The notes beneath the pieces were generated by a model that saw nothing but the letters and a program-made list of their open reading frames with translations, was not told where the DNA came from and did not search any database. Shown here one piece after another: positions 1 through 64,000 of a DNA stretch of 64,000 bases (within the stretch, counting starts at the first letter, position 1; each line of letters begins with the position of its first letter). The translations under genes and the position numbers were made by a program. Source of the DNA: Pseudomonadota bacterium (GTDB taxonomy: Bacteria; Desulfobacterota; Binatia; UBA9968); assembly GCA_021324155.1 (NCBI GenBank), contig JAJPJQ010000021.1, positions 1 to 64,000 on the forward strand. The letters are read 5' to 3'.

Positions 1-576
1 TCGGGCGTCGGCCTGCACATCCGCCGCGAGTCGTTCAAAGACGAGCCGCGCTTCGTGCATCCCGTCTTCGACTACGAGAGCCGTATCGTCACCGTCGAGC
101 TCGACGGCGTGGTCTTCACGTCGGTCTACGTGCCGAACGGCGGCAAGGACTTTCCCGCGAAAATGAATTTTCTCGGCCAGATGGAAGCCTTTATCAAGGA
201 CGCGCACGGCCGCGGACAGCGGCTCGTCATCTGCGGCGACATCAACATCGCGCGCACGGAGCGCGATGTGCATCCGAAGGAGCGCAACCCGAACGTCATC
301 GGCCAGCGGCCGGACGAGCGCCAATGGTTCGAGCGCATTCTCGCGCTCGGGCTCGTCGACGTCGGCCGCCAGCTCGACCCCGACAACGACGAGCTTTTCA
401 CCTGGTGGGCGCCGTGGCGCAACATGCGCCAGCGGAACATCGGCTGGCGCCTCGATTACGTCCTCGCGAGCGCGCCGCTGGCGGAGAAGGCCGCCTCGTG
501 CGCGGCGTACCGCGAGTTCGGCACGAGCGATCACGCGCCGGTGATCGCCACGTTCGAACTCGACGGCATGAGTTAA
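1..576 (+). CDS. xthA: Exodeoxyribonuclease III / AP endonuclease (5'-truncated by window edge)
   Basis: The reading frame is open from the first base, so the N-terminus lies outside the window; 191 residues remain. The visible part carries the exonuclease III fold signatures in order: YVPNGG, then GDINIARTERDVHP (the metal-binding GDxN-type segment), RLDYVLAS, and the C-terminal SDHAPV with the catalytic Asp-His pair. The enzyme cuts DNA 5' of abasic sites and trims blocked 3' ends in base excision repair in the cytoplasm. It ends only 4 bases before a stand-alone 3'-phosphoesterase gene, which suggests a small 3'-end repair operon. The family call is firm. The distinction between XthA-like and ExoA-like subgroups is not resolved with the N-terminus missing. 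Confidence 0.93.
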   Translation, partial: SGVGLHIRRESFKDEPRFVHPVFDYESRIVTVELDGVVFTSVYVPNGGKDFPAKMNFLGQMEAFIKDAHGRGQRLVICGDINIARTERDVHPKERNPNVIGQRPDERQWFERILALGLVDVGRQLDPDNDELFTWWAPWRNMRQRNIGWRLDYVLASAPLAEKAASCAAYREFGTSDHAPVIATFELDGMS

Positions 577-580
577 ATCG

Positions 581-1228
581 ATGAAAAAATCCCGCGCGCA
601 GGAGCCCGATCTTGGCCGCTACGGCAAGCTCGCCGAGTACAATCGCAAGCGCCGCTTCGATGTCACGCCCGAGCCGTCGGGAAAGGTCGGCCGCGCGAAG
701 CAAAAAGAGCGCGAATTCGTCATCCAGAAGCACCGCGCGAGCCACCTGCATTACGATTTCCGCCTCGAGCACGACGGCGTCATGCTCTCCTGGTCGGTCC
801 CGAAGGGGCCGTCGCTCGACCCGTCGGTCAAGCGCTTCGCGATGCAGACCGAGGATCACCCGATCGACTACAATCAATTCGAGGGCGTCATACCGGAAGG
901 CGAATACGGCGGCGGCACCGTGATGATCTGGGACAACGGCACGTGGGAGCCGGAGGTCGACGACGTCGATCGCGCTTTCGAGAAAGGCGACCTCAAGTTC
1001 AAGCTCCACGGCAAAAAGCTTCGCGGCTCGTGGGTACTCGTGCGCATGCGCAGCCGCCAGTGGCTGCTGATCAAACACCGCGACGCCGCCGCGTCGACCG
1101 ACGACATCACGGCGAAAAAGAACCGCTCGGTAGTCTCGCGCCGCACGCTCGCCGCGATCGCCAAGGCCGCCGGCGCGAGCGCCAAGCAATTGGAAGCAGC
1201 GAAGGAAGCCGACGCGCCGCCCACATAA
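581..1228 (+). CDS. Stand-alone LigD-type 3'-phosphoesterase (PE) domain protein
   Basis: The 215-residue protein is essentially one PE domain as found at the N-terminus of bacterial NHEJ ligase D, without ligase or polymerase domains. The active-site residues known from Pseudomonas LigD (His42, His48, Asp50, Arg52, His84) line up with identical spacing as His51, His57, Asp59, Arg61 and His93, within QKHRASHLHYDFRLE and EDHP. Family enzymes remove 3'-phosphate or 3'-ribonucleotide ends, leaving a clean 3'-OH. The charged C-terminal tail from about residue 175 is Ala/Lys rich and probably flexible. The gene starts 4 bases after xthA, so the two are probably cotranscribed. Stand-alone PE proteins are known in bacteria and archaea, so this is not a broken ligD. 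Confidence 0.9.
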   Translation: MKKSRAQEPDLGRYGKLAEYNRKRRFDVTPEPSGKVGRAKQKEREFVIQKHRASHLHYDFRLEHDGVMLSWSVPKGPSLDPSVKRFAMQTEDHPIDYNQFEGVIPEGEYGGGTVMIWDNGTWEPEVDDVDRAFEKGDLKFKLHGKKLRGSWVLVRMRSRQWLLIKHRDAAASTDDITAKKNRSVVSRRTLAAIAKAAGASAKQLEAAKEADAPPT

Positions 1229-1356
1229 GAGTTTCGGGTTTCGAGTTCCGGATTTCGAGTTCGAGTCGAAGGTCCTCTCTGCAGTCGAAGAATGCAACTC
1301 TCAACACGAAACTTTAAAGTCTTCACTCGAAACTAAAAACCTGAAACTTCGAAACT
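1229..1356. repeat. Degenerate heptad tract in inverted arrangement (copy 1)
   Basis: Between two convergent genes the left part is a run of loose heptads of the type TTTCGGG, TTTCGAG, TTCCGGA, TTTCGAG (about 1231-1266). The right part (about 1308-1353) is the same word on the other strand: CGAAACT, GAAACTT, CGAAACTT. The two halves can pair as a long imperfect hairpin. A second tract of the same design lies at 3772-3879. Its role is unknown; a transcription end structure or a dispersed repeat is possible. Confidence 0.6.
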
Positions 1357-2499
1357 TTATCGTCCCACCACCGTCACCGCGCTCGTCGTTGGCAATTCGC
1401 CGCGCGATTTGTGCAAGCTTAAAATCTGGTTGATCAGCGAGAGTACGTGCATCGAGCGCCCGCCCTCGGGTCCGGACGGAATGTAGTACCATTGCCCTTC
1501 GTACTCGACGCTGAGGGCCGCGCCCACCGGCGGAACCGAGGAGCGCCGCACGACGAACAACGGAATTTTTTCGCCGCCGGAATTGAGCAGCTGCGGCGGC
1601 ATGCGCCCTTCCAATTCTTCGCGCGCAAGCTCGCCCAGGAAAAAGAGCGTCGCCTCCGGCGAGCGGATATAGATCTTCGGCTTTTTTTCGTCGGGATTAT
1701 CGGCGTCCGTTGCCACGGCCACGTGCTGGCGGTTTTCCGCGTCGCATTCGCGCTCCTGGGGACAGTACTGGAAGACGAACCCCTTGCTCTCCGAATAGAG
1801 CTGATACACGTTGTCCTTCTCCGTATCGGTGGCCTTGGCGAGCGTGAGCTTGTTCACGTAAGCGTTGACGATATCGCCCACGCCCGGGGCCTGCCCCGCG
1901 GCATACCTGATCGGCGGCCCGACCGGAGTTCGGCGCGGCGCGGGGTCCTCGACGATGTCGAGCTTACTGTCAAGATATTCGTTCAGCCGCGGGACGCCCG
2001 GCTCGCAGCCTTCGTCGGCGGCGTTCCACGGAACATTTAAGAAGCACCGTTTGCCCAGCTCTATCTTACGCACGAAGAGAAACAGCAGCATTTGCCGCGA
2101 CCAACCCTGATCCCAATAATATTTCAGCGTCTTCATGTCGACCGGCGTCGTGATGCCGCTCATGAATTCCTTCGTATCCAAAACCGCAACGTCGTAGCTC
2201 GGGTTAATGTTGAGGTTGACGGTGGGATTCCCCACAACATTCGGCGAGCCGCCGCCGAACGGTATCGCGACATTCCCTGTGCCGACCTGGACGCTTTGCG
2301 AGCCGCGGATCAGCGTAAAGCCAGTAAAATACATCGGATGCCGGTAACGCGCCCGCACGACGTTGAGCAAAAGCATCTGATTGTTCGTGTCCTCTAGGAC
2401 CTTGTTGTAGCCGACCGCGCGGCTCGTGATCATCTGCGACGACACGCAGCCGGATAAAGACAGACCGAGACACACGCAAATTAAAAATCGACCTTGCAT
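1357..2499 (-). CDS. Hypothetical outer- or inner-membrane lipoprotein
   Basis: The 380-residue protein begins with a lipoprotein signal peptide: a short basic start, a hydrophobic run and an LSGC lipobox with the lipidated Cys at residue 18. The mature part starts with a segment including NQMLLLNVVRARYRHP, a pattern I associate with a family of uncharacterised proteobacterial proteins, followed by Gly/Pro-rich stretches and a C-terminal region rich in beta-type sequence (IPLFVVRR, YEGQWYYIP). No enzyme motif is visible. The lgt gene at 17951-18739 would supply the lipidating enzyme. The gene stands alone on its strand, separated from the upstream arnB by 90 bases. The coding call is strong; the function is unknown. 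Confidence 0.85.
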   Translation of the reverse strand: MQGRFLICVCLGLSLSGCVSSQMITSRAVGYNKVLEDTNNQMLLLNVVRARYRHPMYFTGFTLIRGSQSVQVGTGNVAIPFGGGSPNVVGNPTVNLNINPSYDVAVLDTKEFMSGITTPVDMKTLKYYWDQGWSRQMLLFLFVRKIELGKRCFLNVPWNAADEGCEPGVPRLNEYLDSKLDIVEDPAPRRTPVGPPIRYAAGQAPGVGDIVNAYVNKLTLAKATDTEKDNVYQLYSESKGFVFQYCPQERECDAENRQHVAVATDADNPDEKKPKIYIRSPEATLFFLGELAREELEGRMPPQLLNSGGEKIPLFVVRRSSVPPVGAALSVEYEGQWYYIPSGPEGGRSMHVLSLINQILSLHKSRGELPTTSAVTVVGR

Positions 2500-2589
2500 G
2501 ATTGATTCCCCCTTCGGAACGAATGCGAGGTGTATTGCCTTAAATGCTACTGGACGAATGCGGGTGAGTAAACCTGCTGGGACGGGACC

Positions 2590-3765
2590 TTAAAAACGCC
2601 GATGCTCGGTCACAAGCGCCCCGACGGTGGCGGCGACGTCGTCAACGTCCGTCTCCGTCATCGCGGGAAAGAGCGGCAGCGAGAAAATGCGCTCGGCGGC
2701 GCGCTCAGCCCGGGGAAAATCGCCGGGACGATAGCCGAAGGCTTTTTGGTAGTAGGGCTGCATGTGCAGCGCCGGAAAATGAACGCCGGCGCCGATGTTG
2801 GATGCTCTGAGCAGCTCGAGCAATTCGTCGCGGCCGATGTCGAGCCTATCGCTGTCGAGTTCCGCGACGAGCAGATGCCACGCGTGCTTATGCGCATAGG
2901 GCACATCGCCGAGTAGTTTCACGCCATCGATGCTTTTGAATTTCTTCCTATAGCGCTGCGCGAGCATCGAGCGGCGCGCGATGAAATCGTCGAGCTTCGC
3001 GACCTGATGGATCCCGATCGCCGCCTGAATATCCATCATCGTGTACTTGAGCCCCGGCAGCTCCACCGCATAGAGCGGAGATTTTCCGCCCGCCTGGCGC
3101 TCCCACGCGCTGGTGCGGATGCCGTGAAAGCGCGCGAGCCTCATGCGGTCGGCCCAGTCGCCGTCGCGCAGCACGACCATGCCTCCCTCGCCGGTCGTAA
3201 TCGACTTGATCGGATGAAAGCTGTAGATCGTCGCGTCGCCGACCGCGCCGATCTTCCGGCCTTTGTATTCGGCGCCCAAAGCGTGCGCCGCGTCCTCAAT
3301 CACGAGCAGATGCCGCCGTCGCGCGATTTCCATGATCTCGTCCATCGCGCACGGCTGCCCGGCGAAATGGACCGGCATGATGGCTTTGGTTTTCTTAGTC
3401 AGCGCGCGGTTTACGCCGGCGACGTCGATATTTAAAGTAATTCTTTCACAATCGACGAGAACCGGCCGCGCGCCCGCGAGGACGATGGCGTTGGCCGTCG
3501 CGGCGAACGTCATGCTCGACGTGATCACCTCGTCGCCGGGGCCGACGCCGGCGCCGAGTAGCGCGACGTGGAGCGCCGCCGTTCCGGAGGAAACCGCGAC
3601 CGCGTGCGGCATATCGAGATACCGCCGGAACCGCTCTTCGAACGCCGCGACTTTGGGGCCGGTTGTAATCCACCCGGAGCGCAGCGTCTCGACGACTTCA
3701 CGAATTTCCTCCTCGCCGATCGTCGGCCGCGACAGCGGGAGAAAGTCTTTACGAATGGGATACAT
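2590..3765 (-). CDS. arnB: DegT/DnrJ/EryC1/StrS aminotransferase, ArnB-like (UDP-Ara4O to UDP-L-Ara4N)
   Basis: A PLP-dependent sugar aminotransferase of about 391 residues. It shows the family features SSGTAALHVAL (phosphate contact), VIEDAAHALG (Asp contacting the pyridine ring) and SFHPIKSITTGEGGMV, in which the Lys near residue 187 should form the Schiff base. In the Arn pathway ArnB moves an amino group from glutamate to the 4-keto pentose nucleotide. The neighbouring arnD, arnT, formyltransferase and arnC genes make ArnB the best specific name, although the DegT family covers many sugars. I chose the ATG at 3765 rather than the in-frame TTG six bases upstream. A heptad repeat tract, not an obvious promoter, lies just upstream. 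Confidence 0.85.
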   Translation of the reverse strand: MYPIRKDFLPLSRPTIGEEEIREVVETLRSGWITTGPKVAAFEERFRRYLDMPHAVAVSSGTAALHVALLGAGVGPGDEVITSSMTFAATANAIVLAGARPVLVDCERITLNIDVAGVNRALTKKTKAIMPVHFAGQPCAMDEIMEIARRRHLLVIEDAAHALGAEYKGRKIGAVGDATIYSFHPIKSITTGEGGMVVLRDGDWADRMRLARFHGIRTSAWERQAGGKSPLYAVELPGLKYTMMDIQAAIGIHQVAKLDDFIARRSMLAQRYRKKFKSIDGVKLLGDVPYAHKHAWHLLVAELDSDRLDIGRDELLELLRASNIGAGVHFPALHMQPYYQKAFGYRPGDFPRAERAAERIFSLPLFPAMTETDVDDVAATVGALVTEHRRF

Positions 3766-3771
3766 ATGCAA

Positions 3772-3879
3772 CAGAGTTTCAGGTTTCAGATTTCAGGTTT
3801 AACGAAGGGCGAGCCTACTTACACGCGCCGCAATCGTATCTCCGATCGTGAAACTTGAAACTTAAACTTGAAACAATCT
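3772..3879. repeat. Degenerate heptad tract in inverted arrangement (copy 2)
   Basis: The left part (about 3775-3801) repeats words of the type TTTCAGG, TTTCAGA, TTTCAGG. The right part (about 3849-3875) repeats GAAACTT, GAAACTT, AAACTTGAAAC. The design matches the tract at 1229-1356. It separates arnD from arnB, which are both transcribed leftwards, so it could form a hairpin in their common transcript. Confidence 0.6.
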
Positions 3880-4758
3880 TTATTCCGCCTTTGCCACCCA
3901 GCCGCTCCGGCCGGGCACGCTGCCGGGCGCGACAGCGCGCGTCGGCAGATGCGCTTCGTTCGCACAAAGTACCGCCGCGACCTCGCGCAGCAGCACGGTC
4001 TTGATCGAGCGTTTTTGGACTTCGCGCAAGAAGTCTTCGAATATAGCAAGATACGGCCGCCCCTCGACTTCGGCGTGGACGGTATGCACGTTCAGCCCGT
4101 CGCGCAGCGACGAGAGAAGCGCGTCGTTGAGCAGCGGTTCCCGCCCGATCAGCTCGTCGAGCGTCGGGAGCGTCGTTGGAATTTGCAGCGTATCGAACGT
4201 CTTTCCACCGGCCGACGGATAGAACGGCGCGCCGCCGCGCACATCGCTCGCATAATCGAAGCCGAGCCGGTCCTGGACGGCGAGACTCGCCTGCGTGCAG
4301 CGCCAGCCGGGCGCCGCCGTCGCGCGCGGACGCGTTCCGAGGATCCGCTCATACGCGCCCATGCTGCGCTCGAGCTCCGCCTGGATGTCCGCTTCGCCGA
4401 GCCTCTCCAGGCGATCCTGCCAGAAAACGTGATCGTAGCCGTGGATGCCGAGCTCGTGCCCGGCACCCACGATCGCCCGCAGCGGCGCGGGATTTTCTTC
4501 GGCGATCGGCTTCGAGGGCAGCAGAGTGCCGGAGAGCAAGGTTTTGAGGCCGTAGAGACGTAAGGGATTCGTCCGCAGCATTTTCAAAATGAAAGAAGGC
4601 CGCCATATCCTGCGGATTGCGCGCCCCGAATGATCGGGACCGAAGCTCACGAAAAAACTCGCGCGTATGCCGTAGCGGCGCAACAGCTCGAGCATCCGCG
4701 GCACGCCTTCGCTCAGGCCGATCCGCGTATCCACATCCACCTTCAGCGCGAGCTGCAT
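3880..4758 (-). CDS. arnD: ArnD-like polysaccharide deacetylase (deformylase of Und-P-Ara4FN)
   Basis: The 292-residue protein has the NodB-type deacetylase fold. The N-terminal KVDVDT supplies the metal-site aspartates, and HGYDH near the middle supplies the histidines. Its overall pattern, including EGVPRMLELLRRYG, ASFFVSFGPDHSGR and a WRPSFILKMLRTNPLRLYG-type segment, matches the ArnD subfamily rather than general chitin deacetylases. ArnD removes the formyl group from undecaprenyl-phosphate-L-Ara4FN on the inner membrane, giving the donor that ArnT uses. It lies downstream of a divergent promoter region shared with dedA and upstream of arnB on the same strand, with a 114-base gap. Confidence 0.9.
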   Translation of the reverse strand: MQLALKVDVDTRIGLSEGVPRMLELLRRYGIRASFFVSFGPDHSGRAIRRIWRPSFILKMLRTNPLRLYGLKTLLSGTLLPSKPIAEENPAPLRAIVGAGHELGIHGYDHVFWQDRLERLGEADIQAELERSMGAYERILGTRPRATAAPGWRCTQASLAVQDRLGFDYASDVRGGAPFYPSAGGKTFDTLQIPTTLPTLDELIGREPLLNDALLSSLRDGLNVHTVHAEVEGRPYLAIFEDFLREVQKRSIKTVLLREVAAVLCANEAHLPTRAVAPGSVPGRSGWVAKAE

Positions 4759-4821
4759 GACAGAGAATCATACCGCGATTTCAAATATTTCACACGAGCG
4801 CTGCATATGACGACCGAAGCT

Positions 4822-4850
4822 TTGACATACCCGCCGATATGCTTTACATT
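4822..4850 (+). promoter_or_regulatory. Candidate sigma-70 promoter of dedA-uppP
   Basis: A perfect -35 TTGACA (4822-4827), a 17-base spacer and a -10 TACATT (4845-4850, 4 of 6 matches) lie 40 bases before the dedA start, in the divergent region between arnD and dedA. Predicted from sequence only. Confidence 0.55.
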
Positions 4851-4890
4851 CGACGGGATTCTCGATCCCCGCTGATCACAACCGCGCTTA

Positions 4891-5526
4891 ATGGATTTCC
4901 TCTGGGAATTGTTTCATAGGATCTACGACGTCGAGACGATCGTGCGCGTCGGCGGCCTTGCCGCGCTGACGGCGATCGTCTTCGTCGAGACGGGCCTCCT
5001 CGTCGGCTTTTTTCTCCCGGGAGATTCGCTGCTGGTGACGGCCGGCATCTTCGCCGCCCGCGGCGACCTCGATATCGTAATGATGGCCGTCGTTCTCAGC
5101 ATCGCCGCGATCGCCGGCGACACGGTCGGCTACGCGATCGGCCGCCGCACCGGGCCGAAAATTTTCAAGCGCGAGGACTCGCTCCTCTTTCGCCGCAAGC
5201 ACCTGCTCGCCGCGCAGGAGTTCTATGACAAGTACGGCGCGTTCACGATCGTCGTGGCGCGCTTCGTCCCGATCATTCGAACCTTCGCGCCGCTCGTCGC
5301 CGGCGTCGCAGGCATGCATTATCGGCGCTTCATCACCTACAATGTCTGGGGCGGAATTCTATGGGTGCTCGCCACGACGCTCGGCGGATATTTTCTCGGC
5401 AAGACGTTCCCGAACATCGGCGAAAGCATCCACATGGTCATCGCGGTGGTGATTTTCGTCTCGCTACTGCCGGCGATCATCAAGTTCGTTCTGGAAAAAT
5501 GGAAACGCGCGGCGCGCGCCGGGTAG
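4891..5526 (+). CDS. DedA family membrane protein (candidate undecaprenyl-phosphate flippase)
   Basis: The 211-residue integral membrane protein has the DedA signatures: an acidic residue followed by GFFLPGDSLL (about residues 38-50), the loop GRRTGPKIF, and RFVPIIRTFAPLVAG with the two essential arginines, followed by the conserved YNVWGGILW region. Established work on DedA homologues shows them to act in returning undecaprenyl phosphate to the cytosolic leaflet. That would fit this place, directly before uppP (4-base gap) and inside a cluster of lipid-carrier enzymes. No clear Shine-Dalgarno precedes the ATG. Which DedA subfamily it belongs to cannot be decided from motifs alone. Confidence 0.9.
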   Translation: MDFLWELFHRIYDVETIVRVGGLAALTAIVFVETGLLVGFFLPGDSLLVTAGIFAARGDLDIVMMAVVLSIAAIAGDTVGYAIGRRTGPKIFKREDSLLFRRKHLLAAQEFYDKYGAFTIVVARFVPIIRTFAPLVAGVAGMHYRRFITYNVWGGILWVLATTLGGYFLGKTFPNIGESIHMVIAVVIFVSLLPAIIKFVLEKWKRAARAG

Positions 5527-5530
5527 TATC

Positions 5531-6352
5531 GTGGGAAACTGGGCCGTCGCGGTTATATTGGGAATCGTCGAGGGGCTGACGGAGTTCATCCCCGTCTCCT
5601 CTACCGGCCATCTGATCATGGTCGGCAACCTGCTCGGCTTCGTCGGGGAGAAGGCTTCGACGTTCGAGGTCGCGATCCAGCTTGGCGCGATTCTCGCGAT
5701 CGTTGTGCTCTATCACGAGCGCTTCACGCGGCTGATTCCCTCCGGCCAAGCGCGCTACTCGCCGCTCAGTTCGGCGCTCGACGGCTGGTCGGGAATCCTA
5801 CGAATCGGCATCGCGACGCTGCCCGCGTTGCTTATAGGATTTCTCCTGCACAACGTAATCAAGCGCTATCTCTTCACGCCGCCTTCGGTGGCCGCCGCGC
5901 TGTTTGTCGGCGGGATCGCGATTCTCGCCGTCGAACGCGCCGTGCGCCGCCGCGCGACCTCCGCCGTGGACACGCTTTCGCTCGGTCAGGCGCTCGGCAT
6001 CGGCCTCTTTCAAACGCTGGCGCTTTGGCCCGGCACGTCGCGCTCGGCCGCGACGATCGTCGGCGGCATGCTGCTCGGCCTCGACCGCAAAGGCGCCGCC
6101 GAGTTTTCATTCTTAATTGCGGTGCCCGTCATGACGGCGGCGGCGGGCTACGACCTGCTGAAAATTCGCGACGAGCTTTCCGGCGCGGAGACGGCGCAAT
6201 TCGCCATCGGATTCGCGGTCGCGTTTATCGTCGCGATCACCACGATCAAGTGGTTCTTACGCGTGCTGAATCGCTGGACCCTGGCGCCGTTCGCGTGGTA
6301 TCGGATCGCCGCCGCGCCGATTTTTTACCTGCTCGCCAGATCGAGCGTCTGA
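5531..6352 (+). CDS. uppP: Undecaprenyl-diphosphatase UppP/BacA
   Basis: The 273-residue polytopic membrane protein starts at a GTG four bases after dedA. It carries both UppP signatures: EGLTEFIPVSSTGHL near the N-terminus (catalytic Glu/Ser/His face) and PGTSRSAATI in the second half. UppP dephosphorylates undecaprenyl pyrophosphate on the periplasmic side so that the carrier lipid can be reused for peptidoglycan and other envelope polymers. Cotranscription with dedA pairs a phosphatase with a likely flippase for the same lipid. The 3' end overlaps the convergent arnT by 28 bases. Confidence 0.95.
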   Translation: MGNWAVAVILGIVEGLTEFIPVSSTGHLIMVGNLLGFVGEKASTFEVAIQLGAILAIVVLYHERFTRLIPSGQARYSPLSSALDGWSGILRIGIATLPALLIGFLLHNVIKRYLFTPPSVAAALFVGGIAILAVERAVRRRATSAVDTLSLGQALGIGLFQTLALWPGTSRSAATIVGGMLLGLDRKGAAEFSFLIAVPVMTAAAGYDLLKIRDELSGAETAQFAIGFAVAFIVAITTIKWFLRVLNRWTLAPFAWYRIAAAPIFYLLARSSV

Positions 6353-8103
6353 GCCGCCTTGCGCTCCACCGGCGGTAGATTGGTCACGACGACGTTGTAG
6401 TCGTTGCCGACAATCAGGTAGACGGACCCGCCCATTTCTTTTTTGAGCTTCTCGTAATTCTCTCGGTCGGTAAATGCGTACATGCGCTTGCCGGACGACC
6501 ACCGGCGGCGGAACTCCGGCTCGTCGATCATCCACCGCCCGGTGTCCTCGGCGCGCACGCCGAAATCGAGCTCGCCGCGCCAAGCAGCGACTGTAACTAT
6601 CCGTTCTAAATATACCGGCAGATCCTGATAATAGGCGCGGTACGTCGTGACCTCGTCGCCCCCGTTAAGCCGAGGCTTCAGCGCGAGCGCGAGATGTTTG
6701 ACGGAGCGGCGGTCATCCAGCACCGGAAAACCGGCGTCCACGACGGTCAAAAACAGTCCGCCGGTGAGCGCCAGCGCGACAAAGATGCCGCGAACATTTC
6801 GCCGGCGCGCGAGAATTCCTGTCGCGACCGCGCCGAGGAAAAGGACCGCCGCCTGCCCGTAGAGATACGGCCTGAGCCGCGCGAGATCGAGGCGTGTCGG
6901 CGAAGCGGTCGCGGGAATCGTCGCGTCGTCGCTCGGCATCTCGAGACTGGGCCAGTTCGAATAGCGCTCAAGCGCATACTGTACGCCGCCGAGATCCAAC
7001 CAGACAACAAGCAGCATGGCAGCCGCGGCAGCTGCGGCGCCGTACAACATGCCGCGGGAGCTGTCCACCTCCCATAATCGAGAGAAGTTGCGCCCGATAA
7101 GCAGCGCGAGCGGCGGCAACGCCGGCAGTATATAGGTGGCGAGTTTCGAAGCGGCGCTCGAAAAAAACAAAAACGTGAGGAGCGCCCATACCAAGAGCAA
7201 AAGCTCAACGCTATGATCGCCCCGCCGCTTCCACGGGAACTCAAGCGCGTTGCGACAAGCCTGCGCGGCGAAGGCGATCCACGGAAACATTCCTACCATG
7301 AGCACCGGAACGTAAATCCACCATTGGAGGCCGCTTTCCTCCGTTCGGGCGTAGCGGTCCAGCTGTCCCTCGATGAAATAAAAATAGGTGAATTCCGGAT
7401 TGCGCGCCGCAACGAGCAAGTGCCACGGCGCGGTTATGAGCAGAAAAAGAGCGACTCCGGAAAGAAGATGTATCCGCTTGAGAAACTTCCAGTCACCGAG
7501 CAGCGCAAGCCACGCGCCGACGACAAGTCCCGGCAGCAGAACGCCGAGAAACCCCTTCGTCATCGTCGCCAGCGCCGCGGCGATATAAAATATCCATAGG
7601 AGGCTGCGGCGCACCGCTCCCGGCGGACGCCGCGCGGCAAGAACAAACGCGAGCATGGCGGCCGTTAAAAAAGCCGTGAATACCATGTCAACGGCCACGA
7701 TCCGGCCAAGCACGTAGTAAAGCGGACTGGTCGCGAGGACAATGGCGGCCAGCAATCCCGTCCGAGCGTCGAAAAGCTCGCGGCCGGCGGCATATACGGC
7801 AAGGCATCCCAAAGCCGCGAACAGCGCGGGCCAGAATCGCAACGCCGATTCACTCACGCCCGCGAGCTTGAAGGAGGATACTTCGAGCCAATAAAACAGC
7901 GGCGGCTTCTCGAAATACTTGACGCCGTTCAAGCGCGGCGTCACGTAGTCTCCGGAGACGGCCATCTCGCGCGCGATCTCGGCATAGCGCCCTTCGACGG
8001 GCGACCAGAGCGCGCGGCCGTCGAGAAGGAAGCCGAAATAGATCGCGAAAACAGGAATCAGCCAGACGAGATCGCGACTGAGCGGTGGCGAGCGCATCAA
8101 CAT
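6325..8103 (-). CDS. arnT: ArnT-like lipid A 4-amino-4-deoxy-L-arabinosyltransferase (GT83)
   Basis: The 592-residue protein has about a dozen hydrophobic segments and a soluble C-terminal part. The first periplasmic loop has the GT83 pattern: WSPVEGRYAEIAREM with catalytic acidic residues, then TPRLNGVKYFEKPPLFYW. ArnT moves L-Ara4N from undecaprenyl phosphate onto lipid A phosphates in the periplasmic leaflet, which lowers surface charge and gives resistance to cationic peptides. The start overlaps the upstream formyltransferase gene by 7 bases, suggesting translational coupling. Related PMT-fold transferases acting on other acceptors are possible, but the arn neighbours favour lipid A. Confidence 0.88.
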   Translation of the reverse strand: MLMRSPPLSRDLVWLIPVFAIYFGFLLDGRALWSPVEGRYAEIAREMAVSGDYVTPRLNGVKYFEKPPLFYWLEVSSFKLAGVSESALRFWPALFAALGCLAVYAAGRELFDARTGLLAAIVLATSPLYYVLGRIVAVDMVFTAFLTAAMLAFVLAARRPPGAVRRSLLWIFYIAAALATMTKGFLGVLLPGLVVGAWLALLGDWKFLKRIHLLSGVALFLLITAPWHLLVAARNPEFTYFYFIEGQLDRYARTEESGLQWWIYVPVLMVGMFPWIAFAAQACRNALEFPWKRRGDHSVELLLLVWALLTFLFFSSAASKLATYILPALPPLALLIGRNFSRLWEVDSSRGMLYGAAAAAAAMLLVVWLDLGGVQYALERYSNWPSLEMPSDDATIPATASPTRLDLARLRPYLYGQAAVLFLGAVATGILARRRNVRGIFVALALTGGLFLTVVDAGFPVLDDRRSVKHLALALKPRLNGGDEVTTYRAYYQDLPVYLERIVTVAAWRGELDFGVRAEDTGRWMIDEPEFRRRWSSGKRMYAFTDRENYEKLKKEMGGSVYLIVGNDYNVVVTNLPPVERKAAQTLDLASR

Positions 8104-9026
8104 TCACCGAGGATCTCGCCCGAGACCAGCCGATATTTTGCGGCGAAATCGGATGCGGGAAGCTCCGCCTCTCGTTCGAGCTGCAGTTGTTGTAGGACGA
8201 GGACGCCCTCGCTCGCGGCCACGCGCACGCCATTTTCGTTGAGGGAAAGAACGCCGCCGGCGTCGGCGTCGCCGTCCTGGCGATCGACAGCCGCTTTCCA
8301 CACGAAGAGTTTCTTTCCGCGCAGGAAAGTAAAGGCGCCCGGATAAGGATGCGTCACGGCGCGAACGAGATTATAAATTTCCACCGCGGGACGCCGCCAA
8401 TCGATTCTGCCGTCGTCGGGACCGCGCCCGCCGAACTTCGTCGCGAGCGCGTGATCCTGCGGCCTCCGCGGCGCGCGCCCTGCGACGAGCAGCGGATAGG
8501 TTTCAGCCATCAATTCGCGCGCCGCGCGCGTAAGCTTTCGATAGAGCGTCAGCGCCGTGTCGTCGAAGTCGATCCGTACGCGCCGCTGCGCGACGATGTC
8601 GCCGGCGTCGGCCTTCTCGACCATGTAATGCAGCGTAACGCCGGTCTCCGTCTCGCCGTTGACGATCGCCCAGTTGACCGGCGCGCGACCGCGGTAGCGC
8701 GGCAGCAGCGAGCCGTGGAGATTGAGCGCGCCGAGACGCGGGATCGACAGCATCTCGCTCGATAAGATCCGCCGATAATAAAAAGAAAATATTAGCTCGG
8801 GTCCGGCGCGGCGGATCGTATCGACGAAATCAGCCGCGTTGGGATTCTCCGGGAAATAGAGCGGCAGCTTGCGGCTGCGCGCCAGCTCGGCGACGGAGCG
8901 GAACCAGATATCTTCTTTCGGATCGTCGACGTGCGTCACGACGGCGCAGATGTCCGCCCCCGACCGAAGGAGAAAGTCGAGGCATTCATAGCCGACGTCT
9001 TGATAAGCAAAAATCGCGAGCTTCAT
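8097..9026 (-). CDS. ArnA-type formyltransferase domain, stand-alone
   Basis: The 309-residue protein matches the N-terminal half of ArnA throughout: a Rossmann-like start (MKLAIFAYQDVGYECLDFLL), the catalytic segment NLHGSLLPRYRGRAPVNW (Asn and His), and KADAGDIVAQ with the catalytic Asp. This domain formylates UDP-L-Ara4N using 10-formyl-tetrahydrofolate, so the product can be handed to ArnC. In enteric bacteria ArnA also has a C-terminal UDP-glucuronate decarboxylase domain of similar size, which is absent here and not found nearby. The gene is directly upstream of and overlaps arnT. PurU/Fmt-like enzymes are the alternative, but the sequence pattern is clearly ArnA. Confidence 0.9.
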   Translation of the reverse strand: MKLAIFAYQDVGYECLDFLLRSGADICAVVTHVDDPKEDIWFRSVAELARSRKLPLYFPENPNAADFVDTIRRAGPELIFSFYYRRILSSEMLSIPRLGALNLHGSLLPRYRGRAPVNWAIVNGETETGVTLHYMVEKADAGDIVAQRRVRIDFDDTALTLYRKLTRAARELMAETYPLLVAGRAPRRPQDHALATKFGGRGPDDGRIDWRRPAVEIYNLVRAVTHPYPGAFTFLRGKKLFVWKAAVDRQDGDADAGGVLSLNENGVRVAASEGVLVLQQLQLEREAELPASDFAAKYRLVSGEILGEC

Positions 9027-9087
9027 TGCAGCCCGTCGACGCGGCCGGGAGAAACCGCCGTTTCCATTGACAAGCTCGCCTCTCTAT

Positions 9088-10815
9088 ATGAAGCTGATCC
9101 GACGAATGGGAATCGACGGAGCGATCCAGTCTCTTGTCGCGAGCGAGCTCAAGATCCCGGCGGTGAGAGCCGCAGCGCGTTTCGCCGCCGGTCTCGAAGT
9201 CGGCGACCAGCTCGCTTCGCTCTGCATCCTGTTTATCATGGCGGGCTATCTCGCGCAAAAACCGCGGCTCGTCAAAACCTCCGCCGCCGCGCTGTTTGCG
9301 CTGGCGGTCGGCGGGATTCTCGTGCAGGCCTTTAAGTATCTGATCGGCCGCGCGCGCCCCGGGCTCGGACTCGGCGATATGGTGTTCGTCGGACCGCACT
9401 TCTCGCCGAGCGGCTTCGATTCGTTTCCCTCCGGACATACTACGGCGATGTTCTCTCTCCTGGCCGTCTTTTGCCGCTTTTATCCCGGCTTTACCGTGCC
9501 TCTCTACGCGCTGGGCTTCGCGCTGTCGGTCTTCGCGCGCGTCGTCACCGGACAGCATTTTTTCACGGATGTGATCGGCGGCTCGGTGCTCGGATCGCTC
9601 GTGGGCCTCTTCGTCGCCACGCGTTTTCGCGGCTTCGTCGAATCGCCGGCCGTCGTGTCGCAGGCCGCGGCTGCAGCGGACAGAGAGGCTCGCGCCCTCA
9701 AGCCGCTGGCGGAAATCCTGGACCTCGCGGTCGTCGGACTCTTTTCCGGCGTGGTCTTGCTATTCGGCTCCGGACTGGATTTTACGTCGGCGTCGCTCGG
9801 CATGCTGACGGCGCTCGCGGTTTATTTTTTGGCGCGCCACCTTGGCGGCCGCGAAACGGCGCTCTACGCGCCGCTCGTGCTTTCGAGCTGTTTTTTGTTC
9901 GTCCATGTGTCGCGCACGCTTCCGGCTGACACGGCGTGGGTCTTCTTTACGACGCTTGCGTTCACGTATTATTCATATTCGAGGGTCGGCGGACGAAAGG
10001 GTTTTTTTCTCCTCGGAGTCGCCTACGCCTCGATCGGCCTCGGCCTGCTCGCGCGCGGATGGCCGGCGCTTTTCGCGGTTCCGGTTTTCTGCTTCTACGA
10101 ATATGCAGCGGCGAAGGAGGAGCGCGGCTCTTGGCTTCGCGGCACGCTCGTGCCCCATACGTTCTTTTTAGCCGTTACGTTGCTCGTCGTCTTTCCATTC
10201 ATGGATCGCAGCGTCTTCAGCTTCGCGGCGCCCGCCGGTGATTTTTTCTTCAACGAGATGGTCGCGAAAACCGGCCTGACGCGCCGCGCCGGAAAGATCA
10301 TTTACTATCTGCCGCTGCTGGCGGCGGCTTTGTTCCCGTGGAGCTTTTTCGCGATCGCCTATTTCACGATCGAAGGCAAGCGATGGATTCGCGCGCAGTT
10401 CATCGATCCCAAGTCGCTGTTGCTTTTGGCGTGGGCGGCCGCCGTCGTGGGCATCCTTCCTTTTGTTGCTCCCGCATCCCCCCACACGCTGGTGCTGGCG
10501 ATTCCGCCGCTTGCATGCTTGCTTGCCGGCTTTATCCGCCGCGAGCTCGCCGATTCGCCGCGGGCGCTGCGCCTTTCCCTCGGCGCTACCCTCGTGACCG
10601 CGGGAGCGCTGGTGATAGCCGGTGTCGTTCTCCTTCGGATGCGACCCGAATACGCTTCGCTGAAGCTCGCCGCGCCGTTCGCGGTGCTCGCATTTTTTTT
10701 GGTCGCTGCTTGGTTCTTACGCGACCGCCGGCCGTGGCCGGGATTTTTCGCTCCGCTTTGCCTCGGCGCGCTCGCCTTTTACCTGAGCGCGATCGTCATC
10801 GCGCTTGCGACGTGA
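9088..10815 (+). CDS. PAP2 phosphatase fused to a PMT/GT39-like membrane domain
   Basis: About 575 residues. The N-terminal 190 residues are a PAP2-type lipid phosphatase with all three motifs: KYLIGRARP, PSGHTTAMF and RVVTGQHFFTD. The rest is a multi-pass membrane region that resembles the middle and late helices of GT39/GT83 transferases: LARHLGGRETALYAPLVL, DTAWVFFTTLAF and GLLARGWPALFAVP echo the matching helices of the neighbouring ArnT. The first periplasmic loop with the catalytic acidic residues of that fold is missing. I infer a lipid-linked phosphatase with a membrane domain of unknown role. The ATG at 9088 was chosen; an in-frame TTG at 9067 is the alternative. Confidence 0.8.
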   Translation: MKLIRRMGIDGAIQSLVASELKIPAVRAAARFAAGLEVGDQLASLCILFIMAGYLAQKPRLVKTSAAALFALAVGGILVQAFKYLIGRARPGLGLGDMVFVGPHFSPSGFDSFPSGHTTAMFSLLAVFCRFYPGFTVPLYALGFALSVFARVVTGQHFFTDVIGGSVLGSLVGLFVATRFRGFVESPAVVSQAAAAADREARALKPLAEILDLAVVGLFSGVVLLFGSGLDFTSASLGMLTALAVYFLARHLGGRETALYAPLVLSSCFLFVHVSRTLPADTAWVFFTTLAFTYYSYSRVGGRKGFFLLGVAYASIGLGLLARGWPALFAVPVFCFYEYAAAKEERGSWLRGTLVPHTFFLAVTLLVVFPFMDRSVFSFAAPAGDFFFNEMVAKTGLTRRAGKIIYYLPLLAAALFPWSFFAIAYFTIEGKRWIRAQFIDPKSLLLLAWAAAVVGILPFVAPASPHTLVLAIPPLACLLAGFIRRELADSPRALRLSLGATLVTAGALVIAGVVLLRMRPEYASLKLAAPFAVLAFFLVAAWFLRDRRPWPGFFAPLCLGALAFYLSAIVIALAT

Positions 10816-10816
10816 G

Positions 10817-11764
10817 CTATTCCAGGACTTCGCTCACGATGTAGCGCGGCCGTCGGCGGACTTCCATGTAGATGCGCGCAACGTACTCACCAACCAGCCC
10901 GATGCCGAGAATCTGAATCCCGATAAAGAATAAAACGACGGCGAAGAATATCCCGCCCCGGTCGATCGGACCACCGTGAAACAGCCACCAAGCGGACACA
11001 ACCACGGCGTTGGCGACGCCCGTCACCGCCGCGATCGCCCCCACGATCCCGACGATTTGAACGGGCAGCAACGAAAACCCGGTCATGAGATCGAAGTTGA
11101 GCCGGAGGAGTCGAAGCAGCGTGTAGCGCGAGCCGCCGGCGCGGCGCGGCGCATGGGCGATGGGAACCTCCGCCACCGAGCCGGCAAAGGCGTTTGCCAG
11201 CGCCGGCACGAAGGTGGAGATTTCGCCGCAGCCGCAGATATGATCCACGACGGTGCGGCGGTACGCGCGCAGCATGCAGCCATAGTCGTTCATTTTCACG
11301 CCGACAATGCGCGATGCCATCCGGTTTACGGCGCGCGAGAAAAAAAGCCGCAGCGCAGAGTCCCGACGTTCCGTGCGCCACCCACCGACCACGTCGTAAC
11401 CCTCGTCGATTTTATCGAGCAGCTTCGGAATCTCTTCCGGAGGGTTTTGCAGATCGCCGTCGAGCGTGACCACGACCTCGCCGCGCGCGCGATCGAGGCC
11501 TGCGGAGATCGCGGCGTGCTGTCCATAGTTGCGATTGAAGATGATGACGCGAATGCGGGAATCGCGCGAGTGCAAAAGGCGCAGAATATCCGCCGTACCG
11601 TCGCTGCTGCCATCGTCGACGTAAACGATCTCGAACGACTTCCGTGCTTTTTCGAGCACGGGCAGCAAACGCGCGTGCAGGGCTTCGACGTTTTCGGCTT
11701 CGTTATAAAACGGAACGACGATGGAAATTTCCGGCTCTTCGGCGATTTTCACGGGCGCGATCAT
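10817..11764 (-). CDS. arnC: ArnC-like undecaprenyl-phosphate Ara4FN transferase (GT2)
   Basis: A GT-A glycosyltransferase of about 315 residues with SIVVPFYNEAENV, VDDGSSDGT, the metal motif TLDGDLQNPPEEIPKLLD and NDYGCMLRAYRR, followed by two C-terminal membrane helices ending GLVGEYVARIYMEVRRRPRY. NRNYGQHAAISAG and STFVPALAN follow ArnC closely. The enzyme loads formylated Ara4N onto undecaprenyl phosphate at the cytoplasmic face, the step before ArnD and ArnT. GtrB/DPMS-like relatives are the alternative, but the other arn genes nearby support ArnC. The ATG at 11764 is preferred over an in-frame TTG at 11788. Its stop lies one base from the end of the convergent PAP2 fusion gene. Confidence 0.88.
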   Translation of the reverse strand: MIAPVKIAEEPEISIVVPFYNEAENVEALHARLLPVLEKARKSFEIVYVDDGSSDGTADILRLLHSRDSRIRVIIFNRNYGQHAAISAGLDRARGEVVVTLDGDLQNPPEEIPKLLDKIDEGYDVVGGWRTERRDSALRLFFSRAVNRMASRIVGVKMNDYGCMLRAYRRTVVDHICGCGEISTFVPALANAFAGSVAEVPIAHAPRRAGGSRYTLLRLLRLNFDLMTGFSLLPVQIVGIVGAIAAVTGVANAVVVSAWWLFHGGPIDRGGIFFAVVLFFIGIQILGIGLVGEYVARIYMEVRRRPRYIVSEVLE

Positions 11765-11817
11765 GACTCCGAACGCCAGCGAATACAAGGCGACGACAAA
11801 AATCGGCCTCGGGTGTT

Positions 11818-11850
11818 CACCGGATCACACGTTCGAATCCACCGGGTCAC
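11818..11850. repeat. Two direct repeats upstream of the prkA promoter
   Basis: CACCGGATCAC at 11818-11828 and CACCGGGTCAC at 11840-11850 are near-identical and spaced 22 bases apart (two helical turns), 18 bases before the candidate -35 of the prkA operon. The geometry fits a tandem activator site, but this is inference. Confidence 0.4.
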
Positions 11851-11868
11851 AACTAAGGATAAATTTTC

Positions 11869-11897
11869 TTGACATTGTTTACGATTAGCGTTTCAAT
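11869..11897 (+). promoter_or_regulatory. Candidate promoter of the prkA-yeaH-spoVR operon
   Basis: TTGACA (11869-11874), a 17-base spacer and TTCAAT (11892-11897, 4 of 6) lie in the 463-base gap between arnC and prkA. The remaining leader of about 330 bases holds no convincing gene. It has an imperfect stem (CTTAGGG near 11975 with CCCTAAAG near 12001) and ends with a strong Shine-Dalgarno AAGGAGGAG before the prkA ATG. The weak -10 may indicate activator dependence or an alternative sigma factor. Confidence 0.45.
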
Positions 11898-12227
11898 GTG
11901 CATAAGTCAGGGCGATCTGAAGTTTTTCGCCTTCACTTCGTCGAATCGGTTGAGTCCTGACTTGTGACCGGGACCTTAGGGAAGGAGGTTTGAGTGCAGG
12001 CCCTAAAGAGCTTCTGGTTCTTATTTCCTCCGAATCCGCTACCCCTTCTCCATCCGTCGCATGTTCGCTATGCTTTAAGGCGCAGGAGCCGTACCGACGA
12101 ACGGCTCGCAAACGATTCTCATGGCTAAGAGGACGCTGACAAGTCTACTTGGCGCACATCGGTTTTTTAATCCGAACATTTTGAATTTTCTATTTGAGGA
12201 TCCATTCCGAAAGGAGGAGCTGTCGGA

Positions 12228-14156
12228 ATGAACCAAGAGTTTGAGTCGCTCATCCGCAAAGACCGCGATATCGCCAAAGCCCGTGCCTGGAAAGGTAACC
12301 TGTTGGGCTATTTGGAAAAGGTGAAGGAAAACCCGTCGATCACTAAGCTCGCGCACGCACGCATGCACGATATCATCATGCGTCCGGGCGTCGGCGATAT
12401 TCAGGAGACCGACGATCCGCGGATTAAGCGCCTTTATAAAGACGAATCGGTGAAGGTCTATAATTTCTTCACCGATGAATTCTTCGGCATCGAAAAAACG
12501 ATCGCACAGATCGTCCGCTACTTCCATGCCGCTGCGCTCAAGGGCGAAGAGAGTCGGCAGGTCCTCTATCTCATGGGTCCGGTCGGCTCCGGCAAAAGCT
12601 CGCTGGTCGAGAAGCTGCACCGCGGGCTCGAAGAGAGCACTCCGATCTTCGCCATCGAAGGCTGTCCGATGTTCGAGGAGCCGCTGCATCTCATCCCGCG
12701 CCACCTGCGCAAGGAATTCGAGAAGATGCTCGGCGTGCACATCGAAGGCGATCTTTGCCCCGTGTGCCGCTTCCGGCTGAAATCGGAGTTCAACGGGCGC
12801 TACGAGGAATTCCCCGTCGCGACCATCGAGTTTTCCAAGCGCGCGCGCGTCGGCCTTGGAGTCGTGCCGCCGGTCGATCCGAATAACCAGGACACGTCGG
12901 TGCTGATCGGCAGCGAAGACATCTCGAAGCTCGATCTCTATTCCGAAGGCGATCCGCGCGTGCTGGAATTGAACGGCGCGCTCAACATCGGCAATCGCGG
13001 CATGGTGGAATTCATCGAGGTATTCAAAAATGAAATCGAATACCTCCACTGCATGATCACCGCGACGCAAGAGAAAGTCATTCCCGCGCCGGGCCGCCAC
13101 GGACTCGTCTACGTCGATACCGTCATCGTGGCGCACTCGAACGAGGCCGAATGGCAGAAGTTCAAGGCCGACCACACCAACGAGGCGATTCTCGACCGCA
13201 TCGTCGTCGTGAAGGTGCCTTACAACCTGCGCCTGTCGGAGGAGATCAAGATCTACCAGAAGATCATCCGCCATTCCGACTTCAAGGCGCACGTAGCGCC
13301 GCACACGCTCGACATCGCCTCGATGTTCGCGATTCTCTCGCGTCTCGAGCCGACGAACAAATGCGATCTCATGACGAAACTCAAGCTCTACAACGGCGAA
13401 GAGGTGGTCGAAAAAGGCCGCACCAAGAAAGTCGATGTGGAAGAGTTGCGCGAGGCAACCAAGCGCGAAGGCATGAGCGGAATCTCGACGCGCTTCATCA
13501 TGAAGGCGCTCGACAACGCGCTCTCCGACAACACGACCGGCAACTGCATCAATCCGATCAACGTCCGCGAGGCGCTCATCAACATGGTGAAGGAGGCCGA
13601 CCTCCCCGACGATACGCGCAAGCAGTATCTCGAATTCCTGCAGGACACGCTGCACAAGGAATATCTCGAGCTGCTCGAGAAAGAGATCACGCGCGCGTTC
13701 GTCTATTCCTATCAGGAGCAGGCCGAGGCGCTGTTTCAGAACTACCTCGACCATGCGGAGGCCTATGTTAACAAGAGCAAAGTAAAAGACCGCAATACGA
13801 AGGAGGAGCTCGCGCCCGACGAGAGCTTCATGAAATCGATCGAGGAGCAGATCGCGATCATCGGCTCCGCCGCCGACGGCTTCCGGCAGGAAGTCATCGC
13901 GTATCTCTGGGCGGCGAACCGCCGCGGCGAAAAGATCGACTACGGCAGCTACGAGCCGCTGAAAGAGGCAATCGAGAAAAAGCTCATGACGTCGGTGCGC
14001 GACATCAGCCGCATCATCACTAAAGCGCGGACGCGCGACGAGGAGCAGAGCGAGAAATACAACGCGATGGTGAAGAACCTACTCGACCACGGTTACTGCA
14101 CAAACTGCGTCGACGTCATTTTGAAGTACGCGGCGAACAACCTGTGGAAGGACTGA
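12228..14156 (+). CDS. prkA: PrkA family serine protein kinase (YeaG)
   Basis: The 642-residue protein has an N-terminal AAA-type domain with the P-loop GPVGSGKSS (about residues 116-124) and a C-terminal kinase-like region, the standard PrkA layout and length. In enterics YeaG is induced by nutrient stress and stationary phase; in Bacillus PrkA affects sporulation gene expression. It is followed 27 bases later by yeaH and then spoVR. This three-gene set is conserved across proteobacteria and acts in a poorly understood stress response. A strong Shine-Dalgarno precedes the start. Confidence 0.95.
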   Translation: MNQEFESLIRKDRDIAKARAWKGNLLGYLEKVKENPSITKLAHARMHDIIMRPGVGDIQETDDPRIKRLYKDESVKVYNFFTDEFFGIEKTIAQIVRYFHAAALKGEESRQVLYLMGPVGSGKSSLVEKLHRGLEESTPIFAIEGCPMFEEPLHLIPRHLRKEFEKMLGVHIEGDLCPVCRFRLKSEFNGRYEEFPVATIEFSKRARVGLGVVPPVDPNNQDTSVLIGSEDISKLDLYSEGDPRVLELNGALNIGNRGMVEFIEVFKNEIEYLHCMITATQEKVIPAPGRHGLVYVDTVIVAHSNEAEWQKFKADHTNEAILDRIVVVKVPYNLRLSEEIKIYQKIIRHSDFKAHVAPHTLDIASMFAILSRLEPTNKCDLMTKLKLYNGEEVVEKGRTKKVDVEELREATKREGMSGISTRFIMKALDNALSDNTTGNCINPINVREALINMVKEADLPDDTRKQYLEFLQDTLHKEYLELLEKEITRAFVYSYQEQAEALFQNYLDHAEAYVNKSKVKDRNTKEELAPDESFMKSIEEQIAIIGSAADGFRQEVIAYLWAANRRGEKIDYGSYEPLKEAIEKKLMTSVRDISRIITKARTRDEEQSEKYNAMVKNLLDHGYCTNCVDVILKYAANNLWKD

Positions 14157-14183
14157 CCGGCGGCGTGCGCGCCGGATCGCAGC

Positions 14184-15362
14184 ATGAGCACGGTTTTCCG
14201 CTCGTACGACTCAGCCTCCAGCCAGCGCAGCGACCGCTGCGCCGGAGACCGCCAGCGCCATCGTGAGAAAGTTCATGAGGCGATCCGGCAGAACATCGCC
14301 GATATCATCTCGGAAGAGTCGATCATCGGCAAGGATCGCGACCGCATCATCAAGGTCCCGATCCGCGGCGTAAAAGAGTACCGCTTCGTTTACGGCGACA
14401 ACGCGCCGGGGGTCGGTCAGGGCGGGCCCGATACCCAGCCCGGACAAGTGATCGGTAAAGGCGAACAGGGGGGCGACGGCCAGCAGGCCGGCGATCGCCC
14501 CGGCGTCGATTATTACGAGACCGACGTCGCCCTCGACGAGCTGATCGACATGATGTTCGAGGACCTGGAGCTCCCCTACCTCGAGCGCAAGCATCTTAGG
14601 CAAATGGAGGTCGAGCAGCTCTACAAGCGCAAAGGCTACCGCAAGAAAGGCATCCGCATCCGCCTCGACAAGCGGCGGACGGCGGTCTCGCGCGTCAAGC
14701 GCAAGAAAGCCGTGCAGCGCGCCGACGCCTTCGCGCTGCGGCCGCAGCGCTTTCCGTTTCATAGAGACGACCTCGTCTACCGCCATACCGTCACGCAGGT
14801 CCGCCGCGAGTCGAATGCAATCGTGGTTTGCATCATGGACACGTCCGGATCGATGGACACGATGAAGAAGTATCTCGCGCGGAGTTTTTTCTTTCTCCTT
14901 TACCGCTTCGTCTGCACGAAGTATCAGAACGTCGAGATCGTCTTCGTCGCGCACCACACCGAAGCGGCCGAGGTCACCGAGGACGAGTTCTTCCATAAAG
15001 GCGAGGCGGGCGGAACGTTCATCTCTTCGGGATATCGCAAAGCGCTGGAGATCATCGAGCAGCGCTATCATCCGTCGCTTTGGAACGTTTACGTGTTCCA
15101 TTGCTCCGACGGCGATAATTTCGAGTCGGACAACGCAGCGGCGCTCCAGGCCGCCAAAGATCTCGCCGGCGTATCGAATCTATTCGGCTACGGCGAGGTC
15201 AAACCGCTCGGCTCCGGCTATTACGGCAGCAGCATGATTCAATTTTTCTCGCAGCTCGCCGCCGACAACTTTCAAACGGTGCAGATTCAGCGCAAAGAAG
15301 ACATCTGGCCCGCCTTCAAGGGATTTCTCTCGCGCGAGCGCACGCGCGACGACGCCGCTTGA
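14184..15362 (+). CDS. yeaH: YeaH/DUF444 family protein (VWA-like)
   Basis: The 392-residue protein shows the DUF444 pattern: an Arg-rich N-terminus, a Gly/Gln-rich linker (GQGGPDTQPGQ region, about residues 78-110), then a von Willebrand factor A-like domain with the MIDAS-type sequence CIMDTSGSMDTMKKYLARSF. The family is found with PrkA kinases and SpoVR proteins, as here, and is thought to be a partner in the same stress pathway. The exact biochemical role is not established. The gene lies between prkA and spoVR with short gaps, so one transcript is likely. Confidence 0.93.
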   Translation: MSTVFRSYDSASSQRSDRCAGDRQRHREKVHEAIRQNIADIISEESIIGKDRDRIIKVPIRGVKEYRFVYGDNAPGVGQGGPDTQPGQVIGKGEQGGDGQQAGDRPGVDYYETDVALDELIDMMFEDLELPYLERKHLRQMEVEQLYKRKGYRKKGIRIRLDKRRTAVSRVKRKKAVQRADAFALRPQRFPFHRDDLVYRHTVTQVRRESNAIVVCIMDTSGSMDTMKKYLARSFFFLLYRFVCTKYQNVEIVFVAHHTEAAEVTEDEFFHKGEAGGTFISSGYRKALEIIEQRYHPSLWNVYVFHCSDGDNFESDNAAALQAAKDLAGVSNLFGYGEVKPLGSGYYGSSMIQFFSQLAADNFQTVQIQRKEDIWPAFKGFLSRERTRDDAA

Positions 15363-15371
15363 GCTTTCGCG

Positions 15372-16805
15372 ATGCCGGCCGGTTTCACCATCCAGGAGCT
15401 GGAATCGTGGAACGAGCGCATTCTCGTGCTCGTGGAAAAGTTCGGCCTCGATCCGTATCCGCAGGAGTTTGAGATCTGCGACCACGAGCAGATGCTGGGC
15501 TATATGGTGTATTCCGGCATGCCCTCGCACTATCCGCACTGGTCCTACGGCAAAAATTTCGAGAAACTTAAGACGCTCTACGACTACGGCGTGAGCGGCC
15601 TGCCGTACGAGATGGTGATCAATTCCAATCCCTCGATCGCCTATTTGATGCGCGACAACTCGCTGCTGCTCCAGGTGCTCACGATCGCCCACGTGTACGG
15701 CCACAACGATTTTTTCAAGAACAACTTCACGTTCAAATCGACGCGGGCGCAGTATACGATCGAGACGTTCAAGGCGCACGCCAACCGCATCCGCCATTAT
15801 ATGGAAGACCCGAGCATCGGCCTCGAAAAAGTCGAGCCGATTCTCGACGCGGCGCACGCGCTCTCGGTGCAGTGCCGGCGCAATCTCGCGATCCGCAAGC
15901 CGTCGCAGGAAGAAGACGTCGAGCGCCGTCTCTCTGAATCGGCTCCCGCGCACGATCCGTTTCACTCCATCCACCGGCGCCAGGACTACGTCGCGCCGGA
16001 CTTGAACCGCGTGCCGCTCTATCCCGAGGAGGACCTGCTGCTCTTCATCCGCGATCACAACCCGCTCTTCAGCGACTGGGAAAAAGACATTCTCACAATC
16101 GTGCACGAAGAGGCGCAGTACTTCATCCCGCAGATGGAGACGAAGATCATGAACGAAGGCTGGGCGAGCTTCTGGCACAAGCGCATCCTCGACACGCTCG
16201 AGCTGCCGCAGGGCATGCAGCTCGAATTCGTCGTGCGCCACAACCAGGTGCTGAGCCCCGCGCGCGGCTCGATCAACCCGTATCATCTCGGCATGAAGGT
16301 ATGGGAGGACATCGAGCGGCGCTGGGACAAGCCGGCGGTCGACGAGAAGCGCGATACCGGGGTCAAAGCGAAGACCGGCAGGGAAAAAGTCTTCGAAGTG
16401 CGCGAGGTCGAGCGGGACGCTTCGTTCCTGCGGCGCTATCTCACAGAGGAGCTGATCCGCGAGCTCAATCTCTTCGAATACCAGAGCCGCGGCGGCGATC
16501 AGGTGGTGGCTCGAGTGGCGGACGACGACAACTGGCGCGCGATCAAAGAGACGCTCATCAAAAACGTCGGCACGGGAACGATTCCGGTCATCAAGATCGA
16601 GGACGCGGACTACAACAAAAACCGCGTGCTGTTCCTGCGGCACTATCACGACGGCCGCGACCTCCAGCTCGAATACGCGGAAAAGACGCTGCGCTACCTG
16701 CACCTGCTCTGGAGCCGCGAAGTCGTCCTCGAAACCGAGATCAACGGCAAGCAGTCGCTGCTCTGCTTCGCCGACGATAAGCTCACGATCAAGCCCGTCC
16801 ATTAA
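15372..16805 (+). CDS. spoVR: SpoVR family protein (YcgB-like)
   Basis: The 477-residue protein starts 9 bases after yeaH. Typical SpoVR segments are visible: PQEFEICDHEQMLGYMVYSGMP near the start, AHVYGHNDFFKNN, and HEEAQYFIPQMETKIMNEGW in the centre, rich in His/Glu. In Bacillus SpoVR is needed for normal spore cortex; in Gram-negative bacteria it is part of the prkA operon and sporulation is not implied. No sporulation gene appears in the window. The product is probably cytoplasmic. Confidence 0.95.
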   Translation: MPAGFTIQELESWNERILVLVEKFGLDPYPQEFEICDHEQMLGYMVYSGMPSHYPHWSYGKNFEKLKTLYDYGVSGLPYEMVINSNPSIAYLMRDNSLLLQVLTIAHVYGHNDFFKNNFTFKSTRAQYTIETFKAHANRIRHYMEDPSIGLEKVEPILDAAHALSVQCRRNLAIRKPSQEEDVERRLSESAPAHDPFHSIHRRQDYVAPDLNRVPLYPEEDLLLFIRDHNPLFSDWEKDILTIVHEEAQYFIPQMETKIMNEGWASFWHKRILDTLELPQGMQLEFVVRHNQVLSPARGSINPYHLGMKVWEDIERRWDKPAVDEKRDTGVKAKTGREKVFEVREVERDASFLRRYLTEELIRELNLFEYQSRGGDQVVARVADDDNWRAIKETLIKNVGTGTIPVIKIEDADYNKNRVLFLRHYHDGRDLQLEYAEKTLRYLHLLWSREVVLETEINGKQSLLCFADDKLTIKPVH

Positions 16806-16873
16806 ACTTCCCGTTGCCACTCTCCGCTTTCGTGGTTTATGATCGCGGTTGAAACTCAAGCCGAGAGTCTCGC

Positions 16874-17908
16874 ATGTCCGATCTCGACCGCATTCAAGCC
16901 TGCGTGCTGAACCCGATCGATCCGCAATCCCGCGCTGCGCGCCGGGTTGCGGGCGTCATCGGCGACTCCCCTTCCCGCTACAGTAAAAGCCCCGCCCTCT
17001 GGAACGCCGCGTTTCAGACCCTTGAAATCGACGCGCGCTACGTCGCACTCGACGTCGCGGCCAACCGCCTCGGCGATTTATTCCGGGCAATCGGTGAATC
17101 GCCGTCGTTTTTGGGACTCAATGTCACCGTGCCGCATAAGCTCGCGGTGATAAAATATTTGGATCATCTGGAGGAGAGCGCGAAATCGACCGGCGCGGTA
17201 AATACGATCACGCGCACGCCTTCGGGCTGCCTCGTCGGCGCCAACACCGACGGCATCGGCTTCATCGATACGCTGCTGAGCGCACAATTCGGCGGCTCGG
17301 CGCCTTTGTTCTCGACACTTGCGGGCGTCGACGCTTTGGTGCTCGGCGCCGGCGGTTCCGCTCGCGCGGTGGCGTTCGCGTTGGCGCCGCGGGTGGCCGG
17401 CGGGAAACTCCTGATCGCGAATCGCCATCGAGAGACCGCCGAAGCGCTTGCGCAGGCGATTTCATATCCGGACGTAAAGACGATTCGGGAAGATCAAATA
17501 GCCGATTACGCTCCGCGCGTTAAGCTGATCGTCAACTGCACGAGCAAGGGCCAGGCGGGCCGCATAGAAAGCGGCCAAGCGTTCGAAACGTACTCGGCGC
17601 TTGCGCCCGCCTCCGGCTCGCCGGGTATGCACGACATAGAAGACAATCATCGCTTGTCGCTCGCGATCGCGCAAACCGTTCCAGCGGACGCCGTGTTTTA
17701 CGATCTCGTGTACCATCCCGAGGAGACGGTTTTTCTGCGTCACGCGCGGCAAACAGGGCATCGCGCCGTCAACGGCCGGGGCATGATCGTGGCGCAGGCG
17801 ATCGAGGGTTTTATGAATCATATCTGCCGGCAGGAATTGCAGAGCGCCGGCCTGCACAACGAGGAGACCCGCCGGCGGCTCGCGCACGTCATGCTCGCGG
17901 CCATGTAA
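16874..17908 (+). CDS. aroE: Shikimate dehydrogenase (long form)
   Basis: AroE signatures appear in order: SPSRYSKSPALWNAAF (substrate serines), LNVTVPHKLAV with the catalytic Lys, NTDGIGF with the catalytic Asp, the NADP-binding LGAGGSARAVAFAL, and a C-terminal VNGRGMIVAQAIEGF. At 344 residues it is longer than the usual 270-290; the extra length sits in a loop near residues 235-260 (ETYSALAPASGSPGMHDIED) and at both ends. It reduces 3-dehydroshikimate in aromatic amino acid synthesis. It stands between the spoVR operon and lgt with no other aro gene in the window. AroE-like paralogues with other substrates cannot be excluded. Confidence 0.88.
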   Translation: MSDLDRIQACVLNPIDPQSRAARRVAGVIGDSPSRYSKSPALWNAAFQTLEIDARYVALDVAANRLGDLFRAIGESPSFLGLNVTVPHKLAVIKYLDHLEESAKSTGAVNTITRTPSGCLVGANTDGIGFIDTLLSAQFGGSAPLFSTLAGVDALVLGAGGSARAVAFALAPRVAGGKLLIANRHRETAEALAQAISYPDVKTIREDQIADYAPRVKLIVNCTSKGQAGRIESGQAFETYSALAPASGSPGMHDIEDNHRLSLAIAQTVPADAVFYDLVYHPEETVFLRHARQTGHRAVNGRGMIVAQAIEGFMNHICRQELQSAGLHNEETRRRLAHVMLAAM

Positions 17909-17950
17909 AATCAGGCCGCGGCTTGTCAGTTTTTCGTAAAGGTGGAGAGA

Positions 17951-18739
17951 TCAAACCGCCGCGCGCGCGCGACCCGGCTGAAGATAGAGAAGCAAGCTGC
18001 CGATCACGACCGCCCCGAGGCTGAACCACTGGGCCTCGGTCAAGTCGCCGGCGATCGCCGGGTTGATGCGCCAGAATTCCACGACAAAGCGCGCGACGCC
18101 CGACAGGATGAGATAGAGCCAAAAAATCGTCCCGTCCGGGTAATCTTTTTTTCTGAGCGGCCACAGAATCGCGAAGATCACCAAGGCTTCGAGAAATTCG
18201 TAAATCGGCGTCGGATGAACTTTGACGCCGGGAGGATAGGGAATCCGAGTGTCGGGATGCACCCAGCCGATGATCGCATTCGTGTAGGCGACGCCCCACG
18301 GAACCGTCGTCTCGATACCCCAGTCGCCGTCGCCTGAGACGTGACAGCCTATCCGTCCGACACCGTACGCGAGCGCCAGCGCCGGCGCGCAGATATCGGC
18401 GGCTTTCAGCCAAGGAATACCTTCGCGGCGAACGACCCAAGTCGCTGCCAGGATGCCGCCGATCACGCCACCGTACCAGGTAAAGCCAGCCCCAGTTAGG
18501 ATGAAATCCCAGGGATGCTGGATGAAACGGTCCCACTCTTCGACAATGAACAATATGCGCGCGCCGAGGAGACCCCCGATGGCCCCAGCGAAAACGAGCG
18601 ACGAGGAAATTTCCGGGTCGTAGCCGTAGCGCTTGAGTTCCAGCCATGCGATCCAGCCGCCGGTAATCGCGGCCAGCGCCATGAAGGCACCAAAGCTGTA
18701 AACCGGGATGGGACCGATATGAAACAGCACCGGAATCAT
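17951..18739 (-). CDS. lgt: Prolipoprotein diacylglyceryl transferase
   Basis: The 262-residue polytopic protein has the Lgt signature GRIGCHVSGDGDWG, the upstream TWYGGVIGG segment and seven or so membrane helices. It transfers diacylglycerol from phosphatidylglycerol to the lipobox Cys of prolipoproteins at the inner membrane, and would act on the lipoproteins encoded in this window (such as those at 1357, 39036 and 53032). The ATG at 18739 follows a strong AAGGAGCT. It reads convergently to aroE with a 42-base gap. Confidence 0.95.
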   Translation of the reverse strand: MIPVLFHIGPIPVYSFGAFMALAAITGGWIAWLELKRYGYDPEISSSLVFAGAIGGLLGARILFIVEEWDRFIQHPWDFILTGAGFTWYGGVIGGILAATWVVRREGIPWLKAADICAPALALAYGVGRIGCHVSGDGDWGIETTVPWGVAYTNAIIGWVHPDTRIPYPPGVKVHPTPIYEFLEALVIFAILWPLRKKDYPDGTIFWLYLILSGVARFVVEFWRINPAIAGDLTEAQWFSLGAVVIGSLLLYLQPGRARAAV

Positions 18740-18872
18740 TTAGAGCTCCTTGAAGTTTAGCGATTACCGTAGCAGAAATCCGGCTTAAAAGCATTCTTGC
18801 GAGATTTTACCGTGTTCAGGCGATAGCCCGATTCCCTCATTTAAAAGATTCTGCTACGGAGCATGACCAATC

Positions 18873-19187
18873 ATGGCAAAGATTTGGCAGGCCGAAGAAG
18901 GAAAGCCTCTCGGCGGATCGCCCGTCGCGGAGAAACCGCTCGATTGGTGCGTCGAAGAATTGGGCCTGCGGCGTTTGAGCCGCCTCGCGCCGCCGTCGGA
19001 GACGCTCGTAATCGGCGCCGACCGGCACGGGCAATTCGGCGGCCAGCGCCGGTTCGTCGTCGTGGGATTGGACGACGACGAGACACACGCGCATTCGAGC
19101 GAAGGCTGGCGCAGCGGCTACTATCTCGCGCTGATCTCGGTTGACGGTCTGAAAAACAAACTCTCCGGCGGCGGAACGTCGCACTAA
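18873..19187 (+). CDS. Small hypothetical protein
   Basis: A 104-residue soluble protein with no recognised family. It has a balanced composition and an internal beta-type segment (RRFVVVGLDDDETHAH) followed by WRSGYYLALISVDGL, which reads like real coding sequence. The start is an ATG with a weak GGAG upstream. It lies between divergent lgt and the dtd gene on the same strand as dtd. Function unknown. Confidence 0.6.
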   Translation: MAKIWQAEEGKPLGGSPVAEKPLDWCVEELGLRRLSRLAPPSETLVIGADRHGQFGGQRRFVVVGLDDDETHAHSSEGWRSGYYLALISVDGLKNKLSGGGTSH

Positions 19188-19270
19188 CTATACCGCCGCG
19201 TTCGTTCTCGTAAACCAAGCTCCTCAGCGCGTTCTTGTTTTTCGTTGGAAAATCTTTTTTTATCGTGTCG

Positions 19271-19708
19271 ATGCGTGTGCTGGTCCAGCGGATCGAATCG
19301 GCGGAAGTCCGCGTCGACGGCGAAATCGTCGGCCGCGCCGGACACGGACTTTGTTTATTTGTCGGCGTCGCGGTGGACGACGCGAAGGCTGACGCGGACT
19401 TTCTCGCCGACAAAGCGACTCATTTAAGAATTTTCGAAGACGCCGGCGGTAAGCTCAACCGCTCGATCGCGGACATCGCCGGCGACATTCTCGTGGTATC
19501 GGAGTTCACGCTCTACGGCGATTGCGCCAAAGGCCGGCGTCCGTCATTCAGCCGCGCGGCTCCTCCGGAGAAAGCGCGCGAGCTTTACGAATATTTCGTG
19601 GAGCGGATCAAGGCGTCGGGTCTTCGCGTAGCGACCGGGCGATTCCAAACGACGATGGCTGTCAGCCTCGTCAACGATGGGCCGGTGACGTTGATGATGG
19701 TGAGCTGA
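19271..19708 (+). CDS. dtd: D-aminoacyl-tRNA deacylase
   Basis: From the ATG at 19271 the 145-residue product begins MRVLVQRIESAEVRVDG, the canonical Dtd start, so the in-frame upstream start codon (19235) was rejected. The active-site motifs are SEFTLYGD (canonical SQFTLYGD; the Gln is Glu here) and NDGPVTLMM. Dtd hydrolyses D-aminoacyl-tRNAs and misacylated Gly-tRNA, protecting translation. It is two bases from trmL, another tRNA-quality gene, and the two are probably cotranscribed. Confidence 0.93.
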   Translation: MRVLVQRIESAEVRVDGEIVGRAGHGLCLFVGVAVDDAKADADFLADKATHLRIFEDAGGKLNRSIADIAGDILVVSEFTLYGDCAKGRRPSFSRAAPPEKARELYEYFVERIKASGLRVATGRFQTTMAVSLVNDGPVTLMMVS

Positions 19709-19710
19709 AC

Positions 19711-20163
19711 ATGCACGTCGTGTTGTATCATCCCGAGATTCCGCAGAACACCGGCAGTATCGCGCGGCTCTGCGCGGCCACGAGCACCCCGCTGCATCTC
19801 GTGAAGCCGCTCGGCTTTACGATCGACGACAAACATCTGAAGCGCGCCGGCCTCGACTACTGGCCCTATGTCGACATGCGGCTGCATGAGTCATGGGAAG
19901 ATTTTCTGCAAAGGCACGGCGCCGGCCGGCGGCTTTTCTTCTCCAAAAAAGCCGCACGTTCATACGTTCAAGCGCAATATCGCGACGACGATTTTCTCGT
20001 CTTCGGTCCCGAGACAACCGGACTGCCCGAATCGTGGCTCGAGAGTCACACGGACGATTCTTTTCGCATTCCGATGATGACGCAGGCGGTGAGAAGCCTC
20101 AATTTGTCCAACGCCGTCTCGATCGTCGTCTACGAGGGTCTCCGTCAGCTCGGCCGGCTCTAA
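19711..20163 (+). CDS. trmL: tRNA (cytidine/uridine-34-2'-O)-methyltransferase TrmL
   Basis: The 150-residue SPOUT-class methyltransferase starts MHVVLYHPEIPQNTGSIAR, the usual TrmL N-terminus with the Asn contacting RNA/SAM. It ends with the trefoil-knot motifs LVFGPETTGLP and IPM....RSLNLSNAVSIVVYE. It methylates the wobble-base ribose of tRNA-Leu isoacceptors. The ATG at 19711 lies two bases after the dtd stop; longer in-frame extensions upstream are just dtd sequence in another frame. Confidence 0.94.
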   Translation: MHVVLYHPEIPQNTGSIARLCAATSTPLHLVKPLGFTIDDKHLKRAGLDYWPYVDMRLHESWEDFLQRHGAGRRLFFSKKAARSYVQAQYRDDDFLVFGPETTGLPESWLESHTDDSFRIPMMTQAVRSLNLSNAVSIVVYEGLRQLGRL

Positions 20164-20228
20164 GCTTGATTTGCCCCGTCGTTGTGATTATCTGTAGGGT
20201 TATACCTGATCTTAATAGGGGGATTTAC

Positions 20229-21470
20229 ATGGGGCTTAGTTCCTCACACTGGAATTGTTCAATCAGCCGGCGTTCTTACGCCGCGCTTACGATCGCTCTG
20301 TTGTTGCTCACCGCGGCGCTGCGCGCTTTCGCCGCCGATGCGGAAAAGAAAGAACCGTACGAGCCGCCGAAGGAATCGTTCAACTTGATCCTGCCCTTCA
20401 CCGACTTGACCGTCGGCCAAGGACAGGAGGTCACCATGGACGCGGAAGTGGTCAATCGGACCAAGAACCCCGTCTCCGTGGGTCTCAATATCGACGGCGT
20501 GCCGAAAGGCTGGGAGGTGGGCTTTAACTCCCGCTATCCGAGCTACCCGGTTCGCTCCGTGATGGTCCAGGGAGAGAAGTCGACCACGGTAGAGTTCAAG
20601 GCCAAGGTGCCGGAAAACACCAAACCCGGCAACTTTGAAACCAAGGTCACCGCCAAGGACGAAAGCGGCAAGACGAGCTTCACGGAAAAAATCACCTTTC
20701 GTGTCACGTCGAAAAAGGTCGAGACCGGCGGGCTCAAACTGACGAGCCAATATCCGGTCTTAACGACGCCCTCGGGTCAGACGCTCAAATTCACCGTCGA
20801 CCTCAAGAACGAAACGAACAAGCCGCTCACGGCATCGCTCAACGCCGAGGCGCCGGCCGGCTGGGCCGTCCGCTTCAAGCCGCAGTTCGGCGACACACAG
20901 ATATCCTCGATCCAGCTAAAGGAAAACGGCACCGAGACGCTCAGCGTCGAGATTGATTCGCCCGTCCGCGCCGACGCGAAGGAATATCCAGTGAGTATCC
21001 GCGCGCGCGCCGGCGCTTTCGAGGCGTCGACTAACCTGAAAGTCACGCTGAAAGGCGTGACCGACCTCAAGATGGGTACCGTGAGCGGGACGCTTAACGC
21101 CGGCGTCACGGCCGGCCAAAAGACGCCGGTCCCCTTCCTCGTCGCCAACAGCGGGACGGCGCCGATCCGCAACCTCGCCTTCGTCACGAAGAAACCGGAC
21201 AAGTGGACGATCGATTTCAAGCCCGACAAGATCGACGCGCTGAACTCCGGTGAGGTCCGCGAAGTATCGATGGAGATAACCGCGCCGGCGCGCGCGATCG
21301 CCGGCGATTACGCGATCACGGTCGCGGCGAACAGCGCGGACGCGAATAAATCGGTCGATTTTCGGGTGACGGTATCGACCGCGACTTTATGGGGATGGGT
21401 CGGCGCGGGAATCGTCGCCGCAGTGGTGCTGGGGCTCGCCATCGTATTCTGGCGCCTGGGCCGGCGATAA
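20229..21470 (+). CDS. NEW3-domain exported, membrane-anchored protein of an ABC-2 exporter
   Basis: The 413-residue protein has an N-terminal signal segment (YAALTIALLLLTAALRAFAADA), about three tandem NEW3 (NPCBM-associated) Ig-like repeats, with phrases such as NRTKNPVSVGLNIDGVPKGW, NETNKPLTASLNAEAPAGW and NSGTAPIRNLAFVTKKPDKW, and a C-terminal membrane helix with a basic tail (LWGWVGAGIVAAVVLGLAI). It is predicted to sit outside the inner membrane. The stop codon overlaps the ATG of the ABC ATPase by one base (TAATG), and the permease follows, so the three should form one exporter. NEW3 proteins paired with ABC-2 genes recur in bacteria, but the cargo is unknown. Confidence 0.88.
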   Translation: MGLSSSHWNCSISRRSYAALTIALLLLTAALRAFAADAEKKEPYEPPKESFNLILPFTDLTVGQGQEVTMDAEVVNRTKNPVSVGLNIDGVPKGWEVGFNSRYPSYPVRSVMVQGEKSTTVEFKAKVPENTKPGNFETKVTAKDESGKTSFTEKITFRVTSKKVETGGLKLTSQYPVLTTPSGQTLKFTVDLKNETNKPLTASLNAEAPAGWAVRFKPQFGDTQISSIQLKENGTETLSVEIDSPVRADAKEYPVSIRARAGAFEASTNLKVTLKGVTDLKMGTVSGTLNAGVTAGQKTPVPFLVANSGTAPIRNLAFVTKKPDKWTIDFKPDKIDALNSGEVREVSMEITAPARAIAGDYAITVAANSADANKSVDFRVTVSTATLWGWVGAGIVAAVVLGLAIVFWRLGRR

Positions 21471-22399
21471 TGCCTGTCATAGAGACAGAGAATCTCACCA
21501 AACGGTACCGTGACTTGATCGCCGTCAACGGGCTCTCGTTCGGCGTCGAGCAAGGCGAGATCTTCGGCTTTCTCGGCCCGAACGGCGCGGGCAAAACGAC
21601 GACGATCCTTATGCTGCTGGGGCTCACCGAGCCGAGCGGCGGACGCGTGCGCGTCTGCGGCTTCGACCCTTCGCGCCAAGCGCTGGAAGTCAAAAAACGC
21701 GTCGGCTACCTGCCGGAGAATCCCGGCTTCTACGACGACCTCTCAGGGCGGGAAAACTTGCGCTACATCGCGCGGCTGAACCGCATCGACGAGGACGAAG
21801 CGTCGCGGCGCATCGGCGCACTGCTGGAGCAGGTCGGCATGACCAAAGACAGCGGGCGCAACGTCAAGGAATATTCACGCGGCATGAAGCAGCGCCTCGG
21901 CATCGCCGAGGTTTTGGTGAAAGAGCCCCAAGTTCTGATCCTCGACGAGCCCACATTGGGTCTCGACCCCGACGGCGCTGCGCGCATCCTCGAGCTAATC
22001 ACCGGTCTCAGCCGCGAGCGCGGACTCACCGTGCTGCTGTCTTCGCATATGCTGCACCAGGTCCAGCAGATGTGTCATCGCGTCGGCATCATTGTGGGGG
22101 GCAAAATGATCGCCGCGGGCGCCGTCGATAAACTCGGCAGCGCGGCCTTCGAAGAGCGGCGCTGGAATTTCTTCATCGAGTGCGCCGGACGCAGCGACGG
22201 CATTGAGTCCGATCTCGCGGCGCTTCCCGGCGTCCAAGGCATCGAGCGGCGTGGCAAGGGTTATTACCTTCGCTGCGACCGCGACGTGCGTCCTGAAGTA
22301 GCGGCGCTGGTCGTGAACAAGGGGATGTCACTTTTTCAGCTGCGGTCGGAGGACACGACGCTCGAAGAGATTTACCTGAAATATTTTCGCGAGGCATAA
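21470..22399 (+). CDS. ABC transporter ATP-binding protein (ABC-2 type exporter)
   Basis: The 309-residue ATPase has the Walker A GPNGAGKTTT, signature YSRGMKQRLGIAE, Walker B VLILDEPTLGLDPDG and the H-loop SSHML. The C-terminal extension (about 80 residues) is typical of CcmA/NosF-type exporters of the ABC-2 class. It starts on the last base of the NEW3 gene and ends 2 bases before the permease gene. The substrate is not deducible from sequence. Confidence 0.94.
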   Translation: MPVIETENLTKRYRDLIAVNGLSFGVEQGEIFGFLGPNGAGKTTTILMLLGLTEPSGGRVRVCGFDPSRQALEVKKRVGYLPENPGFYDDLSGRENLRYIARLNRIDEDEASRRIGALLEQVGMTKDSGRNVKEYSRGMKQRLGIAEVLVKEPQVLILDEPTLGLDPDGAARILELITGLSRERGLTVLLSSHMLHQVQQMCHRVGIIVGGKMIAAGAVDKLGSAAFEERRWNFFIECAGRSDGIESDLAALPGVQGIERRGKGYYLRCDRDVRPEVAALVVNKGMSLFQLRSEDTTLEEIYLKYFREA

Positions 22400-22401
22400 C
22401 A

Positions 22402-23325
22402 ATGAGCGTAGTTTTCTGGAAAGAGCTGGCGGATCACTTCAGCAGCCGCCGTTTCATGATTCTACTGGCCATTATCGTCCTGACCGGCGTTTGGGCCGTT
22501 TACGCAGCGGGACAATCGATCCGTCAGGACGCGGAGAGCGCTCCCGCCGAATATGTCTTTCTTCTCTTGCTCACCTCCCAGAGCGGCGGATTGTTGTCGC
22601 TCACAAGTTTTCTCGCGCTGCTCGGGCCGCTCGTCGGCATCATGCTCGGCTTCGACGCCATCAGCGGCGAGTATGCCCGCGGCACTTTAAGCCGCGTTCT
22701 CTCCCAGCCGATCTATCGCGACAGCCTGATCAACGGCAAATTCCTGGCCGGTCTCGCGACCGTGAGCGCGCTGTGGGCGTCGATTCTTTTGCTCGTCATC
22801 GGTCTCGGCATCGTGCTGGTCGGCTTTCCGCCGAACCCCGAAGAGCTCTGGCGCATGCTCATCTTCACTGTCATCGGCATCATTTATGTCGGATTCTGGC
22901 TCGCGCTCGCGATGCTCTTTTCGCTCTTCCTGCAGCGGACCGTCACCGCAGCGCTCGCTTCGCTCGCTCTCTGGCTTTTTCTCGCGATCTTCACGCCGCT
23001 GATCGCGCAGATCGTCGCGGGCATGATTGTCCCAGATCCGACGGCTCCCGAAGAGGTCGTGCGCCAGACCGACGTCGCTTCGATGATCGGCCGCGTCTCC
23101 CCGACGACGTTGTACGAAGAATCCGTCCAGATCATTTTGAATCCTACCGCTCGCGTTCTTGGCGCGGCGCTGCAAGAACAGACGCAGGGCATCCTTTTGA
23201 CGCCGCTTGCGCTCAGCCAAAGCCTGCTCTTGATCCTGCCGCAGTTCACTACTCTCATCGCGATCGTCGCCGCCTGCTTCGCCATCTGCTACATCAAATT
23301 CATGCGCACGGAAATCCGCGCGTAA
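22402..23325 (+). CDS. ABC-2 type transporter permease
   Basis: The 307-residue membrane protein has about six hydrophobic helices and the ABC-2 pattern GFDAISGEYARGTLSRVLSQP after the second helix, where the coupling helix touches the ATPase. A hydrophilic loop (about 215-270) precedes the last helix. It is the third gene of the NEW3-ATPase-permease unit. It resembles NosY-type permeases, but no nos genes are present. Confidence 0.92.
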   Translation: MSVVFWKELADHFSSRRFMILLAIIVLTGVWAVYAAGQSIRQDAESAPAEYVFLLLLTSQSGGLLSLTSFLALLGPLVGIMLGFDAISGEYARGTLSRVLSQPIYRDSLINGKFLAGLATVSALWASILLLVIGLGIVLVGFPPNPEELWRMLIFTVIGIIYVGFWLALAMLFSLFLQRTVTAALASLALWLFLAIFTPLIAQIVAGMIVPDPTAPEEVVRQTDVASMIGRVSPTTLYEESVQIILNPTARVLGAALQEQTQGILLTPLALSQSLLLILPQFTTLIAIVAACFAICYIKFMRTEIRA

Positions 23326-23372
23326 CCGGCCGAACTTCATATCTTTTCTTGTGTGAGAATATATTTTACGTA

Positions 23373-23402
23373 TTGACTATTAAGACAAAAATCATTTAAA
23401 GT
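23373..23402 (+). promoter_or_regulatory. Candidate promoter of the UbiD gene
   Basis: An AT-rich gap of 114 bases holds TTGACT (23373-23378), an 18-base spacer and TAAAGT (23397-23402), followed by a Shine-Dalgarno AGGGAGA ahead of the ATG at 23440. The strong local drop in GC supports a promoter here. Confidence 0.4.
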
Positions 23403-23439
23403 AGATGACACACACCCATCTCATTAAGGGAGAAAATCC

Positions 23440-24861
23440 ATGGCATACCGCGATCTAAGAGCTTACCTAACCGCGCTCGAAGAGCGAGGCAAGCTTAAGA
23501 GAATCAGCAAGGAAGTCGATAAGGACTGGGAAGTCGCCGCGGTCTGTCGTCAGACATTTTATAAAATACCGCCGCAACGCCGTCCCGCTTTGATGTTCGA
23601 TAACGTCAAGGGCTTCGATACGCCGATCTGCGCCGGCGTGCTCGGCGCCTCGCGCGATATCTACGCCATCGGTCTGGAAACCGATGGGGTTGAAGGCATC
23701 AACCGTAAATGGGATGCGGCGCTGGAAAAACCGATTCCGCCGGTGATGATGAAAACGGGGCCGTGCAAAGAAAATATTTTGCATGGCAATCAGGTCGATA
23801 TCGGAAAGCTGCCGGTGCCCGTCTGGACCGTCGGCGAAGACCCCGGCCCGTTCTTTACTTCGCCTTACGTCGTCACCAAGGATCCCGAGACGGGCATACG
23901 CAATGTCGGCACGTATCGGATGCAGGTCAAGGGGCCGAACAAGACCGGGTTTCTATTCGGCAAGCGCCAGGACGCCTCGTGGCACCTGCGCAAGCATAAC
24001 GAGCTCAACCAGCCGATGCCCGTCGCTGTCGTGATCGGCGCCGACCCCAGCATCGGCTATGTGTCCGTATCGAAAATGTCCGAGGAGCTCGACGAGTACG
24101 CCGTCGCCGGCGCGCTGCGCGGCGCGCCGGTCGAGCTAGTGCCGTGCGAGACGGTGCCGCTCGAAGTTCCGGCGACCGCCGAGATCGTGCTCGAGGGCGA
24201 AATTCCCGCAAACTTCACCGAGATGGAAGGTCCGTTCGGCGAATACACCGGTTATATGGGTCCAGCGGGAAAAGGACCGGTCTTCAACATCAAATGCATG
24301 ACCTTCCGCAATAATCCCGTCTACCAGGCATTTATCAGTCAGCGGCCGCCGTCGGAATCGAGTTGCATCCGCGGCGTCGGACGCGAGTGGCCGCTGTTCA
24401 AGCATCTGAAGTACAACCTCCGCCTGCCGATCAAAGACTTGCGTATGAAAGAGGCCGGCGGCAGCGGCGCTTACGTCGTCGTGTCGCTGAAAAAGCAGTT
24501 TAATGGGCAGGTGAAGCAGCTCATGTACGGTATATGGTCGCTGCGTACCGGCTTCGGGAAAATTACCGTGGTGGTCGACGAGGATATCGATGTATGGGAT
24601 GACTTCGACGTCGACTGGGCGCTCAGCTGGCACGTGCGGCCCGACAAAGACGTGTACATCGAGCGCGACACGCAATCTGTCGGCTTGGATCCGTCTCAAG
24701 CGCCTAAGCAGGTGCCGCAGCACGATCCGATCAGGGACGTCGGTGCGCGGCTCGCCATCGATGCGACGCGCAAGCACGATTATCCGGCGATCGCGCTCCC
24801 GCCAAAGGATCACTTGGACCGCGTCGCGGCTCGCTGGAAAGACTACGGGATCGACAGCTAA
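23440..24861 (+). CDS. UbiD family decarboxylase (prFMN-dependent)
   Basis: The 473-residue protein is full length for UbiD. The catalytic triad known from Fdc1/UbiD maps to Arg160 (NVGTYRMQV) and the pair Glu263/Glu268 in EMEGPFGEYTG, with family spacing. It needs prenylated FMN from a UbiX partner, which is not in the window. Substrates of the family range from 4-hydroxy-3-polyprenylbenzoate to aromatic and cinnamic acids. The isolated place next to molybdenum hydroxylase subunits, and the absence of ubi genes, favour a catabolic aromatic-acid role over ubiquinone synthesis. Its 3' end overlaps convergent coxS by 3-4 bases. Confidence 0.92.
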   Translation: MAYRDLRAYLTALEERGKLKRISKEVDKDWEVAAVCRQTFYKIPPQRRPALMFDNVKGFDTPICAGVLGASRDIYAIGLETDGVEGINRKWDAALEKPIPPVMMKTGPCKENILHGNQVDIGKLPVPVWTVGEDPGPFFTSPYVVTKDPETGIRNVGTYRMQVKGPNKTGFLFGKRQDASWHLRKHNELNQPMPVAVVIGADPSIGYVSVSKMSEELDEYAVAGALRGAPVELVPCETVPLEVPATAEIVLEGEIPANFTEMEGPFGEYTGYMGPAGKGPVFNIKCMTFRNNPVYQAFISQRPPSESSCIRGVGREWPLFKHLKYNLRLPIKDLRMKEAGGSGAYVVVSLKKQFNGQVKQLMYGIWSLRTGFGKITVVVDEDIDVWDDFDVDWALSWHVRPDKDVYIERDTQSVGLDPSQAPKQVPQHDPIRDVGARLAIDATRKHDYPAIALPPKDHLDRVAARWKDYGIDS

Positions 24862-25361
24862 CGCCGCAGCTTCTCCGCCGCGGCGTGAATCGATTCGATA
24901 ATTTTCTTGTAGCCGGTGCAGCGGCATATGTTGCCGTGCATGAAGTGCTTGATCTCTTCGTCGCTGGGGTTGGAGTTTTCCGCCAATAGCGCCTTCGCCG
25001 CCAGAATCATACCCGGCGTGCAAAAACCGCACTGAAATCCGCCGTGCTCGATGAAAGACTCCTGCAGCGGATGGAGCTTGCCGCCCGCGGCGAGGCCTTC
25101 GATCGTCTCGACGCGCTTGCCTCTGGCTTCGAACGCCGGCAACGTGCAGGAGCTGACCGGCCGGCCGTCGAGCAGCAGCGTGCACGCGCCGCATACCTCG
25201 ACATCGCACGAGCGCTTCGCGCCCGTGAGGCCGAGGCGGTCGCGTACGACGTCGAGCAGGAGCTCGTGCGGCTCGATCTCCAGCTCGTAGGTCTTGCCGT
25301 TGACCTCCAACGAAATTGCCATCGTCTGCGCGCCGTGCGGCCGGTTCGTCAAACTAGCCAT
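24858..25361 (-). CDS. coxS: Molybdenum hydroxylase small subunit, [2Fe-2S] (CoxS-like)
   Basis: About 167 residues with the plant-type ferredoxin motif around CDVEVCGACTLLLDGRPVSSC and the second cluster motif CGFCTPGM...GNICRCTGY, the standard two-[2Fe-2S] small subunit of the xanthine dehydrogenase/CO dehydrogenase family. It passes electrons from the Mo cofactor to FAD. I chose the ATG at 25361, 13 bases after the coxM stop with GAGAAG before it; a downstream Met at 25322 is an alternative. No large Mo-binding subunit is adjacent. Confidence 0.93.
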   Translation of the reverse strand: MASLTNRPHGAQTMAISLEVNGKTYELEIEPHELLLDVVRDRLGLTGAKRSCDVEVCGACTLLLDGRPVSSCTLPAFEARGKRVETIEGLAAGGKLHPLQESFIEHGGFQCGFCTPGMILAAKALLAENSNPSDEEIKHFMHGNICRCTGYKKIIESIHAAAEKLRR

Positions 25362-25374
25362 TCGTCTTCTCTCG

Positions 25375-26235
25375 TCACCGGCATTGCTCCGCCGCCTGCG
25401 TAAAGGCCCGCTTAAGCAAAACGCCGACGATGTGCTCTTTGTAATCTTTTGAGCCGTGCAAATCGCTGATTGCATCGCTCGCGCGTCCGGCGGCGGCGCC
25501 CGCCTCGTCGAGGCGGCGCGAGGCTTCGTCGAGCGATTTGCCACGTAGAAGCTCCTCGGCTGCGGAGACTCTGCGCGGCGTCGGCCCGGCGCAGCCGACC
25601 GCGATGCGGGCCTCGCGGACGGCATTGCCTTCGAGCGTCAGGAAAACCGCTACGCCGACGCTCGGGCGCTCCAGATAACCGAACTTCAAATACGCCCCGG
25701 CCGAGCGCGCCGGCAGGCGCGGAATGCGAATTTCCGCCAACAGCTCGTCGTCCGCCAAAGCGCTCTCGTAAGCATCGACGAAAAATTTTTCGATCGGGAT
25801 CTCGCGGCGATCGTTGCCTTTAGCTGCGATCACGGACGCGCCGAGCGCGAGCAAGAGCGTGCCGGGATCGGCGTGCGGTTCGGCGAAGCATAGGTTGCCG
25901 CCGATCGTGCCGACTTCGCGCACGCGAATATTCGCCACGTTTTTTTCCAGCGCCACCAAAGCCGGGAGGTGCTGCATTATCAGGCCGTCCGTCGCAAGAC
26001 GGCGGTGCGTGACGAGCGCGCCGATGCAAATCGAGCCGTTATCCAGCTTTATCTGATCGAGGCCGGGAATTTTTTTGACGTTAACGAGCCGCTCGTAGCG
26101 CGCGAGCCCTTCTTTCATCACCAGCAGCAGCTCCGTGCCGCCGGCATAGATGCGTGCGGTTTCGCCGTGGCGCGCGAGCAATGCGGAAGCTTCCGGAATG
26201 CTTCCCGGCTCTTCGAGGCGGAAGCGTCTGAGCAT
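25375..26235 (-). CDS. coxM: Molybdenum hydroxylase FAD-binding subunit (CoxM-like)
   Basis: The 286-residue FAD subunit has the two nucleotide-binding loops of the family, YAGGTELL (near residue 32) and TIGGNLCF (near residue 113), and a C-terminal CO dehydrogenase flavoprotein domain. It directly follows coxG (adjacent stop and start) and precedes coxS, so they form one transcript. Which substrate the complex oxidises depends on the large subunit, which is not in this window. Confidence 0.93.
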   Translation of the reverse strand: MLRRFRLEEPGSIPEASALLARHGETARIYAGGTELLLVMKEGLARYERLVNVKKIPGLDQIKLDNGSICIGALVTHRRLATDGLIMQHLPALVALEKNVANIRVREVGTIGGNLCFAEPHADPGTLLLALGASVIAAKGNDRREIPIEKFFVDAYESALADDELLAEIRIPRLPARSAGAYLKFGYLERPSVGVAVFLTLEGNAVREARIAVGCAGPTPRRVSAAEELLRGKSLDEASRRLDEAGAAAGRASDAISDLHGSKDYKEHIVGVLLKRAFTQAAEQCR

Positions 26236-26688
26236 CTAGGCGTTGGCCTCGAGCTTCTGTTTGAGATTGGCGGCGAACTGGTCCATTACCTGGTCGGCCT
26301 TGCGCTTGATCATGCTGTGGCCGAGCGTGGCGAGCTTGCCGAGAATGTCGACGTTGGCCGCGAGCACGAGCTTCGTCTGATCGCCGTCGCCGGCGAGGTT
26401 CACCTCGAGCTCGACTTTCATCCGACTGCCGATCTTGCTGTCACTGCCGCTCGCCACCGCTTTGATGTAGGAAAGCTCGCGGCTCTCGATCACGTCGATG
26501 TTCATCGGGAATTCGACGCGGAACGGGCCGACCTTCTCCAGCATGGTCGCGGTGTAGTGCTTTCCGGCCTCGACCGTGCCGGCCTCTTTACAGCCTGGGA
26601 CGCAGGCGATGAAGCGATCGACGTCCCAGAGAAAACGCCAAACCTTTTCTTTCGAGCTGCGAATATCGATTTCACGTTCGAAGCGCAA
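26236..26688 (-). CDS. coxG: CoxG-like SRPBCC protein
   Basis: The 150-residue protein has the CoxG/SRPBCC pattern: FEREIDIRSSKEKVWRFLWDVDRFIACVPGC (residues 3-33), a mid segment KIGSRMKVELEV and a C-terminal helix LGHSMIKRKADQVMDQFAANL. CoxG family members help anchor or mature molybdenum hydroxylases such as CO dehydrogenase. The start is a TTG with a good GGAGGA upstream; no better ATG exists. First gene of the coxG-coxM-coxS unit. Confidence 0.9.
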   Translation of the reverse strand: MRFEREIDIRSSKEKVWRFLWDVDRFIACVPGCKEAGTVEAGKHYTATMLEKVGPFRVEFPMNIDVIESRELSYIKAVASGSDSKIGSRMKVELEVNLAGDGDQTKLVLAANVDILGKLATLGHSMIKRKADQVMDQFAANLKQKLEANA

Positions 26689-26772
26689 GGGAAGGTTCCT
26701 CCGGAGATATTTTCACCTAGCTATCAAATACGTCTGGAACGCGCAAGCAGAGCGGCGCACGGCGGGAATTTA

Positions 26773-27738
26773 TCACGTGCCGGGATCGTCGACGACCACG
26801 TCTTTGACGTCCTTCAATTCCTTGCTGAGATAATCCTTCAGGCGTTTTTTCAAACGCTCCTCGATCTGCCGCACGCGCTCGCGGCTGATGCCGTAGCGCT
26901 CGCCAATCTCGCGCAGCGTGAGCGGCTCTTCGTTAAGCAGTCGCTCGCGGAAGATGACCAAATCCTTGTCCTTGAGACCGCTCGCGAACTGCTCGATCTT
27001 CTCCCCCAGCACCTGGCGATACTCCGCGTTGGCGACGCTCTCCTCGGGGTTCGCGCTGTTGTCCGGGAGAAAGCTCAGGAGCGTGGCCTCGCCGTCTTCG
27101 CCCATCGGCACGTCCGTCGAGACATCGCGGTTGGCGAGCCGCTGCTCCATCTCGATGACTTCCCCCTCTTTGACGTTGAGCCGCTCGGCGAGGAGCTTCG
27201 GCCCCGGAGTGAAGCCTTCAGCTTCGAGTCTTTCTTTTTCCTTCTGGAGATTAAAAAAGAGCTTGCGCTGGGCCTGTGTCGTCCCGATCTTGACCATGCG
27301 CCAGTCGTTGATGAGGTAGCGGATGATATAAGCGCGAATCCACCAGACAGCGTACGACGGAAAGCGGACGCCGCGGTAAGGGTCGAAATTCTTGACAGCC
27401 TCCATGAGGCCGATGTTCCCTTCCTGAATAAGATCGAGAAGATTACGGAACGCGCGCTGATATTCGCGCGCGATCATCACGACGAGCCGCAGGTTCGCCG
27501 TGACGAGCTTGTAGGCTGCCTGGACGCTCCCCTGCTCTTTGTATTCGAGCGCGAGCTTGTGCTCTTCCTCGCGGCTGAGAACGGGATAACGGCGGATTTC
27601 CGAGAGATAACGCTGCAGCGTGTCGGTTGGAACCAGCGCGTTCGCCAGCTTTTCCTCGGCCGCCGGGCCGGATTCATTATTAATATTGATCGCTTCGGCG
27701 AGCGGAATGTCTTCGCGGTTATCGGATGGCTTGGCCAT
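26773..27738 (-). CDS. rpoH: RNA polymerase heat-shock sigma factor RpoH (sigma-32)
   Basis: About 321 residues with sigma-70 region 2 (DLIQEGNIGLMEAVKNFDP, RFPSYAVWWIRAYI) and region 4.2 (LREIGERYGISRERVRQIEE). The RpoH box, QRKLFFNLQKEK, after region 2 distinguishes it from RpoD and RpoS, and region 1.1 is absent. It directs transcription of chaperone and protease genes. The ATG at 27738 was chosen over an in-frame TTG at 27756. It lies downstream of rpoZ on the same strand, an unusual pairing since rpoZ is more often followed by spoT. Confidence 0.93.
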   Translation of the reverse strand: MAKPSDNREDIPLAEAININNESGPAAEEKLANALVPTDTLQRYLSEIRRYPVLSREEEHKLALEYKEQGSVQAAYKLVTANLRLVVMIAREYQRAFRNLLDLIQEGNIGLMEAVKNFDPYRGVRFPSYAVWWIRAYIIRYLINDWRMVKIGTTQAQRKLFFNLQKEKERLEAEGFTPGPKLLAERLNVKEGEVIEMEQRLANRDVSTDVPMGEDGEATLLSFLPDNSANPEESVANAEYRQVLGEKIEQFASGLKDKDLVIFRERLLNEEPLTLREIGERYGISRERVRQIEERLKKRLKDYLSKELKDVKDVVVDDPGT

Positions 27739-27852
27739 TACATATCTCGAGGACAAGCGAACGGCGACTCAGCACGAAAAACTGGCGTGCTTTAAAATTT
27801 TAACCCGGAACAGGAAATCTGGCAAGATTGAGAAAAACGAAAGGGAGTCGCC

Positions 27853-28068
27853 TCAGGCGGCCCGTCCGGTGGGAGCGAGCGAGTTTTCCACTTTTTTTAC
27901 TTTGCCTTCAGCGATCTCGCGCAGGGCGACGACGACTTCGCGATTATCGGAGTCGATCAGAGGCTTGGCGCCTTTAAAAAGCTGGCGCGCGCGCTGCGCG
28001 GCGAGTATGACCAACTCGAAGCGGCTCGGAACTTTCTGTAGGCAATCTTCGACGGTAATACGGGCCAT
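27853..28068 (-). CDS. rpoZ: RNA polymerase omega subunit
   Basis: The 71-residue protein begins [20 protein letters not shown] and continues with [11 protein letters not shown], the classic omega sequence. The length is near the family's usual 70-90. It assists folding of beta-prime and binds ppGpp in proteobacteria. A strong GGAGGA stands before the ATG. rpoH follows about 115 bases downstream. Confidence 0.95.
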
Positions 28069-28135
28069 ACGATCCTCCGATTCGTCTTATAATTCACCAG
28101 ATTTCGCGGCGAGAGTCAACCGCGCAAGCCGAGCC

Positions 28136-28164
28136 TTGACAACCCAAGGCGCGGCTTTTATGGT
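28136..28164 (+). promoter_or_regulatory. Candidate promoter of the 28186 gene
   Basis: TTGACA (28136-28141), 17-base spacer, TATGGT (28159-28164, 4 of 6), then a Shine-Dalgarno GGGAGG at 28172. A start near 28171 would give a very short leader, which supports the TTG start at 28186. Confidence 0.5.
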
Positions 28165-28185
28165 TTGCGCACGGGAGGTAACCCA

Positions 28186-28671
28186 TTGCCGGGACTGCTG
28201 AAAAGAATCGAGCGAATATTCAGGCCGGAAGCGAACGGCCGCCAGGAATCCAACGATCCTCTCGATACCCTGATACAAAGCTATCGCGAGTTAAACCGCC
28301 TCGCCGCGCAAATCGCCGACCACGCGGAGCGCGCGCCTTACCCGGGAATGGCACAGACGCTACGGCGCGTCGCCGAAGAAAAGCGCTCCGTCGCCAACGC
28401 GCTCCGCGATAGGATAAACACTATCGGCGGAACACTCTACGAAATGCCGGTCGATATAGAATCGGGGGGCAACCACTGGGAGCGCATGGGCCGCGATTTG
28501 AGCGCCCATAGCACGCTGGAGACTCGTTTTTTGGAGCGCGCCGCGCGTTTGAACGAAAAAGCACCGGATGCCGCCGAGCTCCTGCGGCAGGCCGTCGAGC
28601 GGCAAAATCATCACGTGCGTCTTTTCATGGACCTGATCGCGCGCGCCGACCCTCAGGCACAACAGACGTGA
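28186..28671 (+). CDS. Hypothetical helical protein
   Basis: A 161-residue, mostly alpha-helical soluble protein without a recognised domain. Helices with regular Ala/Leu/Arg spacing run through TLIQSYRELNRLAAQIADHAE, RRVAEEKRSVANALRDRIN and ETRFLERAARLNEK, and the end QNHHVRLFMDLIARAD carries a His pair. The arrangement recalls a four-helix bundle of the ferritin-like kind, but the metal-ligand pattern is not convincing. The TTG start at 28186 is chosen because GGGAGG lies 8 bases upstream. Divergent from rpoZ, upstream of a binding-protein gene. Confidence 0.75.
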   Translation: MPGLLKRIERIFRPEANGRQESNDPLDTLIQSYRELNRLAAQIADHAERAPYPGMAQTLRRVAEEKRSVANALRDRINTIGGTLYEMPVDIESGGNHWERMGRDLSAHSTLETRFLERAARLNEKAPDAAELLRQAVERQNHHVRLFMDLIARADPQAQQT

Positions 28672-28697
28672 GTTTTCAGCCTCCGAAGGAGCGAGCA

Positions 28698-29690
28698 ATG
28701 CATAATCGCATCACGGCCGCGTCCGTGCTCATCGCACTCGCCGCGTTGACGGCAGGGACAAATGTCGCCGCCCAGGAAAAGGTCAGGATATCCTACAGCT
28801 CCGCCGACGCGACCAACTCTGTGTACTTCATCGCGCAGGAGCGCGGTTTCTATAAAAAATACGGCGTCGATACCGACCTGATCTATATCCAGAGCACGCC
28901 CATCAGCGTCACCAGCATCATCGCGGGCGATGTTAAAGTTGGCAATGCCGCCGGCAACGCGGTTGCGAGTGCGGTCGCGGGCGGCGTCGGTCTGGTCATG
29001 GTCGCCTGCTATATCAATACGCTGCCGTACGAACTGGTCGTCCAGGAATCGGTCAAGTCCGCGGAGGATCTCCGCGGCAAGAGCATCGGTATTAGCCGCA
29101 TCGGCAGCGCGTCGGACACCGCCGCTCACGTCTTGATACGCGGTTTGGGCTTAACGCCTGTGAAGGATGTGCCGATCATCCAGGTTGGCGGACCCGGAGA
29201 GCGGGCGGCGGCCTTCCGCGGCGGTCGCATCGTGGGCTTTCCCTCGCCGCCTGGGATCATCAAACTCGCGCAAGGAATGCCGCACAAGGTGCTGATCAGC
29301 ACCGCCGATCTACCGAAGCGCTTCGATTTTCCCTATATCTGCGCCAACACGACACGCCCCTTTTTGACGTCGCAGCGCGAGACAGTCCGGCGCATCGTCA
29401 TGGCGCTCATCGAGGCGACGCACTTCTTCAAGACGCGCAAGGAGGAGACGAAAAAGATCGTCGCCAAATACAGCCGGCAGGACAACGAAGGTTATCTGGA
29501 AGACTCGTGGCAGGCGATGGCGAAGCTTTACGAGCGAATACCCCTGGTCACCCGGCCGGGAATGGAAGCCCAGATCCAGGAGGCTGGCCGGAAGCCCGGC
29601 GTTAACTTGAAATTCGAAGATATCGTGGACGAGAGTATCGTGCGGGAGCTCGACAAGAACGGCTTTATTGGAAAGGTTTATAACCCCTGA
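28698..29690 (+). CDS. ABC transporter substrate-binding protein, NMT1/THI5 (SsuA/TauA-like)
   Basis: The 330-residue protein has a Sec signal peptide (TAASVLIALAALTAGTNVAAQ) and the NMT1 fold pattern: AQERGFYKKYGVDTDLIYI, AGDVKVGNAAGN, LRGKSIGISRIGSASD and GLTPVKDVPIIQVGG. The ATG at 28698 follows GAAGGAG. No permease or ATPase is next to it, so it is an orphan binding protein. The family takes up sulfonates, thiamine precursors, nitrate or aromatic acids; the ligand is unknown. It is a paralogue of the gene at 44245, with which it shares the SRxGSAxD and GLTPVKDV phrases. Confidence 0.88.
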   Translation: MHNRITAASVLIALAALTAGTNVAAQEKVRISYSSADATNSVYFIAQERGFYKKYGVDTDLIYIQSTPISVTSIIAGDVKVGNAAGNAVASAVAGGVGLVMVACYINTLPYELVVQESVKSAEDLRGKSIGISRIGSASDTAAHVLIRGLGLTPVKDVPIIQVGGPGERAAAFRGGRIVGFPSPPGIIKLAQGMPHKVLISTADLPKRFDFPYICANTTRPFLTSQRETVRRIVMALIEATHFFKTRKEETKKIVAKYSRQDNEGYLEDSWQAMAKLYERIPLVTRPGMEAQIQEAGRKPGVNLKFEDIVDESIVRELDKNGFIGKVYNP

Positions 29691-29711
29691 AACGCCTAAT
29701 TAGCCGCCGCT

Positions 29712-29945
29712 CTAATGCTCGGAAAACTTCGCGCGGACGTGGCCGGAAAAGGCCATATCCAGAGCGAGGCTCGCCGCGATAGCATCCCACGCCTCTTCCG
29801 GCTGAAGGCCTCCTGTGGCTTGGTACGAGCGCCACAAAGTGACGATCTCCTCGAGGGTCGGATAGTCGAAACCCTGCATCCCCGTCGTGTCTCTTAGAAC
29901 TTCGAGTTGGCTCATGCCCGGAGAAGAAAGCAAGCGATATGCCAC
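29712..29945 (-). CDS. Small hypothetical protein (uncertain)
   Basis: A possible 77-residue product from a GTG at 29945, containing FDYPTLEEIVTLWRSYQATG and EEAWDAIAASLALDMAFSGH. The helix-like composition is plausible for a real protein, but no family is recognised and no clear Shine-Dalgarno is seen. The start region borders a dispersed repeat. It could be a remnant. Confidence 0.35.
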   Translation of the reverse strand: MAYRLLSSPGMSQLEVLRDTTGMQGFDYPTLEEIVTLWRSYQATGGLQPEEAWDAIAASLALDMAFSGHVRAKFSEH

Positions 29946-29946
29946 G

Positions 29947-29982
29947 GCGATAAATACTTGATTTTCTAAGGAGAGGCACTGA
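29947..29982. repeat. Dispersed intergenic repeat, copy A
   Basis: GCGATAAATA (29947-29956) and GAGAGGCACTGA (29971-29982) are separated by 14 bases. The same two blocks in the same order recur at 45934-45966. The second block continues into GAACACAGG, reminiscent of the GGCACAGAGAACACAGAG-type repeats I know from environmental bacterial genomes. Confidence 0.55.
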
Positions 29983-29993
29983 GAACACAGGTA

Positions 29994-30053
29994 CTCCAGG
30001 GCGAAGTTTGGTTAGTAATTGCCGCAATTTGGTACAAAATTACTGTCCTGGAG
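29994..30053. other. Two-tier inverted repeat downstream of the RidA-like gene
   Basis: Outer arms CTCCAGG (29994-30000) and CCTGGAG (30047-30053) enclose inner arms AGTAATT (30014-30020) and AATTACT (30038-30044). The right side has only two bases between the arms, so the stems could stack with a 13-base bulge on the left. It lies 26 bases past the stop of the leftward RidA-like gene and may form a 3'-end structure. The rest of the 388-base gap (29691-30078) holds the doubtful small ORF and repeat A. Confidence 0.4.
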
Positions 30054-30078
30054 CGAGAGAAAAATCGTGATTCGGAGC

Positions 30079-30480
30079 TTAGTCGATGACGGCCACGGCT
30101 GAAATCTCCAGCATACAGTCCGGGTTGTAAAGACCCTTCACCTCGACCAGGGTAATGGCCGGGAAGTACTTGCCGAAAACTTCGCGGTAGCTGATCGCGA
30201 TCTCCTTTTTGGCGGCTAAGTAGGCGGGCAGATCGGTGACATACATGGTCAGCACCGCGATCTGGTTTGGCCTGCCCCCTGCGCCCTCAACCGCCAGCTT
30301 GAGGTTGCCCATGACCTGCCGCCATTGGGCCACGAAGTCACCCTTCCCTACCACCGCGCCGGTCGCGTCGAAAGGCGCCTGGCCAGCGATATAGACCGTC
30401 CTTCCGGAGTTGATCTTTGCGACGTGGGCGTAGCCAATGGGCCGCTCAAGCCCCGTCGGATTTAAAAGCTCGAAAGACAT
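30079..30480 (-). CDS. RidA/YjgF-like family protein (non-canonical)
   Basis: The 133-residue protein has the Rid fold pattern: YAHVAKINSGRTVYIAGQAPFDATG near the N-terminus (residues 18-42) and FPAITLVEVKGLYNPDCMLEISAVA at the C-terminus (residues 105-129). Canonical RidA has an Arg in the C-terminal segment that binds the enamine carboxylate; here that site reads NPDC, so imine deaminase activity is doubtful and a distant Rid subgroup is likelier. A very strong GAGGAGG precedes the ATG. It lies 18 bases after the LLM oxidoreductase gene, probably cotranscribed, which suggests a catabolic role. Confidence 0.88.
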   Translation of the reverse strand: MSFELLNPTGLERPIGYAHVAKINSGRTVYIAGQAPFDATGAVVGKGDFVAQWRQVMGNLKLAVEGAGGRPNQIAVLTMYVTDLPAYLAAKKEIAISYREVFGKYFPAITLVEVKGLYNPDCMLEISAVAVID

Positions 30481-30498
30481 CTTGCCTCCTCTCGAATA

Positions 30499-31497
30499 TT
30501 AGCCGCGGCCCCAGGCGGCGATGAAATGCCTTAATTCGCCGACGATGTCCGTCGACTGGGCTACGTACGGCAAAATCATGCGCGTAGCGCCGGCTTGTTC
30601 ATATGGTTTGAGTTTCTCGCGAACCTCGGCAATCGATGTCGCCGCAGCCATCGGCAGTCCTTCAAAAAGGCGATCCGTGATCAGCCGTCGCGCGGCGTGA
30701 AAGCCGCCGGATTTCCATGCCGCACGCATCGACTCGACTTCCTCGCCGAAACCCATGCGTGTTAGTAGATCGCGATAATAATCGGCCAGCGTGTAGTAGG
30801 TTATCGCGTGGCTGAGCGCCTCGCGCGCCTGCGCGCGCTCCGGCGCGACCGAGCAACGGACTTTGCAAATGATCTCCATCGCGGCGGGATCTTTTCCCGC
30901 CTCCTTGGCGCCATCCCTCACCTGCTCGGCGATGCGGCGAATTTCCGGCGGATTCGCCATGTTGATCAGCACGCCGTCGGTGAGCTTGCCGGCGAGCTTC
31001 GTCATCATCGGGCCGAAAGCTGCCAGGTAGATTGGAATTTTTCTACCCGAAGCCTTGAAGGCCATCTTGAAGCCGTGGGTGGAATAAAACTCGCCGTTGA
31101 AATCCAGCTTCTCGCCGCTCATCGCGCGCCGGACAATCTCCAAATATTCCTTCACGCGCGCGAGTGGTCGATCCGACGGCAGGCCGTGCCAGCCGGCGAT
31201 CGTCGGATTGGACACGCCTAGCCCGAGCAGGAAGCGGCCCTGCGACAGCTCGTCGAGGCCGAGGGTCTGGAGTGCGAGCGTCGCCGGCGTGCGCCCGAGG
31301 ATATGGTAAACCGCCGAGCCGATCTTGAGCGTCTTCGTCACGGCCGCCACCGCAGAAAGCATGACCGTCGGATCTTTATTGTTCGCCTCTCCGCCCCAGG
31401 CGCAGTCGAAGCCGTTCGCTTCCGCCATGCGCGCAAGCTCCGGAATCGCATCCATCGGCAGCTGCGCGCCGGAGTTGAACTCGATGTCGATTTTCAT
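30499..31497 (-). CDS. LLM class F420/flavin-dependent oxidoreductase
   Basis: The 332-residue protein is a luciferase-like TIM barrel: IPELARMAEANGFDCAWGGE, the flavin-site region AVYHILGRTPATLALQTLGLDELS, LGLGVSNP and VKEYLEIVRRAMSGE are all typical. The IPIYLAAFGPMMTKLAG segment also matches F420-dependent members. It likely oxidises or reduces a small organic substrate. Substrate and cofactor cannot be chosen between FMN and F420. First gene of a unit with the RidA-like gene. Confidence 0.9.
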   Translation of the reverse strand: MKIDIEFNSGAQLPMDAIPELARMAEANGFDCAWGGEANNKDPTVMLSAVAAVTKTLKIGSAVYHILGRTPATLALQTLGLDELSQGRFLLGLGVSNPTIAGWHGLPSDRPLARVKEYLEIVRRAMSGEKLDFNGEFYSTHGFKMAFKASGRKIPIYLAAFGPMMTKLAGKLTDGVLINMANPPEIRRIAEQVRDGAKEAGKDPAAMEIICKVRCSVAPERAQAREALSHAITYYTLADYYRDLLTRMGFGEEVESMRAAWKSGGFHAARRLITDRLFEGLPMAAATSIAEVREKLKPYEQAGATRMILPYVAQSTDIVGELRHFIAAWGRG

Positions 31498-31588
31498 TGT
31501 GACCTTAAATGCGCCGGAATTTTTGCAGTCGGAAGCTAGCCGATAACATCAATCGAACTGTGGATCAACCATCGTCGCCCAAAGTACA

Positions 31589-31617
31589 TTGACAACCTCG
31601 ATGAACGATTGGAAAAT
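31589..31617 (+). promoter_or_regulatory. Candidate promoter of the DinB-family gene
   Basis: TTGACA (31589-31594), 17-base spacer and GAAAAT (31612-31617) precede the gene at 31648, which has AAAGGA as Shine-Dalgarno. Confidence 0.4.
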
Positions 31618-31647
31618 CTCCGCTGTCGGCACAGAAAGGAATCGAAA

Positions 31648-32196
31648 ATGATCGCCAACGATATTTTCCTCGACGCGTTCGCGCGCGTTTACGAATCGCT
31701 GCATCGCACGCTGGCGGATCTAGACGAGGACGAGCTCGCGCGCGAGCCGCATCCGTCTATCGGCTGGCTCGCCTGGCGGCTCACGCGGGTCATGGACAGC
31801 AACGTCGCACAGCTCTCCAGTCGCGAGCAGCTCTGGATTGCCAATGGCTGGGCGGCTCGCTTCGGCATGCCGCCCGAGCCCGCCGATTACGGCCGCTCGC
31901 ACACGCACACGCGCGAGCAGGTGGGCGCGTTTCGAGCGCCGGCGAAATTGCTGCTTGCGTATCACGACGTCGTGTACGAGGTGACAAAATCATTCTTAAA
32001 ATCGCTCAGCGCCGAAGACCTGGCGCGCGAGCTCGACGAGCCCAGATTTCAGCCGCCTCCGACCGTCGCCGTGCGCCTTGTCAGTGTGTTGGAAAACGCG
32101 ATGACGAACGAAGGGCAGATTATTTATTTGAAGGGCTACCATCGCCTCGGCGGCTATTTCCCGCACGAGGCGAAGGACCCGAGCGGGTATCGGTAA
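31648..32196 (+). CDS. DinB-family (DinB_2) four-helix protein
   Basis: A 182-residue protein with a DinB-type pattern: IFLDAFARVYESLHRTLADL, PSIGWLAWRLTRVMDSNVAQL, REQLWIANGWAARFG and a C-terminal AMTNEGQIIYLKGYHR helix, similar to metal-dependent thiol transferases of the DinB/YfiT group. The canonical His triad is only partly visible: one expected His (usually in the HLxHxxD-type helix) appears as Arg/Met. The start at 31648 is preferred because of the AAAGGA upstream. Confidence 0.75.
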   Translation: MIANDIFLDAFARVYESLHRTLADLDEDELAREPHPSIGWLAWRLTRVMDSNVAQLSSREQLWIANGWAARFGMPPEPADYGRSHTHTREQVGAFRAPAKLLLAYHDVVYEVTKSFLKSLSAEDLARELDEPRFQPPPTVAVRLVSVLENAMTNEGQIIYLKGYHRLGGYFPHEAKDPSGYR

Positions 32197-32213
32197 CGTA
32201 TTATTGAGGCTTC

Positions 32214-32828
32214 ATGAGCAACACAGATGACCGCAATCTCGCGTGCCGAACAGCACCTAAAGATCCGGAGCGCGCTTTGCAATTCGCACGTCGAATTCCT
32301 GACCATTGGTTCCGTGCTCAAGCATTGTCATGTGTCGCACGGTACACAACGGGGAAGCAAGTTGAGCAACTAGCACGCGAAGCGTTGCGTACTGCGCGTC
32401 AGAGTGAGGATGCCTACAAAACGACCGCAGTTTCAGCTTGGCCCATTCGGGCGCTGATCGAATGCGATCGCATCCAAGCAGCCGAAGCCGCTCTCAAAGA
32501 GGTTCTTCAAGATATTCCGCAAATTCAACCTCTTGCCTCCCGAGCCGAAGCTTTAGCCTTACTGTGGCAGGCAGTATTCCCAGCGGGCAATGTGTTTCGA
32601 GACGCGGTGTTGAAAACGATAACAAGCTGCTGTGACCCCGATGGCCATTGGCGATCGGCCCGTCTCTATCGGTGCGTCGCATGGACGTTCGCCTCCGAGA
32701 ACACGACCACCGCAAAAGCTTTTGTTGAGGGAATGCCCGATGGTAAAGCAAAGCTCACGGCAATGAAATTATTGCGTGCCGGAAAGGCCTATCCGCCACG
32801 AGAATTCTTTGCCGACGGGCGGACTTGA
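32214..32828 (+). CDS. Hypothetical helical-repeat protein, atypical composition
   Basis: A 204-residue soluble protein without recognised family. It reads as alpha-helical repeats: PERALQFARRIPDHWFRAQALS, QLAREALRTARQSEDAYKTT, IQAAEAALKEVLQDI, similar in rhythm to TPR/HEAT-like arrays. Codon use is less GC-rich than neighbours, with many codons ending in A or T (for example around 32340-32420), which suggests transfer from elsewhere. It begins 17 bases after the DinB-type gene. Confidence 0.7.
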   Translation: MSNTDDRNLACRTAPKDPERALQFARRIPDHWFRAQALSCVARYTTGKQVEQLAREALRTARQSEDAYKTTAVSAWPIRALIECDRIQAAEAALKEVLQDIPQIQPLASRAEALALLWQAVFPAGNVFRDAVLKTITSCCDPDGHWRSARLYRCVAWTFASENTTTAKAFVEGMPDGKAKLTAMKLLRAGKAYPPREFFADGRT

Positions 32829-32903
32829 GGTTAGTTAACCATCCACCGGTTGCATTCCCGCCCACCCTCATTTAAAGATCAAACAAAAAATCAGGAGGCC
32901 CGC

Positions 32904-33521
32904 ATGCCGCCCGAACGCCCGATCAAGCTTTACGATTTCGCTAGCTCGCCCAACTGCCAGCGCGTCGTGGTCGTCCTGGAGGAGAAAAAACTTCCCTACG
33001 AGAAAGTGCCGATCGATCTCAAGAAGATGGAGCAGAAAAAACCCGACTTCTTGAAGCTCAATCCTTACGGCAAGGTTCCGGTGATCATCGACGGCGCGAC
33101 CGTGCTCTACGAGTCGCTCGTCATCAACGAATACCTGGAAGAAAAATATCCCGAGACGCCGCTGCTGCCGAAAGACGCCGGCAAACGCGCAAAAGCGCGC
33201 ATCCTGCTGGATTACGGGATGAATCATCTCGACGGGCCTTATCAGAAAATACGCAAAGAGATGATGAAGGACGAGAAAGAGCGCGATCAGCAGCTCATCG
33301 AAGGCGCGCGCAAGGAGCTCAAACACTTGCTCGGCCGCCTGGAGCGCGAGCTCGGCGATCAGGCGTATCTAGCCGGCGACTTCTCACTTGTCGACGCCGC
33401 GCTGATCCCGAGATTCGTGCGGTTGGCCGGCATGGGAGTGCTGCCCGATCCGTCGCTGCCGAACATAGGAAAATGGATCGAGCGCATGAAGCAGCGCCCG
33501 TCGGTGCAGAAAATTCTATAG
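32904..33521 (+). CDS. Glutathione S-transferase (Cys/Ser type)
   Basis: The 205-residue protein has the thioredoxin-like N-domain (LYDFASSPNCQRVVVVLEEK, then NPYGKVPVIIDGATVLYES with the cis-Pro VPV and the ES glutathione contacts) and the all-helical C-domain (DFSLVDAALIPRFVRL). The start at 32904 follows AGGAGG. It conjugates or reduces substrates with glutathione or a similar thiol. It is useful as a paralogous comparison for the gene at 56314, which carries a UGA in the equivalent active-site loop. Confidence 0.92.
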   Translation: MPPERPIKLYDFASSPNCQRVVVVLEEKKLPYEKVPIDLKKMEQKKPDFLKLNPYGKVPVIIDGATVLYESLVINEYLEEKYPETPLLPKDAGKRAKARILLDYGMNHLDGPYQKIRKEMMKDEKERDQQLIEGARKELKHLLGRLERELGDQAYLAGDFSLVDAALIPRFVRLAGMGVLPDPSLPNIGKWIERMKQRPSVQKIL

Positions 33522-33524
33522 CGC

Positions 33525-35972
33525 TTGCCGCCATCCGCTGCAGTTGAAAAATCGCCGCCGTCCGATTTAACTGGATGCTTGCAATTGGAACGCGGCGGCT
33601 TATCCGTTTTCATTCCTTTACTGCGCCGCTGGCTGCGCGCCGGCGCGCCGCGGTACGCCGGCGAGATTTCGCTCTCCGGACTTAAGGCCAAAGTACGAGT
33701 TTCCTGGGCACGGCACGGCGTTCCACACGTTTATGCAGAGAACGTAGGCGACCTCTTTTTCGCGCAGGGATATCTGCACGCGCAGGAGCGCCTCTGGCAA
33801 ATGGAGATCAACCGCCGCGCGCTCTGCGGACGCTCCGCCGAGATTTTCGGCGACCGGCGCCTTCCCGGTAATCTTTCCGCCTACCTCCGCGACAAGAGGT
33901 TGACGGATCTCGACTATTTCCTCCGCCTCGTCGGGATGCGCCGTGCCGCGATCGCTTCACTGGCCCTGCTCTCAGAAGACGAACTCGCGGTTCTTGAAAG
34001 CTACAGCGCTGGAATAAACCGGTACATCGAAGCGCATCTTAAGTCGCTGCCGTTTGAATTCCGCTTGCTGCGCTTCGAGCCGGAGCCGTGGCGCCCCGAA
34101 GACACGCTGACGCTGGGAAAAGGTTTCGCGTTTTTTCTGTCGACTTCTTTGTTCACTCGACTCTCATGGATGACGCTCGCTGCGCGCCTGCACGACGCGC
34201 CTGCGAAACTGGCTTCGCTGCTTCCGCGCTATCCCGCTGGCGCGCCGAGCATTACACAGGCGGTCGCGGTCGAAGCCGAAGAGCTGCTGCGCTTCGTGAG
34301 CGGCACGTTCGAGGTCTACGGTCCGGCTGCCGGTCAGGGCAGCAACAGCTGGATCGTCGCGCCGCAGCGCTCCGCGACGGGAAGCGCGATTCTTTGCAAC
34401 GATCCCCACCTGAAACTCGATGTTCCATCGACGTGGTACCTCATGCACCTCACAGCCGGCGACTTCGAAGTATGGGGTGGCACGATTCCCGGAATGCCGT
34501 GCGTCCATATCGGCCGCAATCGCCGCATCGCGTGGGGCGTGACCGCGGGCCTGTGCGACGACGCGGATCTCTACCGCGAACAGCTCGATCCTGCCGATCC
34601 GGGTTTCTACGGCACCGGGGCGGCGCGAAATCCGTTGAGAGTCCTGGAGGAGAAAATCGCAGTTCGCGGCGGAAATACGCTGACCAGAAAAATTCGCCTG
34701 ACCGGGCACGGACCGCTTATCAGCGATGCCATTCCATGCGGCGTCGACACCTCGACGGCGCTCGCGCTCAAGTGGACCGCGCACGCGCCGAGCCGGGAGA
34801 TGCGCGTGCTTTACGAGGCGAATCGCGCGCGGGACTGGACCGGCTTTCGCGCGGCGCTGTCACATCAGACCGCGCCGTCGCTGAATTATCTCTACGCCGA
34901 TCGCGACGGGAACATCGGCTACAACTTGGCGGGCGCAGTGCCCATTCGCGCGCGGCGGCCATCGTACCAAACGCTGGACGGCACAAAGATGGCCGACGAA
35001 TGGAAAGGCTATATTCCGTTCGAGGCACTACCGTCTCTTTACAATCCGCCCGAGGGAGTTATTGCGACCGCGAACAACGATGTCGCCGGCGGCGATTATC
35101 CGTATCACGTCTCCGACCTTTTCGAGCCGCCATACCGCATCGGCCGCATTAAGGAGCTGTTGGCGTCAAAAGAACGCCTATCCATCGCGGATATGGCGCG
35201 CATCCAGCAAGACACCGTGTCGCTGCATGCGCGAAGCATTCTTCAAATCCTCCGAGACGATTTGGAAGCGATCGCGCGAGGCAAGGAAAGCCTTCGAGAC
35301 GCTGCGCGTTTGCTGCTCGACTGGGATGCAGATTGCGAAATCGGCAGTAACGCAGCGGCGTTGTTCCAGTGCTTTTACCACCACCTGAGCCTGAATCTTC
35401 TCGCGCAGGCAATTGGCGAGGACCTGTTTCGCGCGTACGTCGAGATCTTCAATCAATCGCTCGCGCCGATAGAGGCGATCTTGAGCGACAAACAATCGCC
35501 GTGGTTCGCCGATACCCCGCGCAGCAGGCTGGTCGCGGCAAGTCTTACAGCTGCGGTGGCGGACCTCACGCGGCGATTAGGCCGCCATATGAGCCGCTGG
35601 CGTTGGGGCGATCTGCATCGATTGCGCTTAAGCCACCCCTTCAATGGTTCGAGGCAGCTTGCTCGCTTGTTGTCGTTGGCGCCTGTTCCGTCCGGCGGCG
35701 ACGGCGTTACCATCAACTTAGGCTTTTTCAGTCGCTCTCATCCCTATGCGCATACCGTCGGCCCCTCGCTCAGAATGATTGCCGACCTGGCCGATGGCGA
35801 GCGAACTCATATCGTCATTTTGCCAGGGCAATCGGGCCATTTTTTATCGCCTTATTACAACGACCAGCTTCCGCTGTGGCTTGATGGACGCTACCTGTCG
35901 GCCGAAGAACCGCAATCCGAGGCGTCCGATGGAAGCTTGCTCGCGCTCGTTCCCACCCAAGGACACTCTTGA
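33525..35972 (+). CDS. Penicillin acylase family N-terminal nucleophile amidase
   Basis: The 815-residue precursor has the penicillin amidase layout: HGVPHVYAENVGDLFFAQGYLHAQERLWQME opening the alpha part (residues 64-94), then the autocleavage site GQGSNSW with the predicted nucleophile Ser near residue 273, and the beta-chain landmarks NDPHLKLDVPSTWY, HIGRNRRIAWGVT and DRDGNIGYNLAG. Family enzymes are exported and hydrolyse amide bonds of beta-lactams, acyl-homoserine lactones or related amides. No clear signal peptide is visible from the TTG used here at 33525, four bases after the GST stop; the true start is uncertain. Confidence 0.88.
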   Translation: MPPSAAVEKSPPSDLTGCLQLERGGLSVFIPLLRRWLRAGAPRYAGEISLSGLKAKVRVSWARHGVPHVYAENVGDLFFAQGYLHAQERLWQMEINRRALCGRSAEIFGDRRLPGNLSAYLRDKRLTDLDYFLRLVGMRRAAIASLALLSEDELAVLESYSAGINRYIEAHLKSLPFEFRLLRFEPEPWRPEDTLTLGKGFAFFLSTSLFTRLSWMTLAARLHDAPAKLASLLPRYPAGAPSITQAVAVEAEELLRFVSGTFEVYGPAAGQGSNSWIVAPQRSATGSAILCNDPHLKLDVPSTWYLMHLTAGDFEVWGGTIPGMPCVHIGRNRRIAWGVTAGLCDDADLYREQLDPADPGFYGTGAARNPLRVLEEKIAVRGGNTLTRKIRLTGHGPLISDAIPCGVDTSTALALKWTAHAPSREMRVLYEANRARDWTGFRAALSHQTAPSLNYLYADRDGNIGYNLAGAVPIRARRPSYQTLDGTKMADEWKGYIPFEALPSLYNPPEGVIATANNDVAGGDYPYHVSDLFEPPYRIGRIKELLASKERLSIADMARIQQDTVSLHARSILQILRDDLEAIARGKESLRDAARLLLDWDADCEIGSNAAALFQCFYHHLSLNLLAQAIGEDLFRAYVEIFNQSLAPIEAILSDKQSPWFADTPRSRLVAASLTAAVADLTRRLGRHMSRWRWGDLHRLRLSHPFNGSRQLARLLSLAPVPSGGDGVTINLGFFSRSHPYAHTVGPSLRMIADLADGERTHIVILPGQSGHFLSPYYNDQLPLWLDGRYLSAEEPQSEASDGSLLALVPTQGHS

Positions 35973-36031
35973 CACGCTCCCAGGGTTCGCCTATTTACGT
36001 GGGGGCTTCTCTGCGGGTGAAACGAGTAGAA

Positions 36032-36066
36032 GCGCCTGGCTGGGCACACTAAAGGGCGCGTTTTTT
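36032..36066 (+). terminator. Weak candidate terminator after the penicillin acylase gene
   Basis: GCGCC (36032-36036) can pair with GGCGC (36055-36059) and is followed by GTTTTTT. The stem is short and the loop 18 bases, so this is only a plausible intrinsic terminator. Confidence 0.35.
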
Positions 36067-36122
36067 CTATTCGCCTGCATGATTTGGTCGCGCTCAACGT
36101 CTAAGCACGAAGGAGGTTTGTT

Positions 36123-36671
36123 ATGACCGGATGGAAACGGTTCTCGCTCCACGCGGTCTCCTGCCTTATGTTCCTTCTCGCCGCCGCTCTGCCGGCCGCC
36201 GCACTCCAGGTTGGAGACAAGGCGCCGGATTTCGAGCTCGACAGCACGAAAGGCGGCAAGCTCAAGCTCAGCAGCCTCAAAGGCAAAAACGTTCTCATCA
36301 ACTTCTACGTGCTCGACTTCAGCCCAACTTGAATCAAGGACCTGCAAGCGTCCGGTTCGGACAGTTACGACAAGTTCAAGGCGGAAAATACAGAAGTCGT
36401 CGGCATCAGCGCCAACGCGCCCTTCTCACAAAAGGCTTTCGCGGATTTCGCCAAGATCAATTATCCGCTGCTCAGCGACCGCGACGGCAAGATTCTGAAC
36501 GCCTACGGAGTCTTCGATCCCGAGCGGCGCGTCGCCAAGCGCTCCTACGTGATCATCGATAAAGAAGGCGTCGTCAAATACTACGACATCCGGCCTTCTA
36601 ACACCGAGAAAGATCTTCTCTCGACCGATCAGCTTTTAAACGAAGTTAAAAAAGTCAACCAAGGCAAGTAA
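36123..36671 (+). CDS. Periplasmic peroxiredoxin with predicted selenocysteine at the peroxidatic site (UGA read-through)
   Basis: The gene begins after a strong AAGGAGG. The product starts with a signal peptide (VSCLMFLLAAALPAAA) followed by the AhpC/TSA core VGDKAPDFELDS and NVLINFYVLDFSPT. The next codon is TGA (36330-36332), codon 70. In the same frame the protein goes on with IKDLQASGSDSYDKF, VVGISANAPFSQKAFADF, YPLLSDRDGKILNAYGV and KRSYVIIDKEGVVKYY to a TAA at 36669. In peroxiredoxins the peroxidatic Cys stands three residues after a Thr/Ser preceded by DF; here that exact position is the TGA. No other Cys remains in the mature part, so it would be a 1-Sec enzyme. A hairpin follows the TGA. 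Sec recoding is inferred, not proven. Confidence 0.8.
36350..36362 (+). promoter_or_regulatory. Candidate SECIS hairpin of the peroxiredoxin gene
   Basis: GTCCG, loop GTT, CGGAC form a perfect 5-bp stem starting 17 bases after the UGA, with the loop beginning G-U. Bacterial SECIS elements lie just downstream of the UGA inside the coding region and need a G in the first loop positions. The stem is short, though partly extendable below a two-base mismatch. Confidence 0.45.
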
Positions 36672-36692
36672 CAACAAACCCGAAAGGAGCGG

Positions 36693-37148
36693 ATGATGAT
36701 GCATCGAGGACTGTTTCAGGCGGTATTTTTGACTCTAGCCGTCGTTCTGATCGCGCCGCATGCGTTCGCGCAGCAGGACGTGATCGAAAAGCGCCAGAAG
36801 CTGATGAAGGGAAACGGGGCCGATGCGAAGGCCATCAAGGGCGCGCTCGAGTCGAAGGATTACGCAACCATCGAGACGAAGGCCAAGGACATCGGCAACA
36901 ACATGGACAAGGTCAACGACCTCTTCCCGAAGGGCAGCACTTCGGATAAGTCGCGTGCGCTGCCGGCCATTTGGGAAAAATGGGACGACTTTAGCAAACA
37001 CCCCGCCAAGGTGAAGAAAGCGGCCAACGACGTCGCCGACGCCGCCAAGGCTAAAGACGACGCCGCGCTGCCGGCGAAGGTGAAAGCGCTCGGCGAAGCC
37101 TGCGGCGCCTGCCACAAGAATTACCGCGCGGAGGAGAAAAAGGGATAG
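36693..37148 (+). CDS. Cytochrome c' / c556-type monohaem protein
   Basis: The 151-residue exported protein has a signal peptide (AVFLTLAVVLIAPHAFAQ), a four-helix body with WEKWDDF in the usual place, and the C-terminal haem site CGACHKNYR that marks cytochrome c'. The haem binds near the C-terminus and the protein may bind NO or buffer electrons in the periplasm. It follows the peroxiredoxin gene by 21 bases with a strong AAAGGAG, so the two are probably cotranscribed. Confidence 0.92.
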   Translation: MMMHRGLFQAVFLTLAVVLIAPHAFAQQDVIEKRQKLMKGNGADAKAIKGALESKDYATIETKAKDIGNNMDKVNDLFPKGSTSDKSRALPAIWEKWDDFSKHPAKVKKAANDVADAAKAKDDAALPAKVKALGEACGACHKNYRAEEKKG

Positions 37149-37193
37149 GATTTCTCTAAAGTTGGGCGCTGTGGCCCGGGAGGAGGCTTTTGT

Positions 37194-38249
37194 ATGAAAG
37201 CGAAATTGCTTGTCTTTTTCTTTACGCTTTCGGTTGTCGCCGTTTACTCGTCCCACGTGTGGGCGCAGAATGTAAAGATAACGCCGGTCGGGTCCCACAC
37301 GACGCAATTTTGCCGTAACGATCGCGCGCTCCTCTTTGAAGACCCGGAGGGGCTGAGAATTCTATATGACCCGGGCCGGTCCGTTGCGGGCGGCACAGAC
37401 CCGCGTCTTGGCAATGTTCACGTGATGATATTGAGCAGCGTGCATGCCGACCACATCGGCGACATAAAGGCTACCGCTGTGAATGCCGGAACCTGCGGGG
37501 CGCCGACGACGACGTCAGCTGCGCCGAATTCGAATTTTGCCGAAATAGCAGTAGCCAAAAATGCCACCGTCATTAGCGGCGGCGAGATGACGGATTACTT
37601 GACCGCGAAAATCACCGCCGCCGGCGGAACCCTGACGGCCTGTCCCGGCGTCGTTGATCTCACGGTTTCCGATCCTCCGTCGGCGACAAATCTTCGCACG
37701 TGCGTCTTGCGCCACGGCGGGAAAAGAATCGTTCACGTCACAAACACAAATAATCCCGGCGTCCTGATCACTGTAGTTCGAGCCGATCACAGCAACGGCG
37801 TGCCGCGAGCCCTTTTGACGGATCCCGAAAAAACCGAGCTCGCTCCCGACGGTCTAACGGCGTATGCCGGCCCCGAGAACGGGTTCGTTTTAATCTTTAG
37901 CAACGGCTTGTCTGTATACCTTTCGGCCGATACCGGACAGACAAGCGACATGGCGACCATCGTCAATGGCTATTACGGGGCCAAGCTCGCAGTGGTCAAC
38001 ATGGGCGACGTATTCAGCATGGGTCCCGAAGAGGCGGCGTTCGCCGTCAAAACGTTGATTAAGCCCAAGGCGGTAATTCCTTCTCACGCAAACGAACAGG
38101 CGACAGATACCAGCGGCAATGTCCTCGCCGGGACTCGAACGGATCGTTTTATCGGACTGGTGAAGGGCATACCCGCATACGTACCTCTCAGCGGCGTGAC
38201 GATGGAGTTCGACGGCAACGGCAAGTGCGTCGCCGGTCCCGGCTGCTGA
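37194..38249 (+). CDS. Exported MBL-fold metallo-hydrolase
   Basis: The 351-residue protein has a signal peptide (LLVFFFTLSVVAVYSSHVWAQ) and a metallo-beta-lactamase fold. The metal motif is SSVHADHIGD, lacking the first His of HxHxDH, with further ligands likely in RADHSNG, SADTGQT and IPSHANE (a His near the end). This resembles the UlaG/UPF0173-like group of periplasmic or cytoplasmic hydrolases. A strong GGGAGGAGG precedes the ATG. It lies 45 bases after the cytochrome gene and is probably part of the same transcript. Substrate unknown. Confidence 0.85.
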   Translation: MKAKLLVFFFTLSVVAVYSSHVWAQNVKITPVGSHTTQFCRNDRALLFEDPEGLRILYDPGRSVAGGTDPRLGNVHVMILSSVHADHIGDIKATAVNAGTCGAPTTTSAAPNSNFAEIAVAKNATVISGGEMTDYLTAKITAAGGTLTACPGVVDLTVSDPPSATNLRTCVLRHGGKRIVHVTNTNNPGVLITVVRADHSNGVPRALLTDPEKTELAPDGLTAYAGPENGFVLIFSNGLSVYLSADTGQTSDMATIVNGYYGAKLAVVNMGDVFSMGPEEAAFAVKTLIKPKAVIPSHANEQATDTSGNVLAGTRTDRFIGLVKGIPAYVPLSGVTMEFDGNGKCVAGPGC

Positions 38250-38270
38250 GCCATCACTGATGGATTTACG

Positions 38271-38294
38271 TCGGAGCCCCGCAAGGGGCTCCGA
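38271..38294. terminator. Strong hairpin after the MBL gene
   Basis: TCGGAGCCCC, tetraloop GCAA, GGGGCTCCGA: a perfect 10-bp stem with a GNRA loop, 21 bases after the stop codon. No T tract follows, so it is either a stabilising 3' end or a factor-assisted terminator. Confidence 0.55.
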
Positions 38295-38378
38295 CGCTTC
38301 GTAGTCGATGCTTTCCCAAGCCCCCCTTGGGACTCGAGCTCGACATGGCGTGCGCAATCCGACTCAAAGGGGGGTGCC

Positions 38379-38894
38379 ATGAACAAGATACAAGTCGTAG
38401 CGGTCTTGAGCGTCATACTGGCGCCGATCTTTAGCTCGACAGTCATCGCTATTCCCGCGCGCGAAGTGCGCTGGGACGGCATCGTCGGCGTAATTCAGAC
38501 GGGAAACGTCGTCGGCTCCGGGACCGGTGCGGTCACGGGCGCCGGGCAGCCGTGGGTAGCCACTGGCGGGCGAGCCGAGGTCGACTTGTCGGACGGTGAC
38601 TTGAGGTTCGAAGTCGAAGGCCTTGTGCTCGCGGGCGGCAACAGCATCGGCACCCGCGGCACCAACACACAAGTGCGCGGCACGCTGGTATGCGATACCA
38701 ACGGCAGCGCGGGAGGCGGTAATTCCGTTTTGGTGAATACTCCGCTTGTGGCGCTCAGCGCACAAGGCGACGCGGATTTCAGCGGCAACGTGGGGCCGCT
38801 GCCTGCGGTCTGCACAACCGAGCCTGACATCGCCTTTCTCATCCGCAGCGCCGGCGGCAACTGGTTCGCGGCGGGCATCGTCCGCGAGCCCTAG
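38379..38894 (+). CDS. Hypothetical secreted protein
   Basis: A 171-residue protein with a signal peptide (VVAVLSVILAPIFSSTVIA) and a Gly/Val-rich beta-type mature region containing RWDGIVGVIQTGNVVGSGTG, VDLSDGDLRFEVEGLVLAGG and two Cys (VRGTLVCD, AVCTTEP) that may form a disulfide. No recognised domain. A classical intrinsic terminator closes the gene. Confidence 0.8.
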   Translation: MNKIQVVAVLSVILAPIFSSTVIAIPAREVRWDGIVGVIQTGNVVGSGTGAVTGAGQPWVATGGRAEVDLSDGDLRFEVEGLVLAGGNSIGTRGTNTQVRGTLVCDTNGSAGGGNSVLVNTPLVALSAQGDADFSGNVGPLPAVCTTEPDIAFLIRSAGGNWFAAGIVREP

Positions 38895-38922
38895 CACAAC
38901 GAACGGTCCTCCGGTGTCATTC

Positions 38923-38959
38923 AAAAGGCCTCCGGCAAGCACTCCGGAGGCCTTTTTTT
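38923..38959 (+). terminator. Rho-independent terminator
   Basis: AAAAGGCCTCCGG (38923-38935) pairs perfectly with CCGGAGGCCTTTT (38944-38956) across an 8-base loop, and the T run continues to 38959. The symmetric A and T tracts may let it serve both strands. Confidence 0.9.
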
Positions 38960-39035
38960 GCCGCTTTCTTTTGGTATTCGATTCATCTAGAATCCGCGCG
39001 ATTCGATTCGGCGTAGCAGCAAAGAGGAGGCGGGA

Positions 39036-40043
39036 ATGAAAGCACGTTGCTGGACGTTATGGCTCACGGCTGTCGCGGTCTGCGGCTGCGCCACCATAGG
39101 CGGCGGCGAAGGCCGCGATAAAATATCCATCCTCGTCGACCTCGATCCCGCGAGCTCGGATCGCACTATCATCGTCGAGAGCATCACCGCCGATGCGCAG
39201 GGACGCCTATACATGGGCGACCGCGTGAGCGGCAACATCCTGCGCGTCGATCCGAAGTCGCCGAAGCCCGAGGCGGTCGCACATATCGAACCTCGCGACA
39301 TCGCCGGCAAGAAAGTCAATGGCGACGCGAGCGGCGTTGACTTCAATCGCGAAGGCGACCTGTTCATCGCCAGCGGCCCTTTCAGCGAAGTGCTGCGCGT
39401 CCGCGCCGCCGATCTGAATCCCCAAAAGCCAGGCCGCCCGCAAACTTTCGCGACCGGCGCCGAAGGCGCTAACGGTATCGTCTTCGACAAGCAGGGAAAT
39501 CTGTATATCTCCGGCGGCCGAAGCGGCAAGATTTATCGCATCGGCCCGGCAGGCGGCGCGGCGCAACTGTTTGCCGACATTCCCGCCTTCGTCCGCAAGC
39601 TGCCCGACGGCAAAAGCGAGCAGGCGACCGTCGCCAACGGTCTCGCTTTCGACGCTAGCGGCGCGCTTTTCGTCGGCGATACGGCGCGGGGAGCGATCTG
39701 GAAAATATCCATCGGCGCCGACGGCAAGGCCAGCAAGCCGGAAAAGATCGCCGAGAGCCCGTTGCTCGAAGGCGCCGACGGCATCGCCTTCAATCGCGCC
39801 GGCAAGCTCTGGGTGACCGCCAACGAACGTAACGCGCTGGTAACCGTTTCGACCGACGGAAAAGTCGAAGAGTTCGCGAAGAACGACAGTAAGGGGCCGC
39901 TCGAATTTCCGTCGGCGATCGTCTTCGTCGGCGATACCGGCTACATCAGCAACTACGATGTGCCGCGGCGCGACAATATAGACGCCAACGGCAAGACGGC
40001 GCTTGACGGCGTCGGCGCATCGGTTGTGCGCGTAAGGCCTTAG
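39036..40043 (+). CDS. SMP-30/gluconolactonase-like beta-propeller lipoprotein
   Basis: The 335-residue protein has a lipoprotein signal peptide (LWLTAVAVCGC, lipidated Cys near 16-18) and propeller repeats of the SMP-30/NHL type: ITADAQGRLYMGDRVSGNILRVD, GVDFNREGDLFIASG, GIVFDKQGNLYISGGRSGKIYRI, GLAFDASGALFVGDTARGAIWKI and GIAFNRAGKLWVTANERNALVTV, i.e. at least five blades. Family members bind Ca and hydrolyse lactones, but catalytic residues are not clear here, so a binding role is equally possible. Start at 39036 after AGGAGG. Confidence 0.85.
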   Translation: MKARCWTLWLTAVAVCGCATIGGGEGRDKISILVDLDPASSDRTIIVESITADAQGRLYMGDRVSGNILRVDPKSPKPEAVAHIEPRDIAGKKVNGDASGVDFNREGDLFIASGPFSEVLRVRAADLNPQKPGRPQTFATGAEGANGIVFDKQGNLYISGGRSGKIYRIGPAGGAAQLFADIPAFVRKLPDGKSEQATVANGLAFDASGALFVGDTARGAIWKISIGADGKASKPEKIAESPLLEGADGIAFNRAGKLWVTANERNALVTVSTDGKVEEFAKNDSKGPLEFPSAIVFVGDTGYISNYDVPRRDNIDANGKTALDGVGASVVRVRP

Positions 40044-40099
40044 CGGTTCCGATGAATCGACGACGGCGCGCCGATTGCTGGAGTCGACCCGTTTAAACC

Positions 40100-40873
40100 A
40101 TGCCGCCGCTGCTCTCGCTCAATCAAGTGTGCCGCGAGTTTCAGGTGCGCGGCCGTCAAGTCGTCGCCGTCGACACGCTCGATCTCGCCGTCGAAGAGGG
40201 AGAGTTCGTCACGGTCGTCGGCCCGTCCGGATGCGGCAAGTCGACGCTTTTGAATCTCGTGGTCGGTCTCCTTCCGCCGAGCGCCGGCCGTATCGTCTAC
40301 CGCGGTCGCGCTGTCGAGGGCATCAACACCGCGATCGGCTATGTCACGCAGAAAGACAACCTGCTGCCCTGGCGGACACTGGTCGAGAACGTGGAGATCG
40401 CGCTGGAAATTCGCGGCGCGGCGAAAAACGAGCGGCGCCGGCGCGCCGGCGACCTGATCGGCCAGGTCGGTCTGTCGGGCTTCGAGGATCATTATCCGCA
40501 CGAGCTTTCCGGAGGCATGCGCCAGCGCGCCAATATTATCCGCACGCTGATCTACGATCCGGAGCTCATCTTGATGGACGAGCCGTTCGGCCCGCTCGAC
40601 GCGCAGACGCGCATCGTGTTGCAGGATCAGCTGCTCAAGCTCTGGCGCGCGTCGCGAAAGACGATTCTCTTCATCACGCACGACCTCGTCGAGGCGATCA
40701 CGCTGGCGGACCGCGTCGTCGTCATGACATCGCGTCCCGGCCGGGTGAAACACATCGCGGCGGTGCCGATCCCGCGGCCGCGCGACGTCTATCAAATTCA
40801 TATGAGCAGCGAATTTCGCGAAGTATACAATAAGCTCTGGAACGAGCTCCGCCCCGAAGTCGCTCCGGCGTAA
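40100..40873 (+). CDS. ABC transporter ATP-binding protein, SsuB/TauB/NrtD type
   Basis: The 257-residue ATPase has the Walker A GPSGCGKSTLL, the Q-loop YVTQKDNLLPWRTLVEN, the signature LSGGMRQRANI, Walker B LILMDEPFGPLD and the H-loop ITHDLVEA, typical for sulfonate/nitrate/taurine importers. It leads a three-gene importer: ATPase, binding protein (20 bases later), permease (overlapping by 4). Confidence 0.93.
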   Translation: MPPLLSLNQVCREFQVRGRQVVAVDTLDLAVEEGEFVTVVGPSGCGKSTLLNLVVGLLPPSAGRIVYRGRAVEGINTAIGYVTQKDNLLPWRTLVENVEIALEIRGAAKNERRRRAGDLIGQVGLSGFEDHYPHELSGGMRQRANIIRTLIYDPELILMDEPFGPLDAQTRIVLQDQLLKLWRASRKTILFITHDLVEAITLADRVVVMTSRPGRVKHIAAVPIPRPRDVYQIHMSSEFREVYNKLWNELRPEVAPA

Positions 40874-40892
40874 GCAGAGAAAGGAGACGATC

Positions 40893-41903
40893 ATGAAACG
40901 ACTGGCCCTTCTGGCGCTCACCGCGGCCGTTTTTCAGCTCGGCTGGACGGCCGCATGGGCGCAGAATCTCCGCAAGGTGAAGATGACGATCCCCGTCGTC
41001 GCCCACTCGATGACGCCGATCTACGTCGCGCAAGGCAAGGGATATTTCAAGGAAGAAGGCCTTGAGGTCGACGTTACATCGACGAACGGCGGCGGCCCGG
41101 ACATCCGCGCGCTCATCGCCGGCGACGTCGACTTCAGCTTCACCACCGGCGACAATGTCGTGCTCGCGCAGCAGGAGGGCAAGAAACTCCTGATGGTCGC
41201 CAGCGGGCTCAATAAAATTTTCATCAACTGGGCGATGCACAAGGAATCGGCGAAGGCCAAGGGCATCACCGAGTCTTCTTCGCTCAACGACAAGCTAAAG
41301 GCGCTCAAAGGGCTGACGATCGGGTTCACCAATCCCGGCGCCCTGACCGCGCACCTCGCCGGCTTCGTCACACGCAAAGCCGGCTACACACCGCAACAGG
41401 ACGTCAATATGATTGCCATCGGCTCCGGGCCGACGTGGGTCGCGGCTTTGGAGAATCGCAAAGTGGACGTCGCCCTCACCGCGCCGCCTGTTCCGGAAAC
41501 CGCCGTCAGCCGCGGCTTCGCGATCCCGTTCTTGAGCTACACGCAATATTCCGAGCTGGGCGCGCCGGAGTTCTTGATGGAAAATCTGATCGTCCGGCCC
41601 GATACCGCCGCTAAGGATCCGGAACTCGTGCGTAAAATGACGCGCGCGGTCGTCAAGGCGAACAAATGGGCGGCGCAGGCGACGCCCGAGCAACTGGCCG
41701 AGACTCTTAAGCCGTTCATGGCGCAGATCGATCCGGCGCTATTGCTATCGGGAGCGAAGGCCGTCATCCCGACCATCAGTCCGGACGGCCGCACGAGCGA
41801 GCGCAGCGTGCAAGTCACGCAGGATATTCTCGAGCAGGCGGGAATTCTGAAGAAGCGCATGCCGTATTCGGAGCTGGTCGCGAACGAGTTCCTTCCCAAA
41901 TGA
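40893..41903 (+). CDS. ABC transporter substrate-binding protein, NMT1/SsuA type
   Basis: The 336-residue protein has a signal peptide (LLALTAAVFQLGWTAAWAQ) and the NMT1 pattern: MTPIYVAQGKGYFKEEGLEVDV, LIAGDVDFSFTTGDNVV and LKGLTIGFTNPGALTAH. It should deliver the ligand to the adjacent permease. Ligand unknown; sulfonates, aromatic acids and pyrimidine precursors are all handled by relatives. AAAGGAG precedes the ATG. Confidence 0.92.
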   Translation: MKRLALLALTAAVFQLGWTAAWAQNLRKVKMTIPVVAHSMTPIYVAQGKGYFKEEGLEVDVTSTNGGGPDIRALIAGDVDFSFTTGDNVVLAQQEGKKLLMVASGLNKIFINWAMHKESAKAKGITESSSLNDKLKALKGLTIGFTNPGALTAHLAGFVTRKAGYTPQQDVNMIAIGSGPTWVAALENRKVDVALTAPPVPETAVSRGFAIPFLSYTQYSELGAPEFLMENLIVRPDTAAKDPELVRKMTRAVVKANKWAAQATPEQLAETLKPFMAQIDPALLLSGAKAVIPTISPDGRTSERSVQVTQDILEQAGILKKRMPYSELVANEFLPK

Positions 41904-42685
41904 CTGGACGCGGCAGACTCTTCGTTTACCGCTTGCTCTTCGGTTTTGTTTTGCTGGCCGCTTGGGAGGCGGCGTCGGGCAGGCTGATCGATCCTTTCTG
42001 GGTCTCGCGCCCGTCGGACATTTTTAAATATCTCTGGGGCGTCTTCGCAGACGGCTCGATCTTCGGGCATCTCGCGATCACGCTGTACGAAACGTTCGTC
42101 GGCTTCTTCATCGGCGCCACCAGCGGAATCGCGCTCGGCTTTTTCCTCGCGCGCAAGGAGGTCTTGGCCCAGGTGCTCGATCCCTATATCGTCGCCTTCA
42201 ACGGCATCCCGAGGATCGCGCTCGCGCCGCTTTTCATCATCTGGTTCGGCATCGGGCCGAACTCGAAAGTTATTCTTGTCGTCACCGTCGTTTTCTTTCT
42301 GACCTTTTTCAATACCTATGCGGGCGTCAAAGGCGTCGACGTCGAGCTCAAAAATATTCTCCGGGTCATGGGCGCGAGCGAACGGCAGATCCTGTTCAAA
42401 GTAACGATTCCTGCGACGGTGCCGTGGATCGCGACCGGTCTCAAGATCAGCCTGCCGTACGCGATCGTCTCGGCGGTCGTCGGCGAGTTCATCGCGGCGA
42501 GCAAAGGCCTCGGCTACCTCATCAACTACAACACCTCGCTTTTCTCGACGACGGGCGCGCTGGGCGGAATTCTGATCCTCGCGCTCGTCGTCGTGCTCTG
42601 CAACGAGATCATCAGCCGGGCGGAAGCCTACCTGCTCAGGTGGCGGCCCCGGGAAAACGGGCGGAAATCGAACGAGCTTTACTGA
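41900..42685 (+). CDS. ABC transporter permease, SsuC/TauC type
   Basis: The 261-residue membrane protein has about six helices and the coupling motif GASERQILFKVTIPATVPWIATGLK (residues 155-179), typical for BPD permeases of the sulfonate/nitrate group. Its ATG overlaps the binding-protein stop by 4 bases. It completes the only full importer among the NMT1-type loci in this window. Confidence 0.93.
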   Translation: MTGRGRLFVYRLLFGFVLLAAWEAASGRLIDPFWVSRPSDIFKYLWGVFADGSIFGHLAITLYETFVGFFIGATSGIALGFFLARKEVLAQVLDPYIVAFNGIPRIALAPLFIIWFGIGPNSKVILVVTVVFFLTFFNTYAGVKGVDVELKNILRVMGASERQILFKVTIPATVPWIATGLKISLPYAIVSAVVGEFIAASKGLGYLINYNTSLFSTTGALGGILILALVVVLCNEIISRAEAYLLRWRPRENGRKSNELY

Positions 42686-42694
42686 CGCTCCGGC

Positions 42695-42715
42695 TTGACA
42701 TGCCCGAGGCGGGCA
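42695..42715 (+). promoter_or_regulatory. TTGACA followed by a hairpin upstream of sodC
   Basis: TTGACA (42695-42700) is followed immediately by TGCCCG, AGG, CGGGCA (42701-42715), a perfect 6-bp inverted repeat. It may be a -35 with an operator in the spacer, or the end structure of the upstream transporter transcript. A good -10 is not seen at the right distance (TAAGTC at 42718). Confidence 0.35.
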
Positions 42716-42755
42716 CGTAAGTCGATACTACCAGCACCTCGTTTCAGGAGGCTTC

Positions 42756-43286
42756 ATGAGTTTGCGAATTTTCCTTGGTATCGCCGCCACTCTATCGTTG
42801 TTCGTCTTGTCTGCCGCCGCCCGCGCGCAGAACGCCGCGCGCGCAGAATTGAAGAGCGGCGAGGGAAAATCCGTCGGCAGCGCGGAGTTCAGGGAAAACA
42901 AAGAAGGCGTGCTCACGATCCTCCGCGTCCACGATTTACCCCCCGGCCTCCACGCCGTTCACATTCACGCCGTCGGCAAGTGCGAAGGGCCGCAATTCAC
43001 GAGCGCCGGCGGCCATTTCAATCCTGGGCAGAAAAAACACGGGTTTAAAAACCCCGAAGGGCCGCACGCCGGCGATCTCCCGGATCTTCTCGTCGCAAAC
43101 AACGGCGCAGGCCGCTTCGAGGCCGTGACCGACGCCGTCACCTTCGCGGCCGGTGCGAATTCGCTGTTCGATCAGGACGGCAGCGCCATCGTCGTCCACG
43201 CGACGGCGGATGACAATACGACCGATCCCTCGGGCAACTCCGGCGACCGCATCGCCTGCGGCGTGATTCAGAAAAGCAAGAAGTAA
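42756..43286 (+). CDS. sodC: Periplasmic Cu-Zn superoxide dismutase
   Basis: The 176-residue protein has a signal peptide ([15 protein letters not shown]) and the SodC ligands: [14 protein letters not shown] (Cu His pair and disulfide Cys), SAGGHFNP (Cu/Zn His), [17 protein letters not shown] (Zn His and Asp) and a C-terminal VVHA...GDRIACGVI with the second Cys of the disulfide. It converts superoxide to peroxide in the periplasm, feeding peroxidases such as the exported peroxiredoxin at 36123. GGAGG precedes the ATG. Confidence 0.95.
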
Positions 43287-43346
43287 ACTCAGGTAAGCAC
43301 TTTAGGTATTGCCCGAAAACCTTGCGGCGCGTTCGGATCGGCGGAT

Positions 43347-44140
43347 TTATCTAAAGCGGCCCGAAATTCTGCGGAGTTCTTTGAGGAATTCTTCGTCAAA
43401 TTCGCCACCGAATGCTTGGACCTTTCGTACATCTTCCCAGGTTTTATCGTAATTTTTGATACCGAAGTATAAGAGCGCGCGCGCATAATAGGCATCCCGG
43501 TATTTTGGTGCTTGCTCGATAGCTTGAGTCAAATCGGCGATGGCCTGCTCGAAATGCCGTTGATCCCCATGCGTGAGTCCTCGACCGTAGTATGCAAGCG
43601 CCTCAGTGGTGTCCAACTTGATGGCACGGTCGTAATTCCACAGTGCATTTTCATATTCATGTCGCTTTCGATAAATGCTCCCGCGATTCGCATACGGGGC
43701 TGCATATCCGCGTTTACCGCGGCGGTTGTACGCGGTAACGTCTCTCGGATCGATCTGAAACGCTCTCGTGCAATCGGCGATCGCCTTGTCGTATTCGCCT
43801 TTCTCCAATACGCGAGCGAGCGGATGTGATATGAAGCCGGATTTGGGTTGTATTTCGACCATGCGATTGAAGTCGGCGAGCGCCAGATCGGACTTTCCCA
43901 GGTACAAATACAGCTCACCTCGGCGAGAAAGATAGAGCCACACCGGCGCCGATTGCACCGCCAAGTCGTAATATGCGAGCGCCTGTGCATACTCTCCATT
44001 AACTTGATACTGTCGCGCGCGGTTGGCATAGATTTCCGCGTCGCGACCGGGCCGATCGACTACACGCACCCGGAGGCACAAAGGATGGAGAAGATCAGAA
44101 CCCTGCGCCGCGCGGAAAAATTCCTTGTAATTTTGCTCAT
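43347..44140 (-). pseudogene. TPR-repeat lipoprotein with an apparent single-base frameshift
   Basis: The main frame (43347-44081) encodes about 240 residues of tetratricopeptide repeats, e.g. YANRARQYQVNGEYAQALAY, DKAIADCTRAFQIDP, YENALWNYDRAIKLD and FEQAIADLTQAIEQAP, but lacks a good start (TTG) and a signal. One base out of frame just upstream, an ATG at 44140 opens MSKITRNFSARRRVLIFSIL then CASGC, a lipoprotein signal with lipobox, and runs into TAG at about 44061. Joining the two near 44062-44075 gives a normal TPR lipoprotein. Either the gene is broken or one base was lost in assembly. The TPR part is in good condition, which favours a recent change or an error. Confidence 0.7.
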
Positions 44141-44158
44141 TTCATCAAACCTATCGCG

Positions 44159-44185
44159 ATGTAGCGTCGGCGCGCTACATTGACA
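44159..44185 (+). promoter_or_regulatory. Palindrome overlapping a -35 in a divergent gap
   Basis: ATGTAGCG (44159-44166) and CGCTACAT (44173-44180) form a perfect 8-bp inverted repeat with a 6-base centre. TTGACA (44180-44185) overlaps its right edge; TAAAGA lies 17 bases on (44203-44208). This is a good operator geometry for repressing the binding-protein gene at 44245, and perhaps the divergent TPR gene. Confidence 0.5.
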
Positions 44186-44244
44186 AGCACGGTTAAAAAC
44201 TTTAAAGAAGTCTTATACTTACCTCCAATTACAAAAGGAGCATT

Positions 44245-45252
44245 ATGACGCTAAATCGCGCGTTATCGAGCGCCTTCATCCTCGCCTTGCTCTCTCTTTT
44301 TTCTTCATCCGCATCCGCTCAGCTCACGAAAGTCAACGTCGGCTACAGCGCGATCAGCGGCGACCAGCTGCCGCTCTGGGTGGGAAAAGAATTGGGGATT
44401 TTCGAGAAGAACGGCTTGGACGTACAGCCGATATTCTTCACCGGCGGCAGCACAGCGATCCTCGCCCTCGTCTCCGGCGACGTGCCGATTACACAGGTCT
44501 CCGGTCCCGGGTTGGTATCCAGCGCGCTCGGCGGCTCCGACGCCGTATTTATTGCCGGTGGCATGACGTCGCTGAATTATGTCCTGATGGGCAAACCCGG
44601 GGTCACTTCCGCGGAGCAGCTGAAGGGCGGCAGCGTGGCGATCAGCCGCTTCGGCTCGGCGACCGATACGATCGCGCGCTTCGCACTGAGGAAAGTCGGC
44701 CTCACACCGGTGAAGGACGTGACCATCGTACAGGTGGGCAGCGGACCGGATCGCCTCGCTGCGATTCTGACCGGCAGGGTCACCGCCGCTGTCATCAATC
44801 CGCCGTCGAACTTTCAGGCCGAGAAAAAAGGCTTGGCGGTTCTCGCGGATGTCGCCAAGATGGGGCTCGTTTTTCAACACACGGGGCCGGCTACGACGCG
44901 GAAATTTATCCGCGAGCACCAGGACATCGTCCGGCGCTACGTTAAGGGCCATGTCGAGGCGGTGCACCGGATGTACACCGACAAGGAAGGCACGATAAAA
45001 GTCCTGGCGAAATATATGGGCGGCGGCGTCGACCGTGAGATTCTGGAAAAGTCCCGCGAGAACGTTCTGACCGAGGCTCTTCTTCCGAAGAAACAGTACC
45101 CGACGATGGAAGGCCTCAAGTTCGTAATTGAAGATCTGGGGGAGCGCGATCCGCGCGCCAAGGCGGCCAAGCCGGAGCAGTTCGTCGATTTGACCTTTAT
45201 AAAGGAGCTCGATCAGAGCGGTTTCATCGACGGCTTGTATAAGAAAAAGTGA
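44245..45252 (+). CDS. ABC transporter substrate-binding protein, NMT1/SsuA type (orphan)
   Basis: The 335-residue protein has a signal peptide (SSAFILALLSLFSSSASAQ) and NMT1 features: LWVGKELGIFEKNGLDVQPIF, LVSGDVPITQVSGPGLVSS, LKGGSVAISRFGSATDTIAR and GLTPVKDVTIVQVGSGPDR. It is a clear paralogue of the protein at 28698. No permease or ATPase adjoins it. AAAAGGAG precedes the ATG, and a palindrome lies upstream. Its 3' end overlaps the convergent zinc-finger gene by 40 bases. Confidence 0.9.
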   Translation: MTLNRALSSAFILALLSLFSSSASAQLTKVNVGYSAISGDQLPLWVGKELGIFEKNGLDVQPIFFTGGSTAILALVSGDVPITQVSGPGLVSSALGGSDAVFIAGGMTSLNYVLMGKPGVTSAEQLKGGSVAISRFGSATDTIARFALRKVGLTPVKDVTIVQVGSGPDRLAAILTGRVTAAVINPPSNFQAEKKGLAVLADVAKMGLVFQHTGPATTRKFIREHQDIVRRYVKGHVEAVHRMYTDKEGTIKVLAKYMGGGVDREILEKSRENVLTEALLPKKQYPTMEGLKFVIEDLGERDPRAKAAKPEQFVDLTFIKELDQSGFIDGLYKKK

Positions 45253-45872
45253 GGCGGCATTTCGGAGTAGAAACGAAACTCGCCCGCGTCGGCGGATTTC
45301 TCGTCGGTCGCGGCTTCCTCGTCTTGTGCCGTGCTTGAAGACTCCAGCGCTTCTCTGTTCTCCCCGACCTGAGCTTCCGACCTTGCGCTCTGCTCGCGCC
45401 GTGCCGATGCGTAGTCGTTTTGCCGCAGTGTAACCCTCGGCTCGACGTTCTGCGTCGGCGGGACAGATTTCGCCGGCGTTTTGGCCGGAGCAGGCATTTT
45501 AACGGTTCCGGTAATGGTCTCGGCTGGGTACTCGGCGGACTTCACTGCGGCATGGGATTCCACCTTGGCCGGTGATGGCGGCGCGGGGTTCGCGGCGGGA
45601 GTATCAGCGGGCACGCGCTGAAAAGTATAAAAGGCTAAAATGGCGGCGAGCATCACCCCGGCAGCTCCGAGCGGAGCACGCAAGCTGCGCCATGTTGGAA
45701 TGATATGCCGGAAAGTGTTCGGGACAGGCTGTTGTTGGTTTTGAAGCCGGATCAGCTCGCGGCGGCACTCGGAACAGGCGTCGCAGTGTTCGAGCACAAG
45801 CGCGGATTGAAACAATGTCAATCGGGAATCGAGAAAACCACGAAAAAGCTCTTTAACATCCTCACAGACCAT
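45213..45872 (-). CDS. Membrane-anchored zinc-finger (anti-sigma-like) protein
   Basis: About 219 residues from the ATG at 45872. The N-terminal part has the cytoplasmic zinc-finger motif LVLEHCDACSECRREL of anti-sigma factors, then a single membrane helix (LGAAGVMLAAILAFYTF) and a Pro/Ala/Glu-rich exported tail ending in EMPPHFFLYKP. The layout is that of an ECF anti-sigma factor, but no sigma gene is adjacent, so it may control a distant one. Its tail overlaps the end of the convergent binding-protein gene. Confidence 0.75.
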   Translation of the reverse strand: MVCEDVKELFRGFLDSRLTLFQSALVLEHCDACSECRRELIRLQNQQQPVPNTFRHIIPTWRSLRAPLGAAGVMLAAILAFYTFQRVPADTPAANPAPPSPAKVESHAAVKSAEYPAETITGTVKMPAPAKTPAKSVPPTQNVEPRVTLRQNDYASARREQSARSEAQVGENREALESSSTAQDEEAATDEKSADAGEFRFYSEMPPHFFLYKPSMKPL

Positions 45873-45933
45873 CGAGCCGACCGGGCTTGCTGAAGCCCGC
45901 CTCCTCTCATCCCACAGCGGCGCACAGTGCCCG

Positions 45934-45966
45934 CGATAAATATTGTAGATGACGAGAGGCACTGAT
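45934..45966. repeat. Dispersed intergenic repeat, copy B
   Basis: GCGATAAATA (45934-45943), 11 bases, GAGAGGCACTGA (45955-45966): the same two blocks as copy A at 29947-29982, with a 3-base shorter spacer. Here it sits in the divergent gap between the anti-sigma-like gene and the DoxX-like gene. Confidence 0.55.
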
Positions 45967-46001
45967 AAAAGAGGGGTGCCCCGAGGTTGTCGGGGCGCGC
46001 C

Positions 46002-46478
46002 GTGGACCAGCAAACGCTTTTGATTATCGTCGAGACGGTACTGCGCATCGGGTTCGGGCTGCGTTTCCTGACCAGCGGGATAAGCAACATCCGGCGCTGG
46101 CCGAATCCGGTCCGGAACGCGGAGCTTGTCTTCCCTTTCGGCACAAAATTTTTCGGCGCGGTCGCCGTGTTTCTAATGGTCGGCGGCGCGGCCGGATTGA
46201 TTCTGGGCCTGGCGACGCGCACCGCGGCGTTGATGATCGCGCTGTTTCTGCTGCCGACGCTGAAAATTCAATCTTATTGGCTGAAAACACTGCCCGGAAT
46301 GATCGAGGATGTCCGCGACGCCGTCGGAGAAGCGGCTCGGCCCAAGTTTCAACGTATTGCACGCGCCGCCTATCATTCGCACGAGACCGCGTGGCAGGCG
46401 AATGTTCTATTTATATTGCTCGCATTGTACTTCGCGATCCGCGGCTCAGTCGCCTTCGGGTTGGACAACCTTTTCTAG
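46002..46478 (+). CDS. DoxX-like membrane protein
   Basis: The product of about 158 residues has four hydrophobic segments in DoxX order: TVLRIGFGLRFLTSGISNI, FFGAVAVFLMVGGAAGLILG, RTAALMIALFLLPTLKI and NVLFILLALYFAIRG, with RxxxFxxxG-type features near the first helix. DoxX proteins are small quinone-associated or redox-linked membrane proteins of diverse role. The GTG at 46002 was chosen; a TTG at 45987 is in frame. Confidence 0.75.
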   Translation: MDQQTLLIIVETVLRIGFGLRFLTSGISNIRRWPNPVRNAELVFPFGTKFFGAVAVFLMVGGAAGLILGLATRTAALMIALFLLPTLKIQSYWLKTLPGMIEDVRDAVGEAARPKFQRIARAAYHSHETAWQANVLFILLALYFAIRGSVAFGLDNLF

Positions 46479-46482
46479 CAAA

Positions 46483-46725
46483 ATGATTACGGACAAGCGT
46501 GGCGAGGCCGCCGCAGCCGACATCGAGCGGTGGGCGGAGAGGATCATCGAGGGCACCGGCGCGGGAGTGTCGGTTTACGACGACGCCGATTCGAGCACGT
46601 ACGTGCTGCGGTTGGCGCGCGGCAGCCGCGTGCTGCTGTTTCGCCTGTCACAGGCGCAGGTGCATACCGATGGCCGCGAAGCCGAGTGCGAAAAAAGCCT
46701 GCGGACGAAGCTCAAAAATTTGTGA
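46483..46725 (+). CDS. Small hypothetical protein
   Basis: An 80-residue soluble protein with AAADIERWAERIIEGTGAGV followed by STYVLRLARGSRVLLFRLSQ, a helix-then-strands layout. No family recognised. It starts 4 bases after the DoxX-like gene, probably in one transcript, and ends close to the convergent hemB. Confidence 0.65.
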   Translation: MITDKRGEAAAADIERWAERIIEGTGAGVSVYDDADSSTYVLRLARGSRVLLFRLSQAQVHTDGREAECEKSLRTKLKNL

Positions 46726-46742
46726 CGAGAGCGGGCGAGCCG

Positions 46743-47720
46743 CTACTTTCCCCTGAGCTCGCGGGCAGCGTCTTTGGCGAAGTAGGTCAGGATCATGTCC
46801 GCGCCCGCGCGCCGGATCGACAGCAGAAGCTCCATCACGATTCTGCGCTCGTCGATCCAGCCGTTCTGCGCCGCGGCTTTGATGAGCGAGTACTCGCCGC
46901 TGACGTTGTACGCGGCGACGGGATAGCCGAACTTCAGCTTCACACGATAGACGATGTCGAGGTAGGCCATCGCAGGCTTAACCATGACGATGTCCGCGCC
47001 CTCGCGGATGTCGAGCTCGACTTCCCGCAGCGCCTCGTCGGCGTTCGCCGGGTCCATCTGATAGGAGCGGCGGTCGCCAAACTGCGGCGTCGACTCGGCG
47101 GCGTCGCGGAACGGTGCGTAAAACCCCGAGGCGTACTTGGCGGCATACGCCATGATCGCGACCTGCTTGAAGCCTTCGCGGTCGAGGGCCTTACGGATCG
47201 CACCCACCCTGCCGTCCATCATGTCGGACGGCGCGACGATGTCCGCGCCTGCGCGCGCGTGCGACAGCGCCTCTTTCACCAGCAGCTCAAGCGTGGCGTC
47301 GTTGTCGACATCGCCATTCTTGATCACACCGCAATGGCCGTGATCGGTATATTCGCAGAGACACACGTCGGTCACGACGAGAATCTCGGGGACGCGCGCC
47401 TTGATCGCACGGACCGCGTCCTGCACAAAACCGCTGTCGGCGTAAGCCTCTGTGCCGACGGCGTCCTTGCGATCAGGGATGCCGAATAGAATGACCGCCG
47501 GGATGCCGAGCGAGGCCGCCTCTTCCGCTTCCTTCATCGCTCGGTCCACGGAAAGCTGCGCCACGCCGGGCATCGACGGGACGGGACGGAAGCTGTTCTT
47601 GCCTGCGCCGACGAAGAGCGGATAAATAAAATTCGTCGGCGCGAGCGCGGTCTCGCGCATCATCGAGCGTAGCCGCTCGTTTCTCCTCAGCCGGCGCGGG
47701 CGGTAAGCGGGAAAGTCCAT
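46743..47720 (-). CDS. hemB: Porphobilinogen synthase (Zn-type)
   Basis: The 325-residue enzyme has the zinc-site signature [14 protein letters not shown], the segment [18 protein letters not shown], and the catalytic [10 protein letters not shown] with the Schiff-base Lys. It condenses two 5-aminolevulinate molecules to porphobilinogen in the cytoplasm. It is the last gene of the ccsA-hemA-hemC-hemD-hemB run, 15 bases after hemD. The three Cys show the Zn-dependent subgroup. Confidence 0.97.
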
Positions 47721-47735
47721 GAGGCCTCCGTCTGC

Positions 47736-48545
47736 CTAATTCCGTCTTTCGTTCGAGAAAGATTGCACGATCGCATCCGTGAGTCCTGCGATCGTGTAAT
47801 CTTTCGCCACGACGTCGACGCGCATGCCTAATTCTTTCGCCGTCTGCTGGGTAATCGGACCTATACACGCAACGGCCGTCCTCGCGAGCAATCGGCTCAA
47901 ATCGGCTGCGCCGAATATTGCGCTGAAATTTTTCACGGTGCTGGAGCTCGTGAACGTCACCATATCGATCTCGCCCGACAGCAGCCTAGCGCGCAATGGC
48001 GCGGGATCAGCTGTCGGCGCGATCGTACGGTACGCCTCGACGACGTCGACGTCCGCGCCCCATTCGCGCAGCGTGCGGATCAATACGTCGCGGGCTTCGG
48101 CGGCGCGCGGCACCAAAACTTTGCGGCCGCGCATCTCCTCCGGTTTGAGCTTTCCAAGAATCGCTTCGGCCCGGTATTCTTCGGGAACGACCTCCGGCCT
48201 CAACCCCAAAGCCTCGGCAGCTTTGGCCGTTTCGGGGCCGATCGCGGCGGCACGGAGCTTGCCGTTCAAATCACGTTTCAGGTGCTTCAGTCGCGCGGAA
48301 AAATAATCGACGCCGTTGACGCTCGTAAAGACGATCCAATCGTAGCCCGCGATGCTCGATATCGCATCGTCGAGCGCTCGATAGCTCTCGGGCGGCGCGA
48401 TTTCGATAGTCGGGAACTCGATCGCCTCGGCTCCGAGCGCTTCGAGCGCCCGCGTGAAGGCGCCAGCCTGCGCGCGCGCCCGGGTAACGACGATACGCCG
48501 CCCAGAGAGCGCCTGCGAGCTCGATACTCGTGGACGCGCTTCCAT
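47736..48545 (-). CDS. hemD: Uroporphyrinogen-III synthase
   Basis: The 269-residue protein has the weakly conserved HemD pattern: GRRIVVTRARAQAGAFTRAL, the WIVFTSVNGVDYF hinge segment, GPETAKAAEALG, and near the end FTSSSTVKNF and ACIGPITQQTAKELG. It closes and inverts ring D of hydroxymethylbilane. Two bases after hemC, in the hem operon. Confidence 0.92.
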   Translation of the reverse strand: MEARPRVSSSQALSGRRIVVTRARAQAGAFTRALEALGAEAIEFPTIEIAPPESYRALDDAISSIAGYDWIVFTSVNGVDYFSARLKHLKRDLNGKLRAAAIGPETAKAAEALGLRPEVVPEEYRAEAILGKLKPEEMRGRKVLVPRAAEARDVLIRTLREWGADVDVVEAYRTIAPTADPAPLRARLLSGEIDMVTFTSSSTVKNFSAIFGAADLSRLLARTAVACIGPITQQTAKELGMRVDVVAKDYTIAGLTDAIVQSFSNERRN

Positions 48546-48547
48546 GA

Positions 48548-49459
48548 TTAATGTTCGTCGCTCAGGAGCCTGCTCGCACCGCGCGAGAGCAAGCGCTCTG
48601 CCAGTTCGACCCCGATGTGCTCCGCAGCTTCTCTCGGTCCTGAATGCTCGTCGCGCAGGATTTTGCGGCCGTCGGGATCGGCGACGACCGCGGAGAGATG
48701 CAGTACGTCACCGGAGACCGAACCCAACGCGCCGACCGGAAGCTGGCAGCCGCCGCCGAGCGCCTCGAGTAAGGCCCGCTCGGCCGCTACAGCGAGCATC
48801 GTCGGCGCGTGACGCAAAAACGCGACGATATTGACGGCATGATCGCCGTCGCGCGCCTGCACGGCAAGCGCGCCTTGCGCCGGCGCCGGCAGGCAAACGT
48901 CCGGCGCTAGATATTCGCCGATGCGCTCGGCGAGGCCGAGCCGGTTGAGTCCAGCGGCGGCCATGACGAGGGCATCAACTTCCCCCGCATCCATTTTGCG
49001 GAGCCTTGTATCGACGTTGCCGCGAATCGGTGCGACGGATAAATCAGGACGACGGTTCAACACCTGCGCGCGGCGGCGCAGGCTGCCGGTGCCGATTTTC
49101 GCGCCCCGCGGCAGATCGCTCAGCGACGCGCGGCTGCGCACAACCAGTGCGTCGCGTGCGTCCTGGCGCTCGGGAACCGCGGCGATCGTGAGACCGGGCG
49201 TCGCAACCGTCGGCAGATCCTTCATCGAATGAACCGCGAGATCGATCTTTTTCTCCAGCAGCGCGTCTTCGATCTCCTTCACGAAAATGCCTTTGCCGAG
49301 CGCGAGCGTCGGACTCGTCAGAAACCTGTCGCCGCTCGTCTTTATCCTAACAATCTCGGCCCGGATTTCCCGATCGTGTTGTTCCAGCCGGCGTTTGACC
49401 CATTCCGTCTGCGCCAGCGCGAGCGCGCTTCCGCGCGTGCCGATGCGGATGACCGTCAT
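48548..49459 (-). CDS. hemC: Hydroxymethylbilane synthase (porphobilinogen deaminase)
   Basis: The 303-residue enzyme begins IRIGTRGSALALAQ, carries AVHSMKDLPT and REDARDALV-type segments, and has the cofactor-binding GGGCQLPVGAL whose Cys holds the dipyrromethane. It polymerises four porphobilinogens. The ATG overlaps the hemA stop by 4 bases. Confidence 0.96.
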   Translation of the reverse strand: MTVIRIGTRGSALALAQTEWVKRRLEQHDREIRAEIVRIKTSGDRFLTSPTLALGKGIFVKEIEDALLEKKIDLAVHSMKDLPTVATPGLTIAAVPERQDARDALVVRSRASLSDLPRGAKIGTGSLRRRAQVLNRRPDLSVAPIRGNVDTRLRKMDAGEVDALVMAAAGLNRLGLAERIGEYLAPDVCLPAPAQGALAVQARDGDHAVNIVAFLRHAPTMLAVAAERALLEALGGGCQLPVGALGSVSGDVLHLSAVVADPDGRKILRDEHSGPREAAEHIGVELAERLLSRGASRLLSDEH

Positions 49460-50742
49460 TTCTCGTCCAGGCTGAAAAGCTTGCGCAAGGCCTCGACGTA
49501 CAGCGCCTCTTCCTCCCCGTCCAGCGGTCTTTTAAGGTGCGAGATCGGCCCGTGAAGAATCTTGCCGATGATCGCCGAAGTCATATCGTCGATGGCACGG
49601 CGATCCTTTTCGGAAAGCTCCTTGAGACTGGTGCGCAGTGATTTCTCGATCTCGTTTCGACGGATCGCCTCGAGCCGCTCCTTAAGTGCGACGATAGTCG
49701 GCACCTGATCCAGAGAGTCGAGCCAGCCCAGGAACGATTCTACTTCCTCGTCAACGATGCGCTCGGCCTTGTCGACCTCGCCGGCGCGGCCGTTGAGGTT
49801 TTCTTGCGCGACCGTCTGGAGGTCGTCGATGTCGTAAAGATACACGTTCGACAGCGCGTTGATGCGCGGGTCGAAGTTCCGGCGGTCGCCTAAGTCGATG
49901 AAAAACATCGCTTCGTGTTTTCTTTCTCTCAGCGTCTCATCGACGGCCTCGCGCTTCAGCAGGAAGTCAGGCGCGGCGGCGCAGCCGACCACGAGATCGG
50001 CGAGCTTGAGATAGCGATGCAGTTCCTCGAAGCGGATCGGATTTCCCTGGAATTCCGCCGCCGTTTCGACCGCCGTTTCGAACGTGCGGTTGGTCACCAT
50101 CAGGCTGCTTACGCCGCCGCTCTTGAGCTGCCGCGCGACGAGATGCCCCATTTTCCCGGCGCCTATGAGCATCACCGTTTTATCCTCGAGCCGGTCGAAA
50201 ATCCGCTTCGCCAGCTCGACCGCGACCGAGCCTATCGACACCGCGCGGCTTGCAATGCCGGTCTCCGTCCGAACACGCTTCGCCACGGTAAAAGACCGGT
50301 GAAAGAGCCGGTGCAGAATCGCGCCGACGCTGCCTGCCTCCTGCGCGGCGGAGTAATAGGCTTTCAGCTGCCCGAGAATCTGCGGCTCGCCGACGACCAT
50401 CGAGTCGAGACTCGCCGCGACGCGGAATAGGTGGCGCACTGCCTCGCCGCCTGCATAGGCGTAAAGATGCTCTTCGACGACTTTCTCGCCGAACGCGGAC
50501 TGCTGGTCGAGCAGGAATCTCTTCACTTCCATGAACGCGGTATCCCTCTCCGACGTCGCCGCGACGACTTCGACGCGATTGCAAGTAGAAAGCACTGCGC
50601 TCTCGTGAACCGATCGTAGATTGCGAATCGTCCGCAGCGCGGCGGGGACGAGGGACGCCTCGACGGCGACGCTCTCGCGCACTTCGATAGGCGCCGTGCG
50701 GTGATTGAGCCCGACGATGATGATGTCGCGATGCACGCTCAC
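49456..50742 (-). CDS. hemA: Glutamyl-tRNA reductase
   Basis: The 428-residue enzyme shows GLNHRTAPIEVRE, the catalytic Cys in LSTCNRVEV, VGEPQILGQLKAYYSAA, and the nucleotide-binding LIGAGKMGHLVARQL. It makes glutamate-1-semialdehyde from Glu-tRNA, the first committed step of tetrapyrrole synthesis (C5 route). The GTG start overlaps the ccsA stop by 4 bases (GTGA). Confidence 0.97.
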   Translation of the reverse strand: MSVHRDIIIVGLNHRTAPIEVRESVAVEASLVPAALRTIRNLRSVHESAVLSTCNRVEVVAATSERDTAFMEVKRFLLDQQSAFGEKVVEEHLYAYAGGEAVRHLFRVAASLDSMVVGEPQILGQLKAYYSAAQEAGSVGAILHRLFHRSFTVAKRVRTETGIASRAVSIGSVAVELAKRIFDRLEDKTVMLIGAGKMGHLVARQLKSGGVSSLMVTNRTFETAVETAAEFQGNPIRFEELHRYLKLADLVVGCAAAPDFLLKREAVDETLRERKHEAMFFIDLGDRRNFDPRINALSNVYLYDIDDLQTVAQENLNGRAGEVDKAERIVDEEVESFLGWLDSLDQVPTIVALKERLEAIRRNEIEKSLRTSLKELSEKDRRAIDDMTSAIIGKILHGPISHLKRPLDGEEEALYVEALRKLFSLDEK

Positions 50743-51563
50743 TCGAAGTTACCCGCGTGCCGGCTCGGGAAGACGGCGTCCCCCCATAAAAAATAGCCGA
50801 GCACGACAACGAAGCCGACGATGGTCAGCGTGGCCGCACGCTTGCCGCGCCATCCCGCCGTGATGCGGCCCTGGAGCAGCGCGGCGTAGAGCAGCCACGT
50901 AATCACCGAGGCGATATAGCGCGGGTCCCACGACCAGTACGCGCCCCAATAAAATCCCGCCCACAGACTACCCGTGATGATGCCGAGGGTCATGAGCGGA
51001 AATCCCCAAACGAGGAAAGTATAATTCAGCCGGTCGAGGCGCTCCAGCGACGGCAAAAGTTTGTAGAGCGCAGTCATGCGCTTGGTCTTAAGGCGCGATT
51101 CCTGGACGAGATACATGAGGCTTACGGCGAATGCGAGCGCGAAGACGGCATTGCCGAGGAACGCGAGCGTCACGTGGATATAAAGCCAGGATGTTCTCAG
51201 ACCGGGCGGAAGCTCGCCGCCGCCGGGCCCCACGGCGAGGCCGGCGAGCGCCATGAGAAACGCCAGCGGCGCCACGAAGCAGCCCAGCACGGTCAAGCGA
51301 TATTTTACCTGTACGAGTAGATAAATTCCGACGATGAGCCAGCTGTATACCGACAACGCCTCGTGCAAATCGGTGACGACGGGAAAGCCGTTGCGCGCTA
51401 TCTGCGACGCCAAGCCGGCTGTATGCAGAACAAAGCCCGCGAGCAAGATAAACGGCGCGACGCGCGCGTAAACGTCTTTCAGCAGCACGAGGTAGATAAA
51501 GAACGCGCCCATGGCGAGGAGGTAAAGCAGCGCCGTCCCTTTGAACAACAGGATTTCGGTCAT
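50739..51563 (-). CDS. CcsA/HemX-type cytochrome c assembly membrane protein
   Basis: The 274-residue membrane protein has eight or so helices and the tryptophan-rich haem-handling segment WGAYWSWDPRYIASVITWLLY after GSLWAGFY, plus several histidines in loops (FVLHTAG, LHEALSVYSW), typical of CcsA/ResC and of the shorter HemX proteins encoded before hemA. It is probably involved in haem export or cytochrome c maturation, or in controlling HemA level. Translationally coupled to hemA. Confidence 0.88.
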   Translation of the reverse strand: MTEILLFKGTALLYLLAMGAFFIYLVLLKDVYARVAPFILLAGFVLHTAGLASQIARNGFPVVTDLHEALSVYSWLIVGIYLLVQVKYRLTVLGCFVAPLAFLMALAGLAVGPGGGELPPGLRTSWLYIHVTLAFLGNAVFALAFAVSLMYLVQESRLKTKRMTALYKLLPSLERLDRLNYTFLVWGFPLMTLGIITGSLWAGFYWGAYWSWDPRYIASVITWLLYAALLQGRITAGWRGKRAATLTIVGFVVVLGYFLWGDAVFPSRHAGNFE

Positions 51564-51664
51564 AGATCGCCTTGTGGCGGGTATTTTATACCCGAAAATG
51601 CCGCCGGCTCAAATGCGAGGGAAACGGGTATCGGCTATAACGGAAACGAGCGGAGAAAGGAAAT

Positions 51665-53002
51665 CTAAGTTTTTTTCGGGATTTTGAGCTGCTGCCCGGG
51701 AGCGATTTGGTGCCCCTTGAGCTTGTTCGCCTGCTGAATCGCGTCGACCGTCACGCGGTAATTGCGGGCGATCTTATAGAGCGTCTCGCCCGGCGCCACG
51801 TGGTGCATGACCCATTCGATCGAGCTTTTCGATGCTTCGATGGTACTTTTGGATGCGGCGACAACGGCTGCTTTACCCGCGCTCGCTGTGCGGGCAAGCC
51901 GCTGGTACGCGCTTTCGAGCGCGGAGAGCTTCTCGGTAGGCGCCTTAATGCGATAGCCGGCGGGGATATCCCGCGCCTTGGCGCTGAGCGCCGGGTTCCA
52001 CTGCAAAAATTCCGATTGTGAGATACCCGACGGCTTGAGGAGCGCCGCGAGCGATACGTTGCGCTCAACCGAGAGTTCGTCAAGTGCGAGCGGAAGATGG
52101 TACTGAAGCTCCGGAAAAAACTCTTCACCGCGGCGCGCGACTTCGACGGCGGCGAGAAATTCCGCGTAAAAGCTCTTCGAGGCGAAGCCGAAGGAAGGCG
52201 CCTGGTAGCGTCGGATGATCTCGACGAGATTGTCCGTCCCGAGCTCGTTCATCGCCCGCAGCATTCCTCCGGCTCCGTGATTGTACGCGGTGATCGCCAA
52301 TGGCCAGTTGCCGAGAACGTTATAGTTTTGCTTGAGGAACCGCGCGGCGGCGCGCGTCGAATCGATCGGATCACGGCGCTCATCGAGTATCGGTCCGACG
52401 CGCATGTAATTTTTGCCGGTCGAGGGCATGAACTGCCAGATACCGAGCGCGCCGACGGACGAGCGCGCATTGAGATCGAAGGACGATTCGACCAGCGGCA
52501 GATACGCGATATCTTCCGGCAGTCCTTCCTCGCGAAAGATCTGCCGCATCTGATCGATGTAGCGCCGCGATACGGCGAGGCCCGACGAGAAGCGCTCGCT
52601 GATGCCGCGCTGCGCGCGGACATCGGAACCGGGCTCGCTCTGCGAGATGCTTTCGATCTCCTCTTTGATCGCCTTGCGGCCGACGGGGCTATCCTCGATC
52701 GAAATGACTTTGTAAACTTTGAACGGCTCCTGCCGATCGTGAAAAATTACGTCATTGGCGCCGTAGCGTGTAAAAACCTGCTTCCAAAACTCGACTGCCT
52801 TCTCCAGGCCGGGAAGCACGGGCAACGGGTTCTCGGCCGCCGCCGGCGCAGGCGTCGCAGCCGGCACTGCTGTCGAAGCTGGGGGTGTCACGGTCGGAGT
52901 CGCCATGGGTGTCGGCGCCTGCGCGCGCGCATGGCCCGCATATGCGCATACAAGTCCCGCCAACACGAGACAGAACAGCCCCGTAATCCTCCACGTACGC
53001 AT
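51665..53002 (-). CDS. Exported lytic transglycosylase with LysM (MltD-like)
   Basis: The 445-residue protein has a signal peptide (LFCLVLAGLVCAYAGHARAQ), a Pro/Ala-rich linker, an SLT domain with LPEDIAYLPLVESSFDLNARSS (catalytic Glu in ESSF), GALGIWQFMPSTGKNYM and ITAYNHGAGGM, and a C-terminal LysM repeat (HHVAPGETLYKIARNYRVT). It cleaves peptidoglycan to anhydro-muropeptides at the cell wall. MltD is usually a lipoprotein with two or more LysM; here there is one clear LysM and no lipobox, so it is MltD-like only. It lies 101 bases upstream of ccsA on the same strand. Confidence 0.92.
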   Translation of the reverse strand: MRTWRITGLFCLVLAGLVCAYAGHARAQAPTPMATPTVTPPASTAVPAATPAPAAAENPLPVLPGLEKAVEFWKQVFTRYGANDVIFHDRQEPFKVYKVISIEDSPVGRKAIKEEIESISQSEPGSDVRAQRGISERFSSGLAVSRRYIDQMRQIFREEGLPEDIAYLPLVESSFDLNARSSVGALGIWQFMPSTGKNYMRVGPILDERRDPIDSTRAAARFLKQNYNVLGNWPLAITAYNHGAGGMLRAMNELGTDNLVEIIRRYQAPSFGFASKSFYAEFLAAVEVARRGEEFFPELQYHLPLALDELSVERNVSLAALLKPSGISQSEFLQWNPALSAKARDIPAGYRIKAPTEKLSALESAYQRLARTASAGKAAVVAASKSTIEASKSSIEWVMHHVAPGETLYKIARNYRVTVDAIQQANKLKGHQIAPGQQLKIPKKT

Positions 53003-53031
53003 AAAAATTGACCGATTATACCAAACGGGTT

Positions 53032-54582
53032 ATGTTGCTGTCAAAAACTTTGAAGCTACACGCCGTTATCCCGCTTCTCTGCCTCGCCCTTGGCTTTTCG
53101 GGCTGCGCGCGAAGCGCCGATGACCGCCCTCCCGGGGCTCTCGTCGTCGCGCTCGAAAGCGGCCCTACAAACCTAGATCCGCGCTACGCCACGGACGCGG
53201 ATTCCGAGCGCATTGCCGCGCTTGTCTTCGATTCCCTCGCGCGTCCCGACCGGAGCTTCCGTCCTCAGCCGGAGCTGGCGGCGAGTTGGGATGCTCCCGA
53301 CGAGCGCACATTCATTTTTCACCTTCGCCGGGGGGTCAAGTTTCATAACGGCAAAGATTTGACGGCCGCAGACGTGGCGTACACCTACCGGTCGGCGCTC
53401 GATCCGCGAAACCGCTCACCGAAGCGGGGCATTTTGCGCTTCATCGAAAGCGTCGAGGCCAACGGCGCTTACGACGTCCGCTTTCGCCTCTCCGCGCCGT
53501 TCGCAGCGTTTACGGAAACACTGACGCTCGGCATCGTGCCCCAAGGGACGCCGGTCGACGGCAGCGGGCTCGTCGGCTCGGGGCCATTTTCACTCGAGGA
53601 ATTTCGCCGCGGAGAGCGCATCGTGCTGAAAGCCAATCCCTCTTATTGGAACGGAGCGCCGCGCGTTTCCGGCGTCGTCTTCAAGATCATTCCCGACGCG
53701 ATCGTCCGGGTCCTCGAATTTCGCAAACGCACGGTGGACCTGATCCAAAACTACTTCGAGCCCGACATGCTGCCCTGGCTCGAACACAATAGTCGCGCCG
53801 TCGTCAGCAGCGCGCAGGGAACAAATTTCCAATACCTCGGCATGAACCTCGAGCATCCGATACTAAAGCACCGCGCGGCGCGCGAGGCGATCGCGTGCGC
53901 AATCGACCGCGACGCGATTATCCGCCACATCTTGAAAGACCTCGCCGTTCCTGCGACCGGGCTGCTCGCGCCGCAGCACTGGGCATACGAGTCGTCGGTC
54001 GAGGCAATCCACTTCGATCCAGACCGCGCGAAGCGGTTGCTCGACGAGGCAGGCTTTCCTGATCCCGACGGCGACGGGCCGCTGCCACGCTTCAAGCTGT
54101 CGTTCAAAACCACGAATCTCGATCTTAGAAAGCGCATCGCCGAGGCGCTGAAAGAGCAGCTCGCGCGCGTCGGCATCGAGCTCGAGGTGCGCACCTACGA
54201 ATGGGGCACGTTTTATGCCGACGTGAAGAAGGGCAATTTCCATCTCTACTCGCTCGAATGGATTGGCGTCGTCGACCCGGATATTTATTACGAACTTTTT
54301 CACTCGGCGAGCGTGCCGCCCAATGGCAACAACCGCGGACATTACCGTAATCTCGAGATCGATATGCTGCTGGAGCGCGGCCGGCGGGAAATGAGCATTG
54401 ACAAACGCCGGGTGATTTACGGCGAAGTCCAGCGCATCCTCGCGCGCGACCTGCCCTACGTTCCACTGTGGTGGTGGCGCAACGTCGCGGTCATGCAGCG
54501 GACGCTCCGCGGCTTCGAACTTTACCCCGACGGAAATTTAATTTCGCTGAGACGCATCAGCTTTGCGACGCCCGCCGGATGA
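53032..54582 (+). CDS. Peptide/opine-type ABC substrate-binding lipoprotein (DppA/OppA family)
   Basis: The product of about 516 residues has a lipoprotein signal (PLLCLALGFSGC) and the SBP family 5 pattern: GPTNLDPRYATDADSERIAALVFDSL, the loop FHLRRGVKFHNGKDLTAADV and the C-terminal IYYELFHSASVPPNG. It binds peptides or related oligomers outside the inner membrane. The ATG at 53032 is preferred to an in-frame TTG at 53008. dppB begins on its last four bases. Confidence 0.9.
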   Translation: MLLSKTLKLHAVIPLLCLALGFSGCARSADDRPPGALVVALESGPTNLDPRYATDADSERIAALVFDSLARPDRSFRPQPELAASWDAPDERTFIFHLRRGVKFHNGKDLTAADVAYTYRSALDPRNRSPKRGILRFIESVEANGAYDVRFRLSAPFAAFTETLTLGIVPQGTPVDGSGLVGSGPFSLEEFRRGERIVLKANPSYWNGAPRVSGVVFKIIPDAIVRVLEFRKRTVDLIQNYFEPDMLPWLEHNSRAVVSSAQGTNFQYLGMNLEHPILKHRAAREAIACAIDRDAIIRHILKDLAVPATGLLAPQHWAYESSVEAIHFDPDRAKRLLDEAGFPDPDGDGPLPRFKLSFKTTNLDLRKRIAEALKEQLARVGIELEVRTYEWGTFYADVKKGNFHLYSLEWIGVVDPDIYYELFHSASVPPNGNNRGHYRNLEIDMLLERGRREMSIDKRRVIYGEVQRILARDLPYVPLWWWRNVAVMQRTLRGFELYPDGNLISLRRISFATPAG

Positions 54583-55502
54583 AACGCTTTCTGCTCCATC
54601 GGATCCTGCTTCTTTTACCCACGCTGTTCGGCGCGGTCACACTCGTCTTCATTTTGATCCACGCCGTGCCCGGCGATCCGGTGGAGGCGATGCTCGGCGA
54701 GACGGCCTCGAGCGCCGACAAGGCCGCGCTCGCGCGCGAGCTGGGGCTCGACCAGCCGGTGCTCACGCAATACATCCGATTCCTCGGCGACCTCGCAAAA
54801 GGCGATCTCGGCCGCTCGCTCTACAACCAGGGATCGGTATCCGCATTGATCGCGACACGCATTCCAGCGACTCTGGAGCTGACGCTCGCCGCGATGGCTA
54901 TCGCGCTGTTGATCGCTTTTCCGCTTGGCATTCTCGCGGCGAGGCGGCGCGGCTCCGGCGCCGACCGCTTCGCGCTGCTCTTTTCTTTGTTCGGCCTCGC
55001 GGTGCCGAATTTCTGGCTCGGCCCGCTGTTAATGATCGCCTTCTCGATCCAGCTTGGCTGGCTTCCGGTCTCGGGCCGCGGCGGCGCCGCGCACCTATTA
55101 CTGCCGGCGTTGACGCTCGGGATGGCGATGGCGGCGATTCTCACGCGTATGATCCGCTCCGGTCTTATCGAGACGATGCATGAAGACTACATCCGCACCG
55201 CGCGCGCCAAGGGGCTCGATGAGCGCCGGGTGTGGCTGAAGCACGCGCTCAGAAATTCCCTCATCTCGGTCGTGACGATCGTCGGACTCCAGTTCGGCGC
55301 GCTGCTGGCGGGCTCGATCGTCACCGAGTCGATCTTCAGCTGGCCGGGAATCGGCCGCTTGACGCTGCAGGCGATTCAGACGCGCGACTACCCGCTCGTC
55401 CAGGGCTGCGTTCTGACGATCGCGTTTTCTTATCTCGCAGTAAACCTGGCGACGGATATCATTTATCGCATCATCGATCCGCGTATTACCTATGAAGACT
55501 AG
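54579..55502 (+). CDS. Peptide ABC transporter permease (DppB-like)
   Basis: The 307-residue membrane protein starts with the DppB-type LLLLPTLFGAVTLVFILIHAVPGDP, and has the coupling segment RTARAKGLDERRVWLKHALRNSLI (residues 206-229) and EsIFSWPGIGRL. Its ATG overlaps the binding-protein stop (ATGA), and dppC overlaps its 3' end by 11 bases. Confidence 0.93.
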   Translation: MKRFLLHRILLLLPTLFGAVTLVFILIHAVPGDPVEAMLGETASSADKAALARELGLDQPVLTQYIRFLGDLAKGDLGRSLYNQGSVSALIATRIPATLELTLAAMAIALLIAFPLGILAARRRGSGADRFALLFSLFGLAVPNFWLGPLLMIAFSIQLGWLPVSGRGGAAHLLLPALTLGMAMAAILTRMIRSGLIETMHEDYIRTARAKGLDERRVWLKHALRNSLISVVTIVGLQFGALLAGSIVTESIFSWPGIGRLTLQAIQTRDYPLVQGCVLTIAFSYLAVNLATDIIYRIIDPRITYED

Positions 55503-56298
55503 CCCGGCGCTCGCGCTCGGCGCGCTTTTACTGGCGGCGTTTGTCTGCGCCGCCGCTTTTGCGCCCGCGATCGCGCCGTACACGGCGACACAGCAGAGCC
55601 TCGACAACGATCTCGCCGGCTCGTCGCGCGCTCATTGGCTCGGCACCGACAAGCTCGGGCGAGATGTGCTGAGCCGGGTCGTTTACGGCGCGCGCATATC
55701 GCTCGCCGTGGGCTTCACCACCGTGGCGCTCTCGATCGTCATCGGATTCTGGATCGGCGCGCTCGCGGGATATTTCCGCGGCGGCGTCGATCAGGCGCTC
55801 ATGCGCCTCGTCGACATCCTAATGGCGTTCCCGGGGATTCTGCTCGCGATCGCCTTCACCGCCGTCCTTGGTCCCGGGCTCGATCATGTCGTCGTGGCGC
55901 TCGGCTTGATCGGCTGGACCGGCTATGCGCGTCTCGTGCGCGGCGAGATCCTGTCGTTGCGAGAAAAGGAATTCGTGCACGCCGCGGCGGCACTCGGCGG
56001 CTCGCCGCTGCGGGTGGTCGTCCGCCATTTGCTGCCGAACGTCCTGCCAGCGCTTCTCGTCCAGGCGACGTTTGGTGTGGCGGCCGCGATTATCGCCGAG
56101 GGCAGTCTGAGCTTCTTGGGCCTCGGCGCCGAGCCGCCGACGCCGTCCTGGGGCGCGATGCTGAACGAAGGCCGCCAATTCATTTTGGTCGCGCCCCATC
56201 TTACGGCGTATCCCGGCCTCGCCATCACCATTACCGTTCTGGCGCTCAATCTCGCCGGCGACGGCCTCCGAGATCGGTTGGAGAAACGGGGCAAATAG
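55492..56298 (+). CDS. Peptide ABC transporter permease (DppC-like)
   Basis: The 268-residue permease has the DppC landmarks HWLGTDKLGRDVLSRVVYGARISL, LVRGEILSLREKEFVHAAAALG (coupling helix) and EGSLSFLGLGAEPPTPSWGAML. It completes binding protein plus two permeases, but no ATPase genes (dppD/dppF) follow; the next gene is the UGA-containing GST, 15 bases on. Confidence 0.94.
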   Translation: MKTSPALALGALLLAAFVCAAAFAPAIAPYTATQQSLDNDLAGSSRAHWLGTDKLGRDVLSRVVYGARISLAVGFTTVALSIVIGFWIGALAGYFRGGVDQALMRLVDILMAFPGILLAIAFTAVLGPGLDHVVVALGLIGWTGYARLVRGEILSLREKEFVHAAAALGGSPLRVVVRHLLPNVLPALLVQATFGVAAAIIAEGSLSFLGLGAEPPTPSWGAMLNEGRQFILVAPHLTAYPGLAITITVLALNLAGDGLRDRLEKRGK

Positions 56299-56313
56299 TG
56301 ATAGGACGATTCC

Positions 56314-56874
56314 ATGCTGAAACTTTACTCTTGCCGCACCTGACCCTACGCGCATAGGACGAGGATCGTCCTGGCGGAGAAGAAGCTCGGCTACGATCTC
56401 ATCGAGGTCGATTTGAAAAACAAGCCGAAGGACCTTCTGGAGCTGAATCCCTACGGGAAGGTGCCCGTGCTCGTCGACGACGGCGATCCGGTTTATGAAT
56501 CCAACATCATCAACCAGTATCTCGACGAGAAATTCCCCGAAGTCCGCCTGCTGCCGCAAGAATTAAAGGCACGCGCGCGCGTGCGCATCTGGATGGACTA
56601 CTGCGATACGCGCCTTCACGCGGCGGCGAGCGACGTGATGCACGGCGCGGAACCGGAAAAAGCCAAAGAGCGCCTCAAGAAGCATCTGGCAGTCGTCGAG
56701 CGCCAGCTCGATGGCAACGAATATCTCGACGGTCCCTATTCCCTTGCCGACATCGCGCTCATTCCCTTCTGCGTCCGCCGCGAGCGCTATCAATTCACCC
56801 TCGACGAATTCCCGCGGCTTCTCGGCTGGCTCGATCGCGTCCTCGCGCGTCCCGCCGTCGCGTCCACGCTCTAA
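56314..56874 (+). CDS. Glutathione S-transferase-fold protein with predicted selenocysteine at the active site (UGA read-through)
   Basis: From the ATG at 56314 (AGGA eight bases before it) the frame reads MLKLYSCRT, then TGA (56341-56343, codon 10), then PYAHRTRIVLAEKKLGYDLI and NPYGKVPVLVDDGDPVYES, on to TAA at 56874 (186 residues). Relatives carry Cys in this loop, in the form TCPYAHR/TCPFCxR, where the residue attacks or contacts the thiol; here that position is UGA. The C-terminal helical domain is normal (YSLADIALIPFCVRRE). A gene finder using only standard codons would start after the active site, at a TTG near 56413, losing strand 1 and helix 1. A strong hairpin follows the UGA. Sec insertion is inferred. 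A sequencing error TGC to TGA is the main alternative. Confidence 0.82.
56356..56372 (+). promoter_or_regulatory. Candidate SECIS hairpin of the GST gene
   Basis: AGGACGA, loop GGA, TCGTCCT: a perfect 7-bp stem beginning 12 bases after the UGA. If the top A-U pair opens, the loop is AGGAU, with G in the second and third positions, close to the AGGU-type apical loops of known bacterial SECIS. Distance and size fit the fdhF-type element. Confidence 0.6.
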
Positions 56875-56890
56875 ATCAGTTGGGAGTGAA

Positions 56891-57502
56891 ATGGCCGAAG
56901 TATCGAGAACGGATAGAAGAAAGGCCGACCGCCAGGCGAAAAAGCAGGTCCGGGACAAAGAGCGCCGCAAGCAGCAAGCGGCGTCGATGGCGCAGAAGGC
57001 TATCGTTTTCGCGATCATCGCGCTGCTCGTCGCCGGCGCGGGATTGTGGGGCTACCGACGCTGGAGCCAAGGCTCGCCAGGACAATTCGTCGCCAGCATG
57101 GGCAACCGGCATATCGCGGAGAACGAGGTGGGCCTCACGCGCTACAACAGCGATCCGCCGACTTCGGGGCCGCATCTGCCGCAAGTCGGGAGCTGGGGCA
57201 TCCACAAGGAGCCGTTACTGAAAGAGCTCCAGGTCCACAATCTCGAGGACGGCGGCGTCGTCCTTCAATACAACTGCCAGCCCGCCGATGCGTCCTGTAA
57301 AACCTTGATCGAGCAGCTCTCGGAGGTTTCGCGCAAGTACGACCGCGTCGTGGTCGCGCCTTATCCCGGCATGAGCAATAAGATTTCTTTGACGGCCTGG
57401 CAGCGGATCGACAAGTTCGACGATTACGACGAGCAGCGCATCGTGGGCTTCATCGAATCGTACATCCACATCGACCACCATCCCGCCGGGGGCGAAGGCT
57501 AG
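56891..57502 (+). CDS. DUF3105 family membrane-anchored protein
   Basis: The 203-residue protein starts with a very basic N-terminus (about residues 7-32), a membrane helix (AIVFAIIALLVAGAGLWGY) and the DUF3105 domain: YNSDPPTSGPHLPQVGSWG, VHNLEDGGVVLQYNC and a C-terminal IESYIHIDHHP. DUF3105 has conserved His and Cys that suggest metal binding; the function is unknown. It begins 16 bases after the UGA-containing GST and likely belongs to the same transcript. Confidence 0.88.
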   Translation: MAEVSRTDRRKADRQAKKQVRDKERRKQQAASMAQKAIVFAIIALLVAGAGLWGYRRWSQGSPGQFVASMGNRHIAENEVGLTRYNSDPPTSGPHLPQVGSWGIHKEPLLKELQVHNLEDGGVVLQYNCQPADASCKTLIEQLSEVSRKYDRVVVAPYPGMSNKISLTAWQRIDKFDDYDEQRIVGFIESYIHIDHHPAGGEG

Positions 57503-57506
57503 GCCT

Positions 57507-58969
57507 TTACTCTGCGGCTCCCTGAGGGCGATCACTCCGGCGGGGCGACTTGGCGGTTTCGGACCGACTCGGCTGTCTTCCCACCGCCGTGACCACCAAC
57601 GCAAGCAGGCCGAAGCCGGCGACAATCAGCCACGTATGGCGGAACGCGGACAGATACGCCGCGCGCGCGCGGGACCACTCCTGATAATTCGCCGCCGCGG
57701 CAACCCCACTGCGTTCGAGCAAGCGGGCGAACAGCGTACTGCCGAGCGATACCCCGACGGCGTTCGCAATGTTGGCTGTCGTCACCGTCATGCCGCCGAC
57801 GGCCCCAAAGCGATCGGGCGTCACCGAGCCGAACAGCGCGCTTAGGTTCGGCGAGGCGAACAGCGCCCAGCCGATCCCCATGATCATCAGCGGCACGATT
57901 ACTGCCGCTCGTCCCGAGCCGAGGCCGACCTGAGCCATCGCGAAAACTCCGACGGTGGTGCCGGCGCAACCGAGAACGCAAAGGAGCCACGGTCCGAAGC
58001 GGTCGGATAGCGAACCACCGACCGGGGCGAGGAAGACAATCACCACCGAGTAGAAGATTAGCGTGAGTCCCATCTGGGTCGGCGAAAGTCCCATCAGCCC
58101 TTGCAAGTAAAACGGCAACAAAAAGAACGTCGCCGTTGCGCGAGCGACACGAGGGCCAAAGCCGCGATCCCGGCCGCGAAAACCCTTTGCCCGAAGAGTC
58201 CGACGTCGAGCAGCGGCTCGTCCGTGCGTCGCTCGATGTACACGAACAGCACCGATAGCGCCGCCGCGAGCAGAAGCATTCCCGCGGCTAAGCCGTCGAA
58301 TCCGTGATGCGCCTCGCGGTTGACCGTCAGCAACAGTAGCGAGACCGCGGCGAGCAGCGTCGCTGCGCCGGGAAGGTCGACCCGGTAGCCGCCTTTGGCC
58401 GAAACCGTTTCCGGAATAACTCGCGCCGACATGATGATGCCGACCAGGATGACCGGCAGATTGACGAAGAAGACCCAGCGCCATCCCAACGTATCGATCA
58501 GGAAGCCGGCGAGCGAAGGGCCAACAATGTACCCTAGGTGAAACGCAGTCGACGTGATGCCGAGCGCCCGGCCGCGAATATGGGCGGGGAAGACGGCCGT
58601 CACGATCGCCCGGCCGTTGGCGAGAATCATGGCACCGCCGATTCCCTCCAGAATTTGGAACAGGACCATCGACGCGACACCCGTGGCCAACCCGCAGAGC
58701 AGCGAGCCGACGAAAAAGATCATGAAGCCGAGGTTATAGATTTTTTTACGTCCGGCGACGTCGCCGAGCCGGCCGAGGCTCAGGACAAGTCCGATGAGGG
58801 TGAGCTGGTATGCGATCGGGACCCACTGGATCACCGCCATTGTTGCGCCGAACTCAGTCGAGAGCGTCGGCAACGCGACGTTCAAAGAGCGCGCGTCGAT
58901 GGCGCCCATAAACTGCGCCACGCACACGTTGATCAGAACCAGACGGCGGGCGGACGCCGTCAGCTCCAT
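57507..58969 (-). pseudogene. EmrB/QacA-type MFS efflux pump with a single-base frameshift
   Basis: The N-terminal part (58094-58969) encodes helices 1 to about 9 of a 14-helix DHA2 transporter: NVCVAQFMGAIDARSLNVALP, LGRLGDVAGRKKIYN, GIGGAMILANGRAIV and LGWRWVFFVNLPV. It reads ALALVSLAQ and then goes out of frame at about 58135-58145. The second part (57507 to about 58140), one base off, continues seamlessly with ATATFFLLPFYLQGLMGLSP to AVGRQPSRSE. The C-terminal half remains intact and well conserved, so it is a recent mutation or an assembly error. Start: ATG at 58969 or GTG at 58987. Confidence 0.8.
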
Positions 58970-59006
58970 CTCAGATCCCGTTGTCACGTAAGGCGAAAAA
59001 GCGCGG

Positions 59007-59357
59007 CTAATCTTTCGTGTAGCGCACCTCGAACGTGGTGCAGCCGTTCGGCGATTTCCACGGTCCGTGCGGCATTCCGGGGGGGCGACACGCGTATTGG
59101 CCCGCCGTGAATTCCCGGTTCAGGCGCAGATCGACGATGCTGCCATCGACGATGTAGACTTCCTCCCAAAAGTCGTGCGTGAGCACGCCATTGGGCGTCG
59201 TATCGCAGCCGGGGTCGAAGCGGAGAATCCGCGAATAATTTCCCGTGGTCGGATCACCTGTGAGGATGCGCTCGTGTAACCCGGCGCATTTGCTTCCCGG
59301 GACGTCGCGCCACGGCTTCGAGTGAGTATCGAAAAACTCCAACTCTTCCTTGCTCAT
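59007..59357 (-). CDS. Cupin-fold protein (ChrR/acetylacetone-cleaving-like)
   Basis: The 116-residue small cupin has two motif regions: LTHDFWEEVYIVDGSIVDLR (residues 60-79), matching G(X)5HXH(X)3-4E-type motif 1 with one His replaced, and AGQYACRPPGMPHGPW, motif 2 with its His. It likely binds a metal. The ATG at 59357 is preferred since AGGAG lies 8 bases upstream. Same strand as the DUF2848 gene, 27 bases downstream of it. Confidence 0.82.
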   Translation of the reverse strand: MSKEELEFFDTHSKPWRDVPGSKCAGLHERILTGDPTTGNYSRILRFDPGCDTTPNGVLTHDFWEEVYIVDGSIVDLRLNREFTAGQYACRPPGMPHGPWKSPNGCTTFEVRYTKD

Positions 59358-59384
59358 CAGGTCCACTCCTAAGATAATTGTTGA

Positions 59385-60065
59385 TTACGACGGCGTTTCC
59401 ACAGCCCGAACGCGGTAAGCGCACGCAAGCGTCCGGCCGGTCGCATCGTCGTAAAGCTCGGCTGTAAAAAACGGCTTATGCGCGAACTTGCCCCCGATCA
59501 GCGGAATCGTGCCGGTATAAATCGCCGCGTTGTCCACAGCATCGCCCAGGCGGCGTCTGAGCAGCGCGAGCAGGTCCTCGGGACGGAGGAGCGCAGCCAT
59601 GCGCCCCTCTTGATAGGTCACCTCACGGCCGCTGTCGCCCACCCAACTGCGCAGCACGAGACCGTCCCAGCGCTCGCGCACGTCGGCATAGCGCCACACC
59701 TGGGCTGAGACCGGCTTGGGACAGACCTGCTTGGATGCGGGAATATCGATTGTCTCGAGCTTGCGGTCGGTATGATCGCTGCCGATCGCGATCCAGAGAT
59801 CGCCTCCTGTGACGAGAAGGACAACCTCCGCCTCGCCGGCTGTATGATCGCCGACGACCTCGATTTCGCTGTCCGTCGTGAGACGATCCAGCGTCGTCCT
59901 GAAGATCGCCGGGATCTCCGCCGGCGTCGGAATTCCCTGCTTCTCGAGCTCGCGGATATGCGCGCGCGTCTCCTCCTGGTTGCGGCCGGTATAGCCCGCA
60001 ATGATCACGCGGTCGGGGGAAAAATCGATGGCGCCCCCTCCCTGCAACGTAAAGCGCGCCGTCAT
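59385..60065 (-). CDS. DUF2848 family protein
   Basis: The 226-residue protein matches DUF2848 throughout: IAGYTGRNQEETRAHIRELE, IEVVGDHTAGEAEVVLLV, IGSDHTDRKLE and SKQVCPKPVSAQVW, with YTGTIPLIGG near the end. The family resembles fumarylacetoacetate-type hydrolases in overall layout and often occurs with catabolic or molybdenum hydroxylase genes. The function is unproven. Its ATG overlaps the hemerythrin gene stop by 4 bases. Confidence 0.88.
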   Translation of the reverse strand: MTARFTLQGGGAIDFSPDRVIIAGYTGRNQEETRAHIRELEKQGIPTPAEIPAIFRTTLDRLTTDSEIEVVGDHTAGEAEVVLLVTGGDLWIAIGSDHTDRKLETIDIPASKQVCPKPVSAQVWRYADVRERWDGLVLRSWVGDSGREVTYQEGRMAALLRPEDLLALLRRRLGDAVDNAAIYTGTIPLIGGKFAHKPFFTAELYDDATGRTLACAYRVRAVETPS

Positions 60066-60517
60066 CCGAGAATCGCTCCCATCTCGCTGCCCAATTTGTC
60101 CGCATCTATCTCTGCGGCATGCTTTTCGAAAAGCGGAAAAAGCTCGCGCTCCTCCCGTCGGATGTGTCTTTCGAGCAGATCGCCGGCGTCGAAGAGATGC
60201 TTCGCCAGCCCGGTGTCTCCGGCGAGCGAGGGAAGAAAACCGCGCAGTCGCGCATGGTCGGCCAGCAGATCGTCGATCAACGCCGACGACGCGGGGATCG
60301 AAGCGCGCATCGACGGAAAAAGTATCTCCTCTTCCGCTTTGAAATGGCGCGTCAGATTTTGCTCAAAGAACGCGGCGAACTCCGCCGCGCGCTCTTTCAG
60401 CCCCACGGCACTCATCGGCTTTAACCGGCCGAGCGCCTGTTTGCGGCAGCGGAGCGCGAGCGCGAGGCCGTGATGGTGATCGTGGGAGAGCGCGATCAAG
60501 CTCGGATGGCGCGGCAT
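60062..60517 (-). CDS. Hemerythrin-domain protein
   Basis: The 151-residue all-helical protein has the HHE pattern: SHDHHHGLALALR at the N-terminus, RHFKAEEEILFP, DHARLRGFLP and ERHIRREERELFPLFEKH, supplying His/Glu ligands for a di-iron site. Such proteins bind oxygen or NO or sense iron/oxygen. Translationally coupled to the DUF2848 gene. Divergent from the binding-protein gene at 60581. Confidence 0.9.
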   Translation of the reverse strand: MPRHPSLIALSHDHHHGLALALRCRKQALGRLKPMSAVGLKERAAEFAAFFEQNLTRHFKAEEEILFPSMRASIPASSALIDDLLADHARLRGFLPSLAGDTGLAKHLFDAGDLLERHIRREERELFPLFEKHAAEIDADKLGSEMGAILG

Positions 60518-60580
60518 GCGTTATGTTTACATCGAATTCCCTGCATGCTACAAGCGATCAGACGTTGTAACGAATCTACG

Positions 60581-61573
60581 ATGAAGCTGCGAATTTTCCT
60601 GCCTGGCATTGTTCTTCTCCTCGCAGTCGTCGCGCCGCGCGCCTGGCCGGCCGATCAGCCGACGAAGCTCTTCATCGCGCAAGGCGCGATCAGCAACGAC
60701 GTGACGCCGATGTGGTTCGCCAAGGACCGCGGCATTTTCCGCAAGTACAACCTCGAGATCGACAACGTCTTCATCATCGCGGGGCGCGCGGCCCAGGCCA
60801 TGCTCGCCGGGCAGGTTCCCGTCGGCCTGATCGGCGCGACGCACGTGACCAACGCGGTCACGGCCGGCGGCGATCTGACGATGATCCTGGGAATGAAAAA
60901 CCGCCTCGATTATCTCTTCGTAGCGCGCCCGACGATCAAAAGCGGCGCGGACCTGAAAGGCAAGAAAGTCGGCATCGGCACGCCATCCGGCTCGGCTTCA
61001 CTCGGCACCTACGTCGCGCTCGATTTTCTCGGACTCGTTCCCAAGCGCGACAACGTCACGCTGCTCGGCGTCGGCGGCAACCCCGAGCGCCTGGCGGCCC
61101 TCCGTTCCGGCGCCGTCGACGCGACCAGTCTTGCGCCCGAGATGGGGCCGCAGCTGAAAGAGGAAGGCTACCGCATTCTCGTCGATGAGGTTAAGGAGAA
61201 TATTCCGTTCCAATCCGCCGGCGTCGTTTTGTCGCGCAAATACATGAAGTCAAATCCCGTCGTTGTCGAAAATCTCGCCAAGGCTATCGTCGAGAGCGTC
61301 GCCGCGATCCACAACCCGGAGAACAAGGCGATTGTCGTGCAGACGATCGCGAAGAACCTGAAGCTCGACAAGCCCGATCGCGCGGAGAAAGCCTATGTCG
61401 ATCTCATCGCCGGACTGCCGCGGAAGCCGTGCCCGTCAATCGAAGGCATCGCGTCCGTGCTGAAGCTCATGGCTCAGCACGGCATCAACCCGAAAGCGGC
61501 GCAGCTCAAGCCCGAAGATGTCGCGGATATGAGCCTGTGTACAAAGTTGGAAGAGACCGGCTTTATAAAGTGA
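60581..61573 (+). CDS. ABC transporter substrate-binding protein, NMT1/SsuA type (orphan)
   Basis: The 330-residue protein starts MKLRIFLPGIVLLLAVVAPRA (residues 2-21 form the signal peptide) and shows NMT1 features: VTPMWFAKDRGIFRKYNLEID, LAGQVPVGLIGATHVTNA, LKGKKVGIGTPSGSASLGTYV and LGLVPKRDNVTLLGVGG. No transporter genes adjoin it. Its convergent neighbour is a CoA-transferase, so an organic-acid ligand is conceivable, but this is a guess. Confidence 0.88.
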   Translation: MKLRIFLPGIVLLLAVVAPRAWPADQPTKLFIAQGAISNDVTPMWFAKDRGIFRKYNLEIDNVFIIAGRAAQAMLAGQVPVGLIGATHVTNAVTAGGDLTMILGMKNRLDYLFVARPTIKSGADLKGKKVGIGTPSGSASLGTYVALDFLGLVPKRDNVTLLGVGGNPERLAALRSGAVDATSLAPEMGPQLKEEGYRILVDEVKENIPFQSAGVVLSRKYMKSNPVVVENLAKAIVESVAAIHNPENKAIVVQTIAKNLKLDKPDRAEKAYVDLIAGLPRKPCPSIEGIASVLKLMAQHGINPKAAQLKPEDVADMSLCTKLEETGFIK

Positions 61574-61586
61574 CGCTCGTCACTGT

Positions 61587-62762
61587 TCAAATCACGCCGT
61601 TTTCTCTCAACTGCGCGATTCGGGCCGCCTCGTAGCCGATCTTCCCTAAAATCTCTTCCGTATGCTCCCCGAGCATCGGCGGCGGCAGATGAACGCCCGG
61701 CGGCGTCGCGCTCAAGTCGACGCCGCTACCCACGAGCTTCATCTTTCCCATGACTGGATGCTCCGCCTCGAGGGGGAATCCGTAGGTTTGAACCTGCGGA
61801 TCTTTGAAGACTTCGTCCATCGTGTTGAGCGGCGCCGAGGGCACATCGTGCTCCTCGAGCTTGCGCAGCCAGTCCTCGCGTGCGCCGGTGCGAAAAATCG
61901 CTTCGAGCATTTCGCTCAATGCGTCGTGATTTTTCTGCCTGGCGTTGCGGTCGCGAAAGCGGGCGTCCTCGGCCAATTCGGGCTTACCGACGACATCGAG
62001 GAGGCCGCGAAAGAATTTGTCGGGAGATGACAAGTGAATCACGAAGGGCAGCCCTTCGCGGTCAGTGAAGGCGAAGACACCGGCTGTGCGAACGCGCGTC
62101 GCGCGCCGCGGCACGCGCCCGGTCTCGAAAAAACGCACGGCGTTCTCGCTTGTGAACGAAACCGTCGCGCGCAGCAGCGACGTTTCCACGCGCTGTCCTT
62201 CGCCGCTCTGAAGCCGGTGCACCAGCGCGCTGAGAATGCCGTAGCAGGCGTAAATGCCGGTGAGATGATCCGAGAAGGATATGCCCATCCCCTGCGGCTT
62301 CTCCGGATCGGTGCACAGACTGAGGAGGCCGCTCATCGCCTGACCGACGGTATCGTAGCCGGGACGGTCGCGATACGGTCCTGTCTGGCCGAAGCCCGAG
62401 ATCGAGCAATAGACGATCCTGGGATTAAGCGCCTTGACGGCGTCGTAGCCCATGCCGCGCTTTTCGAGAGTTCCGGGACGGAAATTCTCGATTAGCACGT
62501 CGGCGCCGGATGCGAGCTTCAGGAAGATCTCGCGCGCGTCCTCCTTGCGTAGATCGAGAGTCAAGCTTCTTTTGTTGCGGTTGAGACTGCGGAAATTCGA
62601 CGAGTAGAGGTTCTCGCCCCACCCGCGGAACGGATCACCCTGGCCAGGCTGCTCGATTTTTACGACGTCCGCGCCCATATCGGCGAGCAAAAGGCCGGCG
62701 AACGGTCCCGTGACGTAGCTTGCGATTTCGATGATCCGGATGCCTTCCAGCGCGCCGCCCAT
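61587..62762 (-). CDS. CaiB/BaiF family CoA-transferase (class III)
   Basis: The 391-residue enzyme begins MGGALEGIRIIEIASYVTGP and has the class III CoA-transferase landmarks ADVVKIEQPGQGDPFRGWG, NRNKRSLTLDLRKEDARE, LIENFRPGTLEKRGMGYDAV, and RDRPGYDTVGQAMSGLLSL whose Asp forms the acyl intermediate. It moves CoA between organic acids in catabolism. The ATG at 62762 is chosen because family proteins start here. The upstream in-frame extension into the kinase gene's end is not real. Confidence 0.93.
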   Translation of the reverse strand: MGGALEGIRIIEIASYVTGPFAGLLLADMGADVVKIEQPGQGDPFRGWGENLYSSNFRSLNRNKRSLTLDLRKEDAREIFLKLASGADVLIENFRPGTLEKRGMGYDAVKALNPRIVYCSISGFGQTGPYRDRPGYDTVGQAMSGLLSLCTDPEKPQGMGISFSDHLTGIYACYGILSALVHRLQSGEGQRVETSLLRATVSFTSENAVRFFETGRVPRRATRVRTAGVFAFTDREGLPFVIHLSSPDKFFRGLLDVVGKPELAEDARFRDRNARQKNHDALSEMLEAIFRTGAREDWLRKLEEHDVPSAPLNTMDEVFKDPQVQTYGFPLEAEHPVMGKMKLVGSGVDLSATPPGVHLPPPMLGEHTEEILGKIGYEAARIAQLRENGVI

Positions 62763-62853
62763 GATAACGCCTTTCTTCTTTCGTGGAGAAAGAGTTCGAT
62801 CGCTAAATTCACTTTCATTCCCGTAAGAGGAAAGAAAGTCAAGAGCAACAGCT

Positions 62854-64000
62854 TTAAGCCTGGGTAGTAGCGGCGCCGGGGACGGCGCCGGCGGCGTCCA
62901 AAGAGTAGGGCAGCGTGAACGTAAACGTCGAGCCGGCGCCCGGCTTGCTCTCGACACGTATGTCGCCCTTCATGAGATCGAGATATTTCTTGATGATGCT
63001 CAGTCCGAGGCCGACACCGAAATAGCTGCCGGTATGCGCCTCTTCAAGCTGGTGGAATTCGTCGAAGATTTTATCGAGGTCATCCGCCTTGATGCCGATG
63101 CCGGTGTCTGAAACGGCAAACTCGACGCGCTGCTCGCGCGGGAGATCGCGGACGCGGATCTCGATCGACCCGCTGGGTGTGAATTTATAGGCGTTTCCGA
63201 TGAGATTCTGCAAGATTTCTTCGAGCTTCAAGGCGTCCGTCGTGAGTGGCCGCAGATTCGCCGGTACGCTCCAGGAGATGGTCACGCGTCCATTTTGCTT
63301 GAGCTGCTCGACGTAACTTTCCACCTGCTCGATGACCTCGGCGATTTCGAAGGTGGACACGTCAAGCGACATTTTCTTCGCCTCTATTTTCGTCAGCGTC
63401 AGCACGTCGCTTATGAGCTTCAGCAGGATGCGCGAATAGCGGAGTATTTTTTCGATCGCCTGTTTTTGCTTGAAAGACACATCGCCGAAGAAGCCGTCGC
63501 GGCATAGGTCGGCGTTGCCGATGATCACATTGAGCGGGGTTCTGAGTTCGTGCGACATCGCCGCGAGAAAGTCCGCCTTTGCCCGAGACGCGTCGTGCAT
63601 CTCGCGGTTCGCCTTCTCCAACTGGAGTGTTTTTTGCTTCGTCTCCGAATACAGCCGCGCGTTCTCGACGGCGACGCCGATCTGCGCCGCCATCGAGGCG
63701 ATCAGCTGGGTTTCGCCCGCCGTGAGCCGCCGCGGCTCACGCCCGTTGCAGAGAATCGTTCCAACGGTGGTGAACTTCGCCATGATCGGAAAGATCGCCA
63801 GAAACGCGTTGCCGGTTTCCCTAGTGTTCTTGCTGCTGCTCATCTGCTGATACCGTAGATCGGTGCGCAGGTCCTCGAAAATCATCGGCTCGCCGCTTTC
63901 GGCCACTTTTCCGATAATCCCTTCTCCACGACGAAACGACCGCACCCTTTCGCTGTTGTTTCCATCCATCGAGTATGACGCCTGCAGGGTGAGAGCGCCC
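62854..64000 (-). CDS. GAF-domain sensor histidine kinase (5'-truncated by window edge)
   Basis: The frame is open to the window end, so the N-terminus is missing. The visible 381 residues hold the second half of a GAF domain (RRGEGIIGKVAESGEPMIFED to GETQLIASMAAQIGVAVENARLY), a coiled linker, the HisKA box FLAAMSHELRTPLNVI with the phospho-His, and an HATPase with ILQNLIGNAYKFTPSG (N box), VSDTGIGIKADDLDKIFDEF (G1/F) and GVGLGLSIIKKYLDLMKGDI (G2), ending in a short Ala-rich tail. It should phosphorylate a response regulator not seen here. No transmembrane segment is visible in the part shown. Confidence 0.93.
   Translation of the reverse strand, partial: GALTLQASYSMDGNNSERVRSFRRGEGIIGKVAESGEPMIFEDLRTDLRYQQMSSSKNTRETGNAFLAIFPIMAKFTTVGTILCNGREPRRLTAGETQLIASMAAQIGVAVENARLYSETKQKTLQLEKANREMHDASRAKADFLAAMSHELRTPLNVIIGNADLCRDGFFGDVSFKQKQAIEKILRYSRILLKLISDVLTLTKIEAKKMSLDVSTFEIAEVIEQVESYVEQLKQNGRVTISWSVPANLRPLTTDALKLEEILQNLIGNAYKFTPSGSIEIRVRDLPREQRVEFAVSDTGIGIKADDLDKIFDEFHQLEEAHTGSYFGVGLGLSIIKKYLDLMKGDIRVESKPGAGSTFTFTLPYSLDAAGAVPGAATTQA

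Follow-up and report, generated by a model that had tools for sequence, protein, structure and literature searches.

A predicted selenocysteine-containing glutathione S-transferase and its UGA-bearing relatives in a class of uncultured bacteria

Glutathione S-transferase (GST)-like selenoproteins (COG0625) were described by Zhang, Fomenko and Gladyshev in 2005 from four Sargasso Sea sequences (PMC1088965), and twelve GST-like selenoprotein sequences were reported from GOS in 2008 (PMC2398784). The family is also listed in PMC9312934 and PMC13188914, in both cases without a motif or a function, and a 2026 review counts it among the selenoprotein families still largely uncharacterised in function. 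In the literature we found no biochemical test of a predicted selenocysteine (Sec)-containing GST, and our search returned no paper connecting selenoproteins with Binatota. Cys-GSTs in general deglutathionylate and do not conjugate (PMC4138524); omega-type enzymes pass through a mixed disulfide with glutathione (GSH), from which a second GSH molecule regenerates them (PMC3621891).

In this context, we analyzed a stretch of 64,000 nucleotides from a member of the Binatia (assembly GCA_021324155.1, contig JAJPJQ010000021.1, positions 1 to 64,000), referred to here as the window, in which a GST gene is interrupted by an in-frame UGA (Table 1). The frame opens with the ATG at 56314, reads MLKLYSCRT, meets the TGA at 56341-56343, continues with PYAHRTRIVL and ends with the TAA at 56872-56874; it holds this one TGA only. 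The original prediction had described a gene at 56314-56874 with an ATG, a Shine-Dalgarno, the MLKLYSCRT stretch, a TGA placed on the catalytic Cys and no further stops, and all of this checks out, the catalytic Cys of the relatives aligning exactly to the TGA codon. Pfam domains are recognized across the TGA (GST_N, E 1e-20 to 1e-22; GST_C, 5e-8). The paralogue at 32904-33521, for which Cys or Ser had been claimed in the equivalent loop, reads SPNC there, with Ser at the Sec-equivalent site and Cys three residues on. For the reasons developed below, the gene almost certainly encodes a selenoprotein, hereafter Sec-GST, with the UGA decoded as Sec. Standard annotation would cut such a gene short or drop it.

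Table 1. Features of the Sec-GST locus in the window (coordinates refer to the window).
Feature	Coordinates	Strand	Remarks
Sec-GST gene, SspA/omega-like glutathione S-transferase	56314..56874	+	186 aa with U10
In-frame UGA, predicted Sec10 at the catalytic Cys site (TUPYAHR)	56341..56343	+	TGA in 49/49 copies; Cys in solved relatives
Shine-Dalgarno-like AGGA	56303..56306	+	7 nt 5' of the ATG, read off the sequence
Bacterial-type SECIS hairpin, predicted	56356..56372	+	stem of 7 bp, or 8 if one wobble pair is counted; GGA loop begins 20 nt after the UGA
OppC/NikC/GsiD-type ABC permease	55492..56298	+	stop 15 nt 5' of the Sec-GST start
OppB/NikB/GsiC-type ABC permease	54579..55502	+	overlaps both neighbours
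Family 5 solute-binding protein (SBP_bac_5)	53008..54582	+	same putative operon as the two permeases
DUF3105 protein	56891..57502	+	3' of Sec-GST in several relatives too

The AlphaFold model of Sec-GST (pLDDT 96.2, pTM 0.92) contains a strand at residues 2-6 and a first helix spanning residues 11-22, and residue 10 is therefore placed by the model at the N-terminus of helix 1. Pfam, the model and the fold matches concur in a thioredoxin-like N domain followed by an all-helical C domain, as in the GST superfamily; being a GST by Pfam and carrying a putative Sec, the protein belongs with the COG0625-type GSTs containing Sec. A fold search of the PDB returned GST and SspA structures with TM values of 0.88-0.94, tau GSTs and SspA-like proteins coming first and omega GST ranking lower. 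The best solved sequence relatives are SspA-like proteins from Burkholderia and Neisseria, which have Cys at the Sec site.

These matches bear on function and leave the Sec itself untouched: the protein might be a Sec-containing RNA-polymerase regulator of the SspA type instead of an enzyme, as SspA is its closest NCBIfam model (105 bits) and the name borne by its best solved sequence relatives. However, its 105.5 bits stand against a curated cut-off of 314 bits for NF007016, and none of the UGA copies contains PHP, presumably the motif by which E. coli SspA contacts sigma and RNA polymerase. The retention of the costly Sec also points to redox chemistry. Because it scores under the SspA cut-off and lacks PHP, we did not file the family as SspA, and a regulator of this type seems to us unlikely.

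Relatives of Sec-GST were sought in 97 related genomes. This yielded 48 copies besides that of the window, about 35-66% identical, hence 49 in 41 genomes when the window's genome is counted, and these span at least five families within the class. Every one of the 49 extracted sequences has a single TGA, which always aligns to residue 10, and a Cys form was found in none of them (0/49). The non-UGA relatives in the class carry Cys (CPF) or Ser at the equivalent site, so that the comparison of homologues at residue 10 proposed with the original prediction finds TGA, Cys or Ser aligned there, and TGA in every orthologue. The copies fall into four subfamilies. The 19 members of A read S-x-x-T-U-PYAHR or variants of it, the 21 of B PUPYAHR, the 7 of C UPFAMR and the 2 of D UPYARK. 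A phylum-wide profile search recovered TGA copies inside the class only, at E <= 1e-45, and no relatives were found in the viral contigs scanned. Among named contigs, the nearest belong to MAGs of uncultured organisms from groundwater and soil, deposited as Deltaproteobacteria. In seven genomes (G009, G012, G014, G016, G020, G021 and G024) Sec-GST is present as two or three paralogues, and every one of these contains the UGA.

Among close and moderate (unsaturated) pairs dN/dS is about 0.04-0.15; for the window gene and its nearest copy dN is 0.23 and dS about 2.6, which is saturated. A 32-row alignment has 25 invariant columns, including P11, A13, T16, R17, L20, E22 and K23 just after Sec. 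Judged by these substitution patterns, purifying selection acts on the protein and is strong downstream of the TGA. A pseudogene or a sequencing error, in which the TGA would be a nonsense change of a TGC or TGT Cys codon, would explain a lone TGA in an intact frame by one such change, and gene-calling programs would label the result a truncated gene. Yet the same codon is TGA over at least five families, and strong selection with no other stop follows it. Since all 49 copies have the single TGA at the same site and none has Cys, we hold the gene to be neither an error nor a pseudogene, and the chance of either as very slim. It is similarly improbable, to an extreme degree, that translation of a short leader peptide stops at the UGA and that the enzyme restarts downstream, for which a later in-frame start is at hand, the first being the TTG at 56413. 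A restart there would yield a protein lacking strand 1 and helix 1, conservation in residues 11-23 is among the highest in the protein, and a comparison of ORF starts finds this TTG not conserved among the relatives. The purifying selection and the invariant residues after Sec rule out both a pseudogene and a restart at this codon.

Translation through the UGA as Sec is further consistent with the RNA that follows it. The 7-bp hairpin that had been claimed for 56356-56372, 12 bases after the UGA, is found in this position and with this sequence (AGGACGA/GGA/TCGTCCT, starting 12 nt after the UGA). The published limits for bacterial SECIS (bSECIS) elements are a loop of 3-9 nt, a stem of 4-16 bp, a G in the first two loop positions, a spacing of 16-37 nt and an MFE <= -7.5 (PMC13188914), and the window hairpin falls inside them with a loop of 3 nt, a stem of 7 bp, GG, a spacing of 19 nt and -8.4 kcal/mol. 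Single-sequence folding gives no excess over chance for it (z -0.35), and 6.7% of synonymous recodings with the same peptide and local codon usage produce a perfectly paired stem of 7 bp or more that complies with the loop and spacing rules.

The comparison across copies is more telling about the hairpin as a family trait. In subfamilies A-C the stem covers the codons R15-T16-R17-I18-V19-L20; AGR is used at the two Arg positions in 94/94 cases versus 90/595 elsewhere in the same genes, and the Thr16 wobble position is A in 36/47 versus 14/310, these counts, like those on covariation, disregarding relatedness among the copies. The R15.3-V19.3 pair occurs as G-C, A-U and G-U, and the T16.3-I18.3 pair as A-U, G-C, U-A and G-U, with a U-U mismatch in four. 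When the 40 distinct SECIS sequences are compared, pairing holds in 98.6% of cells (the internal U-U stem mismatch occurring in 4/40) and two base pairs covary, with a score reached by 0/500 shuffles; sliding the helix by 1-3 columns reduces pairing to 30-44%. With freely changeable codons locked, two pairs covarying and the GG loop kept at bSECIS spacing, the predicted hairpin is significant across the family. The SECIS check suggested at the outset has thus returned a hairpin within the published limits and conserved with covariation.

Subfamily D (loci L059 and L060, genomes G075 and G068) has a different hairpin in place of the local one, GCCCTTTT-GGA-AAAAGGGC, which starts 24 nt after the UGA and whose loop begins 32 nt after it, within the bSECIS limits. 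Compared with the other subfamilies the element is shifted ~12 nt downstream, and the GGA loop is retained. In the tree, A-C form one group and D is found among Ser/Cys relatives; the Sec copies need two changes, and the well-supported branches force two. As the tree places D apart and the D hairpin has moved, this suggests two origins of the Sec-GSTs, D consisting of two sequences only, on a long branch. A wider proposal, on which we find the balance even, is that these proteins make up a GST class of their own that is locked to Sec, has no Cys form and is inherited vertically in an order of uncultured bacteria, and that there were two or more origins of Sec-GSTs in this bacterial class.

The sel genes, whose presence had been named as a check, were found in the window's genome: selA, selB and selD are clustered on one contig (C16), which also encodes tRNA-Sec (selC; 74.8 bits, ARAGORN SeC, anticodon TCA). 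The selD gene (L002, 6186-7250, minus strand) has a TGA at the usual Sec site (AAGUAAKL) and is itself a predicted selenoprotein gene. SelA is matched in 38/41 genomes with a UGA-GST. The exceptions are G011, where tRNA-Sec was found, G023, where part of selD lies at the end of a contig, and G005, estimated to be 100% complete in 240 contigs, which keeps the UGA gene and in which no selA, selB or tRNA-Sec was found. We treat the missing genes as assembly gaps, for G005 tentatively; there we assume a missing contig because the genome also carries a UGA peroxiredoxin. In another genome (G067) a tRNA-Sec match of 81.4 bits occurs with no SelA or SelB match above cut-off at 99% estimated completeness. 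Decoding of the UGA as an amino acid other than Sec, through a code change to Trp, Cys or Gly or through general readthrough, would suit a frame open under any UGA sense code but deserves next to no weight, as TGA terminates other genes here (at 54580-54582 that of the solute-binding protein), the Sec machinery is complete and includes a UGA selD, and the hairpin is specifically conserved. The original prediction of a Sec-GST with UGA read as Sec is therefore supported by the conserved TGA, the Sec machinery and the conserved SECIS. A conserved recoded UGA, a conserved RNA element, the Sec machinery and the GST fold are what the sequences themselves provide.

We infer that Sec is inserted, how catalysis would proceed and what class of substrate would be used. 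SelB and tRNA-Sec would decode the UGA as Sec, aided by the hairpin. The product would be a cytosolic GST-fold enzyme of the thiol-transferase type, with Sec10 at the start of helix 1 in a UPYA loop that resembles the omega CPFA. By analogy with Cys-GSTs, the Sec10 selenolate would attack a glutathionylated or an electrophilic/oxidised substrate, an enzyme Se-SG intermediate would form, and a second GSH would reset the enzyme. A monothiol-type seleno-thioltransferase cycle appears most likely by this analogy, because Sec sits in the UPYA loop and position +3 offers no resolving Cys. We also weighed a CxxU redox pair; as Cys7 is present in only 12/49 UGA copies and UxxC in 0/49, we rejected a dithiol mechanism as a general one.

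The solute-binding protein and the two overlapping peptide/nickel-type permeases at 53008-56298 form an arrangement that is conserved in relatives, and the same peptide/nickel/glutathione-type permease precedes Sec-GST in at least 13 of them. No ATPase gene lies between these importer genes and Sec-GST, and their scores against the GsiC-, GsiD- and GsiB-type models are below cut-off. We put forward a link of Sec-GST to the import of peptides or glutathione as no more than a suggestion. Elsewhere in the window, an AhpC/TSA peroxiredoxin gene (36123-36671, plus strand) has a TGA at 36330-36332, at the peroxidatic Cys site (DFSPT-U), and all full-length matches in relatives have one TGA each. By sequence it matches the known Prx TxxU family and would be the second selenoprotein of the window. 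This thioredoxin-fold selenoprotein family shares window and lineage with Sec-GST but differs from it in family and reaction.

Of the known systems close to Sec-GST, one is the omega class of GSTs. The catalytic Cys of hGSTO1 occupies the same site as Sec10, with a CPFA instead of a UPYA loop, and the class acts as a thiol transferase via an enzyme-GSH mixed disulfide (PMC3621891); unlike Sec-GST, these proteins are eukaryotic, use Cys and are about 30% identical. The closest solved sequences are the betaproteobacterial and neisserial SspA-like GST homologues (PDB 4qq7, 6v91 and 4hoj), which read TCPFSQR or TCPFSHR at the Sec site. Two of the three bind glutathione according to their titles, and their chains contain Cys, not Sec, and are somewhat longer than Sec-GST.

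The 49 aligned UGA copies, the covarying SECIS and the confident model offer a concrete protein for asking what Sec adds to a Cys-GST. As in the GST-like selenoprotein family (PMC1088965), the UGA of the window gene is paired with the Cys of homologues and followed by a bacterial SECIS-like stem-loop. The known records are metagenomic or marine, and their tables give neither Sec motif nor class. Unlike them, the Sec form of the window is fixed across a whole lineage in which no Cys form was found. It is thus well supported, from a comparison with the descriptions of the 2005 and 2008 records, that Sec-GST is a lineage-fixed addition to the predicted GST-like selenoproteins.
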